Source: Vreelandella songnenensis
Lineage (GTDB): Bacteria; Pseudomonadota; Gammaproteobacteria; Pseudomonadales; Halomonadaceae
NCBI RefSeq assembly: GCF_003002925.1
Contig: NZ_PVTK01000010.1
Coordinates: 1-64,000, forward strand
DNA: 64,000 bases
Direction of reading: 5' to 3'
Position 1 is the first letter of the stretch, and each line of letters starts with the position of its first letter. The translations under genes were made by a program, and so were the position numbers. The notes under the pieces are model-generated. The model searched no databases. It was not told the origin of the DNA and saw only the letters and a program-made list of their open reading frames with translations. Shown here in pieces: positions 1 through 64,000 of the stretch.

Positions 1-435
1 CTGCAGGAGTGGCTGGCCACGCGCCTCGACAGCCTGCCGCAGGGTGCACGCCACCTGGCCGACCCGGGGTTCAAGCTGCTGTCGCACTGCACGGAAAAGA
101 CCAACGCCCCAGCAAGCCCCAAGACTTGGCAGCAGGTGTTTGCCGCCTTCGGGCTTACGCTTTCACTGGTCGAGACCGGCTGCTGCGGGATGTCCGGCAC
201 CTACGGCCACGAAACCCGCAACGCGGCTACCTCGAAAACCATCTATGCCCAGTCCTGGCAGCCAAAGGTAGAGGCTCCGGAGAATGCCGGCCGGCTGCTG
301 GCCACCGGGTATTCGTGTCGCAGTCAGGTAAAGCGGTTTTCCTGCCATACTTTACAGCACCCCCTTCAGGCGCTGTTGGCACAATTGAAGACAACCTCTC
401 CTTCTCATCTCAACAATATGCATAGAGAGCCTTGA
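1..435 (+). CDS. ydiJ: YdiJ-type D-2-hydroxyglutarate dehydrogenase, C-terminal fragment
   Basis: This is the last 144 codons of a gene whose 5' end lies left of the window; it reads in frame from base 1 to TGA at 433-435. The visible part is the C-terminal cysteine-rich (Fe-S) domain, with HCTEKTN near residue 33 and the ETGCCGMSGTYGHE block near residue 60, as in YdiJ-type FAD/(Fe-S) proteins of about 1,000 residues. Family members oxidise D-2-hydroxyglutarate to 2-oxoglutarate. The stop lies one base before the start of the HglS gene, whose product is D-2-hydroxyglutarate, so the two probably form one operon. The FAD-binding half cannot be seen. Confidence 0.85.
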   Translation: MQEWLATRLDSLPQGARHLADPGFKLLSHCTEKTNAPASPKTWQQVFAAFGLTLSLVETGCCGMSGTYGHETRNAATSKTIYAQSWQPKVEAPENAGRLLATGYSCRSQVKRFSCHTLQHPLQALLAQLKTTSPSHLNNMHREP

Positions 436-436
436 A

Positions 437-1798
437 ATGACCCAGACAACGCTTCTTTCCGCCAATGATGTGCGTGATCGTTTCTCGAAGGCCATGTCGG
501 CCATGTACCAGACCGAGGTGCCCCAGTACGGCACGCTCCTGGAATTGGTTGAGCAGGTGAACCGGGAGACCCTCGCCCAACAGCCTGAGCTGCGCCGCCG
601 CCTGGAGGCTCAGGGGGAGCTGGATCGTCTGAGCGTCGAACGCCACGGCGCCATTCGGGTAGGGTCGGCAAGCGAGCTATCCATGTTGCGACGCCTGTTT
701 GCCGTCATGGGGATGTACCCTGTGGGCTATTACGATCTTTCAGAAGCGGGCGTACCCGTGCATTCCACGGCTTTCCGGCCCATCGAGGATGAGGCGCTGG
801 CGTGCAATCCGTTTCGCGTATTCACCTCCCTGCTACGCCTGGAGCTTATCGAAAGCGAAGCGCTGCGCCAACGCGCCGAGGAGATTCTGGCAAAACGGGA
901 TATCTTTACGCCCAAGGCGCGCGAACTGATCGAGCACTTTGAAGCGCAAGGCGGGTTGACCTCTGAGGAGGCTGACCAGTTTGTCGAAGAGGCGCTGGAA
1001 ACCTTCCGCTGGCACCAGGATGCCACGGTGGATCTGGACACCTACCAGGCACTGCATGATGAACATCGCCTTATCGCAGACGTAGTGTGCTTTCGCGGCC
1101 CGCATATCAACCATCTGACGCCACGCACGCTGGATATCGACGAAGCTCAGCGACGCATGCCGAGCGTGGGCATGAACCCGAAAGCGGTCATCGAAGGCCC
1201 GCCGCGTCGCGAATGCCCGATTCTGCTGCGCCAGACCAGCTTCAAGGCGTTGGAAGAGACAATTCGCTTTGCCGGCGACGCCCAAGGCACGCATACCGCT
1301 CGCTTCGGCGAGATCGAACAGCGCGGCATGGCGCTGACGCCCAAGGGTCGGGCGCTGTACGACCAGCTGCTGGGCGAGGGTCGCAAGCAGGCTGCAGGGC
1401 TGGATAACGAGGCGCACCAGGCGGTCATGGGCAAGGTGTTCGCGGCACTCCCCGATAGCGACGAAGCGATGCGTCGTGAAGGCTTGGCCTATTTCCATTA
1501 CCACCTGACCGAGGCTGGAAAAGACGCTGTGGGCAATGCCAATGCTGATATTGAAGATTTGGTAGAGAGAGGCCTGGTGGAAGCGCAGCCGATTACCTAC
1601 GAAGACTTCCTTCCGGTCAGTGCGGCAGGCATCTTCCAGTCGAACCTGGGCGGCGGCGAAAACGAAGCCTATGCGGGGAGCGCTAACCGTGAAGCGTTTG
1701 AAGAGGCGTTAGGGGCGCCGGTAACCGACGAGCTTGCCTTGTATGCCGAGCGTGAACAGGCGTCTAAGCAGCGGGTACTGGCAGCACTCGCAGGCTGA
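437..1798 (+). CDS. hglS: 2-oxoadipate dioxygenase/decarboxylase (HglS, DUF1338/YdcJ)
   Basis: This 453-residue protein belongs to the DUF1338/YdcJ family. The Pseudomonas putida member HglS converts 2-oxoadipate and O2 to D-2-hydroxyglutarate and CO2 in D-lysine catabolism. His70, His226 and Glu294 fall at the positions I recall for the iron ligands of HglS, and Arg74 (GAIR) is also present, so the protein looks catalytically intact. The gene starts one base after the ydiJ stop and is probably translated from the same mRNA. YdiJ would oxidise its product to 2-oxoglutarate, completing entry of the lysine carbon skeleton into the TCA cycle. Function is inferred from the family and the exact match of metal-ligand positions. 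Confidence 0.85.
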   Translation: MTQTTLLSANDVRDRFSKAMSAMYQTEVPQYGTLLELVEQVNRETLAQQPELRRRLEAQGELDRLSVERHGAIRVGSASELSMLRRLFAVMGMYPVGYYDLSEAGVPVHSTAFRPIEDEALACNPFRVFTSLLRLELIESEALRQRAEEILAKRDIFTPKARELIEHFEAQGGLTSEEADQFVEEALETFRWHQDATVDLDTYQALHDEHRLIADVVCFRGPHINHLTPRTLDIDEAQRRMPSVGMNPKAVIEGPPRRECPILLRQTSFKALEETIRFAGDAQGTHTARFGEIEQRGMALTPKGRALYDQLLGEGRKQAAGLDNEAHQAVMGKVFAALPDSDEAMRREGLAYFHYHLTEAGKDAVGNANADIEDLVERGLVEAQPITYEDFLPVSAAGIFQSNLGGGENEAYAGSANREAFEEALGAPVTDELALYAEREQASKQRVLAALAG

Positions 1799-1827
1799 TC
1801 GCTTCGTTCGAATGCGTGGTTAAACGT

Positions 1828-1853
1828 TCAGGCTGTCCAGGTGGGCAGCCTGA
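1828..1853. terminator. Hairpin between convergent hglS and LysR genes
   Basis: An 8-bp inverted repeat (TCAGGCTG at 1828-1835, CAGCCTGA at 1846-1853) sits between the stops of the plus-strand hglS and the minus-strand LysR gene. The U-tract is weak on both strands, so this is only a probable bidirectional terminator. Confidence 0.45.
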
Positions 1854-1858
1854 GTCGT

Positions 1859-2842
1859 TTATGGATGGGCGTTCTCAGCAGAAGCGTACTTCACTATATG
1901 CTCGACAAACCGGCGCACCTTGCCAAGCTCCCCCAGGTGTTCGGGATAGACAAGATAGTACGCGCTTTCGCTGTGCAGGCGATGAGGCCAGGCCAATGTA
2001 AGCCGGCCAGCCGCCAGCTCTTCATCCACGGTAAAGTGTGGCACCAGCGCCACGCCCCCACCTGCCATGGCCGTGCGCACCAGCATGGGGAAGGTTTCAA
2101 AACGGGTGCCGTGATAGCTACGATCGGTGGCGATTTCCTGGCCTGCAAACCAGTGGTGCCAGGCATCCGGACGGGTGGAAAGATGCAGTAGCGACAGTTG
2201 AGCCAGGTCGCTTGCCGCCTCGATGGGGTGCTCGTCCAGCAGCGAAGGGGCGCACACGGCCACCATTTCTTCGTCCACCAGCTTGTGGCAGGCCAGGTCA
2301 GGCCAGCTGCCATGGCCGTAGAACAGCGCGATGTCGATATCCTGCTGTTCAAGATCGAAATCTTCCACACGATCATGAAACTCCAGGCTGATGCCCGGGT
2401 TCGCGGCCAGAAACGCCGGCAGCTTGTCTGCCAGCCAGCGGCTGCCGAAGCTGGGTAGGGTCGCGACCTTGAGCACTTCGCTGTTGCCGCTATAAGTCAT
2501 GATAGCCTGAGTCGACATCTCGATCTGAGCGAGCACCTTGCGCACGTCGCTTAGAAAGATGGCGCCCTCGGGCGTCAGCAGCAAACTGCGCCGTACGCGA
2601 CGAAACAGCTTGTGCTGGAGGATGGACTCAAGATGAGCGACTTGCTTGCTCACGGCACTCTGGGTCAGGCTCAGCTCATCCGCCGCCCGGGTAAAGCTCA
2701 TATGGCGGGCGGCCGCTTCAAAACACTGCATGGCGGCGGTGGAAGGAAGATTGCGTGATGCCAAGCGATGAGCTCCTGATGACCTGTGAACCGCCCCGAT
2801 GGCTGGGCACCGGGGCGATGTAAGAGGCTGATCATAACTCAT
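1859..2842 (-). CDS. LysR-family transcriptional regulator (GcvA-like)
   Basis: The protein has about 327 residues from the start chosen here. An N-terminal winged helix-turn-helix carries FTRAADELSLTQSAVSKQV, followed by a LysR substrate-binding domain. The ATG at 2842 overlaps the TGA of the upstream TRAP permease gene (ATGA, 2839-2842), which argues for translational coupling. An earlier start at 2896 would place 18 extra residues inside the permease and is less likely. Its place as last gene of the binding protein-permease operon suggests it senses the transported solute or a product and controls that operon. The ligand is unknown. Confidence 0.85.
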   Translation of the reverse strand: MSYDQPLTSPRCPAIGAVHRSSGAHRLASRNLPSTAAMQCFEAAARHMSFTRAADELSLTQSAVSKQVAHLESILQHKLFRRVRRSLLLTPEGAIFLSDVRKVLAQIEMSTQAIMTYSGNSEVLKVATLPSFGSRWLADKLPAFLAANPGISLEFHDRVEDFDLEQQDIDIALFYGHGSWPDLACHKLVDEEMVAVCAPSLLDEHPIEAASDLAQLSLLHLSTRPDAWHHWFAGQEIATDRSYHGTRFETFPMLVRTAMAGGGVALVPHFTVDEELAAGRLTLAWPHRLHSESAYYLVYPEHLGELGKVRRFVEHIVKYASAENAHP

Positions 2843-4689
2843 GAAGCGAGTGGCTTCGCGTCCTGAAACGCATCCTTGCGGCGCGACTGCCACCATCCCA
2901 CTGCGCCCATGGCGAGCAGGCCCAGTCCGCTGGTAAGCAGTTCCGGCACCACCATGGCAAGCCCCGCGGCCAAGAGTATCAGGCGCTCCCAGACACGGGA
3001 ATCGCGAACAAAGTAGCCCAGCAGAGCGCTGCTCACGCCCATGATCCCCAGCAGTGAAAAGATCAGGGCGCTGATCAAGCCTAGTGGTGTAGGGTCGACC
3101 ATCACCAGCATCGGGTTGTAGATGAACGCGTAGGGAATGATGAACGCCCCGATGGCCAGTTTGACTGCCGTAAAGCCGGTCTTCATCGGATTCGCCTGGG
3201 CGATGCCCGCGCCGGCAAAGGCGGCCAGACAGACGGGAGGCGTAATATCCGCGATGATGCCGAAGTAGAACACGAACAGATGCACCGCCATGGGCGGCAG
3301 GCCGAACTCGTTGATCAGCGCCGGGGCGGCAATGGTGGCGGTAACCACATAGTTGGCCGTGGTGGGAAGCCCCATGCCCAGTACGATACAGGCCACCATG
3401 GTGAAGATAAGCGCAAGTATCAGCACGCCATCGGCCAGGCTGATGATACCGGCGGCGAATTTGGCGCCCATGCCGGTCATGCCTACCACACCGGCAATAA
3501 TGCCTGCACAGGCCACGGCGGCAATCACGGGCAGGGCCACGCGCGCACCTTGTTCAAATATATCCAGTATGCCCCTCAACGATGGTCGCGTTTCCTTGCG
3601 CACCAGACTCACGGCGAAGGCGCAGGCGATACCCAGCAGGGCGGCCCGTTGAGCAGTGAACCCGACGCTGATCGTGGTCACGATGACCAGCAGCGGCAGC
3701 AGCATGTAGCCCTTTTCCAGCATCAGCTTGCGCTTGCTCGGCAACTGATCCTTGGGAAGGCCCAGAATGCGGTGACGCTTGGCTTCGAAGTGAACGCCAA
3801 TGAAGATACCCGTGAAATACAGAATCGCCGGAATGAGCGCGGCGAACATGATTTCCCGGTAGGAGACCCCCACGTATTCCACCATGATGAACGCCGCCGC
3901 GCCCATGAGGGGCGGCATGATCTGCCCGCCGGTAGAGGCCGAGGCTTCCACGGCGCCCGCCACTTCGGGCTTGAAGCGCGCATTCTTCATCATGGGGATG
4001 GTGAACGAGCCCGAGGCCACGGTATTGCCGATAGAGCTTCCGGAAATCATCCCCTGTAGCGAGCTTGCGATGACCGCTGCCTTGCCGGCACCACCGGTAA
4101 AGCGGCCGGTGAGGGCAAACGCCAGGTCATTGAAGAAGCGGCCCACGCCGGTGTGCATCAACACAACGCCGAAGAACAGGAACAGGAAGATAAAGCGTGC
4201 GGATATTTGCAGAGGCGTGCCAAACACGCCGCTTTCCCTGAACCACAGGTAGGGTGACACCTGCTCGAGCGCGAACCCGGGATGGGAAAGCAGAGGGCTG
4301 GGTATGAGATTGCCAAACAGCGCGTACAGGATGGCCAAGGTGGCCATCACGACGATGGGCATGCCAACGGTGCGGCGGGTGGCCTCCAGGACAAACAGCA
4401 CGCCGAGCACGGCAATCGTCAGGTCTACGGTCGAGTAGCCCGTGATACGGGCACGCAGAACCTCTTCGTAGAAGATGATTTTATAGTAGGCGGCAAACGT
4501 GGCGGCGAACGCCAGCACGATGTCGTACCAGGGCACGCCTTGGCGGGGGTCAGCACCGCGGGTGGCCGGAAACAGGATGAAGATCATCCCGAGCGCCATG
4601 CCCAGATGCACCGCGCCCTGTTGCTGCGAAGGCAAGGTGCCAAAGTAGGCGGTGTAGAGATGGAAACAGGTCAACGATACGCCCATCAA
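2839..4689 (-). CDS. TRAP transporter fused permease (4TM/12TM, TAXI-associated)
   Basis: This is a membrane protein of at least 616 residues fusing the small (DctQ-like) and large (DctM-like) TRAP permease subunits, the form that works with TAXI binding proteins. Hydrophobic segments run through the whole length, and the large domain contains the conserved GMISGSSIGNTVASGSFTIP and GMGLPTTANYVVTATI stretches. The interval given starts at TTG 4689, the first start codon in the uninterrupted frame. The same frame continues upstream as DEASLLEKYDRESQIRS, a typical N-terminus of this family, and then hits TAA inside an A9 run at 4782-4790. The authentic start is therefore probably GTG 4796 in another frame. 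It lies downstream of the TAXI gene and overlaps the LysR gene. Confidence 0.85.
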   Translation of the reverse strand: MMGVSLTCFHLYTAYFGTLPSQQQGAVHLGMALGMIFILFPATRGADPRQGVPWYDIVLAFAATFAAYYKIIFYEEVLRARITGYSTVDLTIAVLGVLFVLEATRRTVGMPIVVMATLAILYALFGNLIPSPLLSHPGFALEQVSPYLWFRESGVFGTPLQISARFIFLFLFFGVVLMHTGVGRFFNDLAFALTGRFTGGAGKAAVIASSLQGMISGSSIGNTVASGSFTIPMMKNARFKPEVAGAVEASASTGGQIMPPLMGAAAFIMVEYVGVSYREIMFAALIPAILYFTGIFIGVHFEAKRHRILGLPKDQLPSKRKLMLEKGYMLLPLLVIVTTISVGFTAQRAALLGIACAFAVSLVRKETRPSLRGILDIFEQGARVALPVIAAVACAGIIAGVVGMTGMGAKFAAGIISLADGVLILALIFTMVACIVLGMGLPTTANYVVTATIAAPALINEFGLPPMAVHLFVFYFGIIADITPPVCLAAFAGAGIAQANPMKTGFTAVKLAIGAFIIPYAFIYNPMLVMVDPTPLGLISALIFSLLGIMGVSSALLGYFVRDSRVWERLILLAAGLAMVVPELLTSGLGLLAMGAVGWWQSRRKDAFQDAKPLAS

Positions 4690-4796
4690 CGTGATGAGCC
4701 ACGCCCATTTGCCTAGCTGCAGCGGCGAGCGTATCTGAGACTCACGGTCATATTTCTCTAATAGCGATGCTTCGTCAGGCGTTTTTTTTTATCCAC
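4690..4796 (-). other. Frameshifted N-terminal extension of the TRAP permease
   Basis: Read in the permease frame this stretch encodes KKTPDEASLLEKYDRESQIR and then SPLQLGKWAWLIT, which joins the annotated permease without a break and looks like the conserved start of fused TAXI permeases. No ATG, GTG or TTG is available in this frame before 4689. The only plausible start with a ribosome binding site (GAGG, seven or eight bases upstream) is GTG at 4794-4796. It is out of phase by one base across the A9 run. Adding one A to the run, or a -1 ribosomal slip, would fuse the frames. Confidence 0.6.
4782..4790 (-). repeat. A9 homopolymer at the start of the TRAP permease gene
   Basis: Nine consecutive A residues on the coding (minus) strand directly follow GTG GAT and precede CGCCTGAC. 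The heptamer A AAA AAC at its end is a classic slippery sequence. With ten A residues the GTG frame would continue into the permease. Confidence 0.8.
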
Positions 4797-4817
4797 GGTC
4801 AAACCTCATGCGGATGA

Positions 4818-4841
4818 CGCCGCAAGCCTAGGCCTGCGGCG
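4818..4841 (-). promoter_or_regulatory. Near-perfect palindrome between TAXI and permease genes
   Basis: A 24-bp near-perfect inverted repeat (CGCCGCA...TGCGGCG, centred on CCTAGG) lies in the short gap after the binding-protein stop and before the permease start. As RNA it would form a strong hairpin without a U-tract. It may protect the upstream message or lower permease expression relative to the binding protein; an operator role is also possible. Confidence 0.5.
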
Positions 4842-4851
4842 GTCAGGAAGA

Positions 4852-5847
4852 TTAGTCAGCAAGGTCGCTCAAGCTTTCGATGTTGGAACGCTCGCGGGTC
4901 ACCACCTGGATGACTTCGGGGTAGATGTGACCGATAAAGGCGACGTTGTCGATGGCGCCACTCTCGAACTCGCCGCGGCCTTCAACGGCATCCTGAGCCG
5001 GGGCGTGAACCGTCATGCCCAGGTCCATGCTGTCGTCGCGAATGCTCACCAGGTTCTCGATGGAAGCGCCGGTTTCTATGTTGGTAAAGTTCTGACCCTC
5101 CAGATAGCGGTTCCAGATAGTGGCCATCTCACCGCCCAGGGGGTAGTAGGTGCCGCCCTGGCTGCCGGTGCCCAGCACGTACTCACGCTTGGACTCGATA
5201 TCACCCAGTTCGGCTACCGGGTTGTCGACGGTCAGGCCCTGCTCTTCGTAGTAGCGCTTGGCGCCCGGGTGAATGGGCAGGCCTTCCGAGCCGTTCAGCG
5301 CGTTTTCCAGCGTCATGAAGGCGGATTGGGCGTGGGTATTTTCCTCGGCATGTTCGTGCATCAGCCGCGCCAGCTCGTAGCCAAGCGCTTCGTCGATGGT
5401 ATTCGTGTTGCCGACCAATACGGCATAGGCAGTGATGGTTTCAACGTCCTCGTTCTGAAAGTCGTAGCTGCCGGCCGGAATCGTAAAGCGCCGGTAGGCG
5501 CTGTTGGCCTCGATATAGTCGATTGCTGCGTCGCTCAGGCCGATCAGGCGAACATCACCACTGGAGGCCTGCAGGTTCTCGATACTGCCTGAAGGCAGCC
5601 CAAGAATGCCGATCGAGATATCAATATTGCCATCCTGCACCCCGTCGAGTGCCGCGCCAAAACCTTCCTGGTACGTGTTGTACTTGTCGCTGTCGATGCC
5701 GTAAGCATCAAACAGCAGTTGGGAAACGCTCTGCGTCGTACTGGCCGGGGGGCCAATCGCGATATTGGGTTTACTGTCGCTGCTGCATCCAGCGAGTAGA
5801 AGACCGGCACTCAAGCCACAGAAGACCTTGGACAGGGAAGGCTTCAT
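4852..5847 (-). CDS. TAXI-family TRAP solute-binding lipoprotein, circularly permuted
   Basis: This 331-residue secreted lipoprotein has a signal peptide ending in the lipobox LLAGC (Cys21). Start ATG 5847 has a good AGGAG site. TAXI binding proteins normally begin with the GTGSxGGTYYP motif and end near LPIHPGAxRYYEE. Here the order is reversed. The part that should follow SDLAD (IAIGPPASTTQS, residue 29 on) comes first and runs to the natural end, PIHPGAKRYYEEQG (residues 191-204). A linker of about 20 residues follows, then the natural N-terminus YVLGTGSQGGTYYPLGG (223-239), ending at IESLSDLAD (323-331). Each half occurs once, so this is a circular permutation cut at the interdomain hinge. 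Known TAXI proteins bind glutamate, 2-oxoglutarate and related acids. It is the first gene of the operon with the fused permease and LysR. Confidence 0.85.
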   Translation of the reverse strand: MKPSLSKVFCGLSAGLLLAGCSSDSKPNIAIGPPASTTQSVSQLLFDAYGIDSDKYNTYQEGFGAALDGVQDGNIDISIGILGLPSGSIENLQASSGDVRLIGLSDAAIDYIEANSAYRRFTIPAGSYDFQNEDVETITAYAVLVGNTNTIDEALGYELARLMHEHAEENTHAQSAFMTLENALNGSEGLPIHPGAKRYYEEQGLTVDNPVAELGDIESKREYVLGTGSQGGTYYPLGGEMATIWNRYLEGQNFTNIETGASIENLVSIRDDSMDLGMTVHAPAQDAVEGRGEFESGAIDNVAFIGHIYPEVIQVVTRERSNIESLSDLAD

Positions 5848-6116
5848 ATTAACTCCTGCTGATTAAATTATTTGGAATGATTCAGTGCCGCTCACTGTAG
5901 TGGTAAAGCCTCAACTGCAGGGGGAAACGGCTAGACACGAGCGGGAAATAGACGGGCTATTGTTCACATACGCAGCGTGACAGACAAAAGAAATTAAGTT
6001 GCGTACGCATTCCATTTTCTCATGATTCGAGTAAAAACGGGGCATCGCTGGCTAAAAAATAGCTGTCTTTGAAAGGGAAGGCGTGCAGGCTGGGGTGATC
6101 ATATTCAACGAGGGAA
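5848..6116. other. Intergenic region with the TAXI operon promoter
   Basis: This gap separates the minus-strand BCCT gene from the TAXI operon, also on the minus strand. Only the ribosome binding site of the TAXI gene (AGGAG just upstream of ATG 5847) and AT-rich promoter-like DNA near 5865-5880 and 5990-6060 can be pointed out. I see no gene or clear operator. Confidence 0.4.
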
Positions 6117-6141
6117 TGCATGGCCCCTATGAGGCCATGCA
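6117..6141 (-). terminator. Hairpin downstream of the BCCT gene
   Basis: A perfect 9-bp stem (TGCATGGCC/GGCCATGCA) with a 7-base loop lies about 30 bases after the BCCT stop. It lacks a clear U-tract, so it is a candidate terminator or mRNA-stabilising hairpin. Confidence 0.5.
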
Positions 6142-6171
6142 ACATTTTCGAAGGTTTGAAGTGCTTGGCCG

Positions 6172-7725
6172 CTAGTCAATCAGCCCCTGCTCACGCGCCA
6201 TGGCGTAAGCGGCCTTGGGGCCATCCCAGAGCGAGGGCAGCAGTATCAGCGATACCGGCACGGCGGTGATCACGATGAATTGTTGAAGTGCGGCGATCTG
6301 GCCTTCACGCATGGCCAGCAGTACCGCCGCCATGATCGTCATGGTCACGCCCCAGAAGGCGCGTAGAAACGGGCTGGGCTCGTCGTGGCCCGCGCCGACC
6401 ATGGCAATGGAGTAGCTCATGGAGTCGCCGGTGGTGGCCACGAAGATAGTGGTCAGCAGCAGGATCGCCAGCGCCATCCAGGTGCCGCCGGGCAATGCCT
6501 GGGCCAGGGTGAGCGTGGCGATATCGAACTGAAAGTTCGTCAGCGCGTCGGTCAGGTCGATGACACCGGTCAACTGATAAAAAATGCCCGAGCCGCCCAA
6601 GAGCGTGAACCAGACCGTGGTGGCGATGGGAGCGATGACGGCCACGGCCAGAATCATCTCGCGAACGGTGCGTCCGCGGGAGATGCGCGCCACGAAGATC
6701 GCCATCAAGGGCGCAAAGGCGATGAACCAGGCGTAGAAGAACACGATCCACCACTGCATCCACTCCGCCGGCGCGGTTTCCGCGGTAATGGTGACCATCT
6801 TGAAGAAGTTGTCCAGGTACGTGCCCATGCCGGCAAAGTAGCTGTTGAACAGAAACAGCGTCGGCCCGAACAACACGATGACCGAGCCAATACCCAGCGC
6901 CAGCATGACGTTGAAGCGGCTCAAGAGCTGCATGCCCTTGTGTACACCGCTGACCGCGGAAAGCACGTACACCATGCCCAGGGTCGCCAGAACGCCAAGC
7001 CGTGTCACGAAGGTGTTGGGCAGCCCAAACAGATCCTCAAGGCCATGGGTGACCTGGGTCGCCAGAAAACCGACCGGCCCGACGGTGCCCGCCACCACCG
7101 CCAGTACGCAGCAGGTATCCACCACGCCACCCAGGGGGCCACGCATCACGCGCTCACCGAATAACGGGTAGAGCAGGGTGCGCGGTTGCAGCGGCTGGCC
7201 TTTCACGTAGTGGGCGTGGGCCAGCACGATCGCGGTGAGCGACCCCAGCACTGCCCAGCCGACGAATCCCCAGTGGGTGAATGACTGCGCCAGCGCCCCG
7301 GGCACTGCGGCGGCCACGCCCGGGTCGGTATCAAAAGCCGGCGGGACGTTCACGAAGTGATAGATCGGCTCGCCAGCGGCGAAAAAGACGCCACCACCGC
7401 CCAGCAGCGTGCACAGGATGATCGAAAGCCACTTGAAGGTACTCAGCTCCGGTGCCTCCAGGTTGCCGATCCTGGCGTTGCCCGCTGGGGTCAGCGCAAG
7501 CCCGATGGCGATGAAGAACGTCAGCAGCATCAGAAACTGGAAGTAGGTACCGAAGGTCAGCGCGCTCCAGGCAAAGCCCCGACTGATCGAGTCGGCGACC
7601 AGGTCCAGGTCGTAAAAGGAGAGCGCGAGAAACAGCACGATGAAGCCAATGCTTAGGGTGAGGACGATAGGATCGCCAAGCGAAGATCGCGTCTGGCGGT
7701 CGGCATCAGAGGCCGATTGAGTCAT
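6172..7725 (-). CDS. BCCT-family transporter (betaine/choline/carnitine type)
   Basis: This 517-residue integral membrane protein has the 12-helix pattern of the BCCT family of sodium- or proton-coupled carriers for quaternary ammonium compounds and related zwitterions. Diagnostic pieces are SFTHWGFVGWAV near residue 150 and WWIVFFYAWFIAFAPLMAIF leading into VARISRGRTVREMI around residues 320-355, plus the GDSMSYSIAMV segment near 435. The aromatic box is less tryptophan-rich than in glycine betaine porters such as BetP, so the substrate cannot be named. It stands alone between a hairpin and the DUF481 gene's terminator, so it is likely monocistronic. In a halophile, uptake of an osmoprotectant is the natural guess. 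Confidence 0.85.
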   Translation of the reverse strand: MTQSASDADRQTRSSLGDPIVLTLSIGFIVLFLALSFYDLDLVADSISRGFAWSALTFGTYFQFLMLLTFFIAIGLALTPAGNARIGNLEAPELSTFKWLSIILCTLLGGGGVFFAAGEPIYHFVNVPPAFDTDPGVAAAVPGALAQSFTHWGFVGWAVLGSLTAIVLAHAHYVKGQPLQPRTLLYPLFGERVMRGPLGGVVDTCCVLAVVAGTVGPVGFLATQVTHGLEDLFGLPNTFVTRLGVLATLGMVYVLSAVSGVHKGMQLLSRFNVMLALGIGSVIVLFGPTLFLFNSYFAGMGTYLDNFFKMVTITAETAPAEWMQWWIVFFYAWFIAFAPLMAIFVARISRGRTVREMILAVAVIAPIATTVWFTLLGGSGIFYQLTGVIDLTDALTNFQFDIATLTLAQALPGGTWMALAILLLTTIFVATTGDSMSYSIAMVGAGHDEPSPFLRAFWGVTMTIMAAVLLAMREGQIAALQQFIVITAVPVSLILLPSLWDGPKAAYAMAREQGLID

Positions 7726-7822
7726 TAATATACCTTTTGGGTGGCAAGAAGAGGCAGTGTGCCCAAGCCTAGCAAGAAGGGCATTAAGCGACGTGATGCG
7801 GCAAGGAGCGCGGCATACAGCT

Positions 7823-7851
7823 AAAAAAAAGCGCCATTCATTGAATGGCGC
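7823..7851 (-). terminator. Rho-independent terminator of the DUF481 gene
   Basis: On the minus strand a 10-bp perfect stem (GCGCCATTCA/TGAATGGCGC, 7831-7851) is followed by eight U residues (7823-7830). It lies about 115 bases past the DUF481 stop and insulates it from the BCCT gene. Confidence 0.85.
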
Positions 7852-7910
7852 GAGGACAGGAAACTGCGCCCAGTATATCTTGGCTATAGACCAAAGTCTA
7901 ACGTGATTAC

Positions 7911-7944
7911 TTTTGGTGCTTGAAGGTCCTTGAGTGCACCAAAA
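7911..7944 (-). terminator. Secondary hairpin after the DUF481 gene
   Basis: A 9-bp inverted repeat (TTTTGGTGC at 7911-7919, GCACCAAAA at 7936-7944) directly follows the DUF481 stop. It may act together with the stronger terminator 80 bases further on. Confidence 0.35.
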
Positions 7945-7965
7945 AGATGCCAGGCGCTCGAGTGT

Positions 7966-8712
7966 CTACCAGTGATAAAGCAGTGACGCGCTGGTAGTGT
8001 TATCCGTACGTTCGCTGGCGTCATCCGGCGGCTGTGAATTGTGCTTGATCTCATGGGAAAGACGCAGCGACATGCGTGAATTGAGTCGGGCGGTCAGAGC
8101 GGTCAGCGACCGGCCGGTGGTGTTCTCGCTGGTATACTCCACCGACATCTCCTGCTCGATATCGGCATAGTCGGAAAATCCCCAGCGATAGGCCAAGGCC
8201 GTGTAGGCAACCGCCAGACGTTCGTTGTCGCTTTCACGCAGCCGGTCGTTGCGATAGCCCGGGCCCGCTTCCAGCGACAGCGAATGCCTTGAGCCTTCAA
8301 GCAACTGACGCCCGTAGCCACCGATGATTGAAAGCTGCTGGTCGTAGCCGGCAAAGCGGTCCTTTTCCCAGCGGGCGAAGCCAAACAGATAGTGTGGGCC
8401 GTTGAAATCAAACCGCTCGCGGCCAGCGAGCAGGTACTGCTCGGCGCTGGTTTCGCCATCCTTGCTTACGTTACGCACCTCGCCGCGCAGCGAGTGAGTG
8501 AAATCGCCGGTCAGCCAGGTCAGGCGGGTCTTGCCAATCAGCGTCTGGCTGTTGGTATTCCCTGAAAGGTGGGTAAAGCCGAGCTCGGTGTCGCCGCTGA
8601 AAATCGGCGCATCGTCGGTAGGCGGAGGTGGAGCGTAAAAAGGATTGGCGAGGGCAGCGCCTGATGACAGCAAGATTCCCAGAAAAACGACAGTTCTTGA
8701 TCCAGTGAGCAC
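7966..8712 (-). CDS. DUF481 (YdiY-like) outer-membrane protein
   Basis: This 248-residue protein has a Sec signal peptide (residues 1-22, ending ALA|N), a short proline-rich linker and alternating amphipathic strands typical of an outer-membrane beta-barrel. Strands such as TELGFTHLSGNTNSQTLIGK and LSLEAGPGYRNDRLRES match DUF481/YdiY proteins. The chain ends in tryptophan, in keeping with an aromatic C-terminal residue recognised by the barrel assembly machinery. The molecular function of the family is not established. It is transcribed alone, away from the sensor kinase gene. Confidence 0.8.
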   Translation of the reverse strand: MLTGSRTVVFLGILLSSGAALANPFYAPPPPTDDAPIFSGDTELGFTHLSGNTNSQTLIGKTRLTWLTGDFTHSLRGEVRNVSKDGETSAEQYLLAGRERFDFNGPHYLFGFARWEKDRFAGYDQQLSIIGGYGRQLLEGSRHSLSLEAGPGYRNDRLRESDNERLAVAYTALAYRWGFSDYADIEQEMSVEYTSENTTGRSLTALTARLNSRMSLRLSHEIKHNSQPPDDASERTDNTTSASLLYHW

Positions 8713-8803
8713 TCAACGCCTCCGTTAATGACACAAAAGTCGGCGATTACGCCGCTTTGCTGCGCATGTCATAATGACGCTGTCGCGCACCTAGAGTTCC
8801 GCC

Positions 8804-10471
8804 ATGACTAATCCCCGCCCCCTCGCTGAGCTACAACGCTTTCGCCGTGCACGCGCCAAGCGCCGCTGGTACAGGCGTAGCTTTCGCTTACAGGTCATGC
8901 TGCTGGTGGGGCTTTTGCTGGCTGGCATGCTACTGGCTCAGGGCACATATCTCAATCATCGCAAGGCGGATATTATCAGCCACCAGATGGGCGAGCGCGC
9001 ACTTGCCGTAGCGAAAACCGTGGCCGGCATGCCGCAAATAGTGAGTGCCTTCGATACTCCGGACCCGTCCATGATCATTCAGCCGCTGGCCGAGCGGGTG
9101 CGGCTTGAAACCGGCGCGCGCTACGTGGTGGTGGGCAATGCGCAGTCCATCCGCTACTCGCATCCGGTGCCGGAGCGCCTGGGCGAGGCAATGGTGGGGG
9201 GAGATAACGACCAGGCGCTGATTTACGGGCAATCCTACGTTTCAAAAGCGACGGGCACGCTGGGGACGGCCATGCGTGGAAAAACGCCCATCTGGGACGA
9301 AGAGGGCAACATCATCGGGGTGGTGTCCGTCGGCTTCATGATGGACCGCGTTGAGATGGACGTGGCGCGCTATACCAACCTTGGCTGGGCGCTGGTGGCG
9401 CTGATGATCGTGCTGGGGTTTGCCGGCGCGTACTGGCTTTCCCAGCACTTGAAGCGCGTGATTCTGGGATTAGAACCCTATGAAATTGCCCGCCTGGCCA
9501 TGGAGAAGGAAGCCATCCTGCAGTCGATTCATGAAGGCATCCTGGCGGTCAACCGCGATGGCCATATCACCCTGGTGAATCAGCAGGCCCGGCGGTTTCT
9601 CAATCTGCCCGATGAGCACGTGCTCCTGGGCCAGCCGATTCAGGAGGTAGTACCCAATACGCGCCTTCTGGAAGTGCTCCGCCACGGCGAGCAGGAGTTC
9701 GACCAGCAAATGTGGCTGGGCGACCACCCGGCGGTGGTCAACCGGGTGCCGATTCTGCACGACGGTGAAATCGAAGGCGCCGTGGCCACGTTTCGCAGCC
9801 GGCGGGAAATCATCGATCTGTCTCAGGCGCTTACCCAGGCCAGCCGCGATGTGGATATGCTGCGCGCTCAGGCTCACGAATTCTCCAACAAGCTGTACAC
9901 GATTTCCGGCCTGCTGCAGCTCAAGCGCGTGGAAGAGGCGCTGGCCCTGATCCATCACGAAACCGAACGCGCACAAAAGCAGATGAGCTTTTTGATGCGC
10001 CATGTGGCCGATACCGTGCTCAGCGGTACGTTACTGGGTAAACTGACCCGCGCCCGGGAGCTTGGAGTGGCCATGGAGATCGACGAGCAGAGCTCGCTCG
10101 CCTGCCCGCTTACCGCGACCGGCCAGGAAGTGATGATGAGCGTGGTGGGCAACCTGCTGGACAACGCCTGCCACGCCGCGTTGAACGGGCCGAACGGGGA
10201 TTCTCCCAAGGTGCGGCTGTTCCTGACCGACCTGGGTGAGCAACTGTTGGTCGAGGTAGAAGATAACGGCCCTGGCGTGCCGGAAGCGCACGCTGAATCG
10301 ATCTTTCAGGAAGGCTTTTCGACCAAGACCGGCAAGCACTGCGGCATTGGGCTGTCTCTGGTGGCGCGCCTGTGCCGCCAGCATGGTGGGGCCGTGACGC
10401 TCGAGGAGAGCGAGCTGGGCGGGGCGTGCTTTATCGCCGTGCTCGACCGCTCCCTGTGCGCCGCACCCTGA
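8804..10471 (+). CDS. Sensor histidine kinase, DcuS/CitA/DctS family
   Basis: This 555-residue membrane kinase has a first transmembrane helix at residues 28-46, a periplasmic PDC/CitA-type sensor domain (about 47-190, with RLETGARYVVVGN and AMRGKTPIWDEEGNIIGVVS), a second helix at about 193-213 and a cytoplasmic PAS domain (about 235-330). The kinase core follows, with phosphoacceptor His358 in AHEFSNKLYTISGLLQL, N-box VVGNLLDNACHAAL, DNGPGV and GIGLSLVARLCRQHGG. Members sense C4-dicarboxylates, citrate or other carboxylates. The response regulator follows at once and the tctCBA carboxylate transporter next, so the signal is probably the solute moved by that transporter. Confidence 0.9.
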   Translation: MTNPRPLAELQRFRRARAKRRWYRRSFRLQVMLLVGLLLAGMLLAQGTYLNHRKADIISHQMGERALAVAKTVAGMPQIVSAFDTPDPSMIIQPLAERVRLETGARYVVVGNAQSIRYSHPVPERLGEAMVGGDNDQALIYGQSYVSKATGTLGTAMRGKTPIWDEEGNIIGVVSVGFMMDRVEMDVARYTNLGWALVALMIVLGFAGAYWLSQHLKRVILGLEPYEIARLAMEKEAILQSIHEGILAVNRDGHITLVNQQARRFLNLPDEHVLLGQPIQEVVPNTRLLEVLRHGEQEFDQQMWLGDHPAVVNRVPILHDGEIEGAVATFRSRREIIDLSQALTQASRDVDMLRAQAHEFSNKLYTISGLLQLKRVEEALALIHHETERAQKQMSFLMRHVADTVLSGTLLGKLTRARELGVAMEIDEQSSLACPLTATGQEVMMSVVGNLLDNACHAALNGPNGDSPKVRLFLTDLGEQLLVEVEDNGPGVPEAHAESIFQEGFSTKTGKHCGIGLSLVARLCRQHGGAVTLEESELGGACFIAVLDRSLCAAP

Positions 10472-10504
10472 TCGTTCAAACGACCACGACTGCGAGGAAA
10501 CGTG

Positions 10505-11236
10505 ATGTCTACAGCGCAATACGGCATTTTGGTCGTTGAAGACGATTTTCGCATTGCCGATATTCACAAGGCGTTCATCGAGCAGAGCGAAGGCTTTTAT
10601 ATCGCAGGCGTTGCCCGCAATGGCAGCGAAGCCAGAGCACTGATGGCCGAGCGCGCGGCCAGCATCGACCTGGTATTGCTGGACGCCTACCTGCCGGACG
10701 TGGAAGGCCTGGAGCTTTTATGGGCGATCCGGCGCGACCATACTCATGTGGATATCGTCATGGTGACCGCTGCCCGTGAGGTCGATACCATCTCCGAGGC
10801 GCTGCGCGGCGGCGTGTTCGACTACCTGATCAAGCCCATTGAAGCTGCCCGCATGGGCCAGATGCTGGCCCGCTTTCGCCGCGAGCGTGAGGCGCTTGCC
10901 GGGCGCAACGAGATGAATCAGGACGAGCTGGATCATGTATTCACCCGCCTGCAGCCCGGCGAGACGCCGCGTCCGACGGCGCGGACCCTGCCCAAGGGGA
11001 TCGACCGGCTGACCCTGCGCCGGGTCATCGAGGCCCTGGCGGATGAAGCCGCGCCACTGACCGCGATGCAGGTAGCCCGCAGCATGGGCGCCAGCCGCTC
11101 GACGGCCCGCCGGTATCTGGAATTTCTGGTGGCCGAGCAGGGCGTCAGCGCCGAACTCGGCTACGGCGATGTGGGGCGCCCCGAGCGGCGCTACCGGGTA
11201 CTCGATACCGCCCATGCCTGGCTTGAATCTCTTTAG
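10505..11236 (+). CDS. Response regulator, DcuR/CitB/DctR family
   Basis: This protein of about 243 residues has an N-terminal receiver domain: acidic EDD near residue 13, phosphoacceptor Asp in VLLDAYLPDVEG near residue 60, and Lys in YLIKPIE near 111. A CitB/DcuR-type C-terminal helix-turn-helix carries MQVARSMGASRSTARRYLE. ATG 10505 is preferred to GTG 10502 because GAGGA lies six bases upstream. It pairs with the sensor kinase 33 bases upstream and is followed by the tripartite tricarboxylate transporter genes, its probable target. Confidence 0.9.
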   Translation: MSTAQYGILVVEDDFRIADIHKAFIEQSEGFYIAGVARNGSEARALMAERAASIDLVLLDAYLPDVEGLELLWAIRRDHTHVDIVMVTAAREVDTISEALRGGVFDYLIKPIEAARMGQMLARFRREREALAGRNEMNQDELDHVFTRLQPGETPRPTARTLPKGIDRLTLRRVIEALADEAAPLTAMQVARSMGASRSTARRYLEFLVAEQGVSAELGYGDVGRPERRYRVLDTAHAWLESL

Positions 11237-11260
11237 CCTGAAGACAGCCTGCCACACGCG

Positions 11261-11311
11261 TGAACAAAATGAACAAAATGCCCATAAAGGACTTTTTGTC
11301 TTTTATGGGCA
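11261..11311 (+). promoter_or_regulatory. Tandem 9-mer plus inverted repeat upstream of tctC
   Basis: Two exact tandem copies of TGAACAAAA (11261-11269 and 11270-11278) are followed directly by the inverted repeat TGCCCATAAA/TTTATGGGCA (11279-11288, 11302-11311). The block lies 100-150 bases upstream of tctC and just after the regulator gene. It could be the response-regulator binding site, with the inverted repeat acting as an attenuator or terminator. Confidence 0.45.
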
Positions 11312-11411
11312 GAAGCTTGTCGTTCAGGGCAAGGGTCTTCTAACGTTCGCGGCGTAACCACGACAAAATAACAGTGGACCACACAACAACATTTAAATGT
11401 GGAGAACGCCA

Positions 11412-12410
11412 ATGACCTCGCTTTCCTTGAAGCGCCTAGCCGTGCTTGCCCTGCCGATGGCTGCTCTGACAACAATCGCCACCGCCGCTCAGGCCCAGGA
11501 ATGGACGCCGAGCAAGTCGATCGAATTCGTCGCACCGGCGAACCCGGGCGGCGGCTGGGACACCCTGGTACGCACCGTATCGCGCGTCATCCAGCAAGAA
11601 GGCCTGGCGGACAAGAACTTTGCCGCCATCAACGTACCCGGCGGCGGCGGTGCGGTGGCCTGGGCACAGATTGCCCGCGACAGCGGCAACCCGCACAAGC
11701 TGTTTGCCACCAGCCCGCCAATGATTCTGGTGCCGCTGGCCGGCGCCTCGCGCTACGACCACACCGATTTCACGCCGGTGGCCCGTATCAATACCGACTA
11801 CTCGATCATTCTGGTAGCGGCGGATTCCGAGTATCAGGACGTCAATGACCTGTTTACCGCGCTGAAAGAGAATCCCCGCCTGAGTGTAGGCGGCGGCAGT
11901 GCACCGGGTTCCATGGATCACATCTCGATTGCGGGTCTTGCTTCCGCCGCCGGTCTGGATGCTTCTGCGGTGAACTACATTCCGTTCTCCGGCGGTGGCG
12001 ATGCCATGACCAACCTGATGGGTGGCCATATCGAAGCCGTCATCACCGGTGCCGGTGAATCCGTCGGCCAGCTGGGCGAAGGCAGTCAGCTGCGCGCGCT
12101 CGGCGTCTCTTCCGAAGAGCGTCTGGGCGGTGCCCTGGCTGAGGTGCCTACCTACCAGGAGCAGGGAATCGATTACTCCTTCGATATCTGGCGCGGCGTG
12201 ATGGGTGCACCGGATATGCCTGAAGAAGCCGTTGCCTACTACGAAGAGCTGTTCGCGGAAATGCTGGAAACCGACGCCTGGCGTCAGGCCAGCGATCAGC
12301 TTGGCTGGATCGATGCCTACCAGGATAGCGAAGAGTTCGGTGCGTTTCTGGATGAACAGCAGGAGCAGTTCAGCAGCGTGCTGAGCGACCTGGGCCTTCT
12401 GCGCCAATAA
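11412..12410 (+). CDS. tctC: Tripartite tricarboxylate transporter, periplasmic binding protein TctC
   Basis: This 332-residue secreted protein has a signal peptide (about 1-28, ending AQAQ) and the TctC/BugT fold. Typical signatures are SIEFVAPANPGGGWDTLVR near the mature N-terminus, VNVPGGGGAVAW-like residues and YIPFSGGGDAMTNLMGGHIEA. The ATG at 11412 is chosen over the upstream ATG 11397 because GGAG lies seven bases before it and the signal peptide then starts cleanly. It delivers a tricarboxylate or related organic acid to TctAB. First gene of tctCBA, directly downstream of a CitA/DcuS-type two-component system. Confidence 0.9.
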   Translation: MTSLSLKRLAVLALPMAALTTIATAAQAQEWTPSKSIEFVAPANPGGGWDTLVRTVSRVIQQEGLADKNFAAINVPGGGGAVAWAQIARDSGNPHKLFATSPPMILVPLAGASRYDHTDFTPVARINTDYSIILVAADSEYQDVNDLFTALKENPRLSVGGGSAPGSMDHISIAGLASAAGLDASAVNYIPFSGGGDAMTNLMGGHIEAVITGAGESVGQLGEGSQLRALGVSSEERLGGALAEVPTYQEQGIDYSFDIWRGVMGAPDMPEEAVAYYEELFAEMLETDAWRQASDQLGWIDAYQDSEEFGAFLDEQQEQFSSVLSDLGLLRQ

Positions 12411-12504
12411 CAACCCTATAAGCAATGCTGTGTTATCCCGGTGGCCATCAGGCCGCCGGGTACGCCTGTCCGCGACAGTCGGCGCGTGCTTTCGGAGAAT
12501 TCCA

Positions 12505-12990
12505 ATGACTAAATTGAATACCAACCAGTGGCTGGCGGTGGTGCTTGCGCTGTTCGCTGCTGCCTATTTGGCCATGGCATGGCAGGTACCCACCTTTCCG
12601 CTGCCGCGCCCGGTCGACTCCGACCTGTTTCCCAAGGTATTGGGGGCCGCCCTTTTGCTGCTCTCTATCTTTCTGTTCTTTGAGAAACCCGGCGCGATTG
12701 CCGGCGCCGACGAGATCGACAGCGACGCTTCTCGCCACGGGCCGCTCTGGCTGACGCCCTGGGCACGCGTGATCGTGACGGCGCTGGCCATTGCCGCCTA
12801 CGCCTTCTTGCTGGTGCCGCTGGGGTTCGTACTCGCTTCCACGCTCTTGTGCGTGGGCCTGACCGCCTATTACGGCTATCGCCGCCACGGCGTGAACCTG
12901 CTGACGTCGCTGGGCGTGGTGTTGGCGCTTTACCTCACCATGACGCGCGTCATGGACGTCTATTTGCCGACGGGCGTGCTGCCCTTCTAA
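12505..12990 (+). CDS. tctB: Tripartite tricarboxylate transporter small subunit TctB
   Basis: This 161-residue protein has four predicted membrane helices and is the small membrane subunit of the TTT family. The start ATG 12505 follows GGAG at good spacing; an upstream in-frame start at 12430 would add a non-hydrophobic leader with no support. It lies 94 bases after tctC and 36 before tctA, in the order expected for tctCBA. Confidence 0.85.
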   Translation: MTKLNTNQWLAVVLALFAAAYLAMAWQVPTFPLPRPVDSDLFPKVLGAALLLLSIFLFFEKPGAIAGADEIDSDASRHGPLWLTPWARVIVTALAIAAYAFLLVPLGFVLASTLLCVGLTAYYGYRRHGVNLLTSLGVVLALYLTMTRVMDVYLPTGVLPF

Positions 12991-13026
12991 CGCCATCTTG
13001 AACAGGTTTTAAAGAGGGTAGATCCC

Positions 13027-14523
13027 ATGGATGCCTTGAACAATCTCATGTACGGCTTTGGCATCGCGCTTGAGCCGATGAATATCGCTTACGTCTTTGC
13101 CGGGGTGTTTGCCGGCACCATCATCGGCATGCTGCCAGGCCTTGGGCCGATCAGCGCGCTCGCCCTGATGATTCCGATCACCTTTGCCATGGAGCCCTCC
13201 TCGGGCCTGATCCTGATGGCCGGGGTTTACTATGGCGCCATCTTCGGCGGCTCCACCTCGTCGATTCTGTTGAACGCGCCGGGTGTGGCGGGCACGGTGG
13301 CCACCTCCTTTGACGGCTACCCCATGGCCAAGCAGGGCAAGGCGGGCAAGGCCCTGGCGATTGCCGCCTACTCCTCGTTCGTGGGCGGCACGGTGTCGGT
13401 CATCTTCCTGATGCTGGTGGCGCCGCTACTTTCCAAGGTGGCGGTGAGCTTTGGCCCGGCAGAGTACTTCGCGCTGATGGTGCTGGGCTTGACCGCGGTC
13501 GTGTCGCTTTCGGATAAATCCCTGGTGAAAGGGCTGATTGCCGCCGTGGTCGGGGTGATGATCTCGATTGTCGGGATCGACATGCAGACCGGTACCGAGC
13601 GCTTTACCTTCAACTCGATCAACCTGCTCGACGGTATCGACTTCCTGGTTGTGGCGCTGGGTATCTTCGCACTCGCCGAAGTGTTCTACATGCTGCTGCG
13701 TGGCGGCGGTGGCAAGGAAGCGCCGCGCAACGCCATCGGCTCGCTCAAGCTGACCCGCTCTGAAGTGGGCCAGATCGCTGGACCGGTGAGCCGTAGCTCG
13801 GTGCTGGGCTTCTTTACCGGCGTACTGCCCGGCGCGGGCGCCACCATCGGCTCGTTTCTGGGCTACAGCATGGAAAAGCGTATCGCAAAGGATGGTGACA
13901 CCTTCGGCAAGGGCAACATCAAGGGCGTGGCCGCCCCGGAAGCCGCCAACAACGCGGCGTGTACCGGCTCCTTCGTGCCGCTTCTAACGCTGGGCGTGCC
14001 GGGCTCCGGCACCACGGCGGTGCTGCTGGGGGCGCTTCTGGTGATGGGCGTAACCCCGGGGCCGATGATGCTCGAGCAGCGTCCGGACGTGTTCTGGGGC
14101 GTGGTGGCGAGCATGTATATCGGCAACATCTTCCTGCTGGTACTCAATCTGCCGCTGATCCCGCTGATCGCCAAGATTCTGGATCTGCCCAAGCCGCTGT
14201 TGCTCTCGTTGATTCTGATCTTCTGCATGATCGGCGTATACGGCATGAGCTTCAGCGTGTTCGACCTGCTGCTGCTGCTCGGCTTTGGCCTGCTGGGTCT
14301 GGGCATGCGCCTGTTTGGCTTCCCGGCAGCACCGCTGATTCTGGCGCTGATTCTGGGCAATATCATGGAAGAGTCCATGCGCCGGGCGCTGCAGATCTCC
14401 GGCGGCGACTGGATGACCTTCGTCGACAAGCCCATCTCGCTGTCGCTTTTGCTGATCGCGCTGCTGTCGCTGGGCCTGCCGCTGTTGAAGAAGCGTCGCA
14501 AGAAAGCCGCTGTCGCCGAATAA
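13027..14523 (+). CDS. tctA: Tripartite tricarboxylate transporter large subunit TctA
   Basis: This 498-residue polytopic permease of the TTT family contains the duplicated glycine/proline-rich signatures: GTIIGMLPGLGPISALALM near residue 37, GAIFGGSTSSILLNAPGVAG near 76, and VLPGAGATIGSFLGYSMEKR near 268. It forms the translocation path with TctB, fed by TctC and probably driven by an ion gradient. A strong terminator follows 18 bases after the stop, closing the operon. Confidence 0.92.
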   Translation: MDALNNLMYGFGIALEPMNIAYVFAGVFAGTIIGMLPGLGPISALALMIPITFAMEPSSGLILMAGVYYGAIFGGSTSSILLNAPGVAGTVATSFDGYPMAKQGKAGKALAIAAYSSFVGGTVSVIFLMLVAPLLSKVAVSFGPAEYFALMVLGLTAVVSLSDKSLVKGLIAAVVGVMISIVGIDMQTGTERFTFNSINLLDGIDFLVVALGIFALAEVFYMLLRGGGGKEAPRNAIGSLKLTRSEVGQIAGPVSRSSVLGFFTGVLPGAGATIGSFLGYSMEKRIAKDGDTFGKGNIKGVAAPEAANNAACTGSFVPLLTLGVPGSGTTAVLLGALLVMGVTPGPMMLEQRPDVFWGVVASMYIGNIFLLVLNLPLIPLIAKILDLPKPLLLSLILIFCMIGVYGMSFSVFDLLLLLGFGLLGLGMRLFGFPAAPLILALILGNIMEESMRRALQISGGDWMTFVDKPISLSLLLIALLSLGLPLLKKRRKKAAVAE

Positions 14524-14540
14524 GCGGGCGGTAGTACGAA

Positions 14541-14570
14541 GCGCTCTGGGTCGACCAGGGCGCTTTTTTT
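14541..14570 (+). terminator. Rho-independent terminator of tctCBA
   Basis: A GC-rich 9-bp stem (GCGCTCTGG/CCAGGGCGC, one wobble pair) with a short loop is followed by seven T residues at 14564-14570. Confidence 0.9.
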
Positions 14571-14611
14571 GTGCCTGTAAAACGTCGTGTTGGTGCACGG
14601 TGTCGTTCTGG

Positions 14612-14628
14612 TGCATGGAAAGCGTGCA
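14612..14628 (+). promoter_or_regulatory. Candidate NtrC-type enhancer site
   Basis: The 17-mer TGCATG-N5-CGTGCA closely matches the enterobacterial NtrC operator TGCACC-N5-GGTGCA. It lies about 110 bases upstream of the sigma-54 promoter, a usual distance for an enhancer. Confidence 0.5.
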
Positions 14629-14736
14629 ATCTGGTTGTCGCGGGCGCGCCAACGTAGTGCGAAGGCTAGGGTGGCAGGGTTTTTGTATACATCTAAGTAG
14701 TTGATTGTATTTTCATTGACGGGCGTTGATTCAATG

Positions 14737-14752
14737 TGGCGCACCCCTTGCA
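14737..14752 (+). promoter_or_regulatory. Sigma-54 promoter (-24/-12) of the urt operon
   Basis: TGGCGCACCCCTTGCA has GG and GC separated by exactly ten bases, the strict sigma-54 spacing, with the preferred TTGCA at -12. It is 137 bases before urtA. The same hexamers, TGGCGC and TTGCA, recur before ureD. Confidence 0.8.
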
Positions 14753-14888
14753 GTGTTAAGAGCGGACAGCGAATAGCCGAGCGTTTTGGGCTAGAGGCGA
14801 GTGCCCTTGACGGGCCTTGCCGCGCTCCAGGCGCTGATCACAACGCTCAAACAACGAGCCCTACTCAAAAGGGTGCAAGGAGATTCAG

Positions 14889-16232
14889 GTGACTACACAA
14901 TACAACCGCCCTCTTTCCCGCCGTTTTATCACCTCGTTACTGGCCGCCGCCGTGATGGGCGCTGGCGCCCAGGCCGTTGCGCAGGAGGATGATCCGATCA
15001 AGGTGGGTATTCTCCATTCGCTTTCCGGCACCATGGCGATCAGCGAATCCACCCTGAAAGATACCGTCGAAATGCTCATCGAGCAGCAGAACGAGGCGGG
15101 TGGTCTGCTGGGCCGTCAGCTGGAAGCCGTGGTGGTCGACCCGGCCTCCAACTGGCCGCTGTTTGCCGAGCGCGCCCGCGAACTGCTTGCTCAGGAAGAG
15201 GTGGATGTCATCTTCGGCAACTGGACCTCGGTTTCTCGTAAAGCCGTGCTGCCGGTGGTCGAGGAGCTCAACGGCCTGCTGTTCTACCCGGTGCAGTACG
15301 AGGGTGAAGAGTCGTCCGAGAACGTCTTCTACACCGGGGCCGCGCCCAACCAGCAGGCGATTCCCGCCGTCGACTACCTGATCAACGAAGTCGGCATCGA
15401 GCGCTTCGCGTTGGTCGGCACCGACTACGTCTATCCGCGTACCACCAACCGCATCCTCGAGGCCTACCTTAAGGACGAGCACGGCGTGGCGGAAGAAGAC
15501 ATCATGGTCAACTACACGCCCTTCGGCCATTCGGACTGGCAGAACATCGTCTCGGAAATTCGCCGCTTCGGCGAAGAGGGCAAGCCTACTGCGGTGGTCT
15601 CCACCATCAACGGTGATGCCAACGTGCCGTTCTACCGCGAGCTCGCCAACCAGGGCATCGACGCTGCCGACATTCCGGTCATCGCCTTCTCGGTGGGCGA
15701 GCAGGAGCTTTCCGGTATCGACACCGGCCCGCTGGTCGGCCACCTGGCCGCCTGGAACTACTTCATGAGCGTGGATACCGACGAGAACTATGACTTCATC
15801 GACGCCTGGATCGACTGGAGCGGCGACGAGGAGGCAGTGACCAACGACCCCATGGAAGCGCACTACATTGGCTTCAACATGTGGGCCGAAGCCGTGCGCA
15901 AGGCCGGCACCACGGATGTCGACGCGATCAAGGACGCCATCATCGGCGTGACCGTGCCGAATCTCTCCGGCGGCTATGCGGCGATGATGCCGAACCACCA
16001 CATCACCAAGCCGGTGCTGATCGGCGAGGTGCAGGATAACGGGCAGTTCGACATCGTCTGGCAGACGCCTTCTACCGTGGCCGGCGACGCCTGGTCCGAC
16101 TACCTGCCGGGCTCGCGTGATCTGATTGCTGACTGGCGCAAGCCACTGGCGTGCGGCAACTTCAACGTCGTCAACGGCACCTGTGGTGGCAGCACCGCAG
16201 CGGAAGAAGCCGAAGCGGCGCTGGCCGAGTAA
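14889..16232 (+). CDS. urtA: Urea ABC transporter, substrate-binding protein UrtA
   Basis: This 447-residue periplasmic protein of the branched-chain amino acid/amide-binding family has a twin-arginine-like signal region (SRRFITSLLAAAVMGAGAQAVA) and the UrtA hallmarks GILHSLSGTMAISE, VDPASNWPLFAERARELL, FGNWTSVSRKAVLPV and LFYPVQYEGEESS. The start is GTG with AAGGAG six bases upstream. UrtA binds urea and short amides and hands them to UrtBC. First gene of urtABCDE, behind a sigma-54 promoter. Confidence 0.95.
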   Translation: MTTQYNRPLSRRFITSLLAAAVMGAGAQAVAQEDDPIKVGILHSLSGTMAISESTLKDTVEMLIEQQNEAGGLLGRQLEAVVVDPASNWPLFAERARELLAQEEVDVIFGNWTSVSRKAVLPVVEELNGLLFYPVQYEGEESSENVFYTGAAPNQQAIPAVDYLINEVGIERFALVGTDYVYPRTTNRILEAYLKDEHGVAEEDIMVNYTPFGHSDWQNIVSEIRRFGEEGKPTAVVSTINGDANVPFYRELANQGIDAADIPVIAFSVGEQELSGIDTGPLVGHLAAWNYFMSVDTDENYDFIDAWIDWSGDEEAVTNDPMEAHYIGFNMWAEAVRKAGTTDVDAIKDAIIGVTVPNLSGGYAAMMPNHHITKPVLIGEVQDNGQFDIVWQTPSTVAGDAWSDYLPGSRDLIADWRKPLACGNFNVVNGTCGGSTAAEEAEAALAE

Positions 16233-16304
16233 CGCTCCCTTCACCCGGGCCGCGCAAGCGGCCTGGGCACGCCAACTCTTTCTCACACTGAAAGGAAGAA
16301 CCCG

Positions 16305-17915
16305 ATGAGGCGTTTCCTTTGTCTGGGGCTTTTGTGCTGTCTACTGCTGGGCCTTGTGCCCCTGGCCGCGGCGCAACCCGAGCCCCGCTCCTCCAATACC
16401 GATACCGGCCATGCCCTGCTCGAAACCTTGGACGCGGATTCCTACCGCGACAAGGGCGAGGCGATCACTGCCCTTTTGCAAAGCGACGACGAACGTGCCC
16501 GTGAGTGGCTGCAGGCGCTGCTGGATGGCCGTCTGCAGCGCACGGACGACGGTAGGTTTGTGGTCGTGCTGGACAACAGCGGGCGCAACTGGCCTGTCGA
16601 AGACGCCCTGACCGGGGAGGCACTGGGTGAGATGTCGCGCCGTGATCTTGATCGTATCGGGATCAACAACGCGCTGCGCAATCAGCTTAGAAGCGCGATA
16701 GCTGTGGTGGATCTCTACTCGCCCAATGTCGAGCGGCGACGCAGCTCCGCTGACCGCCTGCTGGGCGAAGTGGACGAGGAGCTCTTTGACACTCTGACCC
16801 CGCTGATCGAGGAGGCCGAGGACGACTACGTGCGCCGGCGCCTGGCCCAGGCGGTGGCGATTTACCAAACCGAAAACGGTGAGATGGCAGGGGTCGAGGC
16901 GCTGTCCGGAAGCCTGCATCCGCGCGCCCGGGTCGCGCTTAATCGCGCTGCCAACGGCGACGACCCGGTCGTGGCGGACGCCGCCCGCGCAGCCCTTGCA
17001 AGCGTTGAGCAGAAACTCAAGATCAACCGCGGCGTCGAGACGCTCTATTTCGGCCTGAGCCTTGGCTCGGTGCTGGTGCTGGCAGCCATTGGCCTAGCCA
17101 TCACGTTCGGGGTGATGGGCGTGATCAACATGGCCCACGGCGAGCTGATGATGCTGGGCGCCTACACCACCTGGATGATGCAGCAGCTGTTGCCCGGCCA
17201 GCCGGGCCTCGCCCTGGTGCTCTCGATACCGGCGGGTTTTCTGGTGGCGGCGCTGGCGGGTATCGCCATCGAGCGCAGCGTCATTCAGTTTTTGAAAGGC
17301 CGCCCGCTGGAAACCCTGCTGGCGACTTTCGGCATCAGCCTGATCCTGCAGCAGTTGGTACGTACGGTAATTTCGCCGCTCAACCGCACGGTGATCACCC
17401 CGGAGTGGATGAGCGGGTCGCTGGTGATCAATGACGCCCTGTCGCTGACGCTCAATCGCATGTTCGTGCTCGGCTTTGCGCTGCTGGTTTTTGTCGGACT
17501 GATGCTGATCATGCGCCGCACGCGCCTGGGGCTCGAGGTGCGCGCCGTGACCCAGAACCGCGCCATGGCACGTTCCATGGGCATTCGCGCCACCCGGGTG
17601 GATATCCTGACCTTCGCACTCGGCTCCGGCGTGGCCGGGCTTGCGGGCGTTGCGCTTTCCCAGCTCACCAACGTGGGGCCAAACCTTGGCCAGAACTACA
17701 TCATCGATTCGTTCATGGTGGTGGTGTTTGGCGGCGTGGGCAATCTCTGGGGCACGCTGGTGGCGGGGCTGTCGCTTGGCGTAATCAACCAGATCCTCGA
17801 GCCCTGGGCGGGCGCGGTGCTGGCCAAGATCATCGTGCTGGTATTCATCATTCTGTTCATTCAAAAGCGCCCGCGGGGACTCTTCCCGCAGAAGGGCCGC
17901 GCGGCGGAGGGCTAA
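16305..17915 (+). CDS. urtB: Urea ABC transporter permease UrtB
   Basis: This 536-residue protein has the two-part design usual for UrtB: a signal peptide and periplasmic helical domain (about 1-245, repeats such as DYVRRRLAQAVAIYQTENG), then a LivH-type permease domain of about eight helices. The permease domain contains GLAITFGVMGVINMAHGELM, TFGISLILQQLVRT and RAVTQNRAMARSMGI. Length is normal for the family. It pairs with UrtC to form the membrane channel for urea. Confidence 0.95.
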   Translation: MRRFLCLGLLCCLLLGLVPLAAAQPEPRSSNTDTGHALLETLDADSYRDKGEAITALLQSDDERAREWLQALLDGRLQRTDDGRFVVVLDNSGRNWPVEDALTGEALGEMSRRDLDRIGINNALRNQLRSAIAVVDLYSPNVERRRSSADRLLGEVDEELFDTLTPLIEEAEDDYVRRRLAQAVAIYQTENGEMAGVEALSGSLHPRARVALNRAANGDDPVVADAARAALASVEQKLKINRGVETLYFGLSLGSVLVLAAIGLAITFGVMGVINMAHGELMMLGAYTTWMMQQLLPGQPGLALVLSIPAGFLVAALAGIAIERSVIQFLKGRPLETLLATFGISLILQQLVRTVISPLNRTVITPEWMSGSLVINDALSLTLNRMFVLGFALLVFVGLMLIMRRTRLGLEVRAVTQNRAMARSMGIRATRVDILTFALGSGVAGLAGVALSQLTNVGPNLGQNYIIDSFMVVVFGGVGNLWGTLVAGLSLGVINQILEPWAGAVLAKIIVLVFIILFIQKRPRGLFPQKGRAAEG

Positions 17916-17918
17916 GCG

Positions 17919-19064
17919 ATGTCGCAAGCAACTTCAAGCCGGTTCTGGCTGATCCGCCCATTTGGCGAACGCGCCACGCAAGTGTTTCTGGGCGTTTTGC
18001 TGGCCGCACTCGTGATCGTGACGGTGCTGCACGTGGCGGTGCCGCAGGGCAGCCCGCTGCACGTCAATGCCTACACGGTGAACCTGTTCGGCAAGTACTT
18101 GAGCTACGCGCTGCTGGCCGTGGCGGTGGACCTCGTCTGGGGGTATCTGGGCATTCTAAGCTTGGGTCACGGCGCGTTTTTCGCCATCGGCGGCTACGCC
18201 ATGGGCATGTACCTGATGCGCCAGATCGGCGACCGTGGCACCTATGGACACCCGGTGCTGCCGGACTTCATGGTGTTTCTCAACTGGGAGAGCCTGCCCT
18301 GGTACTGGCAAGGGTTCGACATGGCCTGGTTCGCCTTTGCCATGGTGCTGCTGGCGCCGGGGCTTTTAGCACTCGTGTTCGGCTTTCTGGCGTTCCGCTC
18401 ACGGGTGACCGGGGTGTATCTTTCGATCATCACTCAGGCGCTCACCTTTGCGCTGATGCTGGCGTTTTTCCGCAACGAGATGGGGTTTGGCGGCAACAAC
18501 GGCCTGACGGATTTTCGCGAGATTCTGGGTTTCAACCTGCGAAGCAGTGACACGCGCCTCGGCCTCTTTCTGGCGTCCGGGGTAGCGCTGGCGCTGGGCT
18601 ATCTTCTCTGCCGGGCCGTCGTGACCAGCAAGCTTGGCCGGGTGTGCGTGGCCACCCGCGATGCCGAGGCGCGCACGCGCTTCATTGGCTACCGGGTCGA
18701 GCGCTTTCAGCTCTTCGTGTTCGTGGTGTCTGCCATGCTCGCGGGTGTGGCCGGGGCGCTCTACGTGCCCCAGGTCGGCATCATCAACCCCAGCGAGTTC
18801 TCGCCGCTGTTTTCCATCGAGATCGTGCTGTGGGTGGCGCTTGGCGGGCGGGCCACGCTGTATGGCGCGGTGATCGGCGCGATTCTGGTCAACTACGCCA
18901 AGACCGTGTTCACCGGCGTGATGCCCGATGCCTGGCTTTTCGCTCTTGGCGGGCTCTTCGTGCTGGTCACTGTGCTGCTGCCCAAGGGCGTGGCGGGACT
19001 TTTGCATACGCGCCGCCGCGCGTCGATGTCTGACAAGACACCTCACAAGGAGGCTACCGCATGA
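17919..19064 (+). CDS. urtC: Urea ABC transporter permease UrtC
   Basis: This 381-residue LivM-type permease contains VDLVWGYLGILSLGHGAFFAIGG-type and RVTGVYLSIITQALTFALML segments, EMGFGGNNGLTDFREILGF and VATRDAEARTRFIGYRVERF. It starts three bases after urtB and its TGA overlaps the ATG of urtD (ATGA at 19061-19064), showing tight translational coupling. Confidence 0.95.
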   Translation: MSQATSSRFWLIRPFGERATQVFLGVLLAALVIVTVLHVAVPQGSPLHVNAYTVNLFGKYLSYALLAVAVDLVWGYLGILSLGHGAFFAIGGYAMGMYLMRQIGDRGTYGHPVLPDFMVFLNWESLPWYWQGFDMAWFAFAMVLLAPGLLALVFGFLAFRSRVTGVYLSIITQALTFALMLAFFRNEMGFGGNNGLTDFREILGFNLRSSDTRLGLFLASGVALALGYLLCRAVVTSKLGRVCVATRDAEARTRFIGYRVERFQLFVFVVSAMLAGVAGALYVPQVGIINPSEFSPLFSIEIVLWVALGGRATLYGAVIGAILVNYAKTVFTGVMPDAWLFALGGLFVLVTVLLPKGVAGLLHTRRRASMSDKTPHKEATA

Positions 19065-19897
19065 GCTTGCTGCAATCGCTCCAGGCGCGCGACCGGGTGT
19101 TTGATTTCATGGCCCCCGCCGCCTCCCGGGTGGACGTACGCCACGGCCCGATTCTGTATATGGAAGATGTCACGGTCAGCTTTGACGGCTTCAAGGCGAT
19201 CAACAAGTTGAACCTGACCATCGATGACGGCGAGCTGCGCTGTATTATCGGCCCCAACGGGGCCGGTAAAACCACCATGATGGATATCATCACCGGCAAG
19301 ACCCGGCCCACCGAAGGCAGCGTGTGGTTCGGCAGCCGCCATAACCTGCTGCAGATGAACGAACCAGAGATCGCAAGCTTGGGCATTGGCCGCAAGTTCC
19401 AGAAACCCACGGTGTTCGAGGCGCTCAGCGTGTTCGAGAACCTGGAGCTTGCCATGGCCGCCGACAAGCGCATCTTCCCCACGCTGACCGCGCGCATGAC
19501 CGGCGAGATCAAGGACCGCATCGAGGAAGTGCTGGAAACCATCGGCCTGACCGGGCTTCGCTTTCAGCTCGCGGGGATACTCTCCCACGGCCAAAAACAG
19601 TGGCTGGAGATCGGCATGCTGTTGATGCAGCGCCCGCGCCTGCTGTTGGTCGATGAGCCCGTCGCCGGGATGACCGAGCAGGAGATGGAGCGCACCGGGG
19701 AGCTTCTGACGAGCCTTGCCGGTAAGCAATCGGTGGTCGTGGTCGAACACGACATGGGCTTCGTGCGCTCCATCGCCCGCAAGGTCACCGTGCTCCACCA
19801 AGGCAGCGTGCTGGCCGAGGGCAGCATGAACGAAGTGTCCAACGACCCGAACGTCGTCGAGGTCTATCTGGGCGCCGATGACGAGGAGATCGCTTGA
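19061..19897 (+). CDS. urtD: Urea ABC transporter ATP-binding protein UrtD
   Basis: This 278-residue ATPase of the LivG type has Walker A GPNGAGKTT (about residue 65), signature LSHGQKQWLEIG in place of LSGGQ, Walker B LLLVDEPVAGM and the switch His in VVVEHDM. The N-terminal extension of about 30 residues before the nucleotide-binding domain is usual for UrtD. It overlaps urtC by four bases and urtE by one. Confidence 0.95.
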   Translation: MSLLQSLQARDRVFDFMAPAASRVDVRHGPILYMEDVTVSFDGFKAINKLNLTIDDGELRCIIGPNGAGKTTMMDIITGKTRPTEGSVWFGSRHNLLQMNEPEIASLGIGRKFQKPTVFEALSVFENLELAMAADKRIFPTLTARMTGEIKDRIEEVLETIGLTGLRFQLAGILSHGQKQWLEIGMLLMQRPRLLLVDEPVAGMTEQEMERTGELLTSLAGKQSVVVVEHDMGFVRSIARKVTVLHQGSVLAEGSMNEVSNDPNVVEVYLGADDEEIA

Positions 19898-20604
19898 TGC
19901 TGACCATCGAAAAGCTCAACCAGTTCTACGGGGAAAGTCACACGCTGTGGGATCTGGACCTGGACGTACCCAAAGGCCAGTGCACCTGCGTGATGGGCCG
20001 CAATGGGGTGGGTAAAACCACGCTGATGAAAGCCATCATGGGCGAAGTCGCGGTCAAGAGCGGCCAGCTGCGCTACCAGGGCGATGGCAGCGAGATCGAG
20101 CTCACCAAAAAAGCTGTGGAAGCGCGCTCGCGCATGGGCATCGGGTTTGTGCCCCAGGGGCGACAGATTTTTCCGCTGCTAACGGTGGAGGAGAACCTGC
20201 GCACCGGGCTTGCCGCCCGGGGCGATGGGCTGAAAAAAATCCCCGAGCGCATCTACGAGCTGTTTCCAGTGCTTAAAGAAATGAAGCACCGCCGTGGCGG
20301 CGACCTCTCCGGCGGCCAGCAACAACAGCTCGCCATCGGCCGCGCGTTGGTGATCGAGCCGAAGCTATTGATTCTGGACGAGCCGGGCGAGGGCATTCAG
20401 CCCAATATCGTCACCCAGATCGGCCAGGTGATCCGCCAGCTGATCGAGGAGGACGGCCTGACAGTGCTGCTCGTCGAGCAGAAACTGCCGTTTGCGCGCA
20501 AATACGCCGACCGCTTCGTGATCATGGACCGCGGCCGCCCGGTGGCCAAGGGTGATATCAGCGAACTCTCCAACGAGCTGATCAAACAGCATTTGACGGT
20601 TTGA
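19897..20604 (+). CDS. urtE: Urea ABC transporter ATP-binding protein UrtE
   Basis: This 235-residue LivF-type ATPase has Walker A GRNGVGKTT, signature LSGGQQQQLAIGRAL, Walker B LLILDEPGEGI and LLVEQKLPFARKYADRF. The start is ATG 19897, sharing one base with the urtD stop (TGATG) and preceded by GAGGAG at 19883-19888; the TTG one codon earlier is less likely. Last gene of the urea importer operon. Confidence 0.95.
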   Translation: MLTIEKLNQFYGESHTLWDLDLDVPKGQCTCVMGRNGVGKTTLMKAIMGEVAVKSGQLRYQGDGSEIELTKKAVEARSRMGIGFVPQGRQIFPLLTVEENLRTGLAARGDGLKKIPERIYELFPVLKEMKHRRGGDLSGGQQQQLAIGRALVIEPKLLILDEPGEGIQPNIVTQIGQVIRQLIEEDGLTVLLVEQKLPFARKYADRFVIMDRGRPVAKGDISELSNELIKQHLTV

Positions 20605-20884
20605 GTTATCCACACCCGGTTGTATCAGCTCAAAAGCAGTAGCCACTTATCAAACGATGGTGAGGCATACTTAGGCGCTGGCGTGATTATCTATACACGC
20701 GCTATATGCCGAAGTTGTCCAGCCAGCGGCGGATAAATGCCCTGCCATTCATCGCCATTGCTGCTTTTAAATGGTGCAGAAGAGTCTTTGGATGATCTTT
20801 TTTGGTGCGTTTTGAAAGCGCGTATTTTGCTTATAGCCTGGCTATAACGACTTTCGGGTGCATTGTTGATGCCTTTCACCATTT
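20605..20884. other. Intergenic region between urtE and ureD
   Basis: There is no gene here. A perfect palindrome TTATAGCC-T-GGCTATAA lies at 20831-20847, and a smaller GCAT-N5-ATGC repeat at 20860-20872, both just upstream of the sigma-54 promoter of ureD, so they are possible activator sites. I see no clear terminator for urtE, so read-through into the urease genes is possible. Confidence 0.45.
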
Positions 20885-20900
20885 TGGCGCATTAATTGCA
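20885..20900 (+). promoter_or_regulatory. Sigma-54 promoter (-24/-12) of the urease operon
   Basis: TGGCGCATTAATTGCA has GG and GC separated by ten bases and the TTGCA -12 element. It ends 43 bases before ureD and uses the same hexamers as the promoter before urtA. This points to joint nitrogen control of urea uptake and hydrolysis. Confidence 0.8.
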
Positions 20901-20943
20901 TTTATCGGTGAATGACTCCGTTAACTGAACAAGCGAAAGCTCT

Positions 20944-21828
20944 ATGACCCATTGCGATAGCGCGCTACCGTTCACGGATTCTGGCCACCGCTTTGACGAC
21001 CAGCGCCGCTGGGCGGCGTCATTAGGCCTGCGGTTTGCCCGGCGCGACGGCGTGACGCGGCTGACTCAGGCGCGCCACCAGGGGCCGCTTCGCGTGCAGC
21101 GCCCGTTTTACCCGGAAGGGCGTGCGGGCGCCTGCCATGTCTACGTGCTGCACCCGCCTGGCGGCCTGGTGAGTGGTGATGCCCTGACCGTGAGCGCGCA
21201 CATCGAGCGCGGCGCCCACGCGCTGCTCACTACGCCCGCCGCCAACAAGCTCTATAAGGCGGATAGCCAAGGCGTGGCCTGGGCCCAGCACACCGAGCTC
21301 AGCGTGGAAGATGGCGGCGTGCTCGAGTGGCTGCCCCAGGAAACCATCGCCTTTGATGGCTCCCGGGGCGAGCAGCGTACCCATATTGCACTTTTTGGTG
21401 CGGCCAGGTGTCTGGGCTGGGAAATCATGGCCCTGGGCCGCCCGGCAAGCGCCTTGCCGTTTGCCTCCGGGCGCATCGAGCAGCACTTTCGCCTGACGCT
21501 GGATGGCAGGCCCTTGTGGCTCGAGCGCCAGCCGCTGGACCCCTTGCACCCGCGCTTCATCGGCCGCTGGGGCCAGGGCGGCGCCACGGTGCAGGCCACG
21601 CTCTGGGCCGTAGGCTTTAAGGATGCGGCAGATGCCGTCGGGGCACTGCGCGCGGCACTGCCGGACACCCCGCGCTGGGCGGTCACGGTGCGCCAGGGCG
21701 TGTTGCTGCTTCGCTACCTGGGCCACTGCCGAAATGAAGCCTGGGCCCTTTGCGAGCAGGCCTGGGGCCTTCTTCGCCCGCGGCTTATCGAGTGCGAGGC
21801 CCACACGCCGCGCATCTGGTTAACCTAA
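20944..21828 (+). CDS. ureD: Urease accessory protein UreD
   Basis: This 294-residue protein of the UreD/UreH family carries YPEGRAGACHVYVLHPPGGLVSGD-type and TTPAANKLYKA motifs, EWLPQETIAFDGS and RYLGHCRNEAW. UreD scaffolds UreF and UreG on apo-urease during assembly of the dinuclear nickel centre. First gene of ureDABCEFG, directly behind a sigma-54 promoter. Confidence 0.95.
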   Translation: MTHCDSALPFTDSGHRFDDQRRWAASLGLRFARRDGVTRLTQARHQGPLRVQRPFYPEGRAGACHVYVLHPPGGLVSGDALTVSAHIERGAHALLTTPAANKLYKADSQGVAWAQHTELSVEDGGVLEWLPQETIAFDGSRGEQRTHIALFGAARCLGWEIMALGRPASALPFASGRIEQHFRLTLDGRPLWLERQPLDPLHPRFIGRWGQGGATVQATLWAVGFKDAADAVGALRAALPDTPRWAVTVRQGVLLLRYLGHCRNEAWALCEQAWGLLRPRLIECEAHTPRIWLT

Positions 21829-21851
21829 AGAACGCTTGATGGAGATGCCCC

Positions 21852-22154
21852 ATGGAATTGACCCCACGCGATAAAGACAAGCTTTTGCTGTTCTCCGCCG
21901 CGCAGCTGGCCGAGCGTAGAAAGGCGCGCGGCTTGAAGCTCAACTACCCGGAAGCCGTGGCGCTGATCAGTTTCGAGATCATCGAAGGCGCTCGGGATGG
22001 CAAGAGCGTGGCGGAGCTGATGAGCTTCGGCCGCGAGATTCTAGGCCGCGATGACGTGATGGAAGGCGTGGCGGAAATGGTCGACGAGGTACAGGTCGAG
22101 GCCACGTTCCCGGATGGCACCAAGCTGGTCACCGTGCATACGCCGATCAACTAG
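21852..22154 (+). CDS. ureA: Urease gamma subunit UreA
   Basis: This 100-residue protein is colinear with bacterial urease gamma subunits: [58 protein letters not shown] and the VTVHTPI end. Cytoplasmic structural subunit of urease. It lies 23 bases after ureD and 19 before ureB. Confidence 0.97.
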
Positions 22155-22173
22155 CCGTTAACAGGAGGGCGCC

Positions 22174-22500
22174 ATGCCCATGATCCCAGGACAGTATCAG
22201 TTGAAAGAGGGCGAGATCGAGCTGTGCGCGGGCCGCGAGCGCATCACCGTGGCAGTCGCCAACACCGGCGACCGGCCGATCCAGCTGGGCTCTCACTACC
22301 ATTTTGCCGAGGCCAACCCGGCGCTTGAGTTCGATCGCGCCAAAACCCGCGGTTATCGGCTCGATGTGGCCGCCGGCACGGCGATCCGCTTCGAGCCGGG
22401 CCAGACCCGTGAAGTCACGCTGATTCCCTTTGTCGGCAAGCGGGAAATCTACGGCTTTCGCGGTGACGTGATGGGCAAACTGGACGGAGATGAGCAATGA
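22174..22500 (+). CDS. ureB: Urease beta subunit UreB
   Basis: This 108-residue protein matches urease beta subunits: MIPGQYQL at the start, [36 protein letters not shown] and [11 protein letters not shown]. The TGA overlaps the ATG of ureC by four bases, so the two are probably translated in a coupled way. Structural subunit of the (alpha beta gamma)3 enzyme. Confidence 0.97.
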
Positions 22501-24212
22501 AATCGGCTAACCGAATCAGTCGGCAGGCCTACGCCGATATGTACGGCCCCACGGTAGGCGACCGCGTGCGCCTGGGCGACACCGAGCTCTGGATCGAGGT
22601 CGAAAGCGACGCCACCCACTATGGCGAGGAAGTGAAATTCGGCGGCGGCAAGGTGATCCGCGATGGCCAGGGCCAGAGCCAGCGCGTCGATTCCGCGGTG
22701 ATGGATACCGTCATCACCAACGCGCTGATTCTCGACTGGTGGGGCATCGTCAAGGCGGATGTCGGCCTGCAAGCCGGGCGCATCGCCGCCATCGGCAAGG
22801 CGGGCAACTCGGATACCCAGCCGAAGGTGGATATCGTCATCGGCCCGGGTACCGAGATCATCGCCGGTGAAGGCAAGATTCTTACCGCCGGCGGCATCGA
22901 CGCCCACATTCACTTCATCTGCCCCCAGCAGGTGGAAGAGGCGCTGATGAGCGGTGTGACCACCATGCTCGGCGGCGGCACTGGCCCCGCCACCGGCTCG
23001 AACGCTACCACCTGTACGCCCGGCGCCTGGCATATCGGCAAGATGCTCCAGGCGGTGGACGATCTGCCCATGAACATCGGCCTGCTCGGCAAGGGCAACG
23101 CCAGCCTGCCGGAAGGGCTGGAAGCCCAGCTCGACGCCGGGGCGATGGGGCTCAAGCTTCACGAAGACTGGGGCACCACGCCGGCGTCCATCGACAACTG
23201 CCTGAGCGTGGCGGAGAAGTACGATGTGCAGATCGCGATCCATACCGACACACTGAATGAATCCGGCTTCGTCGAGGACACGCTCGCGGCGTTCAAGGAG
23301 CGCGGCATTCACACCTACCACACTGAAGGTGCCGGCGGCGGTCACGCCCCGGATATCCTCACCGCCTGCTCGAAAGCGTACGTGCTGCCGTCCTCCACCA
23401 ATCCGACGCGCCCCTACACGGTGAACACCATCGACGAGCATCTGGATATGCTGATGGTCTGCCACCACCTGGACCCGAATATTCCCGAGGACGTCGCCTT
23501 TGCCGACTCACGCATTCGCCGGGAAACCATCGCCGCGGAAGACATCCTGCATGATCTGGGCGTGATCTCGATGATCGCCTCGGACTCCCAGGCCATGGGC
23601 CGGGTGGGCGAGGTGGTCTGCCGCACCTGGCAGACCGCGCACAAGATGAAGGTGCAGCGCGGCCTGCTGCCGGAAGACGAAGCGCTGGGTGCCGACAACC
23701 TGCGCGCCAAGCGCTACATCGCCAAGTACACCATCAATCCGGCGATTACCCACGGGATCAGTCACGAAGTGGGGTCTATCGAGGTGGGCAAGCTGGCCGA
23801 TCTGGTGCTCTGGAAGCCGGCGTTTTTCGGCGTGAAGCCCTCGCTGATCTTGAAGGGCGGGATGATCGCCGCGGCCCCCATGGGCGACCCCAACGCCTCG
23901 ATCCCCACGCCTCAGCCGGTGCACTACCGGCACATGTTCGGCGCCTTTGGCCGCGCGGCGAGCCAGACCCGGCTCAACTTTGTCAGCCAAGCCGCCATCG
24001 ATGCGGGAATCAAGGAGCGCCTGGGGCTGCAGAGTGAGTTATCGGCGTGCAAGAACGTGCGCGGGGTGCGCAAGAAGGACATGAAGCTCAACGACGGCTG
24101 CCCGGAACTGACCGTGGACCCGCAGACCTATGAAGTGCGCTGCGATGGCGAGCTTCTGACCTGCGAACCCGCCACGGAGCTTCCGCTGGCTCAGCGATAT
24201 CACTTGTTTTGA
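22497..24212 (+). CDS. ureC: Urease alpha (catalytic) subunit UreC
   Basis: This 571-residue enzyme hydrolyses urea to ammonia and carbamate. The nickel-bridging carbamylated lysine is Lys220 in [21 protein letters not shown] supplies the first histidine pair, [14 protein letters not shown] and [16 protein letters not shown] further ligands, and MVCHHLDP the mobile-flap histidine. All active-site blocks are intact and the length is normal. Ammonia production probably serves nitrogen assimilation, given the sigma-54 promoter and the linked urt genes. Confidence 0.98.
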
Positions 24213-24236
24213 CGAAGGTTCTTCAGCTTGGAAGCG

Positions 24237-24331
24237 CCGGGGGTAGACCTACGAGAGGGCGCTGTGAATACCTCCCTGTACGCTACTTTTGCCATCCATG
24301 GCAAAAGACCCTCTCTACGGTCTACCCCCGG
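24237..24331 (+). repeat. Structured palindromic element between ureC and ureE
   Basis: Two 23-base arms (24237-24259 and 24309-24331) form a long inverted repeat beginning CCGGGGGTAGACC and ending GGTCTACCCCCGG, with only a few internal mismatches. The enclosed segment holds a second perfect hairpin, CTTTTGCCAT-CC-ATGGCAAAAG (24286-24307). This nested design resembles dispersed intergenic palindromes of the REP/BIME or MITE kind. In the mRNA it could stabilise the ureDABC part or reduce ureEFG expression. Confidence 0.6.
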
Positions 24332-24363
24332 CTCAGCCAGACAATTTTCGAAGGAAGCGAATC

Positions 24364-24858
24364 ATGCTGAAACTGATAGAACGGCTAGGCCCGATAGACG
24401 AGAGTACGGCCAGCGACACGCTCACGCTGCCCTTCGAGCTGCGCATCCGTGGGCGCCTGAAGGCCGAAAGCGATAGCGGCCAAGCGCTGGGGTTGTTTCT
24501 CGACCGCGGCCCGGTGCTGAGAAGCGGCGAAGGCCTGAAAGCTGAAAGCGGCGAGGTGATTCGCGTGTGTGCCGCCATCGAGCCGGTGGTGACCGCGCGC
24601 ATTGCGCCGGGTCTTTCGCTTGCGCGGCTGGCCTACCACCTGGGCAACCGCCATGTACAGCTGGCGCTGGGTGAAGACGCGCGCGGCGGCTGGGTGCGCT
24701 TCCCGCCAGACCACGTGCTGGAGGAGCTTGCCGTGCTGCTGGGCGCCGAACTCGAGCACCACAACGCCACCTTCGACCCGGAGCCGGGTGCCTATAATCA
24801 GGTGGGCGGCCATGGCCACCACCACGCCCATGACCACGTTCATGACCATGAGCACTGA
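24364..24858 (+). CDS. ureE: Urease accessory protein UreE (nickel chaperone)
   Basis: This 164-residue protein has an N-terminal UreE domain (LTLPFELRIRGRLKAES, GLFLDRGPVLRSGEGL), a metal-binding C-terminal domain (ARLAYHLGNRHVQLAL) and a histidine/aspartate-rich tail ([17 protein letters not shown]) able to bind several Ni(II) ions. ATG 24364 follows a GAAGGAAG site. It delivers nickel to the UreDFG-urease complex. Its 3' end overlaps ureF by 11 bases. Confidence 0.95.
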   Translation: MLKLIERLGPIDESTASDTLTLPFELRIRGRLKAESDSGQALGLFLDRGPVLRSGEGLKAESGEVIRVCAAIEPVVTARIAPGLSLARLAYHLGNRHVQLALGEDARGGWVRFPPDHVLEELAVLLGAELEHHNATFDPEPGAYNQVGGHGHHHAHDHVHDHEH

Positions 24859-25531
24859 CGCGCAGAATGACCTGGCACTTCTGGGGTTGATGCAGCTGGT
24901 CAGCCCCGCGCTGCCCATCGGCGCCTTTGCGTTTTCCCAAGGGCTCGAGAGTGCCTTCGAGCTTGGCTGGGTGCGCGATGAGGAGAGCCTGACCGAGTGG
25001 CTTTCCGGCGTGCTGGAAGATGGCCTGACCCGCTGCGAGCTGCCGGTAATCGCAAGGCTTTACCGCGCGTTCGAGCACGGTGACCGCACCGCCGTTGCCG
25101 AGTGGGACACGTGGCTGGCGGCCAACCGGGAAACGGCCGAGCTTGCTGCTGAGGACAGCCGCCTCGGGGCATCCCTCAAGCGGCTATTGGGGAGCCTTGA
25201 GCTTCTGCCAGAAGGCGAGCTGCTTCCCGCGTCGGCAGGTTACGTAACACTTTTCTCTTACACCGCCTTTACACGTAGCGTAAGCCCGCGCCAGGCGCTG
25301 CTCGGCTTTGGCTGGGCGTGGCTCGAGAACCAGCTGGCGGTGGCCTGCAAGGCGCTGCCGCTGGGCCACACCAGCGCGCAGCGCATCATCGAGCGACTGC
25401 GTCCTGCGCTTTCATGCGCTGTGGATGAAGCGCTGGCGCTGGAAGACGCTGCACTTGGCCCCGTGCTGCCGGGCCTGGCGCTGGCCAGTGCGCTGCACGA
25501 AACCCAGTATTCACGACTGTTCAGAAGTTGA
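24848..25531 (+). CDS. ureF: Urease accessory protein UreF
   Basis: This protein of about 227 residues has the UreF motifs [21 protein letters not shown] at its N-terminus and [21 protein letters not shown] near residue 155. UreF bridges UreD and UreG. The start is set at ATG 24848 within the histidine-rich 3' end of ureE; ATG 24842 is a close alternative. No separate Shine-Dalgarno site is evident, so translation is probably coupled to ureE. Confidence 0.92.
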
Positions 25532-25568
25532 TCACAGCCGCTATTTCGACGTTGATGAGGAACGACAC

Positions 25569-26204
25569 ATGACGCACTGTTTACGTATTGGCGTGGGTGG
25601 CCCGGTGGGCTCCGGCAAGACCGCGCTCTTGAAGCAGCTCTGCCTGGCGCTGCGCGAGCATTACGATATCGCCGTGGTGACCAACGATATCTACACCCGC
25701 GAGGACGCCGACTTCCTGCTCAAGCACGATGCCCTGCCGGCTGACCGCATTCTGGGCGTGGAAACCGGCGGCTGCCCGCACACCGCGATCCGCGAAGACG
25801 CCTCGATGAACCTGGCGGCGATCGATGAGCTGCATGGGCGCCATCCGGGGCTTGAGCTGGTGCTGGTGGAGTCCGGCGGCGATAACCTCTCGGCCACGTT
25901 CAGTCCCGAGCTTTCGGATCTGACGCTCTACGTGATCGATGTCTCCGCCGGCGACAAGATTCCGCGCAAGGGCGGGCCGGGTATCACCAAGTCGGATCTG
26001 CTGATCATCAACAAGATCGACATTGCCGAGCAGGTGCATGCATCCCTGGACGTGATGGCGCGAGACTCGAAAAAGATGCGCGGCGAACGACCGTTCGTGT
26101 TTACCAATCTGTATGATGGGGTAGGGCTTGAGGAGATCATCCGCTTCATTCTCGATAAAGGGATGCTGGAGGAGCGGCGTCCGCAAGTGACTGAACCGTC
26201 GTAA
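25569..26204 (+). CDS. ureG: Urease accessory GTPase UreG
   Basis: This 211-residue SIMIBI-class GTPase has P-loop [14 protein letters not shown] near the N-terminus, [14 protein letters not shown], the metal-site CPH within [31 protein letters not shown] and [12 protein letters not shown] hydrolysis drives nickel insertion into urease. Start ATG 25569; the upstream continuation of the frame is out-of-frame ureF sequence. Last gene of the urease operon. Confidence 0.96.
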
Positions 26205-26211
26205 ATAAAAA

Positions 26212-26248
26212 GGCTGCCATGACCAGGCGGAAAAAGGTCAGGGCAGCC
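26212..26248. terminator. Hairpin downstream of ureG
   Basis: A 13-base inverted repeat with one mismatch (GGCTGCCATGACC/GGTCAGGGCAGCC) begins seven bases past the ureG stop. It has A-tracts on both sides, giving a U-tract only for minus-strand transcripts. It may therefore stop antisense transcription or protect the urease mRNA end. Confidence 0.55.
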
Positions 26249-26526
26249 AAAAAAGGGTGGTTGGCGTCTTGCCAAAACGGGCCGTCCCTGGCCACCACAC
26301 CCCCACAGTGAACCTAACCAACCTTTATGACCTTAACCCAGGTTATTAAAAGGTGCGTATTCCTGGAAAAAAGTCGTTTATTGCACCGAAAAGGTCGTTA
26401 GTTAAGATAAAAATTGATAAAAGTCATGTTTAATTAGCTGAATTTACACGAAGTCACTAATACTGAGTAGGTGAATCCCAGGTATTTCTGCCCGGGTAAA
26501 TGCTCGAAAAGTGGCAGCGTATCCAT
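26249..26526. other. Non-coding gap between ureG and fdsD
   Basis: AT-rich DNA between the convergent urease and formate dehydrogenase operons. I see no gene, RNA or repeat here beyond short A/T runs. Confidence 0.4.
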
Positions 26527-26559
26527 AAAAAAGCGCGGCCCAAGGCCGCGCTTTTTTTA
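26527..26559. terminator. Bidirectional terminator between ure and fds operons
   Basis: A perfect GC-rich stem GCGCGGCC-CAA-GGCCGCGC (26533-26551) is flanked by A and T runs, so it can act on both strands. It lies directly after the fdsD stop. Confidence 0.85.
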
Positions 26560-26566
26560 TCGTAGA

Positions 26567-26812
26567 TCAACTGGCTTGACGCTCGGCGAGCCGAGTAGCC
26601 AGCAAGGTGGCGGCACGGTGGGCCAATGGAGAGAGCTCGTTATCTGCCTGGTCAAGGCTTGCTACCAGGCGCTGTTTCATGGCGCGCGCCCAGAAGGTCT
26701 CCAGGTGGCGGCAGATGGCTGACGCGGCGGCGTCCTCATCACGGCCGCTACCCAGGTTGATGGCGATCTGGTTGGTCATGCGAATCAGATTGGCATCATT
26801 GTTGGTCGACAT
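26567..26812 (-). CDS. fdsD: Formate dehydrogenase delta subunit FdsD
   Basis: This 81-residue protein matches the small delta subunit of NAD-dependent molybdenum formate dehydrogenases: MSTNNDANLIRMTNQIAINL, then ICRHLETFWARAMKQRLV. The ATG at 26812 lies 11 bases after fdhD and is preceded by AGGAGAAAT. The subunit is thought to help assemble or stabilise the complex. Last gene of fdsGBA-fdhD-fdsD. Confidence 0.9.
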   Translation of the reverse strand: MSTNNDANLIRMTNQIAINLGSGRDEDAAASAICRHLETFWARAMKQRLVASLDQADNELSPLAHRAATLLATRLAERQAS

Positions 26813-26823
26813 GGCATTTCTCC

Positions 26824-27663
26824 TCAGCCGAGTGCAAAAGCGGGGCGGTGGTAGATCAGATGGCGGCCAGGGCGCGCAAACCCGACAAGCAGCAGCCCCG
26901 CTGTCTGGGCCTGCTCCACCGCCAGAGAGGTTGCAGCAGACACGGCGACCAGGGCGCCGATACCTGCGCTTGCACACTTGTGCACCATTTCGTAACTGGC
27001 CCGGCTGGAAACCAGCACGAAGCCTTCCCCAAGCGTTGTGCTTTCGCCTGCAAGCGAGCCGATCAGCTTGTCCAGAGCGTTGTGGCGGCCCACATCCTCG
27101 CGCAGGCGCTGAATGCGGCCCTGTAAATCGCACCAGGCAGCACCGTGCACGGCGCCCGTTGCCGCCTTCAAGGGCTGGTAAGCGTCGAGCTCGCCCAGGG
27201 CATACTGAATGGCGGCGTCATCGACAGGCGGTGCGCTTACCCTGGCGATTGGCCTGATTGCCTGATCGAGCGCTTCGGTGCCGCATAGCCCGCAGCCGGT
27301 GCGTCCGGTCATGCTGCGCCGGCGCTCCTTGAGTGCCATCAGGCGCTGGGTGGCAATGCTCAGGTGAACGGCCAGGCCGTTGGCCTCCTCCTTTACCTCC
27401 CGGTCATAGCACTCGTGGGGGTGGGCAATGATCCCCTCGGTGAGGCTGAAGCCCAGCGCCAGGTCTTCAAGGTCCGCCGGGCTTGCCATCATCACTGCAT
27501 GGGAAATGCCGTTATAGACCAGCGCCACCGGCACTTCGAGCGCCAGGGTATCCTCCTGGCTCTCGGCCACCCAGCCGGTTGCGCTTCTGCGCACTTCGAC
27601 CGGCTGGCGCGCCAGATCAGCCGCCGGTTGGGTGGGCCTATCGAGTTCACGCGCGACACTCAT
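26824..27663 (-). CDS. fdhD: Formate dehydrogenase accessory sulfurtransferase FdhD
   Basis: This 279-residue protein of the FdhD family passes sulfur from a cysteine desulfurase to the bis-MGD molybdenum cofactor, a step needed for active formate dehydrogenase. The catalytic CXXC-type pair is in GRTGCGLCGTEAL (near residue 122), with REDVGRHNALDKLIG and VSSRASYEMVHKCASAG further on. Its start overlaps the fdsA stop by four bases (27660-27663). Confidence 0.95.
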   Translation of the reverse strand: MSVARELDRPTQPAADLARQPVEVRRSATGWVAESQEDTLALEVPVALVYNGISHAVMMASPADLEDLALGFSLTEGIIAHPHECYDREVKEEANGLAVHLSIATQRLMALKERRRSMTGRTGCGLCGTEALDQAIRPIARVSAPPVDDAAIQYALGELDAYQPLKAATGAVHGAAWCDLQGRIQRLREDVGRHNALDKLIGSLAGESTTLGEGFVLVSSRASYEMVHKCASAGIGALVAVSAATSLAVEQAQTAGLLLVGFARPGRHLIYHRPAFALG

Positions 27664-30547
27664 GGCGCCTCCTGCTGCGCCTTCGCCAGATACCCCTTCT
27701 GGGCCTGATCAAACGAGGTGAAACGCTGCTGCCAGGCGGAGGGCTGGCTGACTTTTTCTACCTGCACGGCGGTAACCTTGTATTCGGGGCAGTTGGTGGC
27801 CCAATCGGAGTTATCGGTGGTGATAACGTTGGCGCCACTGCCGGGGTGATGGAACGTAGTGTAGACCACGCCCGGCTGCATGCGCTCGCTAACCCGTGCA
27901 CGCAGCACTGTCTGCCCCGAGCGGCTGGTGATGCCCAGCCAGTCGCCATCGCGCACGCCGCGCACTTCGGCATCACTGGGGTGCAGCTCCAGCACGTCCT
28001 CGTCGTGCCAGCGCTGGTTATCGGTGCGCCGGGTCTGCGCACCCACGTTGTACTGGCTGAGAATCCGCCCGGTGGTGAGCAGCAGCGGGAAGCGGCGGTT
28101 GGTGCGCTCCTCGGTGGCCACGTACTCGGTGATCGCAAAGCGGCCAAGGCCAATGGGGAAGTTGACCGCGTGCATGGTCGGCATGCCCTCCGGGTGCTCG
28201 TCGTTGCACGGCCACTGCAGGCTGCCGTGCTCTTCGAGCTTCTGGTAACTCACCCCGGTAAAGCTTGGCGTCAGCTGGGCGATCTCGTCCATGATCTCGG
28301 AGGGGTGGGCGTAGTTCATCGGGTAGCCCAAGGCGTTCGCCAGATCCTGGGTGATTTCCCAGTCCTGCTTGCCGGCCACCGGCGGCATCACCTTACGCAC
28401 GCGGTTGATGCGCCGCTCGGCGTTGGTAAAGGTGCCGTTCTTTTCCAGAAAGCTCGAACCCGGCAGCAGCACATGAGCGAACTTGGCCGTCTCGTTCAGG
28501 AAGATATCCTGCACGATCAGGCAGTCCAGCGAGCGCAGCGCGGCTTCAACGTGCTGGGTGTTGGGGTCGGACTGAGCGATATCCTCGCCCTGCACGTAGA
28601 GCGCCTTGAAGGTGCCTTCAATGGCAGCGTCGAACATGTTGGGAATGCGCAGCCCCGGCTCGTCGTCGAGCTTCACGCCCCATACCGCCTCAAACCGTCC
28701 GCGAGCGATGGGGTCAGCCACGTGCTGGTAGCCCGGCAGCTCATGAGGGAAGGAGCCCATGTCGCAAGAGCCCTGCACGTTATTCTGGCCGCGCAACGGG
28801 TTCACGCCCACGCCTTCGCGGCCGATGTTGCCGGTGGCGAGCGCCAGGTTGGCGATGCCCATCACCATGGTCGAGCCCTGGCTATGTTCGGTCACACCCA
28901 GCCCGTAGTAGATCGCGCCGTTGGGAACGGTGGCGTAGGTGCGTGCCGCTTGACGTACGGCGTCAGCGGGCACGCCGGTGATGGGCTCAGAGGCCTCGGG
29001 CGAGTGGCGCTCTTCACTGATGAACGCGCGCCAGCTCTGGTAGGCATCGGTATCGCAGCGCTTGGCGACGAAGTCCTTGTCTTCGAGGCCTTCGGTGATC
29101 ACCACGTGGGCCAGGGCGTTGACCAGCGCCACGTTGGTGCCCGGGCGCAGCGGCAGATGCTGGGCCTCCCCCAGGTGCGGGGTTTTCAACAGATCGATGC
29201 GGCGCGGGTCAGCGACGATCAGCTTCGCGCCCTGGCGCAGACGCTTGCGCATCATCGAGCCGAACACCGGGTGGGCGTCGGTGGGGTTGGCGCCGATCAC
29301 GATGATCGCGTCGGACTTCATCACCGAATCAAACGTCTGGGTGCCGGCGGATTCGCCCAGCGTGGTCTTCAAGCCGTAGCCGGTGGGCGAGTGGCAGACC
29401 CGCGCGCAGGTGTCGGTATTGTTGTTGCCGAACGCCGCGCGGATCAGCTTCTGCACCAGGTAGGTCTCTTCATTGGTGCAGCGCGAGGAGGTAATGCCAC
29501 CGATGCTTTCGCGGCCGTGTTCCGCCTGAATCGCTTTCAGGCGCTTGGCGGCGAAGCTGATCGCCTCTTCCCAGCTCGCTTCCCGCCAGGGCTGGTCGAT
29601 GGAATCGCGAATCATCGGCGTGGTCAGGCGGTCCGGGTGGGAGGCGTAGCCGAAGGCAAAGCGCCCCTTCACGCAGGAGTGGCCGTGGTTGGCGTCGCCG
29701 CCCTTGTAAGGCACCATGCGCACGAGCTTGTCGCCCTTCATCTGGGCCTCGAACGAGCAGCCCACGCCGCAGTAGGCGCAGGTAGTGACCACACTGCGAT
29801 CCGGCACGCCGTGATCGATCACGCTATTTTCCATCAGCGTGGCCGTGGGGCAGGCCTGCACGCAAGCGCCACAGGAGACGCAGTCCGAGTTCATGAACGC
29901 CTCGTCCTGCCCCGCCGACACCTTGGACTCAAACCCGCGCCCATCGATGGTCAGCGCGAAGGTGCCCTGTACCTCTTCGCAGGCGCGCACGCAGCGCGAG
30001 CAGACGATGCACTTGCTCGGATCAAAGGTGAAATAGGGGTTGGATTCGTCCTTGGCGGCGTCCAGATGATTTTCGCCGGTAAAGCCGTAGCGCACCTCGC
30101 GAAGCCCGACGCTGCCCGCCATGTCCTGCAGCTCGCAGTCGCCGTTGGCCGGGCAGGTCAGGCAATCCAGCGGGTGGTCGGAAATGTAGAGCTCCATGAC
30201 GCCCCGGCGAAGCCTGGCCAAGCGCTCGTTTTGGGTGGTCACCTTCATGCCTTCCACCACCGGCGTGGTGCAGGAAGCGGGAAGGCCTCGGCGGCCTTCG
30301 ATCTCGACCGCGCAGAGCCGGCAGGAGCCGAAGGCCTCGAGACTGTCGGTGGCGCAGAGCTTGGGAATGCTGATATCCGCCAGGGCCGCGGCGCGCAGCA
30401 CGGAGGTGCCTTCCGGCACGCGAAGGGTGATGCCGTCGATCTCGAGCGTCACCTGGGCGGCGTTGGCATTCGGAATGGGTGAGGGCGTGCCATAGTCCTT
30501 GCTGAAGTCGACGCTGTTGGCCTGACGCCGTGGATCGAAATGTTCAA

Positions 30548-30551
<4 letters not shown>
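27660..30551 (-). CDS. fdsA: NAD-dependent formate dehydrogenase alpha (catalytic) subunit FdsA
   Basis: This 963-residue catalytic subunit has an N-terminal [2Fe-2S] ferredoxin-like domain (EAFGSCRLCAVEIEGRRGLPAS), a His-Cys cluster region (HPLDCLTCPANGDCELQD), a two-[4Fe-4S] segment (CIVCSRCVRACEEVQG, CVSCGACVQACPTATL) and the molybdopterin-binding domain. Cys386 in ARVCHSPTGYG is the metal ligand, so this is a cysteine, not selenocysteine, enzyme. It oxidises formate to CO2. Start ATG 30551 overlaps the fdsB stop (ATGA). Confidence 0.96.
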
Positions 30552-32100
<1,549 letters not shown>

Positions 32101-32104
<4 letters not shown>

Positions 32105-32595
32105 GCCATTACCTCCAGCGGCCGGGTCTGCAGCTCGTCCAGCAATTCGTCGAAAGCCTCCTGGGTCACGCGCCCGCGTACCTGATCGTCCACGCGGATC
32201 GACGGGCCACAGGCGCAGTTGCCCAGGCAGTAAACGGCTTCCAGGGTGATTTCGCGGTCCGGCGTGGTCTGGTGGTAATCCACGCCCAGGCGCGCCTTGG
32301 CGTGGGCTTCGAGCGCGCGGGCGCCGACCGACTGGCACGCCTCGGCGCGGCATATCTGCACCACGTGGCGCCCCGGCGGTGCGGTCCGAAAGTGGTGATA
32401 GAAACTGATCACGCCGTGCACCTCTGCGCGGGTCTGCTGGAGTGAGGCGGCGATCAGGGGAACGGCATCGGAGGGGATAAAGCCAAAGCGGTCCTGGAGG
32501 GCATGAAGAATCGGCAAGAGCGCGCCTTTAGTGTGTTTAAGCGCGTCGATCTCGGCTTGGATCGACTGCGACGACCATTCTCGAGACTCGTTCAT
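32101..32595 (-). CDS. fdsG: NAD-dependent formate dehydrogenase gamma subunit FdsG
   Basis: This 164-residue NuoE-like thioredoxin-fold protein has four cysteines for one [2Fe-2S] cluster, in ICRAEACQSVGARAL and VYCLGNCACGPS. First gene of the soluble fds operon, with its promoter in the 134-bp gap shared with the divergent regulator gene. Confidence 0.95.
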
Positions 32596-32729
32596 CAGGT
32601 CTCTCCCGGTGCTGATTGTTTATTATAAATATGCACGCTTATGCTTATTTGAAACGGTCAGTAAAAGGGCGTGCACCACGGTCAATGTCACGCTAGCATC
32701 AAGCCAACAACGACAAAATATGAAAGATC

Positions 32730-33791
32730 ATGCCAATGAAGAAAATCACCGTCATTCCCACCTGGTGCTTTCGCGACGAGGCGGGAAATCAACTGGATCT
32801 ACAGCTGCTTCGATTGCTGAGCGCGGTCTATCGTCGGGGTAAGTTAACCCATGCCGCAGCGGATACAGGTATCTCATACCGGCACGCCTGGAACTTATTG
32901 CGCCAGGGCGGCGAGTTTTTCGGCGTGCCACTGGTGGAGTTGCAGCGTGGCCGGGGGGCGCAGCTATCGGCGCTTGGCGAAAAGCTCTTGTGGGCAGAGC
33001 AGCGCGCCATGGCGCGGCTGGGGCCGCAGCTGGAAAGCCTGGGTTCCGAGCTGAACCTGGCCATTGCCCGCGAACAGCAGGGCGCGCTTTCTATACTACG
33101 CCTGCACGCAAGCCACGGCTTTGCCGTGGAGCTGCTGCCCAGGCACCTGGAAGCGCTGCCGCTGGATCTTCAGTACTGCAGCCCTCAGGAGTCGCTGGCC
33201 GCGCTCAACCGCGGCGCGTGCGACGTGGCGGGCTTTCATCTGCCGCGCGGCCAGGTCGGCGCGCATGTGCGCAGCGCCTATCAGGGTCTGTTAAAGCCTC
33301 GTCAGCACCGCGTGATTGGTTTTATCGCCCGTACTCAGGGGCTGATCGTGGCGGCAGGCAATCCGCTCGGCATTGAAAACATCACATCGCTGAGCGCAGG
33401 CGGCGTGCGCTTTGTGAACCGACAGGTTTCGTCGGGCACGCGCTCGTTGCTGGACTGCCTGCTGAAAGAAGCGGGCGTATCCAGCAGGAAGGTTCGCGGC
33501 TTTGAAATCGAGGAGTACACCCACTCCGCCGTGGCCGCTTACGTGGCGGCGGGCATGGCGGATGCAGGCTTTGGCGTGGAAGCCGCCGCGCAGAAGTTCG
33601 GGCTCGGCTTCATTCCCTTGGCCACCGAGGATTACCTTCTGGCCTGTCACCACCGCTCGCTGAAAGAGCCGCGCTTTCAAGGCTTTCTGGAGGTCCTGCG
33701 CGGCGAGCCCTTTCAGAACGCAGTCAGTGGCCTGCCGGGGTACAGCCCCAGCCGGTGCGGCGAAATTATCGAAGTGGCCGATCTTCTGTAG
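32730..33791 (+). CDS. ModE/LysR-like regulator with periplasmic-binding-type domain (FdsR-like position)
   Basis: This 353-residue protein has an N-terminal winged helix of the ModE/LysR kind (LTHAAADTGISYRHAWNLLRQ, then LVELQRGRGAQLSALG) and a C-terminal molybdate-binding-like PBP domain (FVNRQVSSGTRSLLDCLLKE, HSAVAAYVAAGMADAGFGVE). It is divergent from fdsGBA-fdhD-fdsD and probably controls it, perhaps in response to formate, molybdate/tungstate or the cofactor. A LysR-type regulator (FdsR) holds this place in Cupriavidus. ATG 32736 is an alternative start two codons in. Confidence 0.8.
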   Translation: MPMKKITVIPTWCFRDEAGNQLDLQLLRLLSAVYRRGKLTHAAADTGISYRHAWNLLRQGGEFFGVPLVELQRGRGAQLSALGEKLLWAEQRAMARLGPQLESLGSELNLAIAREQQGALSILRLHASHGFAVELLPRHLEALPLDLQYCSPQESLAALNRGACDVAGFHLPRGQVGAHVRSAYQGLLKPRQHRVIGFIARTQGLIVAAGNPLGIENITSLSAGGVRFVNRQVSSGTRSLLDCLLKEAGVSSRKVRGFEIEEYTHSAVAAYVAAGMADAGFGVEAAAQKFGLGFIPLATEDYLLACHHRSLKEPRFQGFLEVLRGEPFQNAVSGLPGYSPSRCGEIIEVADLL

Positions 33792-33809
33792 ATACGGCCC
33801 GCCTTGAAA

Positions 33810-33843
33810 CGCCAGGGGCGTGCCGCTTGGCACGCCCCTGGCG
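33810..33843. terminator. Perfect 15-bp hairpin between convergent genes
   Basis: CGCCAGGGGCGTGCC and its exact complement, with a GCTT loop, lie between the regulator stop and the minus-strand dctM stop. There is no U-tract, but stability and position fit a bidirectional transcription barrier. Confidence 0.65.
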
Positions 33844-33867
33844 TCAGCATGCGTAAAGTGCGCGCGG

Positions 33868-35127
33868 CTAGTTCCCCGACCATCCCATGAAAATGGGCAC
33901 GTAGACGACCAGCAGCACGCCGATCAGCCCCAGAAGATACGGGATGATGGCGCGGGTGATGCGCTCCAGCGGCAGCTGGGTAACCGAGGAGGCCACGTAC
34001 AGATTGATCGCCACTGGCGGGGTGATCATGCCGATCGAAAGCCCCACGACGATGATCAAGCCGAAGTGGATGGGATCGATGCCCAGCTGCAGCACCAGCG
34101 GCAACAGCACCGGGGTGAGGATGATCAAGGCGCTCGCCGTTTCGATGAACACGCCGGTGAGCAGAATCACCGCCACCACCAGCAGCATGATGATCAGCGG
34201 GTTGGTGGAGAGCGACAGCACCGATTGGGCAATGGCCCCCGGCACCTGCCAGCTCGAGAGCGTCCAGCTCAGCACCGCCGACATGGCAATCACCAGCATG
34301 ATCACCGCGGTGGTCATCGCCGACCGAATCAAGAGCTTGTACACCTGGGGCAGGGTCAGGTCGCGGTAGACGAACAGCGACACCAGAAGCGCGTAGTTTA
34401 CCGCCACCACGGCGGCCTCGGAGGGAGTGAAGATGCCGGTAAAGATACCGCCCAGAATGATCACCGGCGTCATCAGGCCCCAGCTGGCGGCCTTGAACGT
34501 GCGCCAGATGGTGGCCACGGAAAGCGGCGTGCCCTTGGGATACTGGCGCTTGTAGGCCTGGACGATGGCAATCGCCATCAGCCCCAGCCCCATGGCAAGG
34601 CCGGGCAGAAAGCCGTTCAGAAACAGCTTGGAGACCGACTGCTGGGCGATGACCGCATAGATGATCATGGGCACCGAGGGCGGAATGACCACCCCGATGG
34701 TGCCGCTGGCGGCGATGAGGCTGGCCGCCGAGGCCGGATCGTATCCCTTGCGCTTGAGTTCCGGCACAAGACTCGAGCCCACCGCCGCCGTGGTGGCAGC
34801 ACCAGAGCCGGAAATGGCCGCAAAGAACATGCCCGCCATGACCGAGACAATCGAAAGCCCGCCGCGCAGAAAGCCCACCAGCGAATCCGCAAAGCCCACC
34901 AGGCGCTCGCTCACCTTGCCCTGGGCCATCAGGTCGCCGGCCAGGATGAACATGGGAATGGCGACCAGCGCAAAGGAGTTGATGCCCTGGAACATCTGCT
35001 GGGTGACCACCATCAGCGGCACGCCGGATTGGTACAGCGCGTAGAGCGAGCTTGCCCCGATGGCAAAGGCGATAGGCACGCCCAGCAGCATCAGTAGAAA
35101 GAACAGCCCGAAAAGCAGTAGTGTCAT
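33868..35127 (-). CDS. dctM: TRAP transporter large permease DctM
   Basis: This 419-residue polytopic permease of the DctM family has the usual opening LLFGLFFLLMLLGVPIAFAIG, then AGDLMAQGKVSERLVGFADS, GSGAATTAAVGSSLVPELKRKGYDP-type and ASGTIGVVIPPSVPMIIY motifs. It is the ion-coupled channel working with DctQ and the binding protein encoded upstream. Overlaps dctQ by four bases. The solute is unknown; the neighbouring FAD-linked hydroxyacid oxidase suggests a carboxylate. Confidence 0.92.
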   Translation of the reverse strand: MTLLLFGLFFLLMLLGVPIAFAIGASSLYALYQSGVPLMVVTQQMFQGINSFALVAIPMFILAGDLMAQGKVSERLVGFADSLVGFLRGGLSIVSVMAGMFFAAISGSGAATTAAVGSSLVPELKRKGYDPASAASLIAASGTIGVVIPPSVPMIIYAVIAQQSVSKLFLNGFLPGLAMGLGLMAIAIVQAYKRQYPKGTPLSVATIWRTFKAASWGLMTPVIILGGIFTGIFTPSEAAVVAVNYALLVSLFVYRDLTLPQVYKLLIRSAMTTAVIMLVIAMSAVLSWTLSSWQVPGAIAQSVLSLSTNPLIIMLLVVAVILLTGVFIETASALIILTPVLLPLVLQLGIDPIHFGLIIVVGLSIGMITPPVAINLYVASSVTQLPLERITRAIIPYLLGLIGVLLVVYVPIFMGWSGN

Positions 35128-35651
35128 GGTGTCTGCTCCCCCATGGGCTTTCTGGGCTCGCCTTCACACACGATCTCGACAAGATCCACCAGCGCATACC
35201 AGGCCATGATCGCCGCGCTGATCGGCATGATGGCGTAGACGTAGGACATCGGCAGGCGCAGCGAGGCGGATTTCTGAAAGCTCTGCACCTGCATGTAGCG
35301 ATAACCGATCACGATCAGCGTGATCATGAAGGCGATGACCGCAAGTACCGCAAGAAAGCGCGCCACCTGGCGAAGCCGCACCGGCAGCGCCTCCACGGCG
35401 AAGGTGACGGCAATATGATGACCGCGCTGAAACGCCAGCGTGCCGGCCAGGAAGGTGATCCAGATCAGCAGAAAGCGGGCGACTTCTTCGGTCCAGCCCA
35501 CCGCGGTGAACAGTACGCGAGAGACGATCTGCAGCGTGATGACCGCGATCAGCGCAGCCATGCCGATAAAGACAACCGGTTGGATGAGCGCGTCCAGGGC
35601 GCGCTCGACGAAGCGTAGCGGGGTCAACAGCGTTTGAGACAAGGTGGCCAC
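35124..35651 (-). CDS. dctQ: TRAP transporter small permease DctQ
   Basis: This 175-residue protein with four membrane helices carries the DctQ pattern VLFTAVGWTEEVARFLLIWITF near residue 60 and the RGHHI segment. The start is GTG 35651, directly after the TAA of the binding-protein gene, with GGAGG inside the end of that gene. It links the binding protein to DctM. Confidence 0.88.
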   Translation of the reverse strand: MATLSQTLLTPLRFVERALDALIQPVVFIGMAALIAVITLQIVSRVLFTAVGWTEEVARFLLIWITFLAGTLAFQRGHHIAVTFAVEALPVRLRQVARFLAVLAVIAFMITLIVIGYRYMQVQSFQKSASLRLPMSYVYAIMPISAAIMAWYALVDLVEIVCEGEPRKPMGEQTP

Positions 35652-36671
35652 TTACTGCACTGCCTCCTGGATACGCGGAAGGAAGTCGCCAAACTGCTGG
35701 CCGTACTTCTCGTACACGGGTGCCACGGCGGCCTGGAAGGCCTCGATATCCGGAGATTCGTTGATCTCCATGCCCGCTTCACGCAGCTCTGTCAGCTGTT
35801 CGGCTTCCATCACTGCATTCTGCTCGCGGGCGTAGGCCGAGGCTTCCTGGGCGGCTTCCAGCACGGCTGCCTGAGCCTCTTCCTGCAGGCCGCTCCACTT
35901 GGGCAGGCTCATGATGAAGATGGCCGGGGCGTAGATATGCCGCGTCATGGTCAGGTAGTCCTGGGTTTCGGCCAGGTTGAACGCATGGATCGCGTTCACC
36001 GGGTTCTCCTGCCCATCGATAGTGCCCTGCTGCAGGGCCGTCAGCGCTTCTGTCCAGGCCATGGGCACGGCGTTGGCGCCGAGCGTGCGGAAGGTGTCCA
36101 CATACACTTCGTTTTCGATCACGCGCAGGCGCAGGCCATCAAGATCAGCCGGTTCGTTGATCGCGTTACGGCTGTTGGTGATGTTGCGAAACCCGCGCTC
36201 GGCGTAAGCCAGGCCTTTCAGGTTCACGTCTTCAAGCTGGCCCAGAATCTCCTGGCCAATCTCGCCATCGAGCACGTCATAGGCGGCTTCGCTGGATGGG
36301 AACAGGAAGGGCAGTTCGAACACGGAGAACGTATCGACAAAGTTGGCCACCGGGCCGTTGGTGATCACCCCCATGTCCACGGTGCCGATCTGCATGCCCT
36401 CCAGCAGCGTGCGCTCGTCGCCCAGGCTTGCGTTAGGGTAGATATCCACCGTTACCGCGCCGTCGGTCTTCTCGCTTACCAGTTCTTGAAAGCGCGTCGC
36501 GGCGATATGATAGGTGTCTTCGGTATTGACCACGTGGGCCAGGCGCAGAGTGGTCGGTGTGATCTCGGCGGCCTGGCTGATCAGCGAGGCGCTCAGGAGC
36601 CCCAGGCAAGCGGCAGCGCCGATGGCACCTTTCAGGCGCGCAGGGGTAGAGGGGCGGGCGGTATGATTCAC
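35652..36671 (-). CDS. dctP: TRAP solute-binding protein DctP (operon copy)
   Basis: This 339-residue periplasmic protein has a signal peptide (about 1-34, ending SQA|A) and the DctP fold: LRLAHVVNTEDTYHIAATRF, YPNASLGDERTLLEGMQIGT, the carboxylate-binding Arg in LDGLRLRVIENEVYVDTFR, and GTIDGQENPVNAIHAF. First gene of dctPQM, with the promoter in the 240-bp gap before the oxidase gene. A close paralogue without permease genes lies at 38379-39377. Confidence 0.92.
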   Translation of the reverse strand: MNHTARPSTPARLKGAIGAAACLGLLSASLISQAAEITPTTLRLAHVVNTEDTYHIAATRFQELVSEKTDGAVTVDIYPNASLGDERTLLEGMQIGTVDMGVITNGPVANFVDTFSVFELPFLFPSSEAAYDVLDGEIGQEILGQLEDVNLKGLAYAERGFRNITNSRNAINEPADLDGLRLRVIENEVYVDTFRTLGANAVPMAWTEALTALQQGTIDGQENPVNAIHAFNLAETQDYLTMTRHIYAPAIFIMSLPKWSGLQEEAQAAVLEAAQEASAYAREQNAVMEAEQLTELREAGMEINESPDIEAFQAAVAPVYEKYGQQFGDFLPRIQEAVQ

Positions 36672-36911
36672 GATATCTCCTGGGGTGGTGGGTTGTTATT
36701 ATGCGGTGAGGGCAGGCGTTTCGATTTCATCTATACCACATCGGCCCTGCCGGAAAAATGGCTTATTTTAGCCCGACGTTTGAGTAATAAAATAAAAAGA
36801 CTTTATAAAACGAAAGCTTGAGAAAGGCAGGAGTTAACCCAGGCGTGGTCATGACCTGCTAAAGGATGATGCGTATGCCCCTCAAGCCGTCTTCATGGAT
36901 ACAGGAACCTT

Positions 36912-38297
36912 ATGAACGCTTTGATTAATGATCTGATCGCGGTAGTGGGCGAAAACGGCGTCCTGCTGGGCGATGACGTGGCCCAGCGCAGCGTGGACTG
37001 GTTTACCGGCGCGCCGTGCCAGGCCAAGGCGATTGTTCGTCCGCAGAACACCGAGCAGCTCAGCCAGGTAATGGCGAAGTGCTACGCCGCCGACCAGCCG
37101 GTGGTCACCCATGGCGGCATGACCGGCGTGGTACACGGGGGCGTTGCCAGCCCCGATGAGCTGGTGGTATCGCTTGAGCTGATGAATCAGATCGAAGAGA
37201 TCGACGCGGTAGGCTCCACCATGCAGGTGCAGGCCGGTGTCACGCTTCAGCGCGTGCAGGAAGCCGCTCAGGAAATCGACATGCAGTTCCCGCTCGATCT
37301 GGGCGCCCGGGGCTCGTGCACCATTGGCGGCAACATCGCCACCAACGCCGGCGGCATCCGCGTGATCCGATACGGCATGATGCGCCAGCAGGTGCTGGGT
37401 CTTGAAGCCGTGCTGAGCGACGGCACCGTGATTACCTCGCTCAACAAGATGCTGAAGAACAACGCCGGTTACGATGTGAAGCAGCTGTTCATCGGCAGCG
37501 AAGGCACGCTGGGTGTGGTGACCCGGGCGGTGCTGCGTCTACAACCTTATATGCCCAGCGAGCAGACGGCGCTGGTCGCGGTGCCCTCCTTTGAAGCGCT
37601 CACGGCGCTTTTGAATCTCGTTTCCAAGGAGCTGGCCAACAGCCTGAGCGCGTTTGAGGCGCTGTGGAACAACCACTACAAGCTGATGACCCTGGAAGGC
37701 AGCAAGCACTCGCCGCTGCTGTCTACCGACTCGCCCTTCTATGCCATCATCGAAACCCTGGGGCTGGATGAAGAGCAGGACGCCGAGGCCTTTGCCCAGG
37801 TGCTGGAAAGCGCCATGGAGAAAGAGCTGATTACCGATGCGGTACTCGCCAACTCCAGCACCCAGCGCGAAGGCATCTGGGCGGTACGCGAGGATATCGA
37901 GTGGCTGGTAAGGTCGCTCAAACCGATGTTCTCCTACGACATCAGCCTGCCGATTCCGCACATGGACGAGTACGTCAATAACCTGGAGGCAGCGCTGGAT
38001 GCGCAGTTTGGGCAAAGCGCCGAGATCGTGGTGTTCGGCCATCTGGGCGACGGCAACCTGCACATCATGATCACGGTACGCGACGACAGCCTGCAAAGCC
38101 GCCGCCTGGTGGAAGAGCTGGTGTACGGCTCGCTGGTACAGTACGGCGGCTCGATTTCTGCCGAGCACGGCGTGGGCCTCGAGAAGCGCGACTACCTGAA
38201 GCTCTCTCGCTCGCCGGAAGAGATCGACCTGATGAAACGCATGAAACAGGCGCTGGACCCCAAAGGTCTGCTCAACCCGGGCAAGGTGCTGGGCTAG
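36912..38297 (+). CDS. FAD-binding 2-hydroxyacid oxidase/dehydrogenase (GlcD-like)
   Basis: This 461-residue protein has an N-terminal PCMH-type FAD domain (VTHGGMTGVVHGGVA, GARGSCTIGGNIATNAGGIR, FIGSEGTLGVVTRAVLRL) and a C-terminal FAD-linked oxidase domain with metal-binding HLGDGNLHIMI and SAEHGVGLEKRDYLK. Such proteins oxidise D-2-hydroxyacids such as D-lactate, glycolate or D-2-hydroxyglutarate. No GlcE/GlcF partner is present. It sits between two TRAP binding-protein genes, so the imported solute may be its substrate or a precursor. Confidence 0.85.
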   Translation: MNALINDLIAVVGENGVLLGDDVAQRSVDWFTGAPCQAKAIVRPQNTEQLSQVMAKCYAADQPVVTHGGMTGVVHGGVASPDELVVSLELMNQIEEIDAVGSTMQVQAGVTLQRVQEAAQEIDMQFPLDLGARGSCTIGGNIATNAGGIRVIRYGMMRQQVLGLEAVLSDGTVITSLNKMLKNNAGYDVKQLFIGSEGTLGVVTRAVLRLQPYMPSEQTALVAVPSFEALTALLNLVSKELANSLSAFEALWNNHYKLMTLEGSKHSPLLSTDSPFYAIIETLGLDEEQDAEAFAQVLESAMEKELITDAVLANSSTQREGIWAVREDIEWLVRSLKPMFSYDISLPIPHMDEYVNNLEAALDAQFGQSAEIVVFGHLGDGNLHIMITVRDDSLQSRRLVEELVYGSLVQYGGSISAEHGVGLEKRDYLKLSRSPEEIDLMKRMKQALDPKGLLNPGKVLG

Positions 38298-38325
38298 ACG
38301 CTTATGCTGTCAGGTTCACGTTAGG

Positions 38326-38354
38326 CAAAAAGGCCACCGTCGGGTGGCCTTTTA
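38326..38354. terminator. Bidirectional terminator after the oxidase gene
   Basis: A perfect 8-bp stem AGGCCACC-GTCG-GGTGGCCT (38331-38350) with A residues before and T residues after serves both the plus-strand oxidase gene and the converging orphan dctP. Confidence 0.85.
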
Positions 38355-38378
38355 TATATCCAGTGGTTAACTGAACGC

Positions 38379-39377
38379 TTATTCCGCCAGCGCTTCGCGA
38401 ATGCGCGGCAGGTAGTCGCCAAACTGCTGGCCGTATTGATCGTAGATAGGCGCTACTGCTTCCTGGAAGGCTTCAATATCCGGCGTTTCATTGACCTCCA
38501 TGCCCGCTTCTTTCAGTGAAGCCAGCTGCTCGGCCTCCATCTCGGCGTTCAGCTGGCGCTCGTACTCGGCGGCTTCCTGGGCGGCGTCTTCGATCACCGC
38601 CTGGGCGTTTTCAGGCAGCTTGTTCCAGGCGGGCATGCCCATCACGAAAATGGCCGGCGCGTAGGTGTGGCGCGAGAGCGTCATGTAATTCTGGGTTTCA
38701 TTCAGTTTGAACGAGTGCACCACGTTCACCGGGTTCTCCTGACCATCAATGGTGCCCTGCTGCATGGCGGTCAGCGCTTCGTTCCAGGCCATGGGAATGG
38801 CGTTGGCGCCGAGTGCGCGGAAGGTATCGGTGTACACCGGGTTTTCCATTACGCGGATGCGCAGGCCGTCCATATCGTCCGGCGTGTTGACGGCGCGCTC
38901 GCTGTTGGTCAGGTTGCGAAAGCCGCGCTCGGCGTAAGCCAGGCCTTTCAGGTTCACCTCGGAAAGCTTGTCCAGAAGCTCCTGGCCGATCTCACCGTCC
39001 AGCACGCCGTAGGCCGCCTCGGGTGAGGGAAACAGGAAGGGCAGCTCGAACACCGCCATCTCTTCGACAAAGTTGGCCACCGGGCCGTTGGTGATCACAC
39101 CCATATCCACGGTGCCGATCTGCATACCTTCCAAAAGTGTGCGCTCATCCCCCAGGCTGGCGTTGGGGTAGATCTCGATGCTGACCTTGCCATCGGTGCG
39201 CGCCTCCACCAGTTCCTCGAACTTGGTGGCCGCCATGTGAAAGCCATCCTGCTCGTTGACCACGTGGGCCAGACGCAGGGTGATAGGGTCCATATCGTCA
39301 AAATCAGCCGCGTGGGCCGTACCCGCGAGTGCTACAGAAATACCCAGAGCCAGCGTGTTCAGCGTCAATGTTTTCAT
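38379..39377 (-). CDS. Orphan TRAP solute-binding protein (DctP paralogue)
   Basis: This 332-residue secreted protein has a signal peptide ending AHA|AD. It is very similar to the DctP at 35652-36671, sharing an identical run of about 35 residues that includes YPNASLGDERTLLEGMQIGT, and the same binding-site blocks (GLRIRVMENPVYTDTFR, GTIDGQENPVNVVHSF). No permease genes adjoin it. It may share the DctQM of the neighbouring operon, widening its substrate range, or be a duplicate in decay; no disruption is visible. Confidence 0.9.
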   Translation of the reverse strand: MKTLTLNTLALGISVALAGTAHAADFDDMDPITLRLAHVVNEQDGFHMAATKFEELVEARTDGKVSIEIYPNASLGDERTLLEGMQIGTVDMGVITNGPVANFVEEMAVFELPFLFPSPEAAYGVLDGEIGQELLDKLSEVNLKGLAYAERGFRNLTNSERAVNTPDDMDGLRIRVMENPVYTDTFRALGANAIPMAWNEALTAMQQGTIDGQENPVNVVHSFKLNETQNYMTLSRHTYAPAIFVMGMPAWNKLPENAQAVIEDAAQEAAEYERQLNAEMEAEQLASLKEAGMEVNETPDIEAFQEAVAPIYDQYGQQFGDYLPRIREALAE

Positions 39378-39518
39378 TTTTATGTGTTCCCGATTCTACA
39401 AGGTGCGAAAGTGCCCATGCAGCATGCCTTACCCGCGGGAAAATGGTCAATCAAGCAAGGTGCCGGGCTGCGTGCGGCTGGACACAGCGCCCCCACACAG
39501 GTACGATACGCACCCAAT

Positions 39519-39595
39519 GCGCCCGTAGCTCAGTTGGATAGAGTGTCGGCCTCCGAAGCCGAAGGTCGTAGGTTCAATTCCTACCGGGCGCGCCA
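39519..39595 (+). tRNA. tRNA-Arg (CCG anticodon)
   Basis: A 77-base cloverleaf can be folded: acceptor GCGCCCG/CGGGCGC with G discriminator and encoded CCA, D-arm with AGCTCAGTTGGATAGAG, anticodon stem TCGGC/GCCGA with loop CTCCGAA (anticodon CCG, decoding CGG), and T-arm GTAGG-TTCAATT-CCTAC. A terminator follows 12 bases later. Confidence 0.97.
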
Positions 39596-39607
39596 GAACA
39601 TGATGAA

Positions 39608-39635
39608 AGCCCACGACTAAGTCGTGGGCTTTTTT
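39608..39635 (+). terminator. Rho-independent terminator after tRNA-Arg
   Basis: An 11-bp perfect stem AGCCCACGACT/AGTCGTGGGCT is followed by six T residues. Confidence 0.9.
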
Positions 39636-39783
39636 GTTTGCCTGTTATCAAGTCGCTCAAGCGAAAACGTGGCTGCAATTAGAACAAAAGCCAAATTTTT
39701 ATTCGGTTTTGGTGTTTCCAAGCAAGCAATCCCGTAAGCTTGGACAAATCAATGCTCACTCCGCCAGAAAAGCAGGCTCTGCA

Positions 39784-39909
39784 ATGGATAAGGTGGGGCT
39801 CAGCGAACTCGATATTTATGTAAAATTCATCACACCGCCTGATACCAGTACACTGGATATGCCCTTTGTATTAGCCTGTACGGTGATGGAAAAGGCAGTG
39901 GGACAATGA
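39784..39909 (+). CDS. Small hypothetical protein upstream of the Abi gene
   Basis: An open frame ends with TGA overlapping the ATG of the Abi gene (ATGA, 39906-39909). The first ATG in this frame gives about 41 residues (MDKVGLSELDIYVKFITPPD...). The frame stays open further upstream to near the tRNA terminator, so it may be the tail of a decayed longer gene. I do not recognise it. The four-base overlap is the only argument that it is real. Confidence 0.3.
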   Translation: MDKVGLSELDIYVKFITPPDTSTLDMPFVLACTVMEKAVGQ

Positions 39910-40919
39910 CCGATTACACCAAGCCTTGGCTTAGCCATCTTGAGCAATTGCAGCAGCTTAAAGATCGTGGCCTGACTGTCACGGACGACCAGCGTGCGTT
40001 GGCGCATCTTCAACGCATTGGTTACTATCGGTTAAGCGGGTACTGGTTTGCTTTTCGTCAGCGCTCAGGTGTCTGTACGCCTTTAAATAAATATGGTAAG
40101 CCACTGCTTAAAAGGGGAAAAACGGACTACCTTGCATTAGACGCGTTTAAATACGGCACGACTTTTCAGCAGGCTGTCGATCTTTATGTGTTTGATAAAC
40201 GGTTGCGCCTTCTCGCGCTGGATGGTCTTGAGCGTATTGAGGTTGCATTGAGGGTAGATATTGCACATACGCTGGGCCGAATGGATCCTTATGCTTATTT
40301 GACTCCGGAACTGCTGCACGATGAGTTTGCCTATAAGATCGATCAGAAAACGGGCGTGACGCCCCTGCATAAATGGCAGGAAAGCCACGCGCGTTTAATT
40401 AATCGTTCTCGGGAAACGTTTATTGAACACCATAAAAAGAAGTACGGTTTGCCGTTGCCGATCTGGATTGCAAGTGAAATATGGGACTTTGGCACGCTTT
40501 CTCACCTGTTCGGTGGAATGCGAGAAGAAGAGCAGGATACCATTGCCGCCCGCTATGGCATTAGCAACGGGCGCGTGTTCGCTTCCTGGCTGCGCAGCTT
40601 GAATTATTTACGCAATGTATGTGCCCATCACAGTCGGTTGTGGAATCGCAATATGACGGACCAGCCGCGTAAGCCCGCCCATGGCGAAGCCACTCTGTTT
40701 TCCCAAGGCTGGCAAGATTCCCATGTTCAGGCGCGCCCTTTCCTACTGTTCTGTATTGTTCAGTATTTATTAATGACGGTTAATCCGACGAGCACTTGGT
40801 GGGTCCGCTTATCTGAGCTGTTAAGCAGTTTCCCAGATTTAAGCGAAGCAGGGCTAAATCTAAAAGGCATGGGGATTATAGAAGGCTGGCAGCAATGGGA
40901 GTGGTCTGAAAGGCAATAA
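39906..40919 (+). CDS. Abi family (Abi_2/AbiD-AbiF-like) protein with HEPN motif
   Basis: This 337-residue protein has the Abi_2 layout: KPWLSHLEQLQQLKDRGLTV at the start, LQRIGYYRLSGYWFAFR near residue 35, VDLYVFDKRLRLLALDGLERIEVALR near residue 91, and a C-terminal HEPN-type RNase motif R-x4-H in LRNVCAHHSRLWNR near residue 240. Related proteins abort phage infection, probably by cleaving RNA. Codons are richer in A/T than in the surrounding operons. Together with its place after a tRNA gene, this suggests horizontal acquisition. Confidence 0.85.
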   Translation: MTDYTKPWLSHLEQLQQLKDRGLTVTDDQRALAHLQRIGYYRLSGYWFAFRQRSGVCTPLNKYGKPLLKRGKTDYLALDAFKYGTTFQQAVDLYVFDKRLRLLALDGLERIEVALRVDIAHTLGRMDPYAYLTPELLHDEFAYKIDQKTGVTPLHKWQESHARLINRSRETFIEHHKKKYGLPLPIWIASEIWDFGTLSHLFGGMREEEQDTIAARYGISNGRVFASWLRSLNYLRNVCAHHSRLWNRNMTDQPRKPAHGEATLFSQGWQDSHVQARPFLLFCIVQYLLMTVNPTSTWWVRLSELLSSFPDLSEAGLNLKGMGIIEGWQQWEWSERQ

Positions 40920-41040
40920 AAAACCCCTAAGCAATGCTACTGCGTGGCAGTCTCACCGATAGGGGCCGTGTTGAGGTAAATACTAGGCCCTCATGTTTCT
41001 AAATACAATACTTTTACACCTGATAGGGTGGCAAATTACT

Positions 41041-42174
41041 ATGGCCATTGAGCAAGGAATCTGGAAGCTCGCGAGCACTCCTGGCGCGCTACCGCAAAAG
41101 CTGCGACCAGCGGGGCTAGCGGATGAAAGCCTGCTGGAAGAGCAGATCATGCAGGATGTTTCAATTTTGAATCGAGACTGGTTGTTGATTGGCCGTCAGG
41201 TGCGTACCGGCTTCGATAAGCTGATCGATCTTCTTGCCGTGGACGCTAACGGCACGGTGATTGTGATCGAACTAAAACGCGATAAAACTCCGCGTGATGT
41301 TGTTGCTCAAGCTATCGACTACGCCTCTTGGGTGGTGACGCTCGCCGATTACCAGTTGATTGATATTTACCAGCAGTTTGCCGAGCGCTTTAGGCGTTCG
41401 CACGTCACTTTGGGCGAAGCTTTTGAAGCCAAGTTTGGTATTGCGCTGGATGGCGTGACACTCAACGAGAGCCATCAACTGGTCGTGGTTGCCACACAGT
41501 TGGATGCCAGCAGCGAGCGCATTATCAACTACCTGAACGAACATGCGCAGCTATCTATCAATGCCATGTTCTTCTCCGCGTTTGAAGATAACGGCAATCG
41601 TTATCTTAGCCGCGCCTGGATGATTGACCCGGATGAGCCGCCTAAGCCGGTAGCACGTAAAGCCAATAAAGAACCTTGGAACGGCGAGTTCTACGCCTCG
41701 TTTGGCGATGACCGGCCCTGGGAGCTTGCTCGGCGCTTGGGTTTTATCGCCGGTGGCGGTGCTACGTGGTATTCCAAAACGCTGGCGATGCTTTCAGAGG
41801 GCGACCGGGTGTGGGTCAATATTCCTAAAACAGGTTACGTGGGCGTTGGAGAAGTTGTCGGAGAGCGCAGCCGGGCCACGGAATACCAGTTTGAAACGGA
41901 AAGCGGCCCTAAAACATTATCTGATATCGCGCTTCCAGATGATTACCCCCACTTGTATCGAGAGCCTAATGGCGAGGAAGATAACGCCGAATATCTAGTG
42001 CCGGTGCGCTGGCTCTATACCGTCGAGCGCGCGCAGGCGTTCAGCGAAGTGGGCCTGTTTGGTAATCAAAATACGGTGTGCAAGCCTACCGCGCCTAAGT
42101 GGTCGCATACGGTTGATCGGCTTAAGCAGGTGTGGCAGCTTGGTCCTGCTGATAGGGCGCATAGCACCCTGTGA
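41041..42174 (+). CDS. NucS/DUF91-like nuclease-domain protein
   Basis: This protein of about 377 residues starts at ATG 41041 (MAIEQGIWKLAS). A PD-(D/E)xK-like core is visible near residues 55-85: FDKLIDLLAVD followed by TVIVIELKRDKTPRDVVAQA, with Asp and E-x-K in the expected order. The C-terminal part (WELARRLGFIAGGGATWYSK, GDRVWVNIPKTGYVGVGEVV) looks like a small beta-rich PUA/EVE-like nucleic-acid-binding domain. The product is probably a DNA endonuclease or repair/defence protein; substrate unknown. It follows the Abi gene by about 120 bases on the same strand. Confidence 0.7.
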   Translation: MAIEQGIWKLASTPGALPQKLRPAGLADESLLEEQIMQDVSILNRDWLLIGRQVRTGFDKLIDLLAVDANGTVIVIELKRDKTPRDVVAQAIDYASWVVTLADYQLIDIYQQFAERFRRSHVTLGEAFEAKFGIALDGVTLNESHQLVVVATQLDASSERIINYLNEHAQLSINAMFFSAFEDNGNRYLSRAWMIDPDEPPKPVARKANKEPWNGEFYASFGDDRPWELARRLGFIAGGGATWYSKTLAMLSEGDRVWVNIPKTGYVGVGEVVGERSRATEYQFETESGPKTLSDIALPDDYPHLYREPNGEEDNAEYLVPVRWLYTVERAQAFSEVGLFGNQNTVCKPTAPKWSHTVDRLKQVWQLGPADRAHSTL

Positions 42175-42247
42175 GTGCAGCCTAAAAGAGACACTATTTA
42201 GTGTGTCGTAGCCTGCTTAGTTGGCAGGTGAGCTTCGATGATTCCCC

Positions 42248-43168
42248 TCAATCAACCCGACTAATAGCCTCTCGATCCGGATCCACGTACCAGACCAGCC
42301 CCATCCGCGAATTGCGCTCAAGCTCGGCGATGACCTGGGCGCCCAGTAGCAAGATGATGGCGCCAATTTCCAGGCTGAGCAGCACGATCACCAGGGCCGC
42401 CAGGGAGCCGTAAACGGCGTTGACGAACGAAAGGTGGGTGAAGTAGTAGACCAGAAACAGCCTGACGCCTTCCCACAAGAGTGCCGCCACGAAACCGCCG
42501 ACGATGGCCCGGCGCAGGGCGATCTTGACCACCGGCAGCACCTTGTAAATCGCGCTGAAAAGCAGGAAGACGCCGACAAAGCTGGTCAGGTTGAGCACCG
42601 GCCCCGAAATACCGGCTAACGGCAGTTCCCGTGCGAACAGGGCCAGCACCAGCGCATTGAGCGAGCTTGCAAGCGTTACCAGCAGCGTCAATGTCATGAG
42701 GCCTGCCCCAAGCACCAGCATGAAGGCGTAAGGCAGCAGCGCCGACACCCAGGCGCTTCGCCTTGGGCACTCGGGCGAGTGGAAGATGAGCGCCAGGGCG
42801 TCTTCGAGCATGCGAAAGGCGAAGGAGCTGAACAGCAGGAGGATGGGAAAGCTGAGAATCCCGATGACATCGCGTGATTCCAGCAGCCCGCGCACGGCGT
42901 CCATCACTACCTCGGCGTGCGCCGGGGCCAGGTGGCGCGCCTGCACTGCGAGCACGTTGAGCAGGTGCTGTTCATCCACCACGCGTGCAAGCATTACCAC
43001 CACCAGGCCAAACAGCGGCACCACAGAGAGCAGAATGTTGTAACCCACCCCGCCTGCCAGCAGGATGCCGCGGTTCTTCAAAAAGTGGCGAAGCACCCGC
43101 CAGGCAAAGGCTGCCAGCCTGGGCAGCAGGAGAAGTACGCCCTTGACGAATGTACGGTTGCGAACCAT
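42248..43168 (-). CDS. YihY/virulence factor BrkB family inner-membrane protein
   Basis: This 306-residue protein has six or so hydrophobic helices and the family pattern GILLAGGVGYNILLSVVPLFGL near residue 34, LESRDVIGILSFPILLLFSS near 94, and VYGSLAALVIVLLSLEIGAIILLLGAQV near 245. Family members were once called RNase BN by mistake; their role is probably transport or envelope-related and is not settled. Single gene, convergent with the nuclease gene. Confidence 0.85.
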   Translation of the reverse strand: MVRNRTFVKGVLLLLPRLAAFAWRVLRHFLKNRGILLAGGVGYNILLSVVPLFGLVVVMLARVVDEQHLLNVLAVQARHLAPAHAEVVMDAVRGLLESRDVIGILSFPILLLFSSFAFRMLEDALALIFHSPECPRRSAWVSALLPYAFMLVLGAGLMTLTLLVTLASSLNALVLALFARELPLAGISGPVLNLTSFVGVFLLFSAIYKVLPVVKIALRRAIVGGFVAALLWEGVRLFLVYYFTHLSFVNAVYGSLAALVIVLLSLEIGAIILLLGAQVIAELERNSRMGLVWYVDPDREAISRVD

Positions 43169-43498
43169 AGCGTGCCGCGCTCCTTGTGCACTCGGGCGGT
43201 TTTATCAATACCCGCCCTAGGATGTGGGCAGCCTGTACACTCCCCCTTGATTAGCCTGCTGGCCAGTCAACCTGCTGATATCGTGCTGACATGATATATC
43301 CTACGCTTGTTGACCGGAGAAAGCCCTGGAAGTGGAAAGGCTCCAGGCTACTGCCGTCCAGCTCGAGACGCCACCATGCCGTCTGCTTTCAGCGCATCAA
43401 GCAGTTTTCCGATGACGGATCGCTCTGCTGAGTTCATCACACTACAATGACACTCCTGCATTGTTAGCACGCTCTAGCATCTCCTCGGCGAGCCTTTA
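43169..43498. other. Intergenic region between YihY and LysR genes
   Basis: This 330-bp divergent gap must contain the promoters of both the minus-strand yihY-like gene and the plus-strand LysR gene. I see no RNA, repeat or convincing small gene in it. Confidence 0.4.
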
Positions 43499-44395
43499 AT
43501 GAACATACTCGATAAACGCGCGTTGTATCTGCTGGAAGTGAACAGCTGCGGCGGCATTCGCGCAGCGGCGGAGCATCTGCATATCAATCCTTCGGTAGTC
43601 AGTCGGCAGGTGCGCAGTCTTGAGCGGGAGCTGGGCATGGCGCTGCTGGAGCGCCAGGGCCGCCATGTCATGTTGACCGAGGCAGGCCAGCTGGTGGTGG
43701 ACAGCTTTCTTGCCCAAAGGCGGCTCAATTCGGAGCTGGGCGATACGCTCTCCAGGCTGCGTAACCTGCAGGCGGGGAAGGTGGTGGTGTCGGTGGGCGA
43801 CGGATTCGTGGACAGCTTTATCAACCACGTGATGAAGCGTGTCTCTGAGTACTACCCGGATGTGCTGATCGATATCAAGACGGGCATCTACTACCCCCGA
43901 GAACCCCATGAAATGGTCGCCAACGACGAGGTGGACATCGCGATTACCTACGGCCCGATTTCGGACCCGCGGCTGGTGGTCCACTCCTTTGAACGCGGCC
44001 CGCTATGCGCGCTGGTGGCGCCGTTTCACCCGCTGGCCCGGCAGGCAAGCGTGACGGTGGCGGAGCTTTTGCAGCACAAGCTGATTTTCCTGCCCGATGT
44101 CTCGGGGTCGCAACAGTTCGTGAATGCGCTGTTCAGCGCCGCCGGGCAGCCCGCCACGCCGGCCTACCGCTGCAACCTGCACTCCGTTTCACGACGCATG
44201 GCGAGTGCCGGTATTGGCGTGTCGTTCATGACTGCGGCGGCGGCGCGCAACGAGGTAGAGGCGGGGCAGCTCAAGGCGATCCCCGTGGCCCACCCGCTGG
44301 CGGCCAGCAGCCAGGGCAACCTGGTTAGAAGAGCCGGCAGAAGGCTTTCGCCCGCTGCCGACTATCTATGGAAACTGATGCTGACGATGCAGTAA
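43499..44395 (+). CDS. LysR-family transcriptional regulator
   Basis: This 298-residue protein has an N-terminal LysR helix-turn-helix (GIRAAAEHLHINPSVVSRQV, residues 17-36) and an effector-binding domain (VVSVGDGFVDSFINHVMKRV, then DIAITYGPISDPRLVVHSFE). Its stop abuts the stop of the convergent abgT-like gene. It may control that transporter-hydrolase pair, but the genes do not share a promoter region, so this is only a neighbourhood guess. Confidence 0.85.
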   Translation: MNILDKRALYLLEVNSCGGIRAAAEHLHINPSVVSRQVRSLERELGMALLERQGRHVMLTEAGQLVVDSFLAQRRLNSELGDTLSRLRNLQAGKVVVSVGDGFVDSFINHVMKRVSEYYPDVLIDIKTGIYYPREPHEMVANDEVDIAITYGPISDPRLVVHSFERGPLCALVAPFHPLARQASVTVAELLQHKLIFLPDVSGSQQFVNALFSAAGQPATPAYRCNLHSVSRRMASAGIGVSFMTAAAARNEVEAGQLKAIPVAHPLAASSQGNLVRRAGRRLSPAADYLWKLMLTMQ

Positions 44396-45901
44396 TCAGT
44401 TCGCCATCATGTAAACACCGGGGCCGATGGGCCAGCCCATGGCGAGCCAGAACATCAAGAAGGCCGACCAGGCGAGCAGAAAGCTGGCCGCCAGCGGGAG
44501 CATGGTAGCAATCAAGGTACCCAGGCCCATATCCGGCTTGTAGCGCTGCATGTAGACCAGCGCGACCGAAAAGTACGGGCTCATGGGCGAAATGATGTTG
44601 GTGCTGGAATCACCGATGCGGAACATGGCCAGTACAAAAGCGGGGTCGAAATCGATCATCATCAGCATCGGCACGAATACCGGGGCCATCAGCGCCCACT
44701 GGGCCGAGCCGCTGGTCATGAACACGTTGAGCACCGCGCTCATGGCAATGAATGCCCCCACCAGCGGCAGGCCGGTAAAGCCGGTGCTCTGCAGAATGTT
44801 CGAACCCTCGATGGCAATGTACTGACCAAGCTCTGACCAGCGGAAGTAGGCAATGAACTGTGCAATGGCGAAGAACAGTACCAGCGTGGGCGCCAGGTCG
44901 CTTGCCGATTCGGCCATGCGCTGGGGGACGTCGCGGCTGGTCTTTATCTTGCCGGTGGTAATGCCGTACACCAGGCCGATGGTAACGAAGTAGCCAAACA
45001 TCAGCGGTACCAGCGAACGCAAGAAGGGCGAGGGAATCAGTCCGCCCTCTTCATTACGTAAAGGCGAGGCTTCCGGCAGCACAGCGATGAACACCAGCGC
45101 CAGGTAGATCAGCGTGGCAACGCCCACCCGCTTGAGGCCGCGCTTTTCAGCGTCGGTGAGTTCGGGTTTGACGATATCGGTCTTGAAGTCCTTGCCCATG
45201 GGCAGGGTACGTTGAAGACGTGGTTCGACCACTTTATCCACAATCAGTGTGCCCACGATGGCAAGTACGAATACCGAGCAGGCCACAAAGTAGTAGTTAT
45301 CCACCGGGGAAACGTAGGCGTCCGGGTCCACTAGCCGGGCTGCGTCGGTGGTAATGCCTGCAAACAGTGCATCTCCCACGGTGATGAACAGACTGGCGTC
45401 AAACCCCGCGCCGGCGGCGGCATAGGCCGCAGCGGCTCCGGCAATCGGATGGCGGCCCACTGAGTAGTACACCATGGCGGCCAGCGGAATCAGGATCAGG
45501 TAGTTGGCGTCAGACGCGATACTGCCGCAGATGCCGGCCATGAAGACGCAGAAAGTCAGCAGTGACGGCGGCGCCTTGGCCACGCTCACCTGCATCAGGG
45601 TGGACATCAGGCCCACCTTGTCGGCCAGGCCAATGCCGAACATCACCACCAGAATAAGCCCGAGCGGCGGGAAATTGACGAAGTTGCTGACCACGCTGGT
45701 CAGCATGAACTCCACGCCATCGCCGGAAAGCAGGCTCTGAACGTAGACGGTATCGCCGGTTTGGGGGTTGACCGCCGATACGCCGAAGGCGGCGAGCAGG
45801 GCGGAGATCACCACGACCACCACGGCCAGAATGGTAAACAGGATAAACGGGTGGGGTAGCTTGTTGCCCACGCGCTCGATCGACGAGAGTACGGATTGCA
45901 T
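44396..45901 (-). CDS. AbgT family transporter (p-aminobenzoyl-glutamate type)
   Basis: This 501-residue polytopic protein of the AbgT family opens with NKLPHPFILFTILAVVVVVI and carries FVNFPPLGLILVVMFGIGLADKVGL-type, GSIASDANYLILIPLAAMVY, GAGFDASLFITVGDALF and RIGDSSTNIISPMSPYFSVA motifs. Members import p-aminobenzoyl-glutamate or export antimetabolites such as sulfonamides. The next gene in the operon is an M20 amidohydrolase, so uptake followed by amide hydrolysis is the likelier role. Confidence 0.9.
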   Translation of the reverse strand: MQSVLSSIERVGNKLPHPFILFTILAVVVVVISALLAAFGVSAVNPQTGDTVYVQSLLSGDGVEFMLTSVVSNFVNFPPLGLILVVMFGIGLADKVGLMSTLMQVSVAKAPPSLLTFCVFMAGICGSIASDANYLILIPLAAMVYYSVGRHPIAGAAAAYAAAGAGFDASLFITVGDALFAGITTDAARLVDPDAYVSPVDNYYFVACSVFVLAIVGTLIVDKVVEPRLQRTLPMGKDFKTDIVKPELTDAEKRGLKRVGVATLIYLALVFIAVLPEASPLRNEEGGLIPSPFLRSLVPLMFGYFVTIGLVYGITTGKIKTSRDVPQRMAESASDLAPTLVLFFAIAQFIAYFRWSELGQYIAIEGSNILQSTGFTGLPLVGAFIAMSAVLNVFMTSGSAQWALMAPVFVPMLMMIDFDPAFVLAMFRIGDSSTNIISPMSPYFSVALVYMQRYKPDMGLGTLIATMLPLAASFLLAWSAFLMFWLAMGWPIGPGVYMMAN

Positions 45902-45948
45902 TGTTATACCGCCTTTGTTTTTAGAGCTTGGGGAGGGTTAACCGGTCA

Positions 45949-47103
45949 TTAACGGCGCGCAAGCAGGCCGCGGGCGAGCGCTACGAACATGCCCCCAGCC
46001 ACCGGCAGTATGCGGTCGTTGAAATCGTAATGTTCGTTGTGCAGGTAGGCGCTTTCGCCATTGCCTACAAAGAAGAAGCAGCCCGGTACTTTCTGCAGGT
46101 AGAAGGCAAAATCCTCGGCACCCATGGTGGGCATGTAATCCAGCTGCTGGATGTCGTCGCTTACCGCGTACTCGGAGGCGATTGCCAGCACCCGCTCGGA
46201 CCAGTCAGGGTCGTTGGCCAGCGGTGGAATCTGGTGAAGGTGCTCAAGCTGGAAGCGGGCGCCGTGGGCATCGCACACGCCTTTCGTCACCTGTTCCAGC
46301 TTGCCGGCCAGCGCCTCACGGGAGGAAGGGCGGTCGCTTCTGATATTGACCAGCAGCTCGGCGCTGCCTGGAATCACATTGGCGGCATCGCCTGCATGAA
46401 AAGCGGCCACGGTAATCACCCCGGATTCCAGCGGGGATTTATGGCGCGCCACCAGCCCCTGCAGCTGTTGCACCAGTGAGGCGCCCACGTAAATCGGGTC
46501 AACGGCTAGATGGGGCATGGCCGCATGGCCGGAGACACCTTCAATGGTCACCTTGAAGGTGTCGTTGCCGCCCATGGCCGGGCCGGGCTTCACGAACAGC
46601 TGGCCTTCAGGGAAGCCCGGGCGGTTGTGGTAGCCAAATATCGCTTCTACCCGGGGGGTATCCAGCACACCGGCTTTTATCATGGCGTCCGCGCCGTTGC
46701 CGCCTTCCTCCGCCGGCTGAAAGATGAGCTTGAGGTGCCCGCACAGCTCGTCGCGGCCTTCCATGATGGCTTCGGCGGCCAGCAGCAGTGTGGCCGTATG
46801 GCCGTCATGCCCGCAGGCATGCATCAGGCCCTCGTGCTGTGAGCGGTGGCCGAAGGTATTGGCCTCATGAATGGGCAGGGCGTCCATGTCGGCACGAAAC
46901 GCGATCACCGGGCCTTCACGGCCGGTATCCAGTTCCGCCAGAACGCCCGTTGTCGCGATTCCTTCGGTTACCCGGTAGCCTAGGGCGCGCAGCCGTTCGG
47001 CTACCCGTTTGGCAGTCTGGGTTTCCTGGTACTTAAGCTCGGGGTGCTGATGAAGCGTATGCCGCAGGGCGGTGGCCTCTTGTAGTTGCTTGTCGGTGAA
47101 CAT
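45949..47103 (-). CDS. M20-family amidohydrolase (AbgB/HipO-like)
   Basis: This 384-residue metallopeptidase-fold enzyme has LRHTLHQHPELKYQE at the start, RADMDALPIHE, the metal motif MHACGHDGHTATLL, FQPAEEGGNGADAMIKAG with the catalytic Glu pair, and TMGAEDFAFYLQKVPGCFFFVGNG near the end. Such enzymes hydrolyse N-acyl or p-aminobenzoyl amino acids. It is the first gene of the pair with the AbgT transporter (47-base gap), so it probably cleaves what that carrier imports. Confidence 0.9.
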   Translation of the reverse strand: MFTDKQLQEATALRHTLHQHPELKYQETQTAKRVAERLRALGYRVTEGIATTGVLAELDTGREGPVIAFRADMDALPIHEANTFGHRSQHEGLMHACGHDGHTATLLLAAEAIMEGRDELCGHLKLIFQPAEEGGNGADAMIKAGVLDTPRVEAIFGYHNRPGFPEGQLFVKPGPAMGGNDTFKVTIEGVSGHAAMPHLAVDPIYVGASLVQQLQGLVARHKSPLESGVITVAAFHAGDAANVIPGSAELLVNIRSDRPSSREALAGKLEQVTKGVCDAHGARFQLEHLHQIPPLANDPDWSERVLAIASEYAVSDDIQQLDYMPTMGAEDFAFYLQKVPGCFFFVGNGESAYLHNEHYDFNDRILPVAGGMFVALARGLLARR

Positions 47104-47522
47104 TGCCTGTCCTTTTATTGGAGTCGTTATGGTTCGGGTTAACCCTAAGCGACTTGGCAGGCAGGAAGGAGAGGTGCTGAGGGCGGGTTTGTTGCTTTCC
47201 AGGCAACAGTCGGCCTGAACGGCCTTGACGAGACGTGAAGCTACTTGGTATGCACGAAAGCATATCTATCGGGAGTTATATGCACATGATTAAAGAAGTA
47301 TTCAATATGCGGTTTTTGTTGCGTGCTGTTTTTCAGTATTTAAGCGTGATTTAAGCGTAAGGAAGTTATACGCGCAATCTGCTACCTTAAATTCTCGTGT
47401 TTTATGCTTATTCGTATCAATTGGTTACGTTATTAAAATAGAAAAGTCAGCGATTATCAGTGACCATGTAACAAGTGATAGGTGTTCACAAATAGCCAGT
47501 TTGACACTTCTTAAGGTAAACC
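47104..47522. other. AT-rich divergent promoter region
   Basis: This 419-bp gap separates the minus-strand amidohydrolase gene from the plus-strand PAS-GGDEF-EAL gene. It is clearly AT-rich from about 47270 to 47500 and presumably holds both promoters. I see no gene, RNA or repeat. Confidence 0.4.
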
Positions 47523-49253
47523 ATGACCGCATCTAACCTGTTTTCGCCGGATGATTTTCCTGTAGGGTGCATGGTTACCGATAACAAGCGGCGCATTCTG
47601 TATAGCAACCACTTTATTGAAGCGTATTCGGGTTATTCCACGGATAATCTTCTGGGGGCTGACCTGTTCGTGCTGTTAAGCAAGGCGTCTCAGATCATGT
47701 TTGAGACCTACTTGATGCCCACCCTGGTGCGAGAGGGGCGCTGCGACGAAATCCGCTTATCGCTGGTGAATGCACTCGACGGCACGCTGCCTATCGTTGC
47801 CAGCGCACAGAGCGATGATGCAAGCGAGTGTATCTTATGGAGTATCAGCAGTGCCAACAGGTCGGATCAGCTGTTTGAGGAGCTGACAGAAACCAAGAAA
47901 CTGCTGGAGCAGAAGGTGTCGCTGCTGCGCACCCTGTCGGATACCGACCCATTGACCGGCTTACCCAATCGCGCCGCCCTTACCCACTATCTCGATCAAA
48001 AGATGCTCGAGCGCAAGCGTAATGGCATGGCGTTTGCGCTGGCATTTGTGGATCTGGACGGCTTTAAAGAGATCAATGATCATCACGGACACCATGTGGG
48101 TGACCGGGTGTTGCAGACAGTGGCTAAACGTCTGGCCAGCAACCTGAGAAGCGATGATCTGATTGCCCGTTTTGGCGGCGATGAGTTTGTCATTTTTCTC
48201 AACGGGCAGTTTAGTCACAGTTTGGTAGAAGAGTCGCTTACCCGATTAGTGGGTAAACTTTCTGAGCCTCTTACAGTTGACGGGGTCCCGCTTCATCTTT
48301 CCGCCAGTATGGGCGTAACGCTTTATCCTCAAGCAAAAGAGGTGGAGCCTGGGCAGCTTATCCGCCAGGCTGATCAAGCCATGTATCAGGCAAAGCTTGC
48401 CGGCAAGAACCAGGTCTGCCTGTTCAATATCGATAACGAGGCAAGCCTGAAAGAGCGCTATTCGGAGCTGTCGGCGCTTCAGGCCGCCCTGGCGTCAAAT
48501 CAGTTCGAACTTTACTACCAGCCTAAAGTGAACATGCGTACCGGTGAGATACTGGGCGCTGAAGCGTTGATACGCTGGCACCATCCTGAAGAGGGCCTGA
48601 AGGCCCCTGCAAGCTTTCTGCCAGCCCTTCGCAATACCACCACGGGCATTGCGCTGGGGCGGTGGGTCATCGCCTGCGCGCTGAACCAGCTGCAAACCTG
48701 GCGTGAGCAGGGGCTTGATCTACACGTCAGCGTCAATATCGACGGCTATCATTTGCAGCACCCCAACTTTCTGCACGATTTAAGTGTTACGCTTGCCGGC
48801 TTTCCTGCGCTGCCCAAGCAGCGCTTTGAACTGGAAGTACTTGAAACCAGTACCATTGAGGATATTGGTCATGTCTACTCGGTGCTCAACGCCTGCCGGA
48901 GAATGGGCATCCGGATTTCGCTTGATGACTTCGGCACGGGATATTCGTCGCTGAGCCATTTAAGAGATCTTTCGGTGGATACGCTCAAGATCGACCGCAG
49001 TTTCGTCAAGAACATGCTGACCAGCAGCGGTGATCTGGCCATCTTGAAAGGCGTGATCGGATTTGCCAGCGCGTTTGGCTGCGATGTAGTGGCAGAAGGC
49101 GTTGAAACATTTCAGCACAGCCAGCAGCTGATCGAGCTTGGCTGTGAGTTTGGCCAGGGGTACTACATTGCACGGCCAATGCCGGCCCATGCCTTTCAAG
49201 CCTGGGCGGCGGCGTGGGCGCGTGAGGAGTTTCCAAGAAGTACACAGACCTAA
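47523..49253 (+). CDS. PAS-GGDEF-EAL cyclic-di-GMP enzyme
   Basis: This 576-residue cytoplasmic protein has no membrane segment. It has an N-terminal PAS domain (about 10-110), a coiled-coil linker (about 115-138), a GGDEF domain (about 138-300, intact active site GGDEF at 218-222, D-x-LTGLPNR before it) and an EAL domain (about 318-570, with GAEALIRW, LDDFGTGYSSL, KIDRSFVKN). Both catalytic motifs look intact, so it may make and degrade cyclic di-GMP. The RsbQ-like hydrolase gene follows after 27 bases, and RsbQ proteins work through a partner PAS domain. Confidence 0.93.
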   Translation: MTASNLFSPDDFPVGCMVTDNKRRILYSNHFIEAYSGYSTDNLLGADLFVLLSKASQIMFETYLMPTLVREGRCDEIRLSLVNALDGTLPIVASAQSDDASECILWSISSANRSDQLFEELTETKKLLEQKVSLLRTLSDTDPLTGLPNRAALTHYLDQKMLERKRNGMAFALAFVDLDGFKEINDHHGHHVGDRVLQTVAKRLASNLRSDDLIARFGGDEFVIFLNGQFSHSLVEESLTRLVGKLSEPLTVDGVPLHLSASMGVTLYPQAKEVEPGQLIRQADQAMYQAKLAGKNQVCLFNIDNEASLKERYSELSALQAALASNQFELYYQPKVNMRTGEILGAEALIRWHHPEEGLKAPASFLPALRNTTTGIALGRWVIACALNQLQTWREQGLDLHVSVNIDGYHLQHPNFLHDLSVTLAGFPALPKQRFELEVLETSTIEDIGHVYSVLNACRRMGIRISLDDFGTGYSSLSHLRDLSVDTLKIDRSFVKNMLTSSGDLAILKGVIGFASAFGCDVVAEGVETFQHSQQLIELGCEFGQGYYIARPMPAHAFQAWAAAWAREEFPRSTQT

Positions 49254-49280
49254 AACGTTAACATCAGGGAGTAAGATGGC

Positions 49281-50090
49281 GTGCTGTTGAAAGAAGAAAT
49301 CGTAGCTCGGAATAACGTTACTGTGGTCGGTTCGGGTGATAAAACGCTGATGCTGGCCCATGGATTTGGCTGCGACCAGCAGGTGTGGCAGCACCTGATT
49401 CCCTATCTTGAGAAAGATTACACGCTGGTTCTGTTCGATTACGTGGGCTCTGGAAAATCACAGATATCGTCGTTCAGCGAATCGCGCTACCGCACGCTGG
49501 AAGGCTATGCCAAGGATGTCAGCGAGATCTGCCAGGCGCTGAATCTAGACCAGGTGCATTTCATGGGGCACTCGGTGAGCGGCATGATTGGCCTGCTGGC
49601 CTCCATCGATCACCCGGAGCTGTTTGCCAGCCATTTGATGCTGTGTCCCTCGCCCTGCTTTCTGGACGCCCCGCCGGATTACTACGGCGGGTTTGAGCGC
49701 GCGGACCTGGAAGAGCTTCTGGATCTGATGGACCGCAACTACATTGGCTGGGCCGACTATCTGGCGCCGCTGGTGATGGGGCCGGAAAGCGCTGAACTGC
49801 TCATCGGCGAGCTTGCGGACAGCTTCTGCTCCACTGATCCGGTAGTGGCCAAGATATTCGCCAAGGCGACCTTCTTCTCGGATTACCGGCATAAGCTGGC
49901 CGAGGCGAAGCATCCTGCCGTCATCCTGCAAAGCGAGCGGGATACTCTGGCCAACCCCAAGGTTGGCCGCTACATGCACGCGCATATGCCCGGCAGCACG
50001 CTGCGGTTACTGGCCAGTGAAGGGCACTGCCTGCACATGACACAGCCTGAGCTGGTGGCGCAGGAAGTCAACGCCTGGCTGCGGTACTAG
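49281..50090 (+). CDS. RsbQ-like alpha/beta hydrolase
   Basis: This 269-residue alpha/beta hydrolase of the RsbQ/KAI2/D14 type has the catalytic triad Ser98 (FMGHSVSG), Asp221 (SERDTLANP) and His249 (SEGHCLHM) and the oxyanion region LAHGFGCDQQVWQHL. The start is GTG 49281, with AGGGAG at 49266-49271; the ATG at 49276 is out of frame. In Bacillus RsbQ produces or presents a small ligand to the PAS domain of RsbP. Here the operon partner is a PAS-GGDEF-EAL protein, so the pair probably feeds a chemical or energy signal into cyclic-di-GMP. Confidence 0.88.
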   Translation: MLLKEEIVARNNVTVVGSGDKTLMLAHGFGCDQQVWQHLIPYLEKDYTLVLFDYVGSGKSQISSFSESRYRTLEGYAKDVSEICQALNLDQVHFMGHSVSGMIGLLASIDHPELFASHLMLCPSPCFLDAPPDYYGGFERADLEELLDLMDRNYIGWADYLAPLVMGPESAELLIGELADSFCSTDPVVAKIFAKATFFSDYRHKLAEAKHPAVILQSERDTLANPKVGRYMHAHMPGSTLRLLASEGHCLHMTQPELVAQEVNAWLRY

Positions 50091-50127
50091 GCAATGAGCC
50101 CTGGTCATGATTACCAGGGCTCATTGC
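50091..50127. terminator. Perfect 15-bp hairpin between convergent genes
   Basis: GCAATGAGCCCTGGT and its exact complement, with a seven-base loop, lie directly after the RsbQ-like stop and before the stop of the minus-strand binding-protein gene. It lacks a U-tract. Shared bidirectional terminator by position. Confidence 0.65.
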
Positions 50128-50144
50128 CAGTAAGGTGTTGCGGA

Positions 50145-51161
50145 TCAAGGAGAGGCCAGGGAGAACTCGGCAAGCTGGTCGGCGAGTGTTTCCAGGGCCA
50201 CAATGGCGCGCACTGATGGGTCGAGCGCGTGAGCGTCGATCTCGATAATGCGGCCCTGCTGCACGGCGTCGATTTCGCGGGTGACCGGGTCGGATGTCAG
50301 AAATTCGCGCTTGGCGGCAATATCATCAGCCGCGAAGCGCCGCCGGTCCATGCGCGCGGCGGCAATGAAGGCAGGGTTGCTTCTGGCGATGGTCTCCCAG
50401 CCCACGGTGGGCCACTCCTCTTGTGACGTCACGACGTTGTTGATACCCAGGCGGTTCATCATCCAGTCCGGCACGCTGTTCACGCCTGCCACGTAGGGGT
50501 CGGTACCCCGGTCGGCGGAGGAGTACCAGAACACGCCGGTAATATCATCCGGTAGCGCCAGCGACTCGGCTTTCGCCACCGCCGCGGCTTCCCGTGCCTG
50601 TAATTCACCTACCATCTGGTCGCCACGCTCGGTCACGTCAAACAGCTCGGCCAGCGTTGCGATGCTCTCATGGATCAACCCGGTATCGAAAAGCGTGGTG
50701 CGGGCGCCATCCATGCTTTGCTGGTTGCGCTTGCCGACGCAGTCCGTGGGCATGGTCCAACTGGCGATACCCATATCCTCGAACATCTCGGGAGTGCCGA
50801 CCACGCCGGCGGGGCCAATCATCCACTCATAGGCCGAGATCACCAGGTCAGGCTTTTTGGCTACCACGCTTTCGAAGCTGGGAGCATCGTTGGCGAGGCG
50901 CTCGATGTCCGCATCCATCGCCTCAAACTCCTCCAGCACCGGGTTGATCCACAGCGCCGTGCCGACGACCTTGTCGGCAAGCCCAAGGCTATACAGAATT
51001 TCGGTGGATGCCTGGCCGATGCTCACCACCCGTTCCGGAGGCTTTTCCAGCGTGATTTCGTGGCCGCAGCTTTCAAGGGTCAGGGGGTAGTCGGTGGCGG
51101 CGTAGGCCGGGCTTCCCAGCACCAGGCTGGCGGCAGCTGCCGTGGTCAGTTTCAGCATCAT
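50145..51161 (-). CDS. Cobalamin/siderophore-type ABC substrate-binding protein (BtuF-like)
   Basis: This secreted protein of about 338 residues has a signal peptide (AAAASLVLGSPAYAA) and the helical-backbone BtuF/FepB fold: PERVVSIGQASTEILYSLGLADKVVG, FESVVAKKPDLVISA, and NPAFIAAARMDRRRF. ATG 51161 (or 51158) follows GGGAG. A cobalamin riboswitch precedes it, so the ligand is probably cobalamin, another corrinoid or cobalt-related. No permease or ATPase gene lies nearby, so it must use a transporter encoded elsewhere. Confidence 0.85.
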   Translation of the reverse strand: MMLKLTTAAAASLVLGSPAYAATDYPLTLESCGHEITLEKPPERVVSIGQASTEILYSLGLADKVVGTALWINPVLEEFEAMDADIERLANDAPSFESVVAKKPDLVISAYEWMIGPAGVVGTPEMFEDMGIASWTMPTDCVGKRNQQSMDGARTTLFDTGLIHESIATLAELFDVTERGDQMVGELQAREAAAVAKAESLALPDDITGVFWYSSADRGTDPYVAGVNSVPDWMMNRLGINNVVTSQEEWPTVGWETIARSNPAFIAAARMDRRRFAADDIAAKREFLTSDPVTREIDAVQQGRIIEIDAHALDPSVRAIVALETLADQLAEFSLASP

Positions 51162-51242
51162 GTACACTCCCGTGCATGATGAGCAGGTCGCTGGCGCGTA
51201 GCTAGTCAAATAGCCAACCGAGCCGACCCGCTCGATGAAGGT

Positions 51243-51410
51243 TGGGGCGTCGGCAGGTCTCCTGACTGACGGGTCGTAGCTAGCTCACCTTCCCAGACAA
51301 GACGTCCAGTGGCATCGTCGAGCATCGCTCGCCGCCTACAGTTGCGGGGGCAGTTCCGTTTCGCGGCCAGGCGCGGCGGATTCTCTGTTAGGTTCTCGAA
51401 AGAACACCGA
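51243..51410 (-). ncRNA. Cobalamin (B12) riboswitch
   Basis: Read on the minus strand, the leader contains the B12-box sequence AGTCAGGAGACCTGCCG (51251-51267), the conserved GCCACTG (51307-51313), the CTGCCCCCGCAACTGTA core (about 51337-51353) and flanking pairing segments, in the order expected for adenosylcobalamin riboswitches. It ends about 80 bases before the start of the binding-protein gene and should repress it when cobalamin is plentiful. Confidence 0.93.
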
Positions 51411-51537
51411 CGCGGGGTATTCTAGGGCGAGAAGGGAGGTGGGGCTATCGGCATCGATATGGCTTGCCAGGGGAAGTGCCCGCCTGCTTGATTAAACAGA
51501 CGGGCAGGGTCAGGGAAGGATGACGGCTACTGATTGA

Positions 51538-52608
51538 CTATCCAAGCACCGAGTCGCGGTCTGCATCGGCACGCTCTTGAGCACGCTCACGGGCACCTTC
51601 AAAAGCGTCCAGGAAGTTTTCGCCTGCTTCACCATAGTTATCCAGATACCACTCGCGGATAGGGTCGGCCAAGGCGCGGAACGCTTCCATCTCTTCTTCC
51701 GTGGGGGTATAGATCTCGCCACCGGCTTCCTCCCACTTGCGGTAAGCTTCCAGCTCCTTGCGCGGTTGGATACCGAATTGAATCGTCGACATCATGGCGG
51801 CACCGTCAGCGACGATACGCTGCTGCTCTGGCGTCAAAGACTGAAACTTCTGATTCCCCATCAGCCACATGGACGCCATATACGCATGGTTATCCAGCGT
51901 CATGTACTTAATGACCTCCTGGAAATTCATGTTGGTGATGTCTGAAATGGAGTTGAGCGTTCCGTCTACGACGCCTGTCTGCAGGCCGGTATACACTTCC
52001 AGCCACGGCAGGGGCGTTGGGGAGGCGCCCATTTCGCGAACCATGAGCTGCTGGATTTCTGACTCGATCGTACGAAAGCGCAGGCCCTCGGCATCGCTGG
52101 GCGTGCGAATCTCACGCTCACCGTTGACAATATTGCGCCAGCCGCCGGTTTGCGTCATGGACATCAAGCGGATGCCGCCATTTGTAGCATCGAGAATTTC
52201 ATCCCGTAAAAAGCCGGTAAATTGCGGATCCGTCAGCATGTTCATCGCTGCGCGGTCATCGGGGAAGGCGTAAGGGATATCCAGGCCCTGGATGGGTGGA
52301 TAGATCGAGGCAACGCCACCGGCCGTGGCGGTGTAGAGGTCGACGATTCCCGCCTGCATGGCTTCAAAGCACTCATTGGCAGAACCGCAGAGCTGCGCGC
52401 CGGCAAAGATATTGACGTTGACGTCTCCACCGGTGCGACTCTCTACATAGTTCTTGAATACGAGTGCGGCGTCATACTCCTGATCTTCTTCGTTGGCGAG
52501 GAAGACCAGATTAAGGTCAGCCGCCTGCGCCATGCTGGAGGCGCACAGGGCGCTACCTAACAGCAGTGAAGCCAGGGTTTGCTTGGCGTGCTTCATGGAC
52601 ATTGTCAT
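51538..52608 (-). CDS. TRAP solute-binding protein, candidate sulfoquinovose/SQ-glycoside receptor
   Basis: This 356-residue periplasmic DctP-family protein has a signal peptide (about 1-29, ending AQA|AD). Mature sequence includes LNLVFLANEEDQEYDAALVF, a cysteine pair in LCGSANECFEAM, the ligand-binding Arg region GLRFRTIESEIQQLMVREMG and PLPWLEVYTGLQTGVVDGT. ATG 52608 with AAGGAG upstream is preferred to a start at 52638. Third gene of dctQMP, divergent from the sulfoquinovose catabolic operon. DctP proteins hold an acidic group with the Arg, and a sulfonate could take that place. The assignment rests on context. Confidence 0.75.
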   Translation of the reverse strand: MTMSMKHAKQTLASLLLGSALCASSMAQAADLNLVFLANEEDQEYDAALVFKNYVESRTGGDVNVNIFAGAQLCGSANECFEAMQAGIVDLYTATAGGVASIYPPIQGLDIPYAFPDDRAAMNMLTDPQFTGFLRDEILDATNGGIRLMSMTQTGGWRNIVNGEREIRTPSDAEGLRFRTIESEIQQLMVREMGASPTPLPWLEVYTGLQTGVVDGTLNSISDITNMNFQEVIKYMTLDNHAYMASMWLMGNQKFQSLTPEQQRIVADGAAMMSTIQFGIQPRKELEAYRKWEEAGGEIYTPTEEEMEAFRALADPIREWYLDNYGEAGENFLDAFEGARERAQERADADRDSVLG

Positions 52609-52634
52609 TGTTCTCCTTGGATTATCGTTACGGG

Positions 52635-53924
52635 TCAAGCGACATAGCCAAACATTCTAGGCAATGCCAAAATCAGATCGGGGATGTAAACCAGCATGAA
52701 GAGAATGGCGATCTCGACAAAGAAGAGTGGCAGCATTTCCCAGGCGATTTTCTCGATACGCTCCTTGCTGATGCTGCTAACAACGAACAGCACCAGGCCC
52801 ATAGGCGGCGTGATCAGTCCCATGATCAGGGTAATGCTCATGACGACCGCAAAATGAATCGGGTCGACCCCTACGCCCACCATTACCGGCGCCAGGATAG
52901 GGCCCAAAATCAGGATGGCAGGACCGGCATCCATGATCGTACCTACCGCCAGCAGGAACGCCACGACCAGGAAGAACAGAATCCTTGGGTCATCCGTAAT
53001 GGAAAGAATGAACGCGCTGACCAGCTGTGGCGTACCCTTGAGGCTGACAAGAGAGGCAAAGGCGACAGCGGCACCGACCAGAAGAAGAATGACCGCCGAG
53101 TTAAGCGCCGCTTTCCCGAACAGGCGGGGAAGGTCTTTTAAGCTGATTTCGCGAGTAACGAACAGGCCTAGAATCAGCGCGTAAAAAGCGGCAACGGCGG
53201 CCCCCTCAGTCGGTGTAAAGATACCGCCGACAATGCCGCCAATAAGAATGACCGGTGTAAGAAGCGGCATGAACGCGGTAACGAAGGCTTGCCACTTCTC
53301 TTTCCAGCTCGCCTTGGCCAGCGGTTCGGGAAACTCCTTGAACCGGGCCATGATGGCAATGGTAATCATGAGCCCTATACCGATCAGTATGCCCGGCACG
53401 ATACCGCCGGCGAACATGCCCGCCACGGACACGTTCATGATGAAGGCATAGAGAATGAAGATGCCGCTTGGCGGGATAATGCTGGCAATGACCGCAGAAG
53501 CCGCTGTAACGGCCGCTGAGAAACGGTTGGTGTAACCCGATTGGCGCATCGCCGGAATCATCACCGACCCCATGGCCGAGGCGTCCGCGACAGCTGAGCC
53601 CGAGCCGCCCGCAAGCATGAGAGAAGAAGCAACCGATACCTGCCCAAGCCCCGCCTTGCGGTGGCCAATCAGCGTTTCAGCAAAACGCACAATGCGCGTT
53701 GTCACGCCCCCGGCGGTCATCAACTCACCGGCCAGAATGAAAAACGGCAGAGCCATCAGTGGAAAACTATCAATACCTGCGAAAAGCCGTTGAAATAACA
53801 GATTAAGAAATACCGGTTTGCCTTCCAGTAACAAACTAACGCCTGGGGCAAACAGCATTAGAAAGACGATAGGCATTCCGGCAACCAACAGAAAGAGGAA
53901 TATCCATAAATAAGCGAAAGCCAT
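52635..53924 (-). CDS. dctM: TRAP transporter large permease DctM (sulfoquinovose locus)
   Basis: This 429-residue DctM-family permease has AYLWIFLFLLVAGMPIVFLM at the start, FILAGELMTAGGVTTRIVRFAE, AGGSGSAVADASAMGSVMIP and IIPPSGIFILYAFI motifs and a conserved end with MGLITPPMGLVLFVVSSI. It starts two bases after dctQ. Ion-coupled uptake channel of the TRAP system facing the sulfo-ED genes. Confidence 0.9.
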   Translation of the reverse strand: MAFAYLWIFLFLLVAGMPIVFLMLFAPGVSLLLEGKPVFLNLLFQRLFAGIDSFPLMALPFFILAGELMTAGGVTTRIVRFAETLIGHRKAGLGQVSVASSLMLAGGSGSAVADASAMGSVMIPAMRQSGYTNRFSAAVTAASAVIASIIPPSGIFILYAFIMNVSVAGMFAGGIVPGILIGIGLMITIAIMARFKEFPEPLAKASWKEKWQAFVTAFMPLLTPVILIGGIVGGIFTPTEGAAVAAFYALILGLFVTREISLKDLPRLFGKAALNSAVILLLVGAAVAFASLVSLKGTPQLVSAFILSITDDPRILFFLVVAFLLAVGTIMDAGPAILILGPILAPVMVGVGVDPIHFAVVMSITLIMGLITPPMGLVLFVVSSISKERIEKIAWEMLPLFFVEIAILFMLVYIPDLILALPRMFGYVA

Positions 53925-53926
53925 GG

Positions 53927-54475
53927 TTATACCTCTACGTTGTTATCAGCATCAGGCGTTTGCCTGACGGGTAAAGTGGTATTGAAAAAGAGGCTGTACC
54001 CTAAACGAAGCACGCGTTCGAATGAGCTTAACGCCGTCAGAAAGAAACTTAAGGGAAGCACGTAGTAAACGGTGGCCATGCTGATGCCCAGTGACAGGCT
54101 GGCAATCGTGGCACCCCGCTCAATACGCTCGAAACCGAGTTTGATGCACCATATCAGTACCGCCAGAATGCATAGTTCGAGCAGCAGCTGTAAGAGACGC
54201 CATAGCACGGAGTCTCGAAACCAGTCCGTCACGATTTCAAGGCTGGCATTCAACCCTTGGCGGTGGGCGGCGGGAAAGAACAGAAAAGCCATCCAAACCA
54301 TCATGAAACGGGCCAGTTCTTCCGTCCACCCGAAGCTATCGCTGAGCACATAGCGAAAAAAAACATGGGTGATCATGATGCCAAGCATGGCGGCCAGCAG
54401 CAGCGTCGCCACGTAACCTGCCCAGCGTGTTGTCATCCCGTTGATACGATCAAGTAGGGCGATGAACGTTGGCAT
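53927..54475 (-). CDS. dctQ: TRAP transporter small permease DctQ (sulfoquinovose locus)
   Basis: This protein of about 182 residues with four membrane helices has VFFRYVLSDSFGWTEELARFMMVWMAFLFFP, the DctQ signature, near residue 40. The start is set at ATG 54475 because GGAGG lies five bases upstream; the longer open frame to 54592 would run into the candidate operator. First gene of dctQMP, transcribed from the 379-bp divergent region shared with the sulfogluconate dehydratase gene. Confidence 0.87.
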   Translation of the reverse strand: MPTFIALLDRINGMTTRWAGYVATLLLAAMLGIMITHVFFRYVLSDSFGWTEELARFMMVWMAFLFFPAAHRQGLNASLEIVTDWFRDSVLWRLLQLLLELCILAVLIWCIKLGFERIERGATIASLSLGISMATVYYVLPLSFFLTALSSFERVLRLGYSLFFNTTLPVRQTPDADNNVEV

Positions 54476-54562
54476 TGTCGCCTCCGTAAGGCAGTTCAAC
54501 CTTTCGGTGAAGGTTGCCTTTGTCATTATATTAGTGAAGGTTTGGAACCTTATAAAACGTCT

Positions 54563-54578
54563 GTCGTAGCGCTGCGAA
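54563..54578. promoter_or_regulatory. Candidate LacI-type operator O1 (TRAP side)
   Basis: GTCGTAGCGCTGCGAA differs from the perfect O2 palindrome at only two positions and lies about 90 bases before dctQ. The AGCGCT core with central CpG is typical of LacI-family sites. Confidence 0.6.
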
Positions 54579-54773
54579 AATGTTAGGGACACCTATATAG
54601 GCTGTCAAGTAACTCGGTGTTGCTCTTGCTGATATTGGCTTAGACATAAGTCTTAAATTTTAGGTTTCCTTAACAAATAACCTTTTAAGTGATTGTTAGT
54701 CAGAGTTTTGGCATCTTTTAAAGATGGTTCAGCTAGCCATCAAGTTGACAGCGTTAAATCGCAAAGGCTATAT

Positions 54774-54791
54774 TTTCGTAGCGCTACGAAA
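54774..54791. promoter_or_regulatory. Candidate LacI-type operator O2 (catabolic side)
   Basis: TTTCGTAGCGCTACGAAA is an 18-bp perfect palindrome 63 bases before the GTG of the dehydratase gene. With O1 it brackets the divergent promoters. The LacI-family gene at the right edge of the window is the likely partner. Confidence 0.7.
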
Positions 54792-54853
54792 TACAAGCGG
54801 AATATAAAAATCGCCGCCATATAATCGCCCGTTACGACCTAAAGGCATACAAC

Positions 54854-56587
54854 GTGACAACAAAACATCGACGCAAGATCGAAGAGCTGCGGAGTCAGCG
54901 TTGGTACGATTCGCAAGACATGCGAGGATTTGCGCATCGACAGCGAACCCAGCAAATGGGCTTGCGGCGTGATGAATTCATGAACAAGCCGGTCATCGGC
55001 ATCATCAATACCTGGAGCGACTTAAGCCCATGTCATGCGCATTTGCGTGATCGTGCTGAAGCCGTCAAACGGGCGGTATGGGCAAGCGGAGGTTATCCTG
55101 TAGAGCTTCCTGCGCTGTCGTTAGGTGAGGTGCTGGTCAAGCCCACCACCATGCTCTATCGCAATTTTCTAGCGATGGAAGCCGAAGAATTGCTGCGCTG
55201 CCACCCCATCGACGGGGTCGTGCTGCTAGGCGGGTGCGACAAGACAACCCCGGCTCTGCTGATGGGTGCCATCAGCATGGATATCCCGGCGATATTCTGC
55301 CCGGCCGGCCCCATGCTGAACGGAAAGTGGAAGGGCAAGACGCTAGGTGCCGGTACCCATACGCGCAAGTACTGGGATGAGCTGCGTAGCGGCAATATTA
55401 CCCAGGAAGAGTGGGTCGACCTGGAGTCCAGAATGACGCGCTCCAACGGCACGTGCAACACCATGGGCACGGCATCCACCATGACCTCGATTGTCGATGC
55501 CATGGGCCTGACCTTACCCGGCGCTTCGAGCATTCCAGCAGCGGACGCCGCCCATATTCGTATGGCGTCCGAGTGCGGCAGCCGAATTGTCGAGATGATC
55601 TGGGAAGATCTTAAACCTTCCGACATTCTTACCCGCGACAACTTTCTCAACGGCGTCAAATGCTATATGGCGCTGGGCGGCTCGACCAACGCCGCTATCC
55701 ACCTGATTGCCCTGGCGCGGCGCGCCAATGTCGAGCTGACCCTTGACGATATGGACGTTATTGCTCGTCAGATTCCCGTACTGACCAATATCTTTCCTTC
55801 AGGCCAGTACCTGATGGAAGACTTCTACTACGCCGGTGGATTACCCGCGCTGCTATCGCATCTGAGCAGCCAACTGAAGCTCGATACGGCCAGCGTCAGC
55901 GGTCGGACCTTAGGCGAAAATCTGGCCGGGGCCGAATGCTACAACGAGGATGTGATCCGCCAGCTGGATAACCCTGTATGTGAAGGGGCGGCACTGGCGG
56001 TACTGCGCGGCAATCTGGCGCCCAGGGGCGCCGTCATCAAACCCAGCTCTGCCGATGCGCGCTTGATCAAGCATCGCGGCAAGGCCATCGTGTTTGATAA
56101 CCACGCCGATCTGATGGCGCGAATTGATGACCCGGCGCTGGACGTCACCGCGGACAGCGTGCTGGTGCTGCGTAACGCCGGACCCAAGGGGGCGCCGGGT
56201 ATGCCCGAGTGGGGCGCCTTGCCTATTCCCAAGAAGCTGCTGGCCCAGGGCGTGCGTGACATGCTGCGCCTTTCCGATGCGCGCATGAGCGGCACCCACT
56301 ACGGCACCTGTGTGCTGCATATCGCCCCCGAATCGGCAGTCGGCGGGCCGCTGGCGCTGGTACGCGATGGTGACGAGATCGAGCTGGATGTGGACGAGCG
56401 GCGCCTGGCACTGTGCATCAGTGACAAAGAGCTTGAGGAGCGCCGCCAGACGTGGCGCGCGCCCAGCCCGCGCATCGACCGGGGCTATACCGCCATTTAC
56501 CAGGAACATGTAACCCAGGCCGATCAAGGCTGCGATTTCGACATTCTACAAAACGGCCAACGCCAGCCAGAGCCGGAAATTTTTTAA
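54854..56587 (+). CDS. IlvD/Edd-family dehydratase, probable 6-deoxy-6-sulfogluconate dehydratase
   Basis: This 577-residue enzyme of the IlvD/Edd family has three cysteines for a [2Fe-2S] cluster, Cys60 (SDLSPCHAH), Cys128 (GGCDKTTPA) and Cys201 (NGTCNTMGTAST), plus ALGGSTNAAIHL and SDARMSGTHYGTC. Closest in style to sugar-acid dehydratases (arabonate/xylonate type) rather than to IlvD. In the sulfo-Entner-Doudoroff route the step is 6-deoxy-6-sulfogluconate to 2-keto-3,6-dideoxy-6-sulfogluconate. The start is GTG 54854. First gene of the catabolic operon. Substrate is inferred from the downstream sulfoquinovosidase. Confidence 0.82.
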   Translation: MTTKHRRKIEELRSQRWYDSQDMRGFAHRQRTQQMGLRRDEFMNKPVIGIINTWSDLSPCHAHLRDRAEAVKRAVWASGGYPVELPALSLGEVLVKPTTMLYRNFLAMEAEELLRCHPIDGVVLLGGCDKTTPALLMGAISMDIPAIFCPAGPMLNGKWKGKTLGAGTHTRKYWDELRSGNITQEEWVDLESRMTRSNGTCNTMGTASTMTSIVDAMGLTLPGASSIPAADAAHIRMASECGSRIVEMIWEDLKPSDILTRDNFLNGVKCYMALGGSTNAAIHLIALARRANVELTLDDMDVIARQIPVLTNIFPSGQYLMEDFYYAGGLPALLSHLSSQLKLDTASVSGRTLGENLAGAECYNEDVIRQLDNPVCEGAALAVLRGNLAPRGAVIKPSSADARLIKHRGKAIVFDNHADLMARIDDPALDVTADSVLVLRNAGPKGAPGMPEWGALPIPKKLLAQGVRDMLRLSDARMSGTHYGTCVLHIAPESAVGGPLALVRDGDEIELDVDERRLALCISDKELEERRQTWRAPSPRIDRGYTAIYQEHVTQADQGCDFDILQNGQRQPEPEIF

Positions 56588-56598
56588 GGACGAATCCG

Positions 56599-57402
56599 AT
56601 GACGACACTCCCCAAGAACAAGTTCAAACAGTGGCTGAATGATTCCGGCAAAGTACCCGTAGGTACCTGGCTGATGACGGCCAGCCCCAATGTGGCTGAA
56701 GCCATTGGCTGGGCCGGTTTCGATTACGTAGTGCTCGATATGGAACACGTCCCCATTGGTATCCCCGAGGCCATTGCCATCATGCAGGCGGTCGCGGGTA
56801 CGCCGACAGAGCTGGTCGTACGCTTGCCGTGGAATGATCCGGTCATCGTCAAGCGCGTGCTCGACAGCGGCGCCCAGACCTTGATGTTCCCCTACATTCA
56901 AAACGCCGAAGAAGCTTCTCAGGCGGTGCTGTCGACGCGCTATCCCGGCAAGGGCAGCCGCGGCGTTGCCGCGGTTCATCGGGCCAGCCGCTACGGTACG
57001 GTGGCCAACTACTTGCAGCAGGCAGGCGAAGAGATCGCGGTCATTCTGCAGCTGGAAACCCCGGAAGCGTTGGCAGCCATGGAGGATATCGCCGCGGTTC
57101 CCGATATCGACGGGTTCTTCGTGGGGCCTGGGGATCTCTCGGCAGCGATGGGTCGAATTGGCGATATACGCCACGCCGACGTGCAGGATGCGATTAAAAA
57201 GGCAGTGACCAGGAGTCAAGCGCTGGGGCTTCCCTGCGGCATCGTAGGGGCCGAGCCTGAATTGGTAGGTCAGTACCGGGAGATGGGGTTCAGCTTTGTC
57301 GCGGTGGGCTCTGACATGAGCTTGATGATGTCGCGTGCAAAGGAGTATGTAGGAGCGCTCAAGGGCAGTGCGGTGGAGACGGCGGACAGCGGCGTTTACT
57401 GA
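56599..57402 (+). CDS. HpcH/HpaI-family aldolase, probable KDSG aldolase
   Basis: This 267-residue class II aldolase has VGTWLMTASPNVAEAIGWAGFD near residue 21, catalytic DMEH (47-50) with His50, Arg75 in VVRLPWND, metal-binding Glu in LQLETPEAL and Asp in FVGPGDLSAAMG. Homologues cleave 2-keto-3-deoxy sugar acids into pyruvate and an aldehyde. In this operon the products would be pyruvate and 3-sulfolactaldehyde. ATG 56599 with AAGGA upstream, 11 bases after the dehydratase stop. Confidence 0.83.
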   Translation: MTTLPKNKFKQWLNDSGKVPVGTWLMTASPNVAEAIGWAGFDYVVLDMEHVPIGIPEAIAIMQAVAGTPTELVVRLPWNDPVIVKRVLDSGAQTLMFPYIQNAEEASQAVLSTRYPGKGSRGVAAVHRASRYGTVANYLQQAGEEIAVILQLETPEALAAMEDIAAVPDIDGFFVGPGDLSAAMGRIGDIRHADVQDAIKKAVTRSQALGLPCGIVGAEPELVGQYREMGFSFVAVGSDMSLMMSRAKEYVGALKGSAVETADSGVY

Positions 57403-57465
57403 CAGCGGAGACTGGCGCCAGAATCAACCATGCTGCCATCGGCAAACGGATAAGTGAGAGTGACC

Positions 57466-58347
57466 ATGACGGATACTGCCTTTACGACGGTTCTACCCGC
57501 CCAGGCCCTGCTCGGCGAGTGCCCGGTGTGGGCCGAAGACGAACAGGCGCTTTACTGGGTGGATATCGAAGCGCCCAGCCTGAATCGCTTTGACCCGGCC
57601 AGTCAGCAAAACCAGCCGTGGCCGATGCCTGAAAATATCGGCTGCTTTGGCCGCCGCCAGGGCGGTGGTTTCATTGCGGGGCTGCGCTCTGGAATATGGT
57701 TGCTTGACAGCGAAGCGCAACTGGATCAATGCGTGGCGCGCCCGGTCGAAGATACGTCGATCAGCCGCTTCAACGATGGGCGTGTCGACCCTTGGGGGCG
57801 TTTTTGGGCAGGCACCATTCATGAGCCCCGGGATGTTCCGGCAGCGTCGCTTTTTCAGGTGGACACCCACCTCGAATGTCGCCGGTTAGCCGGAGATGTA
57901 AAGGTTTCCAACGGGGTAGCCTTCAGCCCGGATCGCACTTGGGCGTATCACTCCGACACGCCCAATCACGTGATCTATCGCTACCCTCTGAACCCTGACA
58001 CCGGGGAGATAACCGGACCGCGAGAGGTGTTTCATCAGTTTCCGTTTGGCAATGGGCGCCCAGATGGGGCCGCCGTCGATACGCAGGGCTACTACTGGTC
58101 GGCGCTTTACGAAGGCGGCCGAGTGGTTCGCCTGTCGCCGGCCGGGGAAATCGTGGCCGAATACCCGGTGCCTGCGCGCTGCCCCACCATGTGCGCTTTC
58201 GGTGGGACCGACATGAAAACACTTTACGTGACTTCGGCGCGCCACGGGCGACCAGAAGAGGAGCTTGAGCGCTACCCGGAATCTGGAAACCTGTTTGCCA
58301 TGCGCGTCGAGGTGGCGGGCCAGAAAGAACCCCAGTTTATGGGCTAG
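57466..58347 (+). CDS. SMP-30/gluconolactonase family, probable sulfogluconolactonase
   Basis: This 293-residue six-bladed propeller lactonase has the metal-binding Glu18 in LLGECPVWAEDEQALYWVDI, then RFNDGRVDPWGRFWAGT, VSNGVAFSPD and GRPDGAAVDTQGYYW, the usual Glu/Asn/Asp ligand set. It would open 6-deoxy-6-sulfoglucono-lactone to the acid, between the SDR and dehydratase steps. ATG 57466 is chosen over GTG 57454. Confidence 0.82.
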   Translation: MTDTAFTTVLPAQALLGECPVWAEDEQALYWVDIEAPSLNRFDPASQQNQPWPMPENIGCFGRRQGGGFIAGLRSGIWLLDSEAQLDQCVARPVEDTSISRFNDGRVDPWGRFWAGTIHEPRDVPAASLFQVDTHLECRRLAGDVKVSNGVAFSPDRTWAYHSDTPNHVIYRYPLNPDTGEITGPREVFHQFPFGNGRPDGAAVDTQGYYWSALYEGGRVVRLSPAGEIVAEYPVPARCPTMCAFGGTDMKTLYVTSARHGRPEEELERYPESGNLFAMRVEVAGQKEPQFMG

Positions 58348-58391
58348 CACGTCGCTTGCCTGAAAATAAGAGTAACGTTGAGGAGCGGGTA

Positions 58392-60615
<2,224 letters not shown>

Positions 60616-60658
60616 TTTAGCGGCGTCCGGCGTCGCCCGTTCAACGAGATTCTCTCCT

Positions 60659-62710
60659 ATGCAAACAGGTACTATGTCATCAAGTACTATGTCAACAAGT
60701 ACGAAACACGATCAGCTGAGCGTGATGCTGGGGGGCGATGCGCTGCTTGTTCACCGCCCTGATGCACCGGCTTTCTTTGTTGGTCGCGGCCAGGAGCGTA
60801 TGGAGATGTACCGGGGTAATTTTGATATTGAAGATTACCTGGAAAGCCGCGAAGCGCTGCGGCACTTGACGGTCGTTGAAGACGGCGCCGGGCTTAAGCT
60901 GACATTGCGCCGCTACGCTGAGGACGATGTTCAGCTAGCGTTGCGGCTGGTGGAGCTGGAAGACGGCATTCGCCTGGAGTCGTTAAGCGCGGCAGAAGGC
61001 ATCAATCGTTTCTGGCTGCGCGTGGCGGCTCAGGACGAAGAGCGGGTGTGGGGCTGCGGCGAGCAGATGTCCTATTTCGATTTGCGCGGGCGCCATTTTC
61101 CTCTGTGGACCTCTGAGCCCGGGGTAGGGCGCGACAAGTCCACTTATGTGACGTGGCAGTCTGATGTGGTCAACCGGGCGGGCGGTGATTATTACCACAC
61201 CAACTACCCACAACCGACGTTCGTTTCCTCGCGGCGCTATTTCTGCGATGTGGAAACTACCCACTATGCGGACTTCGATTTCAGAAGCGCGGACTTTCAT
61301 GAGCTGCAGGTGTGGGGCATTCCATCCACCGTTGTGCTGCGCAGTGCGCCGACGTTTATTCAGCTAGTGGAGAACATTGGCGCCCATTTTGGCCGACAGC
61401 CGAAGCTGCCTGAATGGGTATACAACGGCGTTATTCTGGGGCTCAAGCGGGGCCAGGCGCATGCCGAAGCCAAGCTGGCGGAGGCGCTTGCCAACAATAT
61501 GGCGGTATCCGCGCTTTGGTGCGAGGACTGGGCCGGTGTTCGCGAAACCAGTTTCGGCACACGCCTTTTCTGGGATTGGCGCTGGCAGGCAGAGCGCTAC
61601 CCAAGCCTGGACAAGATGATCGATGAATTGCGCCACCAAGGCGTACAGTTTCTTGGCTATGTGAATCCGTACCTATGCGTGGACGGGCACTTCTTCCCCG
61701 AAGCACAAGCCCAGGGCTACCTGGCGACGGATGGACAGGGCCAGACGGCGGTAGTCGACTTTGGCGAGTTCGATTGTGGTGTCGTGGATTTTACCAACCC
61801 GGCGGCGTGCACATGGTTCAAAGACGTCATCATCAAGCGCCAGATGCTGGATCTGGGCTTGAGCGGCTGGATGGCGGACTTTGGTGAGTACCTGCCCATT
61901 GATGTCACCTTGAGCAACGGCGTCTGTGCCAAACAGGAGCATAACCGCTGGCCGGTACGCTGGGCGCAGGTGAATGCGGAAGCCATTGCCGAGGCTGGGC
62001 TGACAGATAAAGCCACCTTCTTCATGCGGGCAGGCTACAGCGGCGTTCAGGCACATTGCCCGCTGCTCTGGGCGGGCGATCAATCGGTCGATTTCACCCG
62101 TCATGATGGTCTGGCGACCGTTATCTGTGCGGCACTTTCCTCGGGCCTGATGGGTAACGCTTTCCATCATAGCGACATCGGTGGCTATACCAGCATCTTC
62201 GGCAACACGCGGGATGCTGAGCTGTTCATGCGCTGGACCGACATGGCCGCCTTCACGCCAGTCATGCGTACCCACGAATCCAACCGCCCCACCGAGAACG
62301 TGCAGTGGTTCGATGATGCCGAGGTCGCCGCACACCTGGCGCGCATGAGCCGGGTTTACGTGCGCCTGGCGCCCTATCTCAAGTCTCTGGTAGCCGAGGG
62401 TAGCGAAAGGAGCCTGCCGGTACAGCGCCCGCTGTTTCTGCATTTTGAAGATGATGCGGCGTGCTACGCCATTCAGGATCAATACCTGTATGGGCCTGAC
62501 CTGCTGGTAGCGCCGGTTCATGAGGCCGGTAGAAGCGACTGGTCGGCCTATCTGCCGGAAGGCGTTGAATGGGTGCACCTGTGGAGCGGTGAGCGCTACC
62601 CAGGCGGGCAGCGTGTGACGGTGGCTGCGCCCTATGGCGAACCGCCGGTGTTCTATCGCGCCGAGAGTACCTGGGAGCCGCTATTTATCGAAGTAGCGGA
62701 CCAGGATTAA
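60659..62710 (+). CDS. yihQ: GH31 sulfoquinovosidase (YihQ-like)
   Basis: This 683-residue GH31 enzyme closely resembles E. coli YihQ along its length, for example WMADFGEYLP, WAGDQ, HHSDIGGYT, FTPVMRTHE and LLVAPVHEAGRSDW. Asp407 is the expected nucleophile and Asp474 the acid/base. The sulfonate-recognition positions read Lys263, Glu289, Arg302, Trp305 and Tyr510, the KERWY form described for the Agrobacterium enzyme; E. coli has QQRWY. It would hydrolyse sulfoquinovosyl glycerol and related alpha-glycosides to sulfoquinovose. ATG 60659 is used; no signal peptide is visible, so the enzyme is cytoplasmic and the glycoside must be imported. Confidence 0.92.
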   Translation: MQTGTMSSSTMSTSTKHDQLSVMLGGDALLVHRPDAPAFFVGRGQERMEMYRGNFDIEDYLESREALRHLTVVEDGAGLKLTLRRYAEDDVQLALRLVELEDGIRLESLSAAEGINRFWLRVAAQDEERVWGCGEQMSYFDLRGRHFPLWTSEPGVGRDKSTYVTWQSDVVNRAGGDYYHTNYPQPTFVSSRRYFCDVETTHYADFDFRSADFHELQVWGIPSTVVLRSAPTFIQLVENIGAHFGRQPKLPEWVYNGVILGLKRGQAHAEAKLAEALANNMAVSALWCEDWAGVRETSFGTRLFWDWRWQAERYPSLDKMIDELRHQGVQFLGYVNPYLCVDGHFFPEAQAQGYLATDGQGQTAVVDFGEFDCGVVDFTNPAACTWFKDVIIKRQMLDLGLSGWMADFGEYLPIDVTLSNGVCAKQEHNRWPVRWAQVNAEAIAEAGLTDKATFFMRAGYSGVQAHCPLLWAGDQSVDFTRHDGLATVICAALSSGLMGNAFHHSDIGGYTSIFGNTRDAELFMRWTDMAAFTPVMRTHESNRPTENVQWFDDAEVAAHLARMSRVYVRLAPYLKSLVAEGSERSLPVQRPLFLHFEDDAACYAIQDQYLYGPDLLVAPVHEAGRSDWSAYLPEGVEWVHLWSGERYPGGQRVTVAAPYGEPPVFYRAESTWEPLFIEVADQD

Positions 62711-63465
62711 TGGAAGTATCCGCAATCTTATTGCTGTTGGGCTGGGTAGCCTTGGCTACCTATGCCCAAACGGTGACGGGTTTTGCCTTTGGGCTCATCT
62801 TGATGGCAGGCGTGGTGCTTTCCGGATTGGCGCCGGTATCGCTGGTGGCCATCCTGATCAGCATTCTGAGCCTGTTCAACTGCTCGCTGGCGCTCTACCG
62901 AAACCTGGGCAACCTGGATTGGGAAATTATTGTTTTCTGCTCGCTCAGCGGTTTCGCCACGCTCATCTTTGGTGTCTGGACGCTGGAGCTTTTAAGCGGC
63001 AGTCATGTGCACTGGCTGCAGTTGATTCTGGGACTGGCGATCATCCTGAGTAGTTTGATGCTGATTGTTCATCCGGTACCGACCAGGGTGCGTTCCGGGC
63101 GCCTGTCATTTCTGTTCTTTGGCGGGCTATCCGGTTTTATGGGCGGGATGTTTTCCACCTCAGGCCCCCCGCTGGTGTTCCACTTCTACCGCCAGCCGCT
63201 TACTCTGGCCGTCATCCGCGACTGCCTGCTGCTAATCTTCGCGATCAACTCCCTGCAACGCTTGATCATCGTGGGGGTAAAAGGCCAGCTTGACCTGAAC
63301 ATTCTGAGCTTGGCGGCCACGGCCATCCCGGTGGTAATGCTGTTTACCTGGCTGGGCCGACGCTACCCGCCGCCGCTTTCCGAGCGCAACCTGCGCCGCA
63401 TTGCCTTCTTGCTGCTCTTTGCCTCGGGGTTGAGCCTGTGTGTTTCCGCTCTTCTCAACGCTTGA
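62710..63465 (+). CDS. TauE/SafE-family exporter, probable sulfolactate exporter
   Basis: This 251-residue membrane protein has about eight helices and the family pattern TYAQTVTGFAFGLILMAGVVLSG near the start and FFGGLSGFMGGMFSTSGPPLVF near residue 135. TauE/SafE proteins export sulfite or C2/C3 sulfonates. Placed last in a sulfo-ED operon it probably expels 3-sulfolactate, the usual end product. The ATG shares one base with the sulfoquinovosidase stop (TAATG). Confidence 0.85.
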   Translation: MEVSAILLLLGWVALATYAQTVTGFAFGLILMAGVVLSGLAPVSLVAILISILSLFNCSLALYRNLGNLDWEIIVFCSLSGFATLIFGVWTLELLSGSHVHWLQLILGLAIILSSLMLIVHPVPTRVRSGRLSFLFFGGLSGFMGGMFSTSGPPLVFHFYRQPLTLAVIRDCLLLIFAINSLQRLIIVGVKGQLDLNILSLAATAIPVVMLFTWLGRRYPPPLSERNLRRIAFLLLFASGLSLCVSALLNA

Positions 63466-63497
63466 AGCTTGGCGGTTAACGATTTGAAATTACTGGG

Positions 63498-64000
63498 CTA
63501 GCGGCGCAGTGTGCTCGCCCTTGCCAGCAGTTCAAAACCCAGATCCAGGCAGGCTTCCTGGGGGCGGCCCTGAACTCTTTGAAGAACACACTCTGCCACC
63601 ACGTTGCCGATCTCTTCGCGGGGAGGACGAATGGTGGATAAAGGCGGCAGCGTGCAGTTGCTGAAATCCATATCGCCGAAGCCGATCATCGCAATGTCAT
63701 CGGGAATGCGGATTCCACGTCGTTGCGCTTCGCCTAGCGCGCCTAGAGCGAGCATATCGTTGCCGAAAATGATGCCATCGGTATCCGGATGACTATGGAG
63801 CAGATCGGCAAAGGCCTGGTTGGCAGCTTCCGCCATGCGGCCCGGGCCACAATCAATCACCCGCGTATGCCGGCTGCCCAGCAGGTCCATCAAGGCCGCC
63901 TCGCTACCGGCGCAACGCTGCTTGGCACGTTCGTCCACGCTCAGGCGCGTACCGATAAACGCCACCTTGCGACAGCCGGCCTCAACCAGGTGACGTGCCT
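63498..64000 (-). CDS. LacI-family regulator, C-terminal part
   Basis: This is the 3' portion, about 167 codons, of a gene running off the right edge. It shows the C-terminal half of a LacI/GalR effector-binding domain: ARHLVEAGCRKVAFIGTRLS, TDGIIFGNDMLALGALGEA, RGIRIPDDIAMIGFGDMDFS and LSTIRPPREEIGNVVAE. The DNA-binding domain lies outside the window. It converges on the sulfolactate exporter gene and is the best candidate repressor for the AGCGCT palindromes at 54563-54791. Confidence 0.9.
   Translation of the reverse strand, partial: ARHLVEAGCRKVAFIGTRLSVDERAKQRCAGSEAALMDLLGSRHTRVIDCGPGRMAEAANQAFADLLHSHPDTDGIIFGNDMLALGALGEAQRRGIRIPDDIAMIGFGDMDFSNCTLPPLSTIRPPREEIGNVVAECVLQRVQGRPQEACLDLGFELLARASTLRR

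Follow-up and report, generated by a model that had tools for sequence, protein, structure and literature searches.

The locus described here raises the question of whether the receptor of a TRAP importer can work when the two halves of its chain have exchanged places. The gene lies on the reverse strand at 4852–5847 (ATG at 5847, stop codon at 4852–4854) of a stretch of 64,000 nucleotides, hereafter the window, and encodes a permuted TAXI-type lipoprotein of 331 residues that is predicted to bind a solute. A preliminary description, made from the sequence alone, had proposed a TAXI receptor with swapped halves behind a lipoprotein signal, and had considered it permuted and probably functional. 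The swapped halves are borne out by family models and by solved TAXI proteins, and the wider reading finds support in these segments, in a confident predicted fold and in a single clade shared with the permeases. The sequence and the predicted model very likely reflect a TAXI receptor that is circularly permuted, carries a lipid anchor and works within a TRAP importer.

Membership of the family is clear from two models, TIGR02122 (218 bits, above its curated cut-off of 84.35) and PF16868 (NMT1_3; 207 bits), both of which match the receptor in two stretches. In each case the best stretch is residues 28/29–204, which align with the final part of the model. Thus, alignment to the family gives two high-scoring segments in swapped order, and a single colinear full-length match to TIGR02122, which would have spoken for an ordinary TAXI protein, was not obtained. 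The other marks of such a receptor are in place: an export signal with a lipobox, judged by pattern only, and an adjoining gene for a fused TRAP permease (reverse strand, 2839–4788, its frame open from 4788), which matches TIGR02123 with 707 bits over 2839–4689 and also matches DctM. Four further TAXI genes are matched in the same genome; three contain both halves in ordinary order, and in the fourth (L006) the match is limited to one half. Since the order of the segments lies outside the curated definition of TIGR02122, the receptor is filed here as a permuted variant. As the score lies far over the curated cut-off, ordinary annotation hides the permutation, and the protein will be mishandled by any alignment built on the assumption of colinearity.

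The order of the segments can be followed on solved proteins. In a search of these, receptor residues 29–205 match positions 119–297 of the 9ibo chain and residues 224–330 match positions 6–115; seven TAXI sequences of solved structures match in two stretches, with swapped order in all three of the alignments shown. The former C-terminal part (residues 28–205; 5233–5766, reverse strand, as are all parts of the gene) corresponds to TIGR02122 positions 144–320 and to 9ibo 119–297, and contains most of lobe 2, the second hinge strand and the end of lobe 1. It is followed by a new linker from the old C-terminus to the old N-terminus (residues 206–223; 5179–5232), delimited from the aligned permuted proteins, among which the spacing from EEQGL to GTGS is 20 or 22 residues in 91 of the 93 proteins measured. 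The former N-terminal part (residues 224–330; 4858–5178; 9ibo 6–115) then runs from the GTGSxGGTYYP block to SLSDLA. The first hinge strand (residues 302–318; 4894–4944), placed by the predicted structure and by alignment to hinge 116–131 of VcGluP, is now near the C-terminus.

Where the chain was opened can be read against VcGluP, for which the accessible part of PMC11574862 gives lobe 1 as residues 29–115 plus 268–328, lobe 2 (domain 2) as residues 132–254, and the hinge strands as residues 116–131 and 255–267. Its numbering was taken as chain position plus 28 and was checked by eye on S40, V44, Y45, Y46, S75, Q93, H123 and E125. By these boundaries, the cut falls between VcGluP residues ~144 and ~148, which is inside lobe 2 and 13–16 residues past hinge strand 116–131. 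The earlier proposal that the cut lies at the interdomain hinge therefore does not hold on this numbering; the cut is near the hinge and within domain 2. In the permuted chain, the first core strand of lobe 2 thus comes first, and the first hinge strand, followed by a short helix, comes last.

The structure prediction suggested in the preliminary description gave a confident fold (pLDDT 87.2, pTM 0.82). In this model, strand 28–31 is the first of the mature part, and the long strand 302–318 and helix 327–330 are the last. Sequential aligners superpose only receptor residues 25–212 on the TAXI protein 9ibp (Z 13.7, 28% identity), and the best Foldseek match, likewise 9ibp, covers 202 columns of alignment, against 331 residues in the chain. 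When the full length is considered, OpuAC (2b4l; Z 14.7, 208 residues, rmsd 3.0, 11% identity) is matched best. Sequence homology to OpuAC was not detected: a search to E 1 returned the seven TAXI sequences and two weak hyaluronidase matches, and no OpuAC. Many type II proteins are also matched over the whole chain at Z ~11, but kinship with them was not accepted, since a lobe swap is likelier; such matches probably reflect the swap of two similar lobes in a pseudo-symmetric fold. A control model of the ordinary TAXI protein at L060, built from three sequences, was too poor for use (pLDDT 51.9).

An unusual gene in a draft genome of 34 contigs might be an artefact of assembly or sequencing, and both the oddity itself and the state of the assembly would fit that explanation. 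Its probability is nevertheless negligible, as the same order is found in other genomes. Among 129 confirmed relatives in named genomes, 80 were examined, and all 80 carry the order as one segment in one open reading frame, with 59–94% identity and a match that begins no later than residue 29 and ends no earlier than residue 326. In addition, several genomes of the genus with a full-length match consist of a single contig, among them G028, G042, G047 and G050. Thus, the locus is not an assembly error, and the rearrangement at this locus that the preliminary description had allowed for is excluded by the orthologues. These form one clade, and their permeases agree with it.

The permuted form is found mainly in two groups. 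In Halomonadaceae it is found in Vreelandella, Halomonas, Billgrantia and Bisbaumannia, and in Bacillaceae and Caryophanaceae it is found in Oceanobacillus, Virgibacillus, Siminovitchia, Psychrobacillus, Sporosarcina, Bhargavaea and others; single copies come from one Pseudomonas and from one Castellaniella metagenome bin. It is present in at least 19 of 82 genomes of the genus of the window and in at least 30 of 275 of its family, the genome of the window being included in both counts, and in at least two of the 398 in the sample of its phylum (this genome and one of its genus). Around G082, another carrier, the corresponding counts are at least 12 of 22 in its family, at least 10 of 299 in its order and at least one of 398, G082 itself, in the sample of its phylum; in the family of G086 the form occurs in at least 30 of 159 genomes. 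All these tallies are lower bounds wherever the best candidates alone were scored. In the plasmid collection there is no clear permuted copy: 325 records match, the best places are all below 60% identity, and each of the 30 matches listed of the 325 is joined from two pieces. The DNA of the operon has no near match in that collection either.

Unpermuted sisters of these proteins are also found. The genome G349 carries a protein in ordinary order (L144) whose two halves show 60% and 55% identity, and two genomes of the family of G082 itself contain ordinary-order relatives. In the order of G082, a further 41 of the 299 genomes reach E 1e-60 or better with just one of the halves, which is the pattern given by relatives in ordinary order; 17 of these were fetched (G931 and G932 among them), and all 17 have the ordinary order. 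The same is true of all 18 proteins L193–L210 (15 from the order of G082, three from the family of G086), which also have the lipobox pattern and a permease on the same strand at the locus, with 52–62% identity to the permease of the window; more distant TAXI permeases are 34–47% identical to it. L144, L145 and L146 likewise combine the ordinary order with a lipobox and a permease. In general, close unpermuted homologues in Bacillota show 38–60% identity per half.

For trees of the whole protein, the halves were restored to the ordinary order beforehand. In a tree of 49 rows, the 27 permuted rows form one clade with support of 100/97, and in another of 55 rows, with 21 close and seven more distant unpermuted proteins, the support is 100/98. 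The C-half alone also gives the permuted clade (99/92), as does the permease (100/98), for which the nearest unpermuted protein is that of L144, followed by those of L145 and L146. With the N-half alone the clade is weak (91/41), and L144 groups with L145/L146, unlike in the other trees. For the 49-row and half trees, permuted rows that were at least 82% alike were thinned (from 92 to 27), repeat fetches of the same place were removed (seven unpermuted reading frames, six loci) and one unpermuted row, L118, was left out by choice; the half trees also omit the long-branch rows L004 and L005. The permease tree covers the loci with a long enough adjacent permease, which leaves out one permuted and seven unpermuted loci.

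These trees bear on whether the two halves come from one gene. The protein might instead have arisen by fusion, with each half taken from a different TAXI gene, and the weak N-half clade, with L144 beside L145/L146 rather than in a stepwise position, is what such a fusion could produce. By contrast, the nearest unpermuted proteins are the same for either half, with similar identity (60% and 55% for L144), both half trees give one permuted clade beside the same sisters, and the permease tree tells the same story; a fusion is therefore very improbable. Thus, both halves trace to one ancestral gene that has unpermuted relatives, with weak support when the N half is taken alone. As the data alone do not root the trees, it might also be argued that the permuted order came first and gave rise to the ordinary one. 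This is hardly conceivable, since all the more distant TAXI rows and the solved structures have the ordinary order, and a single change on the tree suffices.

The simplest history compatible with the sequences is, then, a single permutation in place in Bacillota, where an ordinary TAXI lipoprotein gene beside a fused permease was rearranged once with the permease staying next door. The usual model for circular permutation is tandem duplication followed by trimming of the ends, and the gene may have taken this route, with both ends trimmed; no intermediate of duplication or trimming was seen. After the permutation, the gene stayed with its permease, largely kept its pocket residues and later passed to Halomonadaceae. 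In the 49-row tree the Halomonadaceae rows are nested within a Bacillota group (100/99), and because of this nesting, horizontal transfer is the most likely way in which the operon reached Halomonadaceae.

The residues of the pocket can be compared with those of proteins in ordinary order. Canonical TAXI receptors such as VcGluP (8s4j/9ibo) and TtGluBP (1us4/1us5) belong to the same family over both halves, work with a fused permease and share the residues equivalent to Tyr45, Ser75 and Glu125, and the same bilobed fold is expected for the window receptor. They differ from it in having the ordinary order, and at the position of Q93, which is Val280 here. The equivalents of VcGluP Y45, S75 and E125 (Y234, S262 and E311), together with T38 and G83, are kept in all 27 permuted proteins and in all 21 close unpermuted sisters, whereas V280 and G80 are found in 27 of 27 and 18 of 21, respectively (14 more distant unpermuted rows were also used in this comparison). 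VcGluP Y200 and M201 correspond to Gly80 and Ile81. According to the accessible part of PMC11574862, loss of Q93 lowers the affinity of VcGluP 990-fold, so glutamate, as this key residue is replaced by Val, was dropped as the likely ligand. To judge by its residues, the pocket is thus largely unaltered by the permutation and is probably not a glutamate pocket. One variable position is residue 37, the equivalent of the ligand-contacting G156, which lies near the new N-terminus: it is Gly in 18 of 21 unpermuted sisters, and Glu (14), Gly (6), Ala (4) or Thr (3) in the 27 permuted proteins.

The point at which the receptor is tied to the membrane does appear to change. The lipoprotein signal comprises residues 1–21 (5785–5847), ends in LLLAGC (lipobox LAGC) and would place the lipid on Cys21, which is nearly invariant (90% or more) in the 27 aligned permuted proteins. 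The lipobox is present in 96 of the 97 permuted reading frames scored, by pattern and not by a signal-peptide predictor; in L030, which missed the motif pattern used for lipobox and linker scoring, it is visible by eye. In the permuted proteins, the lipid Cys precedes the first IGP motif by 6–18 residues, so that the permutation would have relocated the tether, formerly at the beginning of lobe 1, to that of lobe 2, with the pocket unchanged. A permuted receptor in the Castellaniella metagenome (L104:1896-2954) has a signal without a lipobox, so the permuted order does not depend on the tether. The idea that the permutation created the lipid anchor was dropped, as the unpermuted sisters are already lipoproteins. 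Nor is a lipid-anchored receptor unusual here, as had been supposed: all 18 of the close unpermuted sisters L193–L210 have a lipobox, and lipoproteins are reported, in the available text of PMC12344293, to be more frequent among TAXI than among DctP-type receptors.

As to the destination of the lipoprotein, sorting in E. coli depends on Asp at position +2. None of 23 rows (the window and L027–L049 except L030; 22 from Halomonadaceae and one from Pseudomonas) has Asp at +2 of the lipid Cys, and all 23 have an acidic residue within +2 to +4. By analogy with the E. coli rule, the Halomonadaceae-type receptor, a lipoprotein of Gram-positive origin, might go to the outer membrane.

The preliminary description had also credited the gene with a proper signal peptide and operon. 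The lipobox signal and the adjacent permease agree with this, but the start of the permease is out of frame with its body. A GTG at 4794–4796, preceded by GAGG, is followed by one codon and then by a run of nine A residues (4782–4790), and the frame it opens stops after 12 codons; the permease frame, in turn, is closed by a stop codon where the run begins. In the window there is no ATG, GTG or TTG in the permease frame between the run and EKYDRES, a segment whose conservation extends to Bacillota. The first start codon past the run, TTG at 4689, would lose this segment and probably part of the first membrane helix. Between the two genes, a hairpin is predicted on the reverse strand at 4816–4844 (101-nucleotide fold of -31.2 kcal/mol, z -2.16; 3 of 200 shuffles were equally stable).

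This arrangement is conserved in Halomonadaceae-type loci. Exactly nine A residues, out of frame, are found at 28 of 31 distinct receptor–permease junctions, which were taken from the window, 30 genomes of the family (its own included) and 23 named loci, with identical ones merged, and which are distinct sequences rather than independent events. The remaining junctions are one with ten A, in frame, and two without the run, also in frame. Sequencing error was dropped as the cause of the break, since it is common to 28 of the 31 junctions. Outside Halomonadaceae, the permease start of permuted copies is in frame at every locus where a neighbouring permease carrying the marker motif could be identified. 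At the unpermuted locus L144:4635-4748 (G349), no ATG, GTG or TTG precedes the EKYDRE segment of the permease. The run occurs once in the 64 kb window, where 0.19 are expected, and at least once in 18 of 100 shuffles; as it is not rare by chance, the case for a slip site rests on its conservation.

A conserved homopolymer thus joins two frames in most junctions, and the conserved out-of-frame start implies transcriptional slippage or frameshifting, as far as can be read from sequence. An alternative that concerns just the permease start, namely a -1 shift of the ribosome on the run of A or else an unrecognised start codon, has an appreciable probability, albeit well short of even. A-AAA-AAA/G is a slippery site for ribosomal shifting, and 27 of the 31 junctions would be corrected equally well by one more A or by a -1 shift of the ribosome. 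Nevertheless, one junction (L044/L167) needs the other phase, which slippage of RNA polymerase can supply and a fixed -1 shift cannot, and an unrecognised start has no ATG, GTG or TTG to use ahead of EKYDRES in the window; slippage of the polymerase is favoured on this account. In the literature searched, nothing was found on transcriptional slippage with TRAP transporters. The slip site, which coincides with the third permease codon, would have been gained after transfer to Halomonadaceae. If so, most transcripts or ribosomes would yield only the receptor and a minor fraction the permease, so that the break and the hairpin could hold the permease well below the receptor and set the ratio between the two. 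Such a conserved out-of-frame start would represent a testable way of setting this ratio.

The apparent need for frameshifting in most Halomonadaceae permeases could also mean weak function, and the out-of-frame start in 28 of the 31 junctions might be taken as a sign that the permuted protein folds but acts as a sensor, or is decaying, instead of serving transport. Such a role, or decay, is very unlikely. A permease of one cluster accompanies the receptor in 77 of 80 loci, as the next predicted gene in 76; 89 columns are invariant in the 27 aligned permuted proteins; the body of the permease stays open and its tree matches that of the receptor; and permuted copies outside Halomonadaceae have, as noted above, in-frame starts wherever a marker-motif permease is adjacent.

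Permuted binding proteins are already known in ABC systems. In the accessible part of PMC2395249, glycine-betaine-binding proteins, including OpuAC (2b4l), are reported to be circularly permuted relative to each other; OpuAC of Bacillus subtilis thus represents a natural permutation in a type II binding protein, as does the window receptor, from which it differs in its ABC system, its betaine ligand and its identity of 11%. MglB-2 of Treponema pallidum, described in the available part of PMC4990184 as a circularly permuted, tethered ABC binding protein for which tethering was suggested as a possible cause, shares the natural permutation and the lipid tether, and differs in its type I fold and its ABC system. 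Its origin is less clear than that of the present receptor, since alignment of its permuted part with its relatives is poor. Among TAXI lipoproteins, a further unusual architecture is that of TAXI-GltS of Bordetella (PMC12344293), which has extra domains and a different permease, and for which permutation is not mentioned in the available part of that source. The closest comparison is with L144, L145, L146 and L193–L210, which are like the window receptor in the lipobox, a permease of their own and nearly the same pocket, and differ in the ordinary order of the chain and in a tether at the start of lobe 1. In line with the earlier claim, no described permuted TAXI protein was found in the literature searched, with most subscription journals outside its scope.

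OpuAC is a Gram-positive lipoprotein. It may be proposed, tentatively and as a joint reading that could well fail in one of its parts, that the window receptor is a further independent permuted and tethered receptor after OpuAC and MglB-2, and the first in a secondary (TRAP) importer in the literature searched; that the shift of the anchor is the sole effect of the permutation; and that the run of A sets the ratio of receptor to permease and was added after transfer. Natural permutants and unpermuted forms can be compared here at ~40–60% identity, and their permeases match and their pockets are almost alike. Such pairs allow a clean test of the suggestion, made for MglB-2 (PMC4990184, accessible part), that permutation is an adaptation of binding proteins to being tethered to the membrane. 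The receptor also raises the questions of why such proteins are re-wired and where the tie to the membrane must sit.

The receptor may act like any other Venus flytrap protein, binding its solute on the outer side of the membrane and passing it on to the fused permease. Some indication of the solute comes from neighbouring genes. Next to the permease, in the same direction, is a LysR-family regulator close to GcvA (1859–2896, reverse strand; 284.7 bits against a cut-off of 288), whose cluster is found in 19 of 22 Halomonadaceae loci. On the forward strand are HglS, the 2-oxoadipate dioxygenase/decarboxylase (437–1798; NF049974, 750.9 bits, cut-off 550), and the C-terminal end of a YdiJ-type D-2-hydroxyglutarate dehydrogenase (1–435; NF049975 positions 892–1017 of 1018, E 8e-49), a gene that leaves the window and whose fragment is below the whole-protein cut-off. 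Together with 2-aminoadipate transaminase, these enzymes lead from 2-aminoadipate to 2-oxoglutarate. At least one gene of the three clusters is present in 18 of the 22 named Halomonadaceae loci, in varying arrangements (transaminase 12, HglS 10, YdiJ 5), the cluster names resting on one tested member each (L033 for transaminase and YdiJ, the window for HglS). In the other 57 named copies (56 from Bacillota, one from Castellaniella) the respective counts are two, zero and zero, and one of those two loci, L063, is closer to glutamate-semialdehyde aminomutase. A C5–C6 dicarboxylate of the route from 2-aminoadipate through 2-oxoadipate to D-2-hydroxyglutarate is thus a possible substrate in Halomonadaceae, a suggestion from gene neighbourhood that is somewhat more apt to be wrong than right.

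Other transporter genes lie near permuted operons. At L056, L060 and L061, an ordinary TAXI operon of receptor, small protein and permease is upstream of the permuted one, and the small protein at L056 is a DUF1850 protein. In the window, positions 8804–12410 encode a sensor kinase nearest to DcuS/MalK and a regulator nearest to DpiA/DcuR, all below the curated cut-offs, and these are followed by a TctC-type receptor, which places a second tripartite-transporter locus close by.
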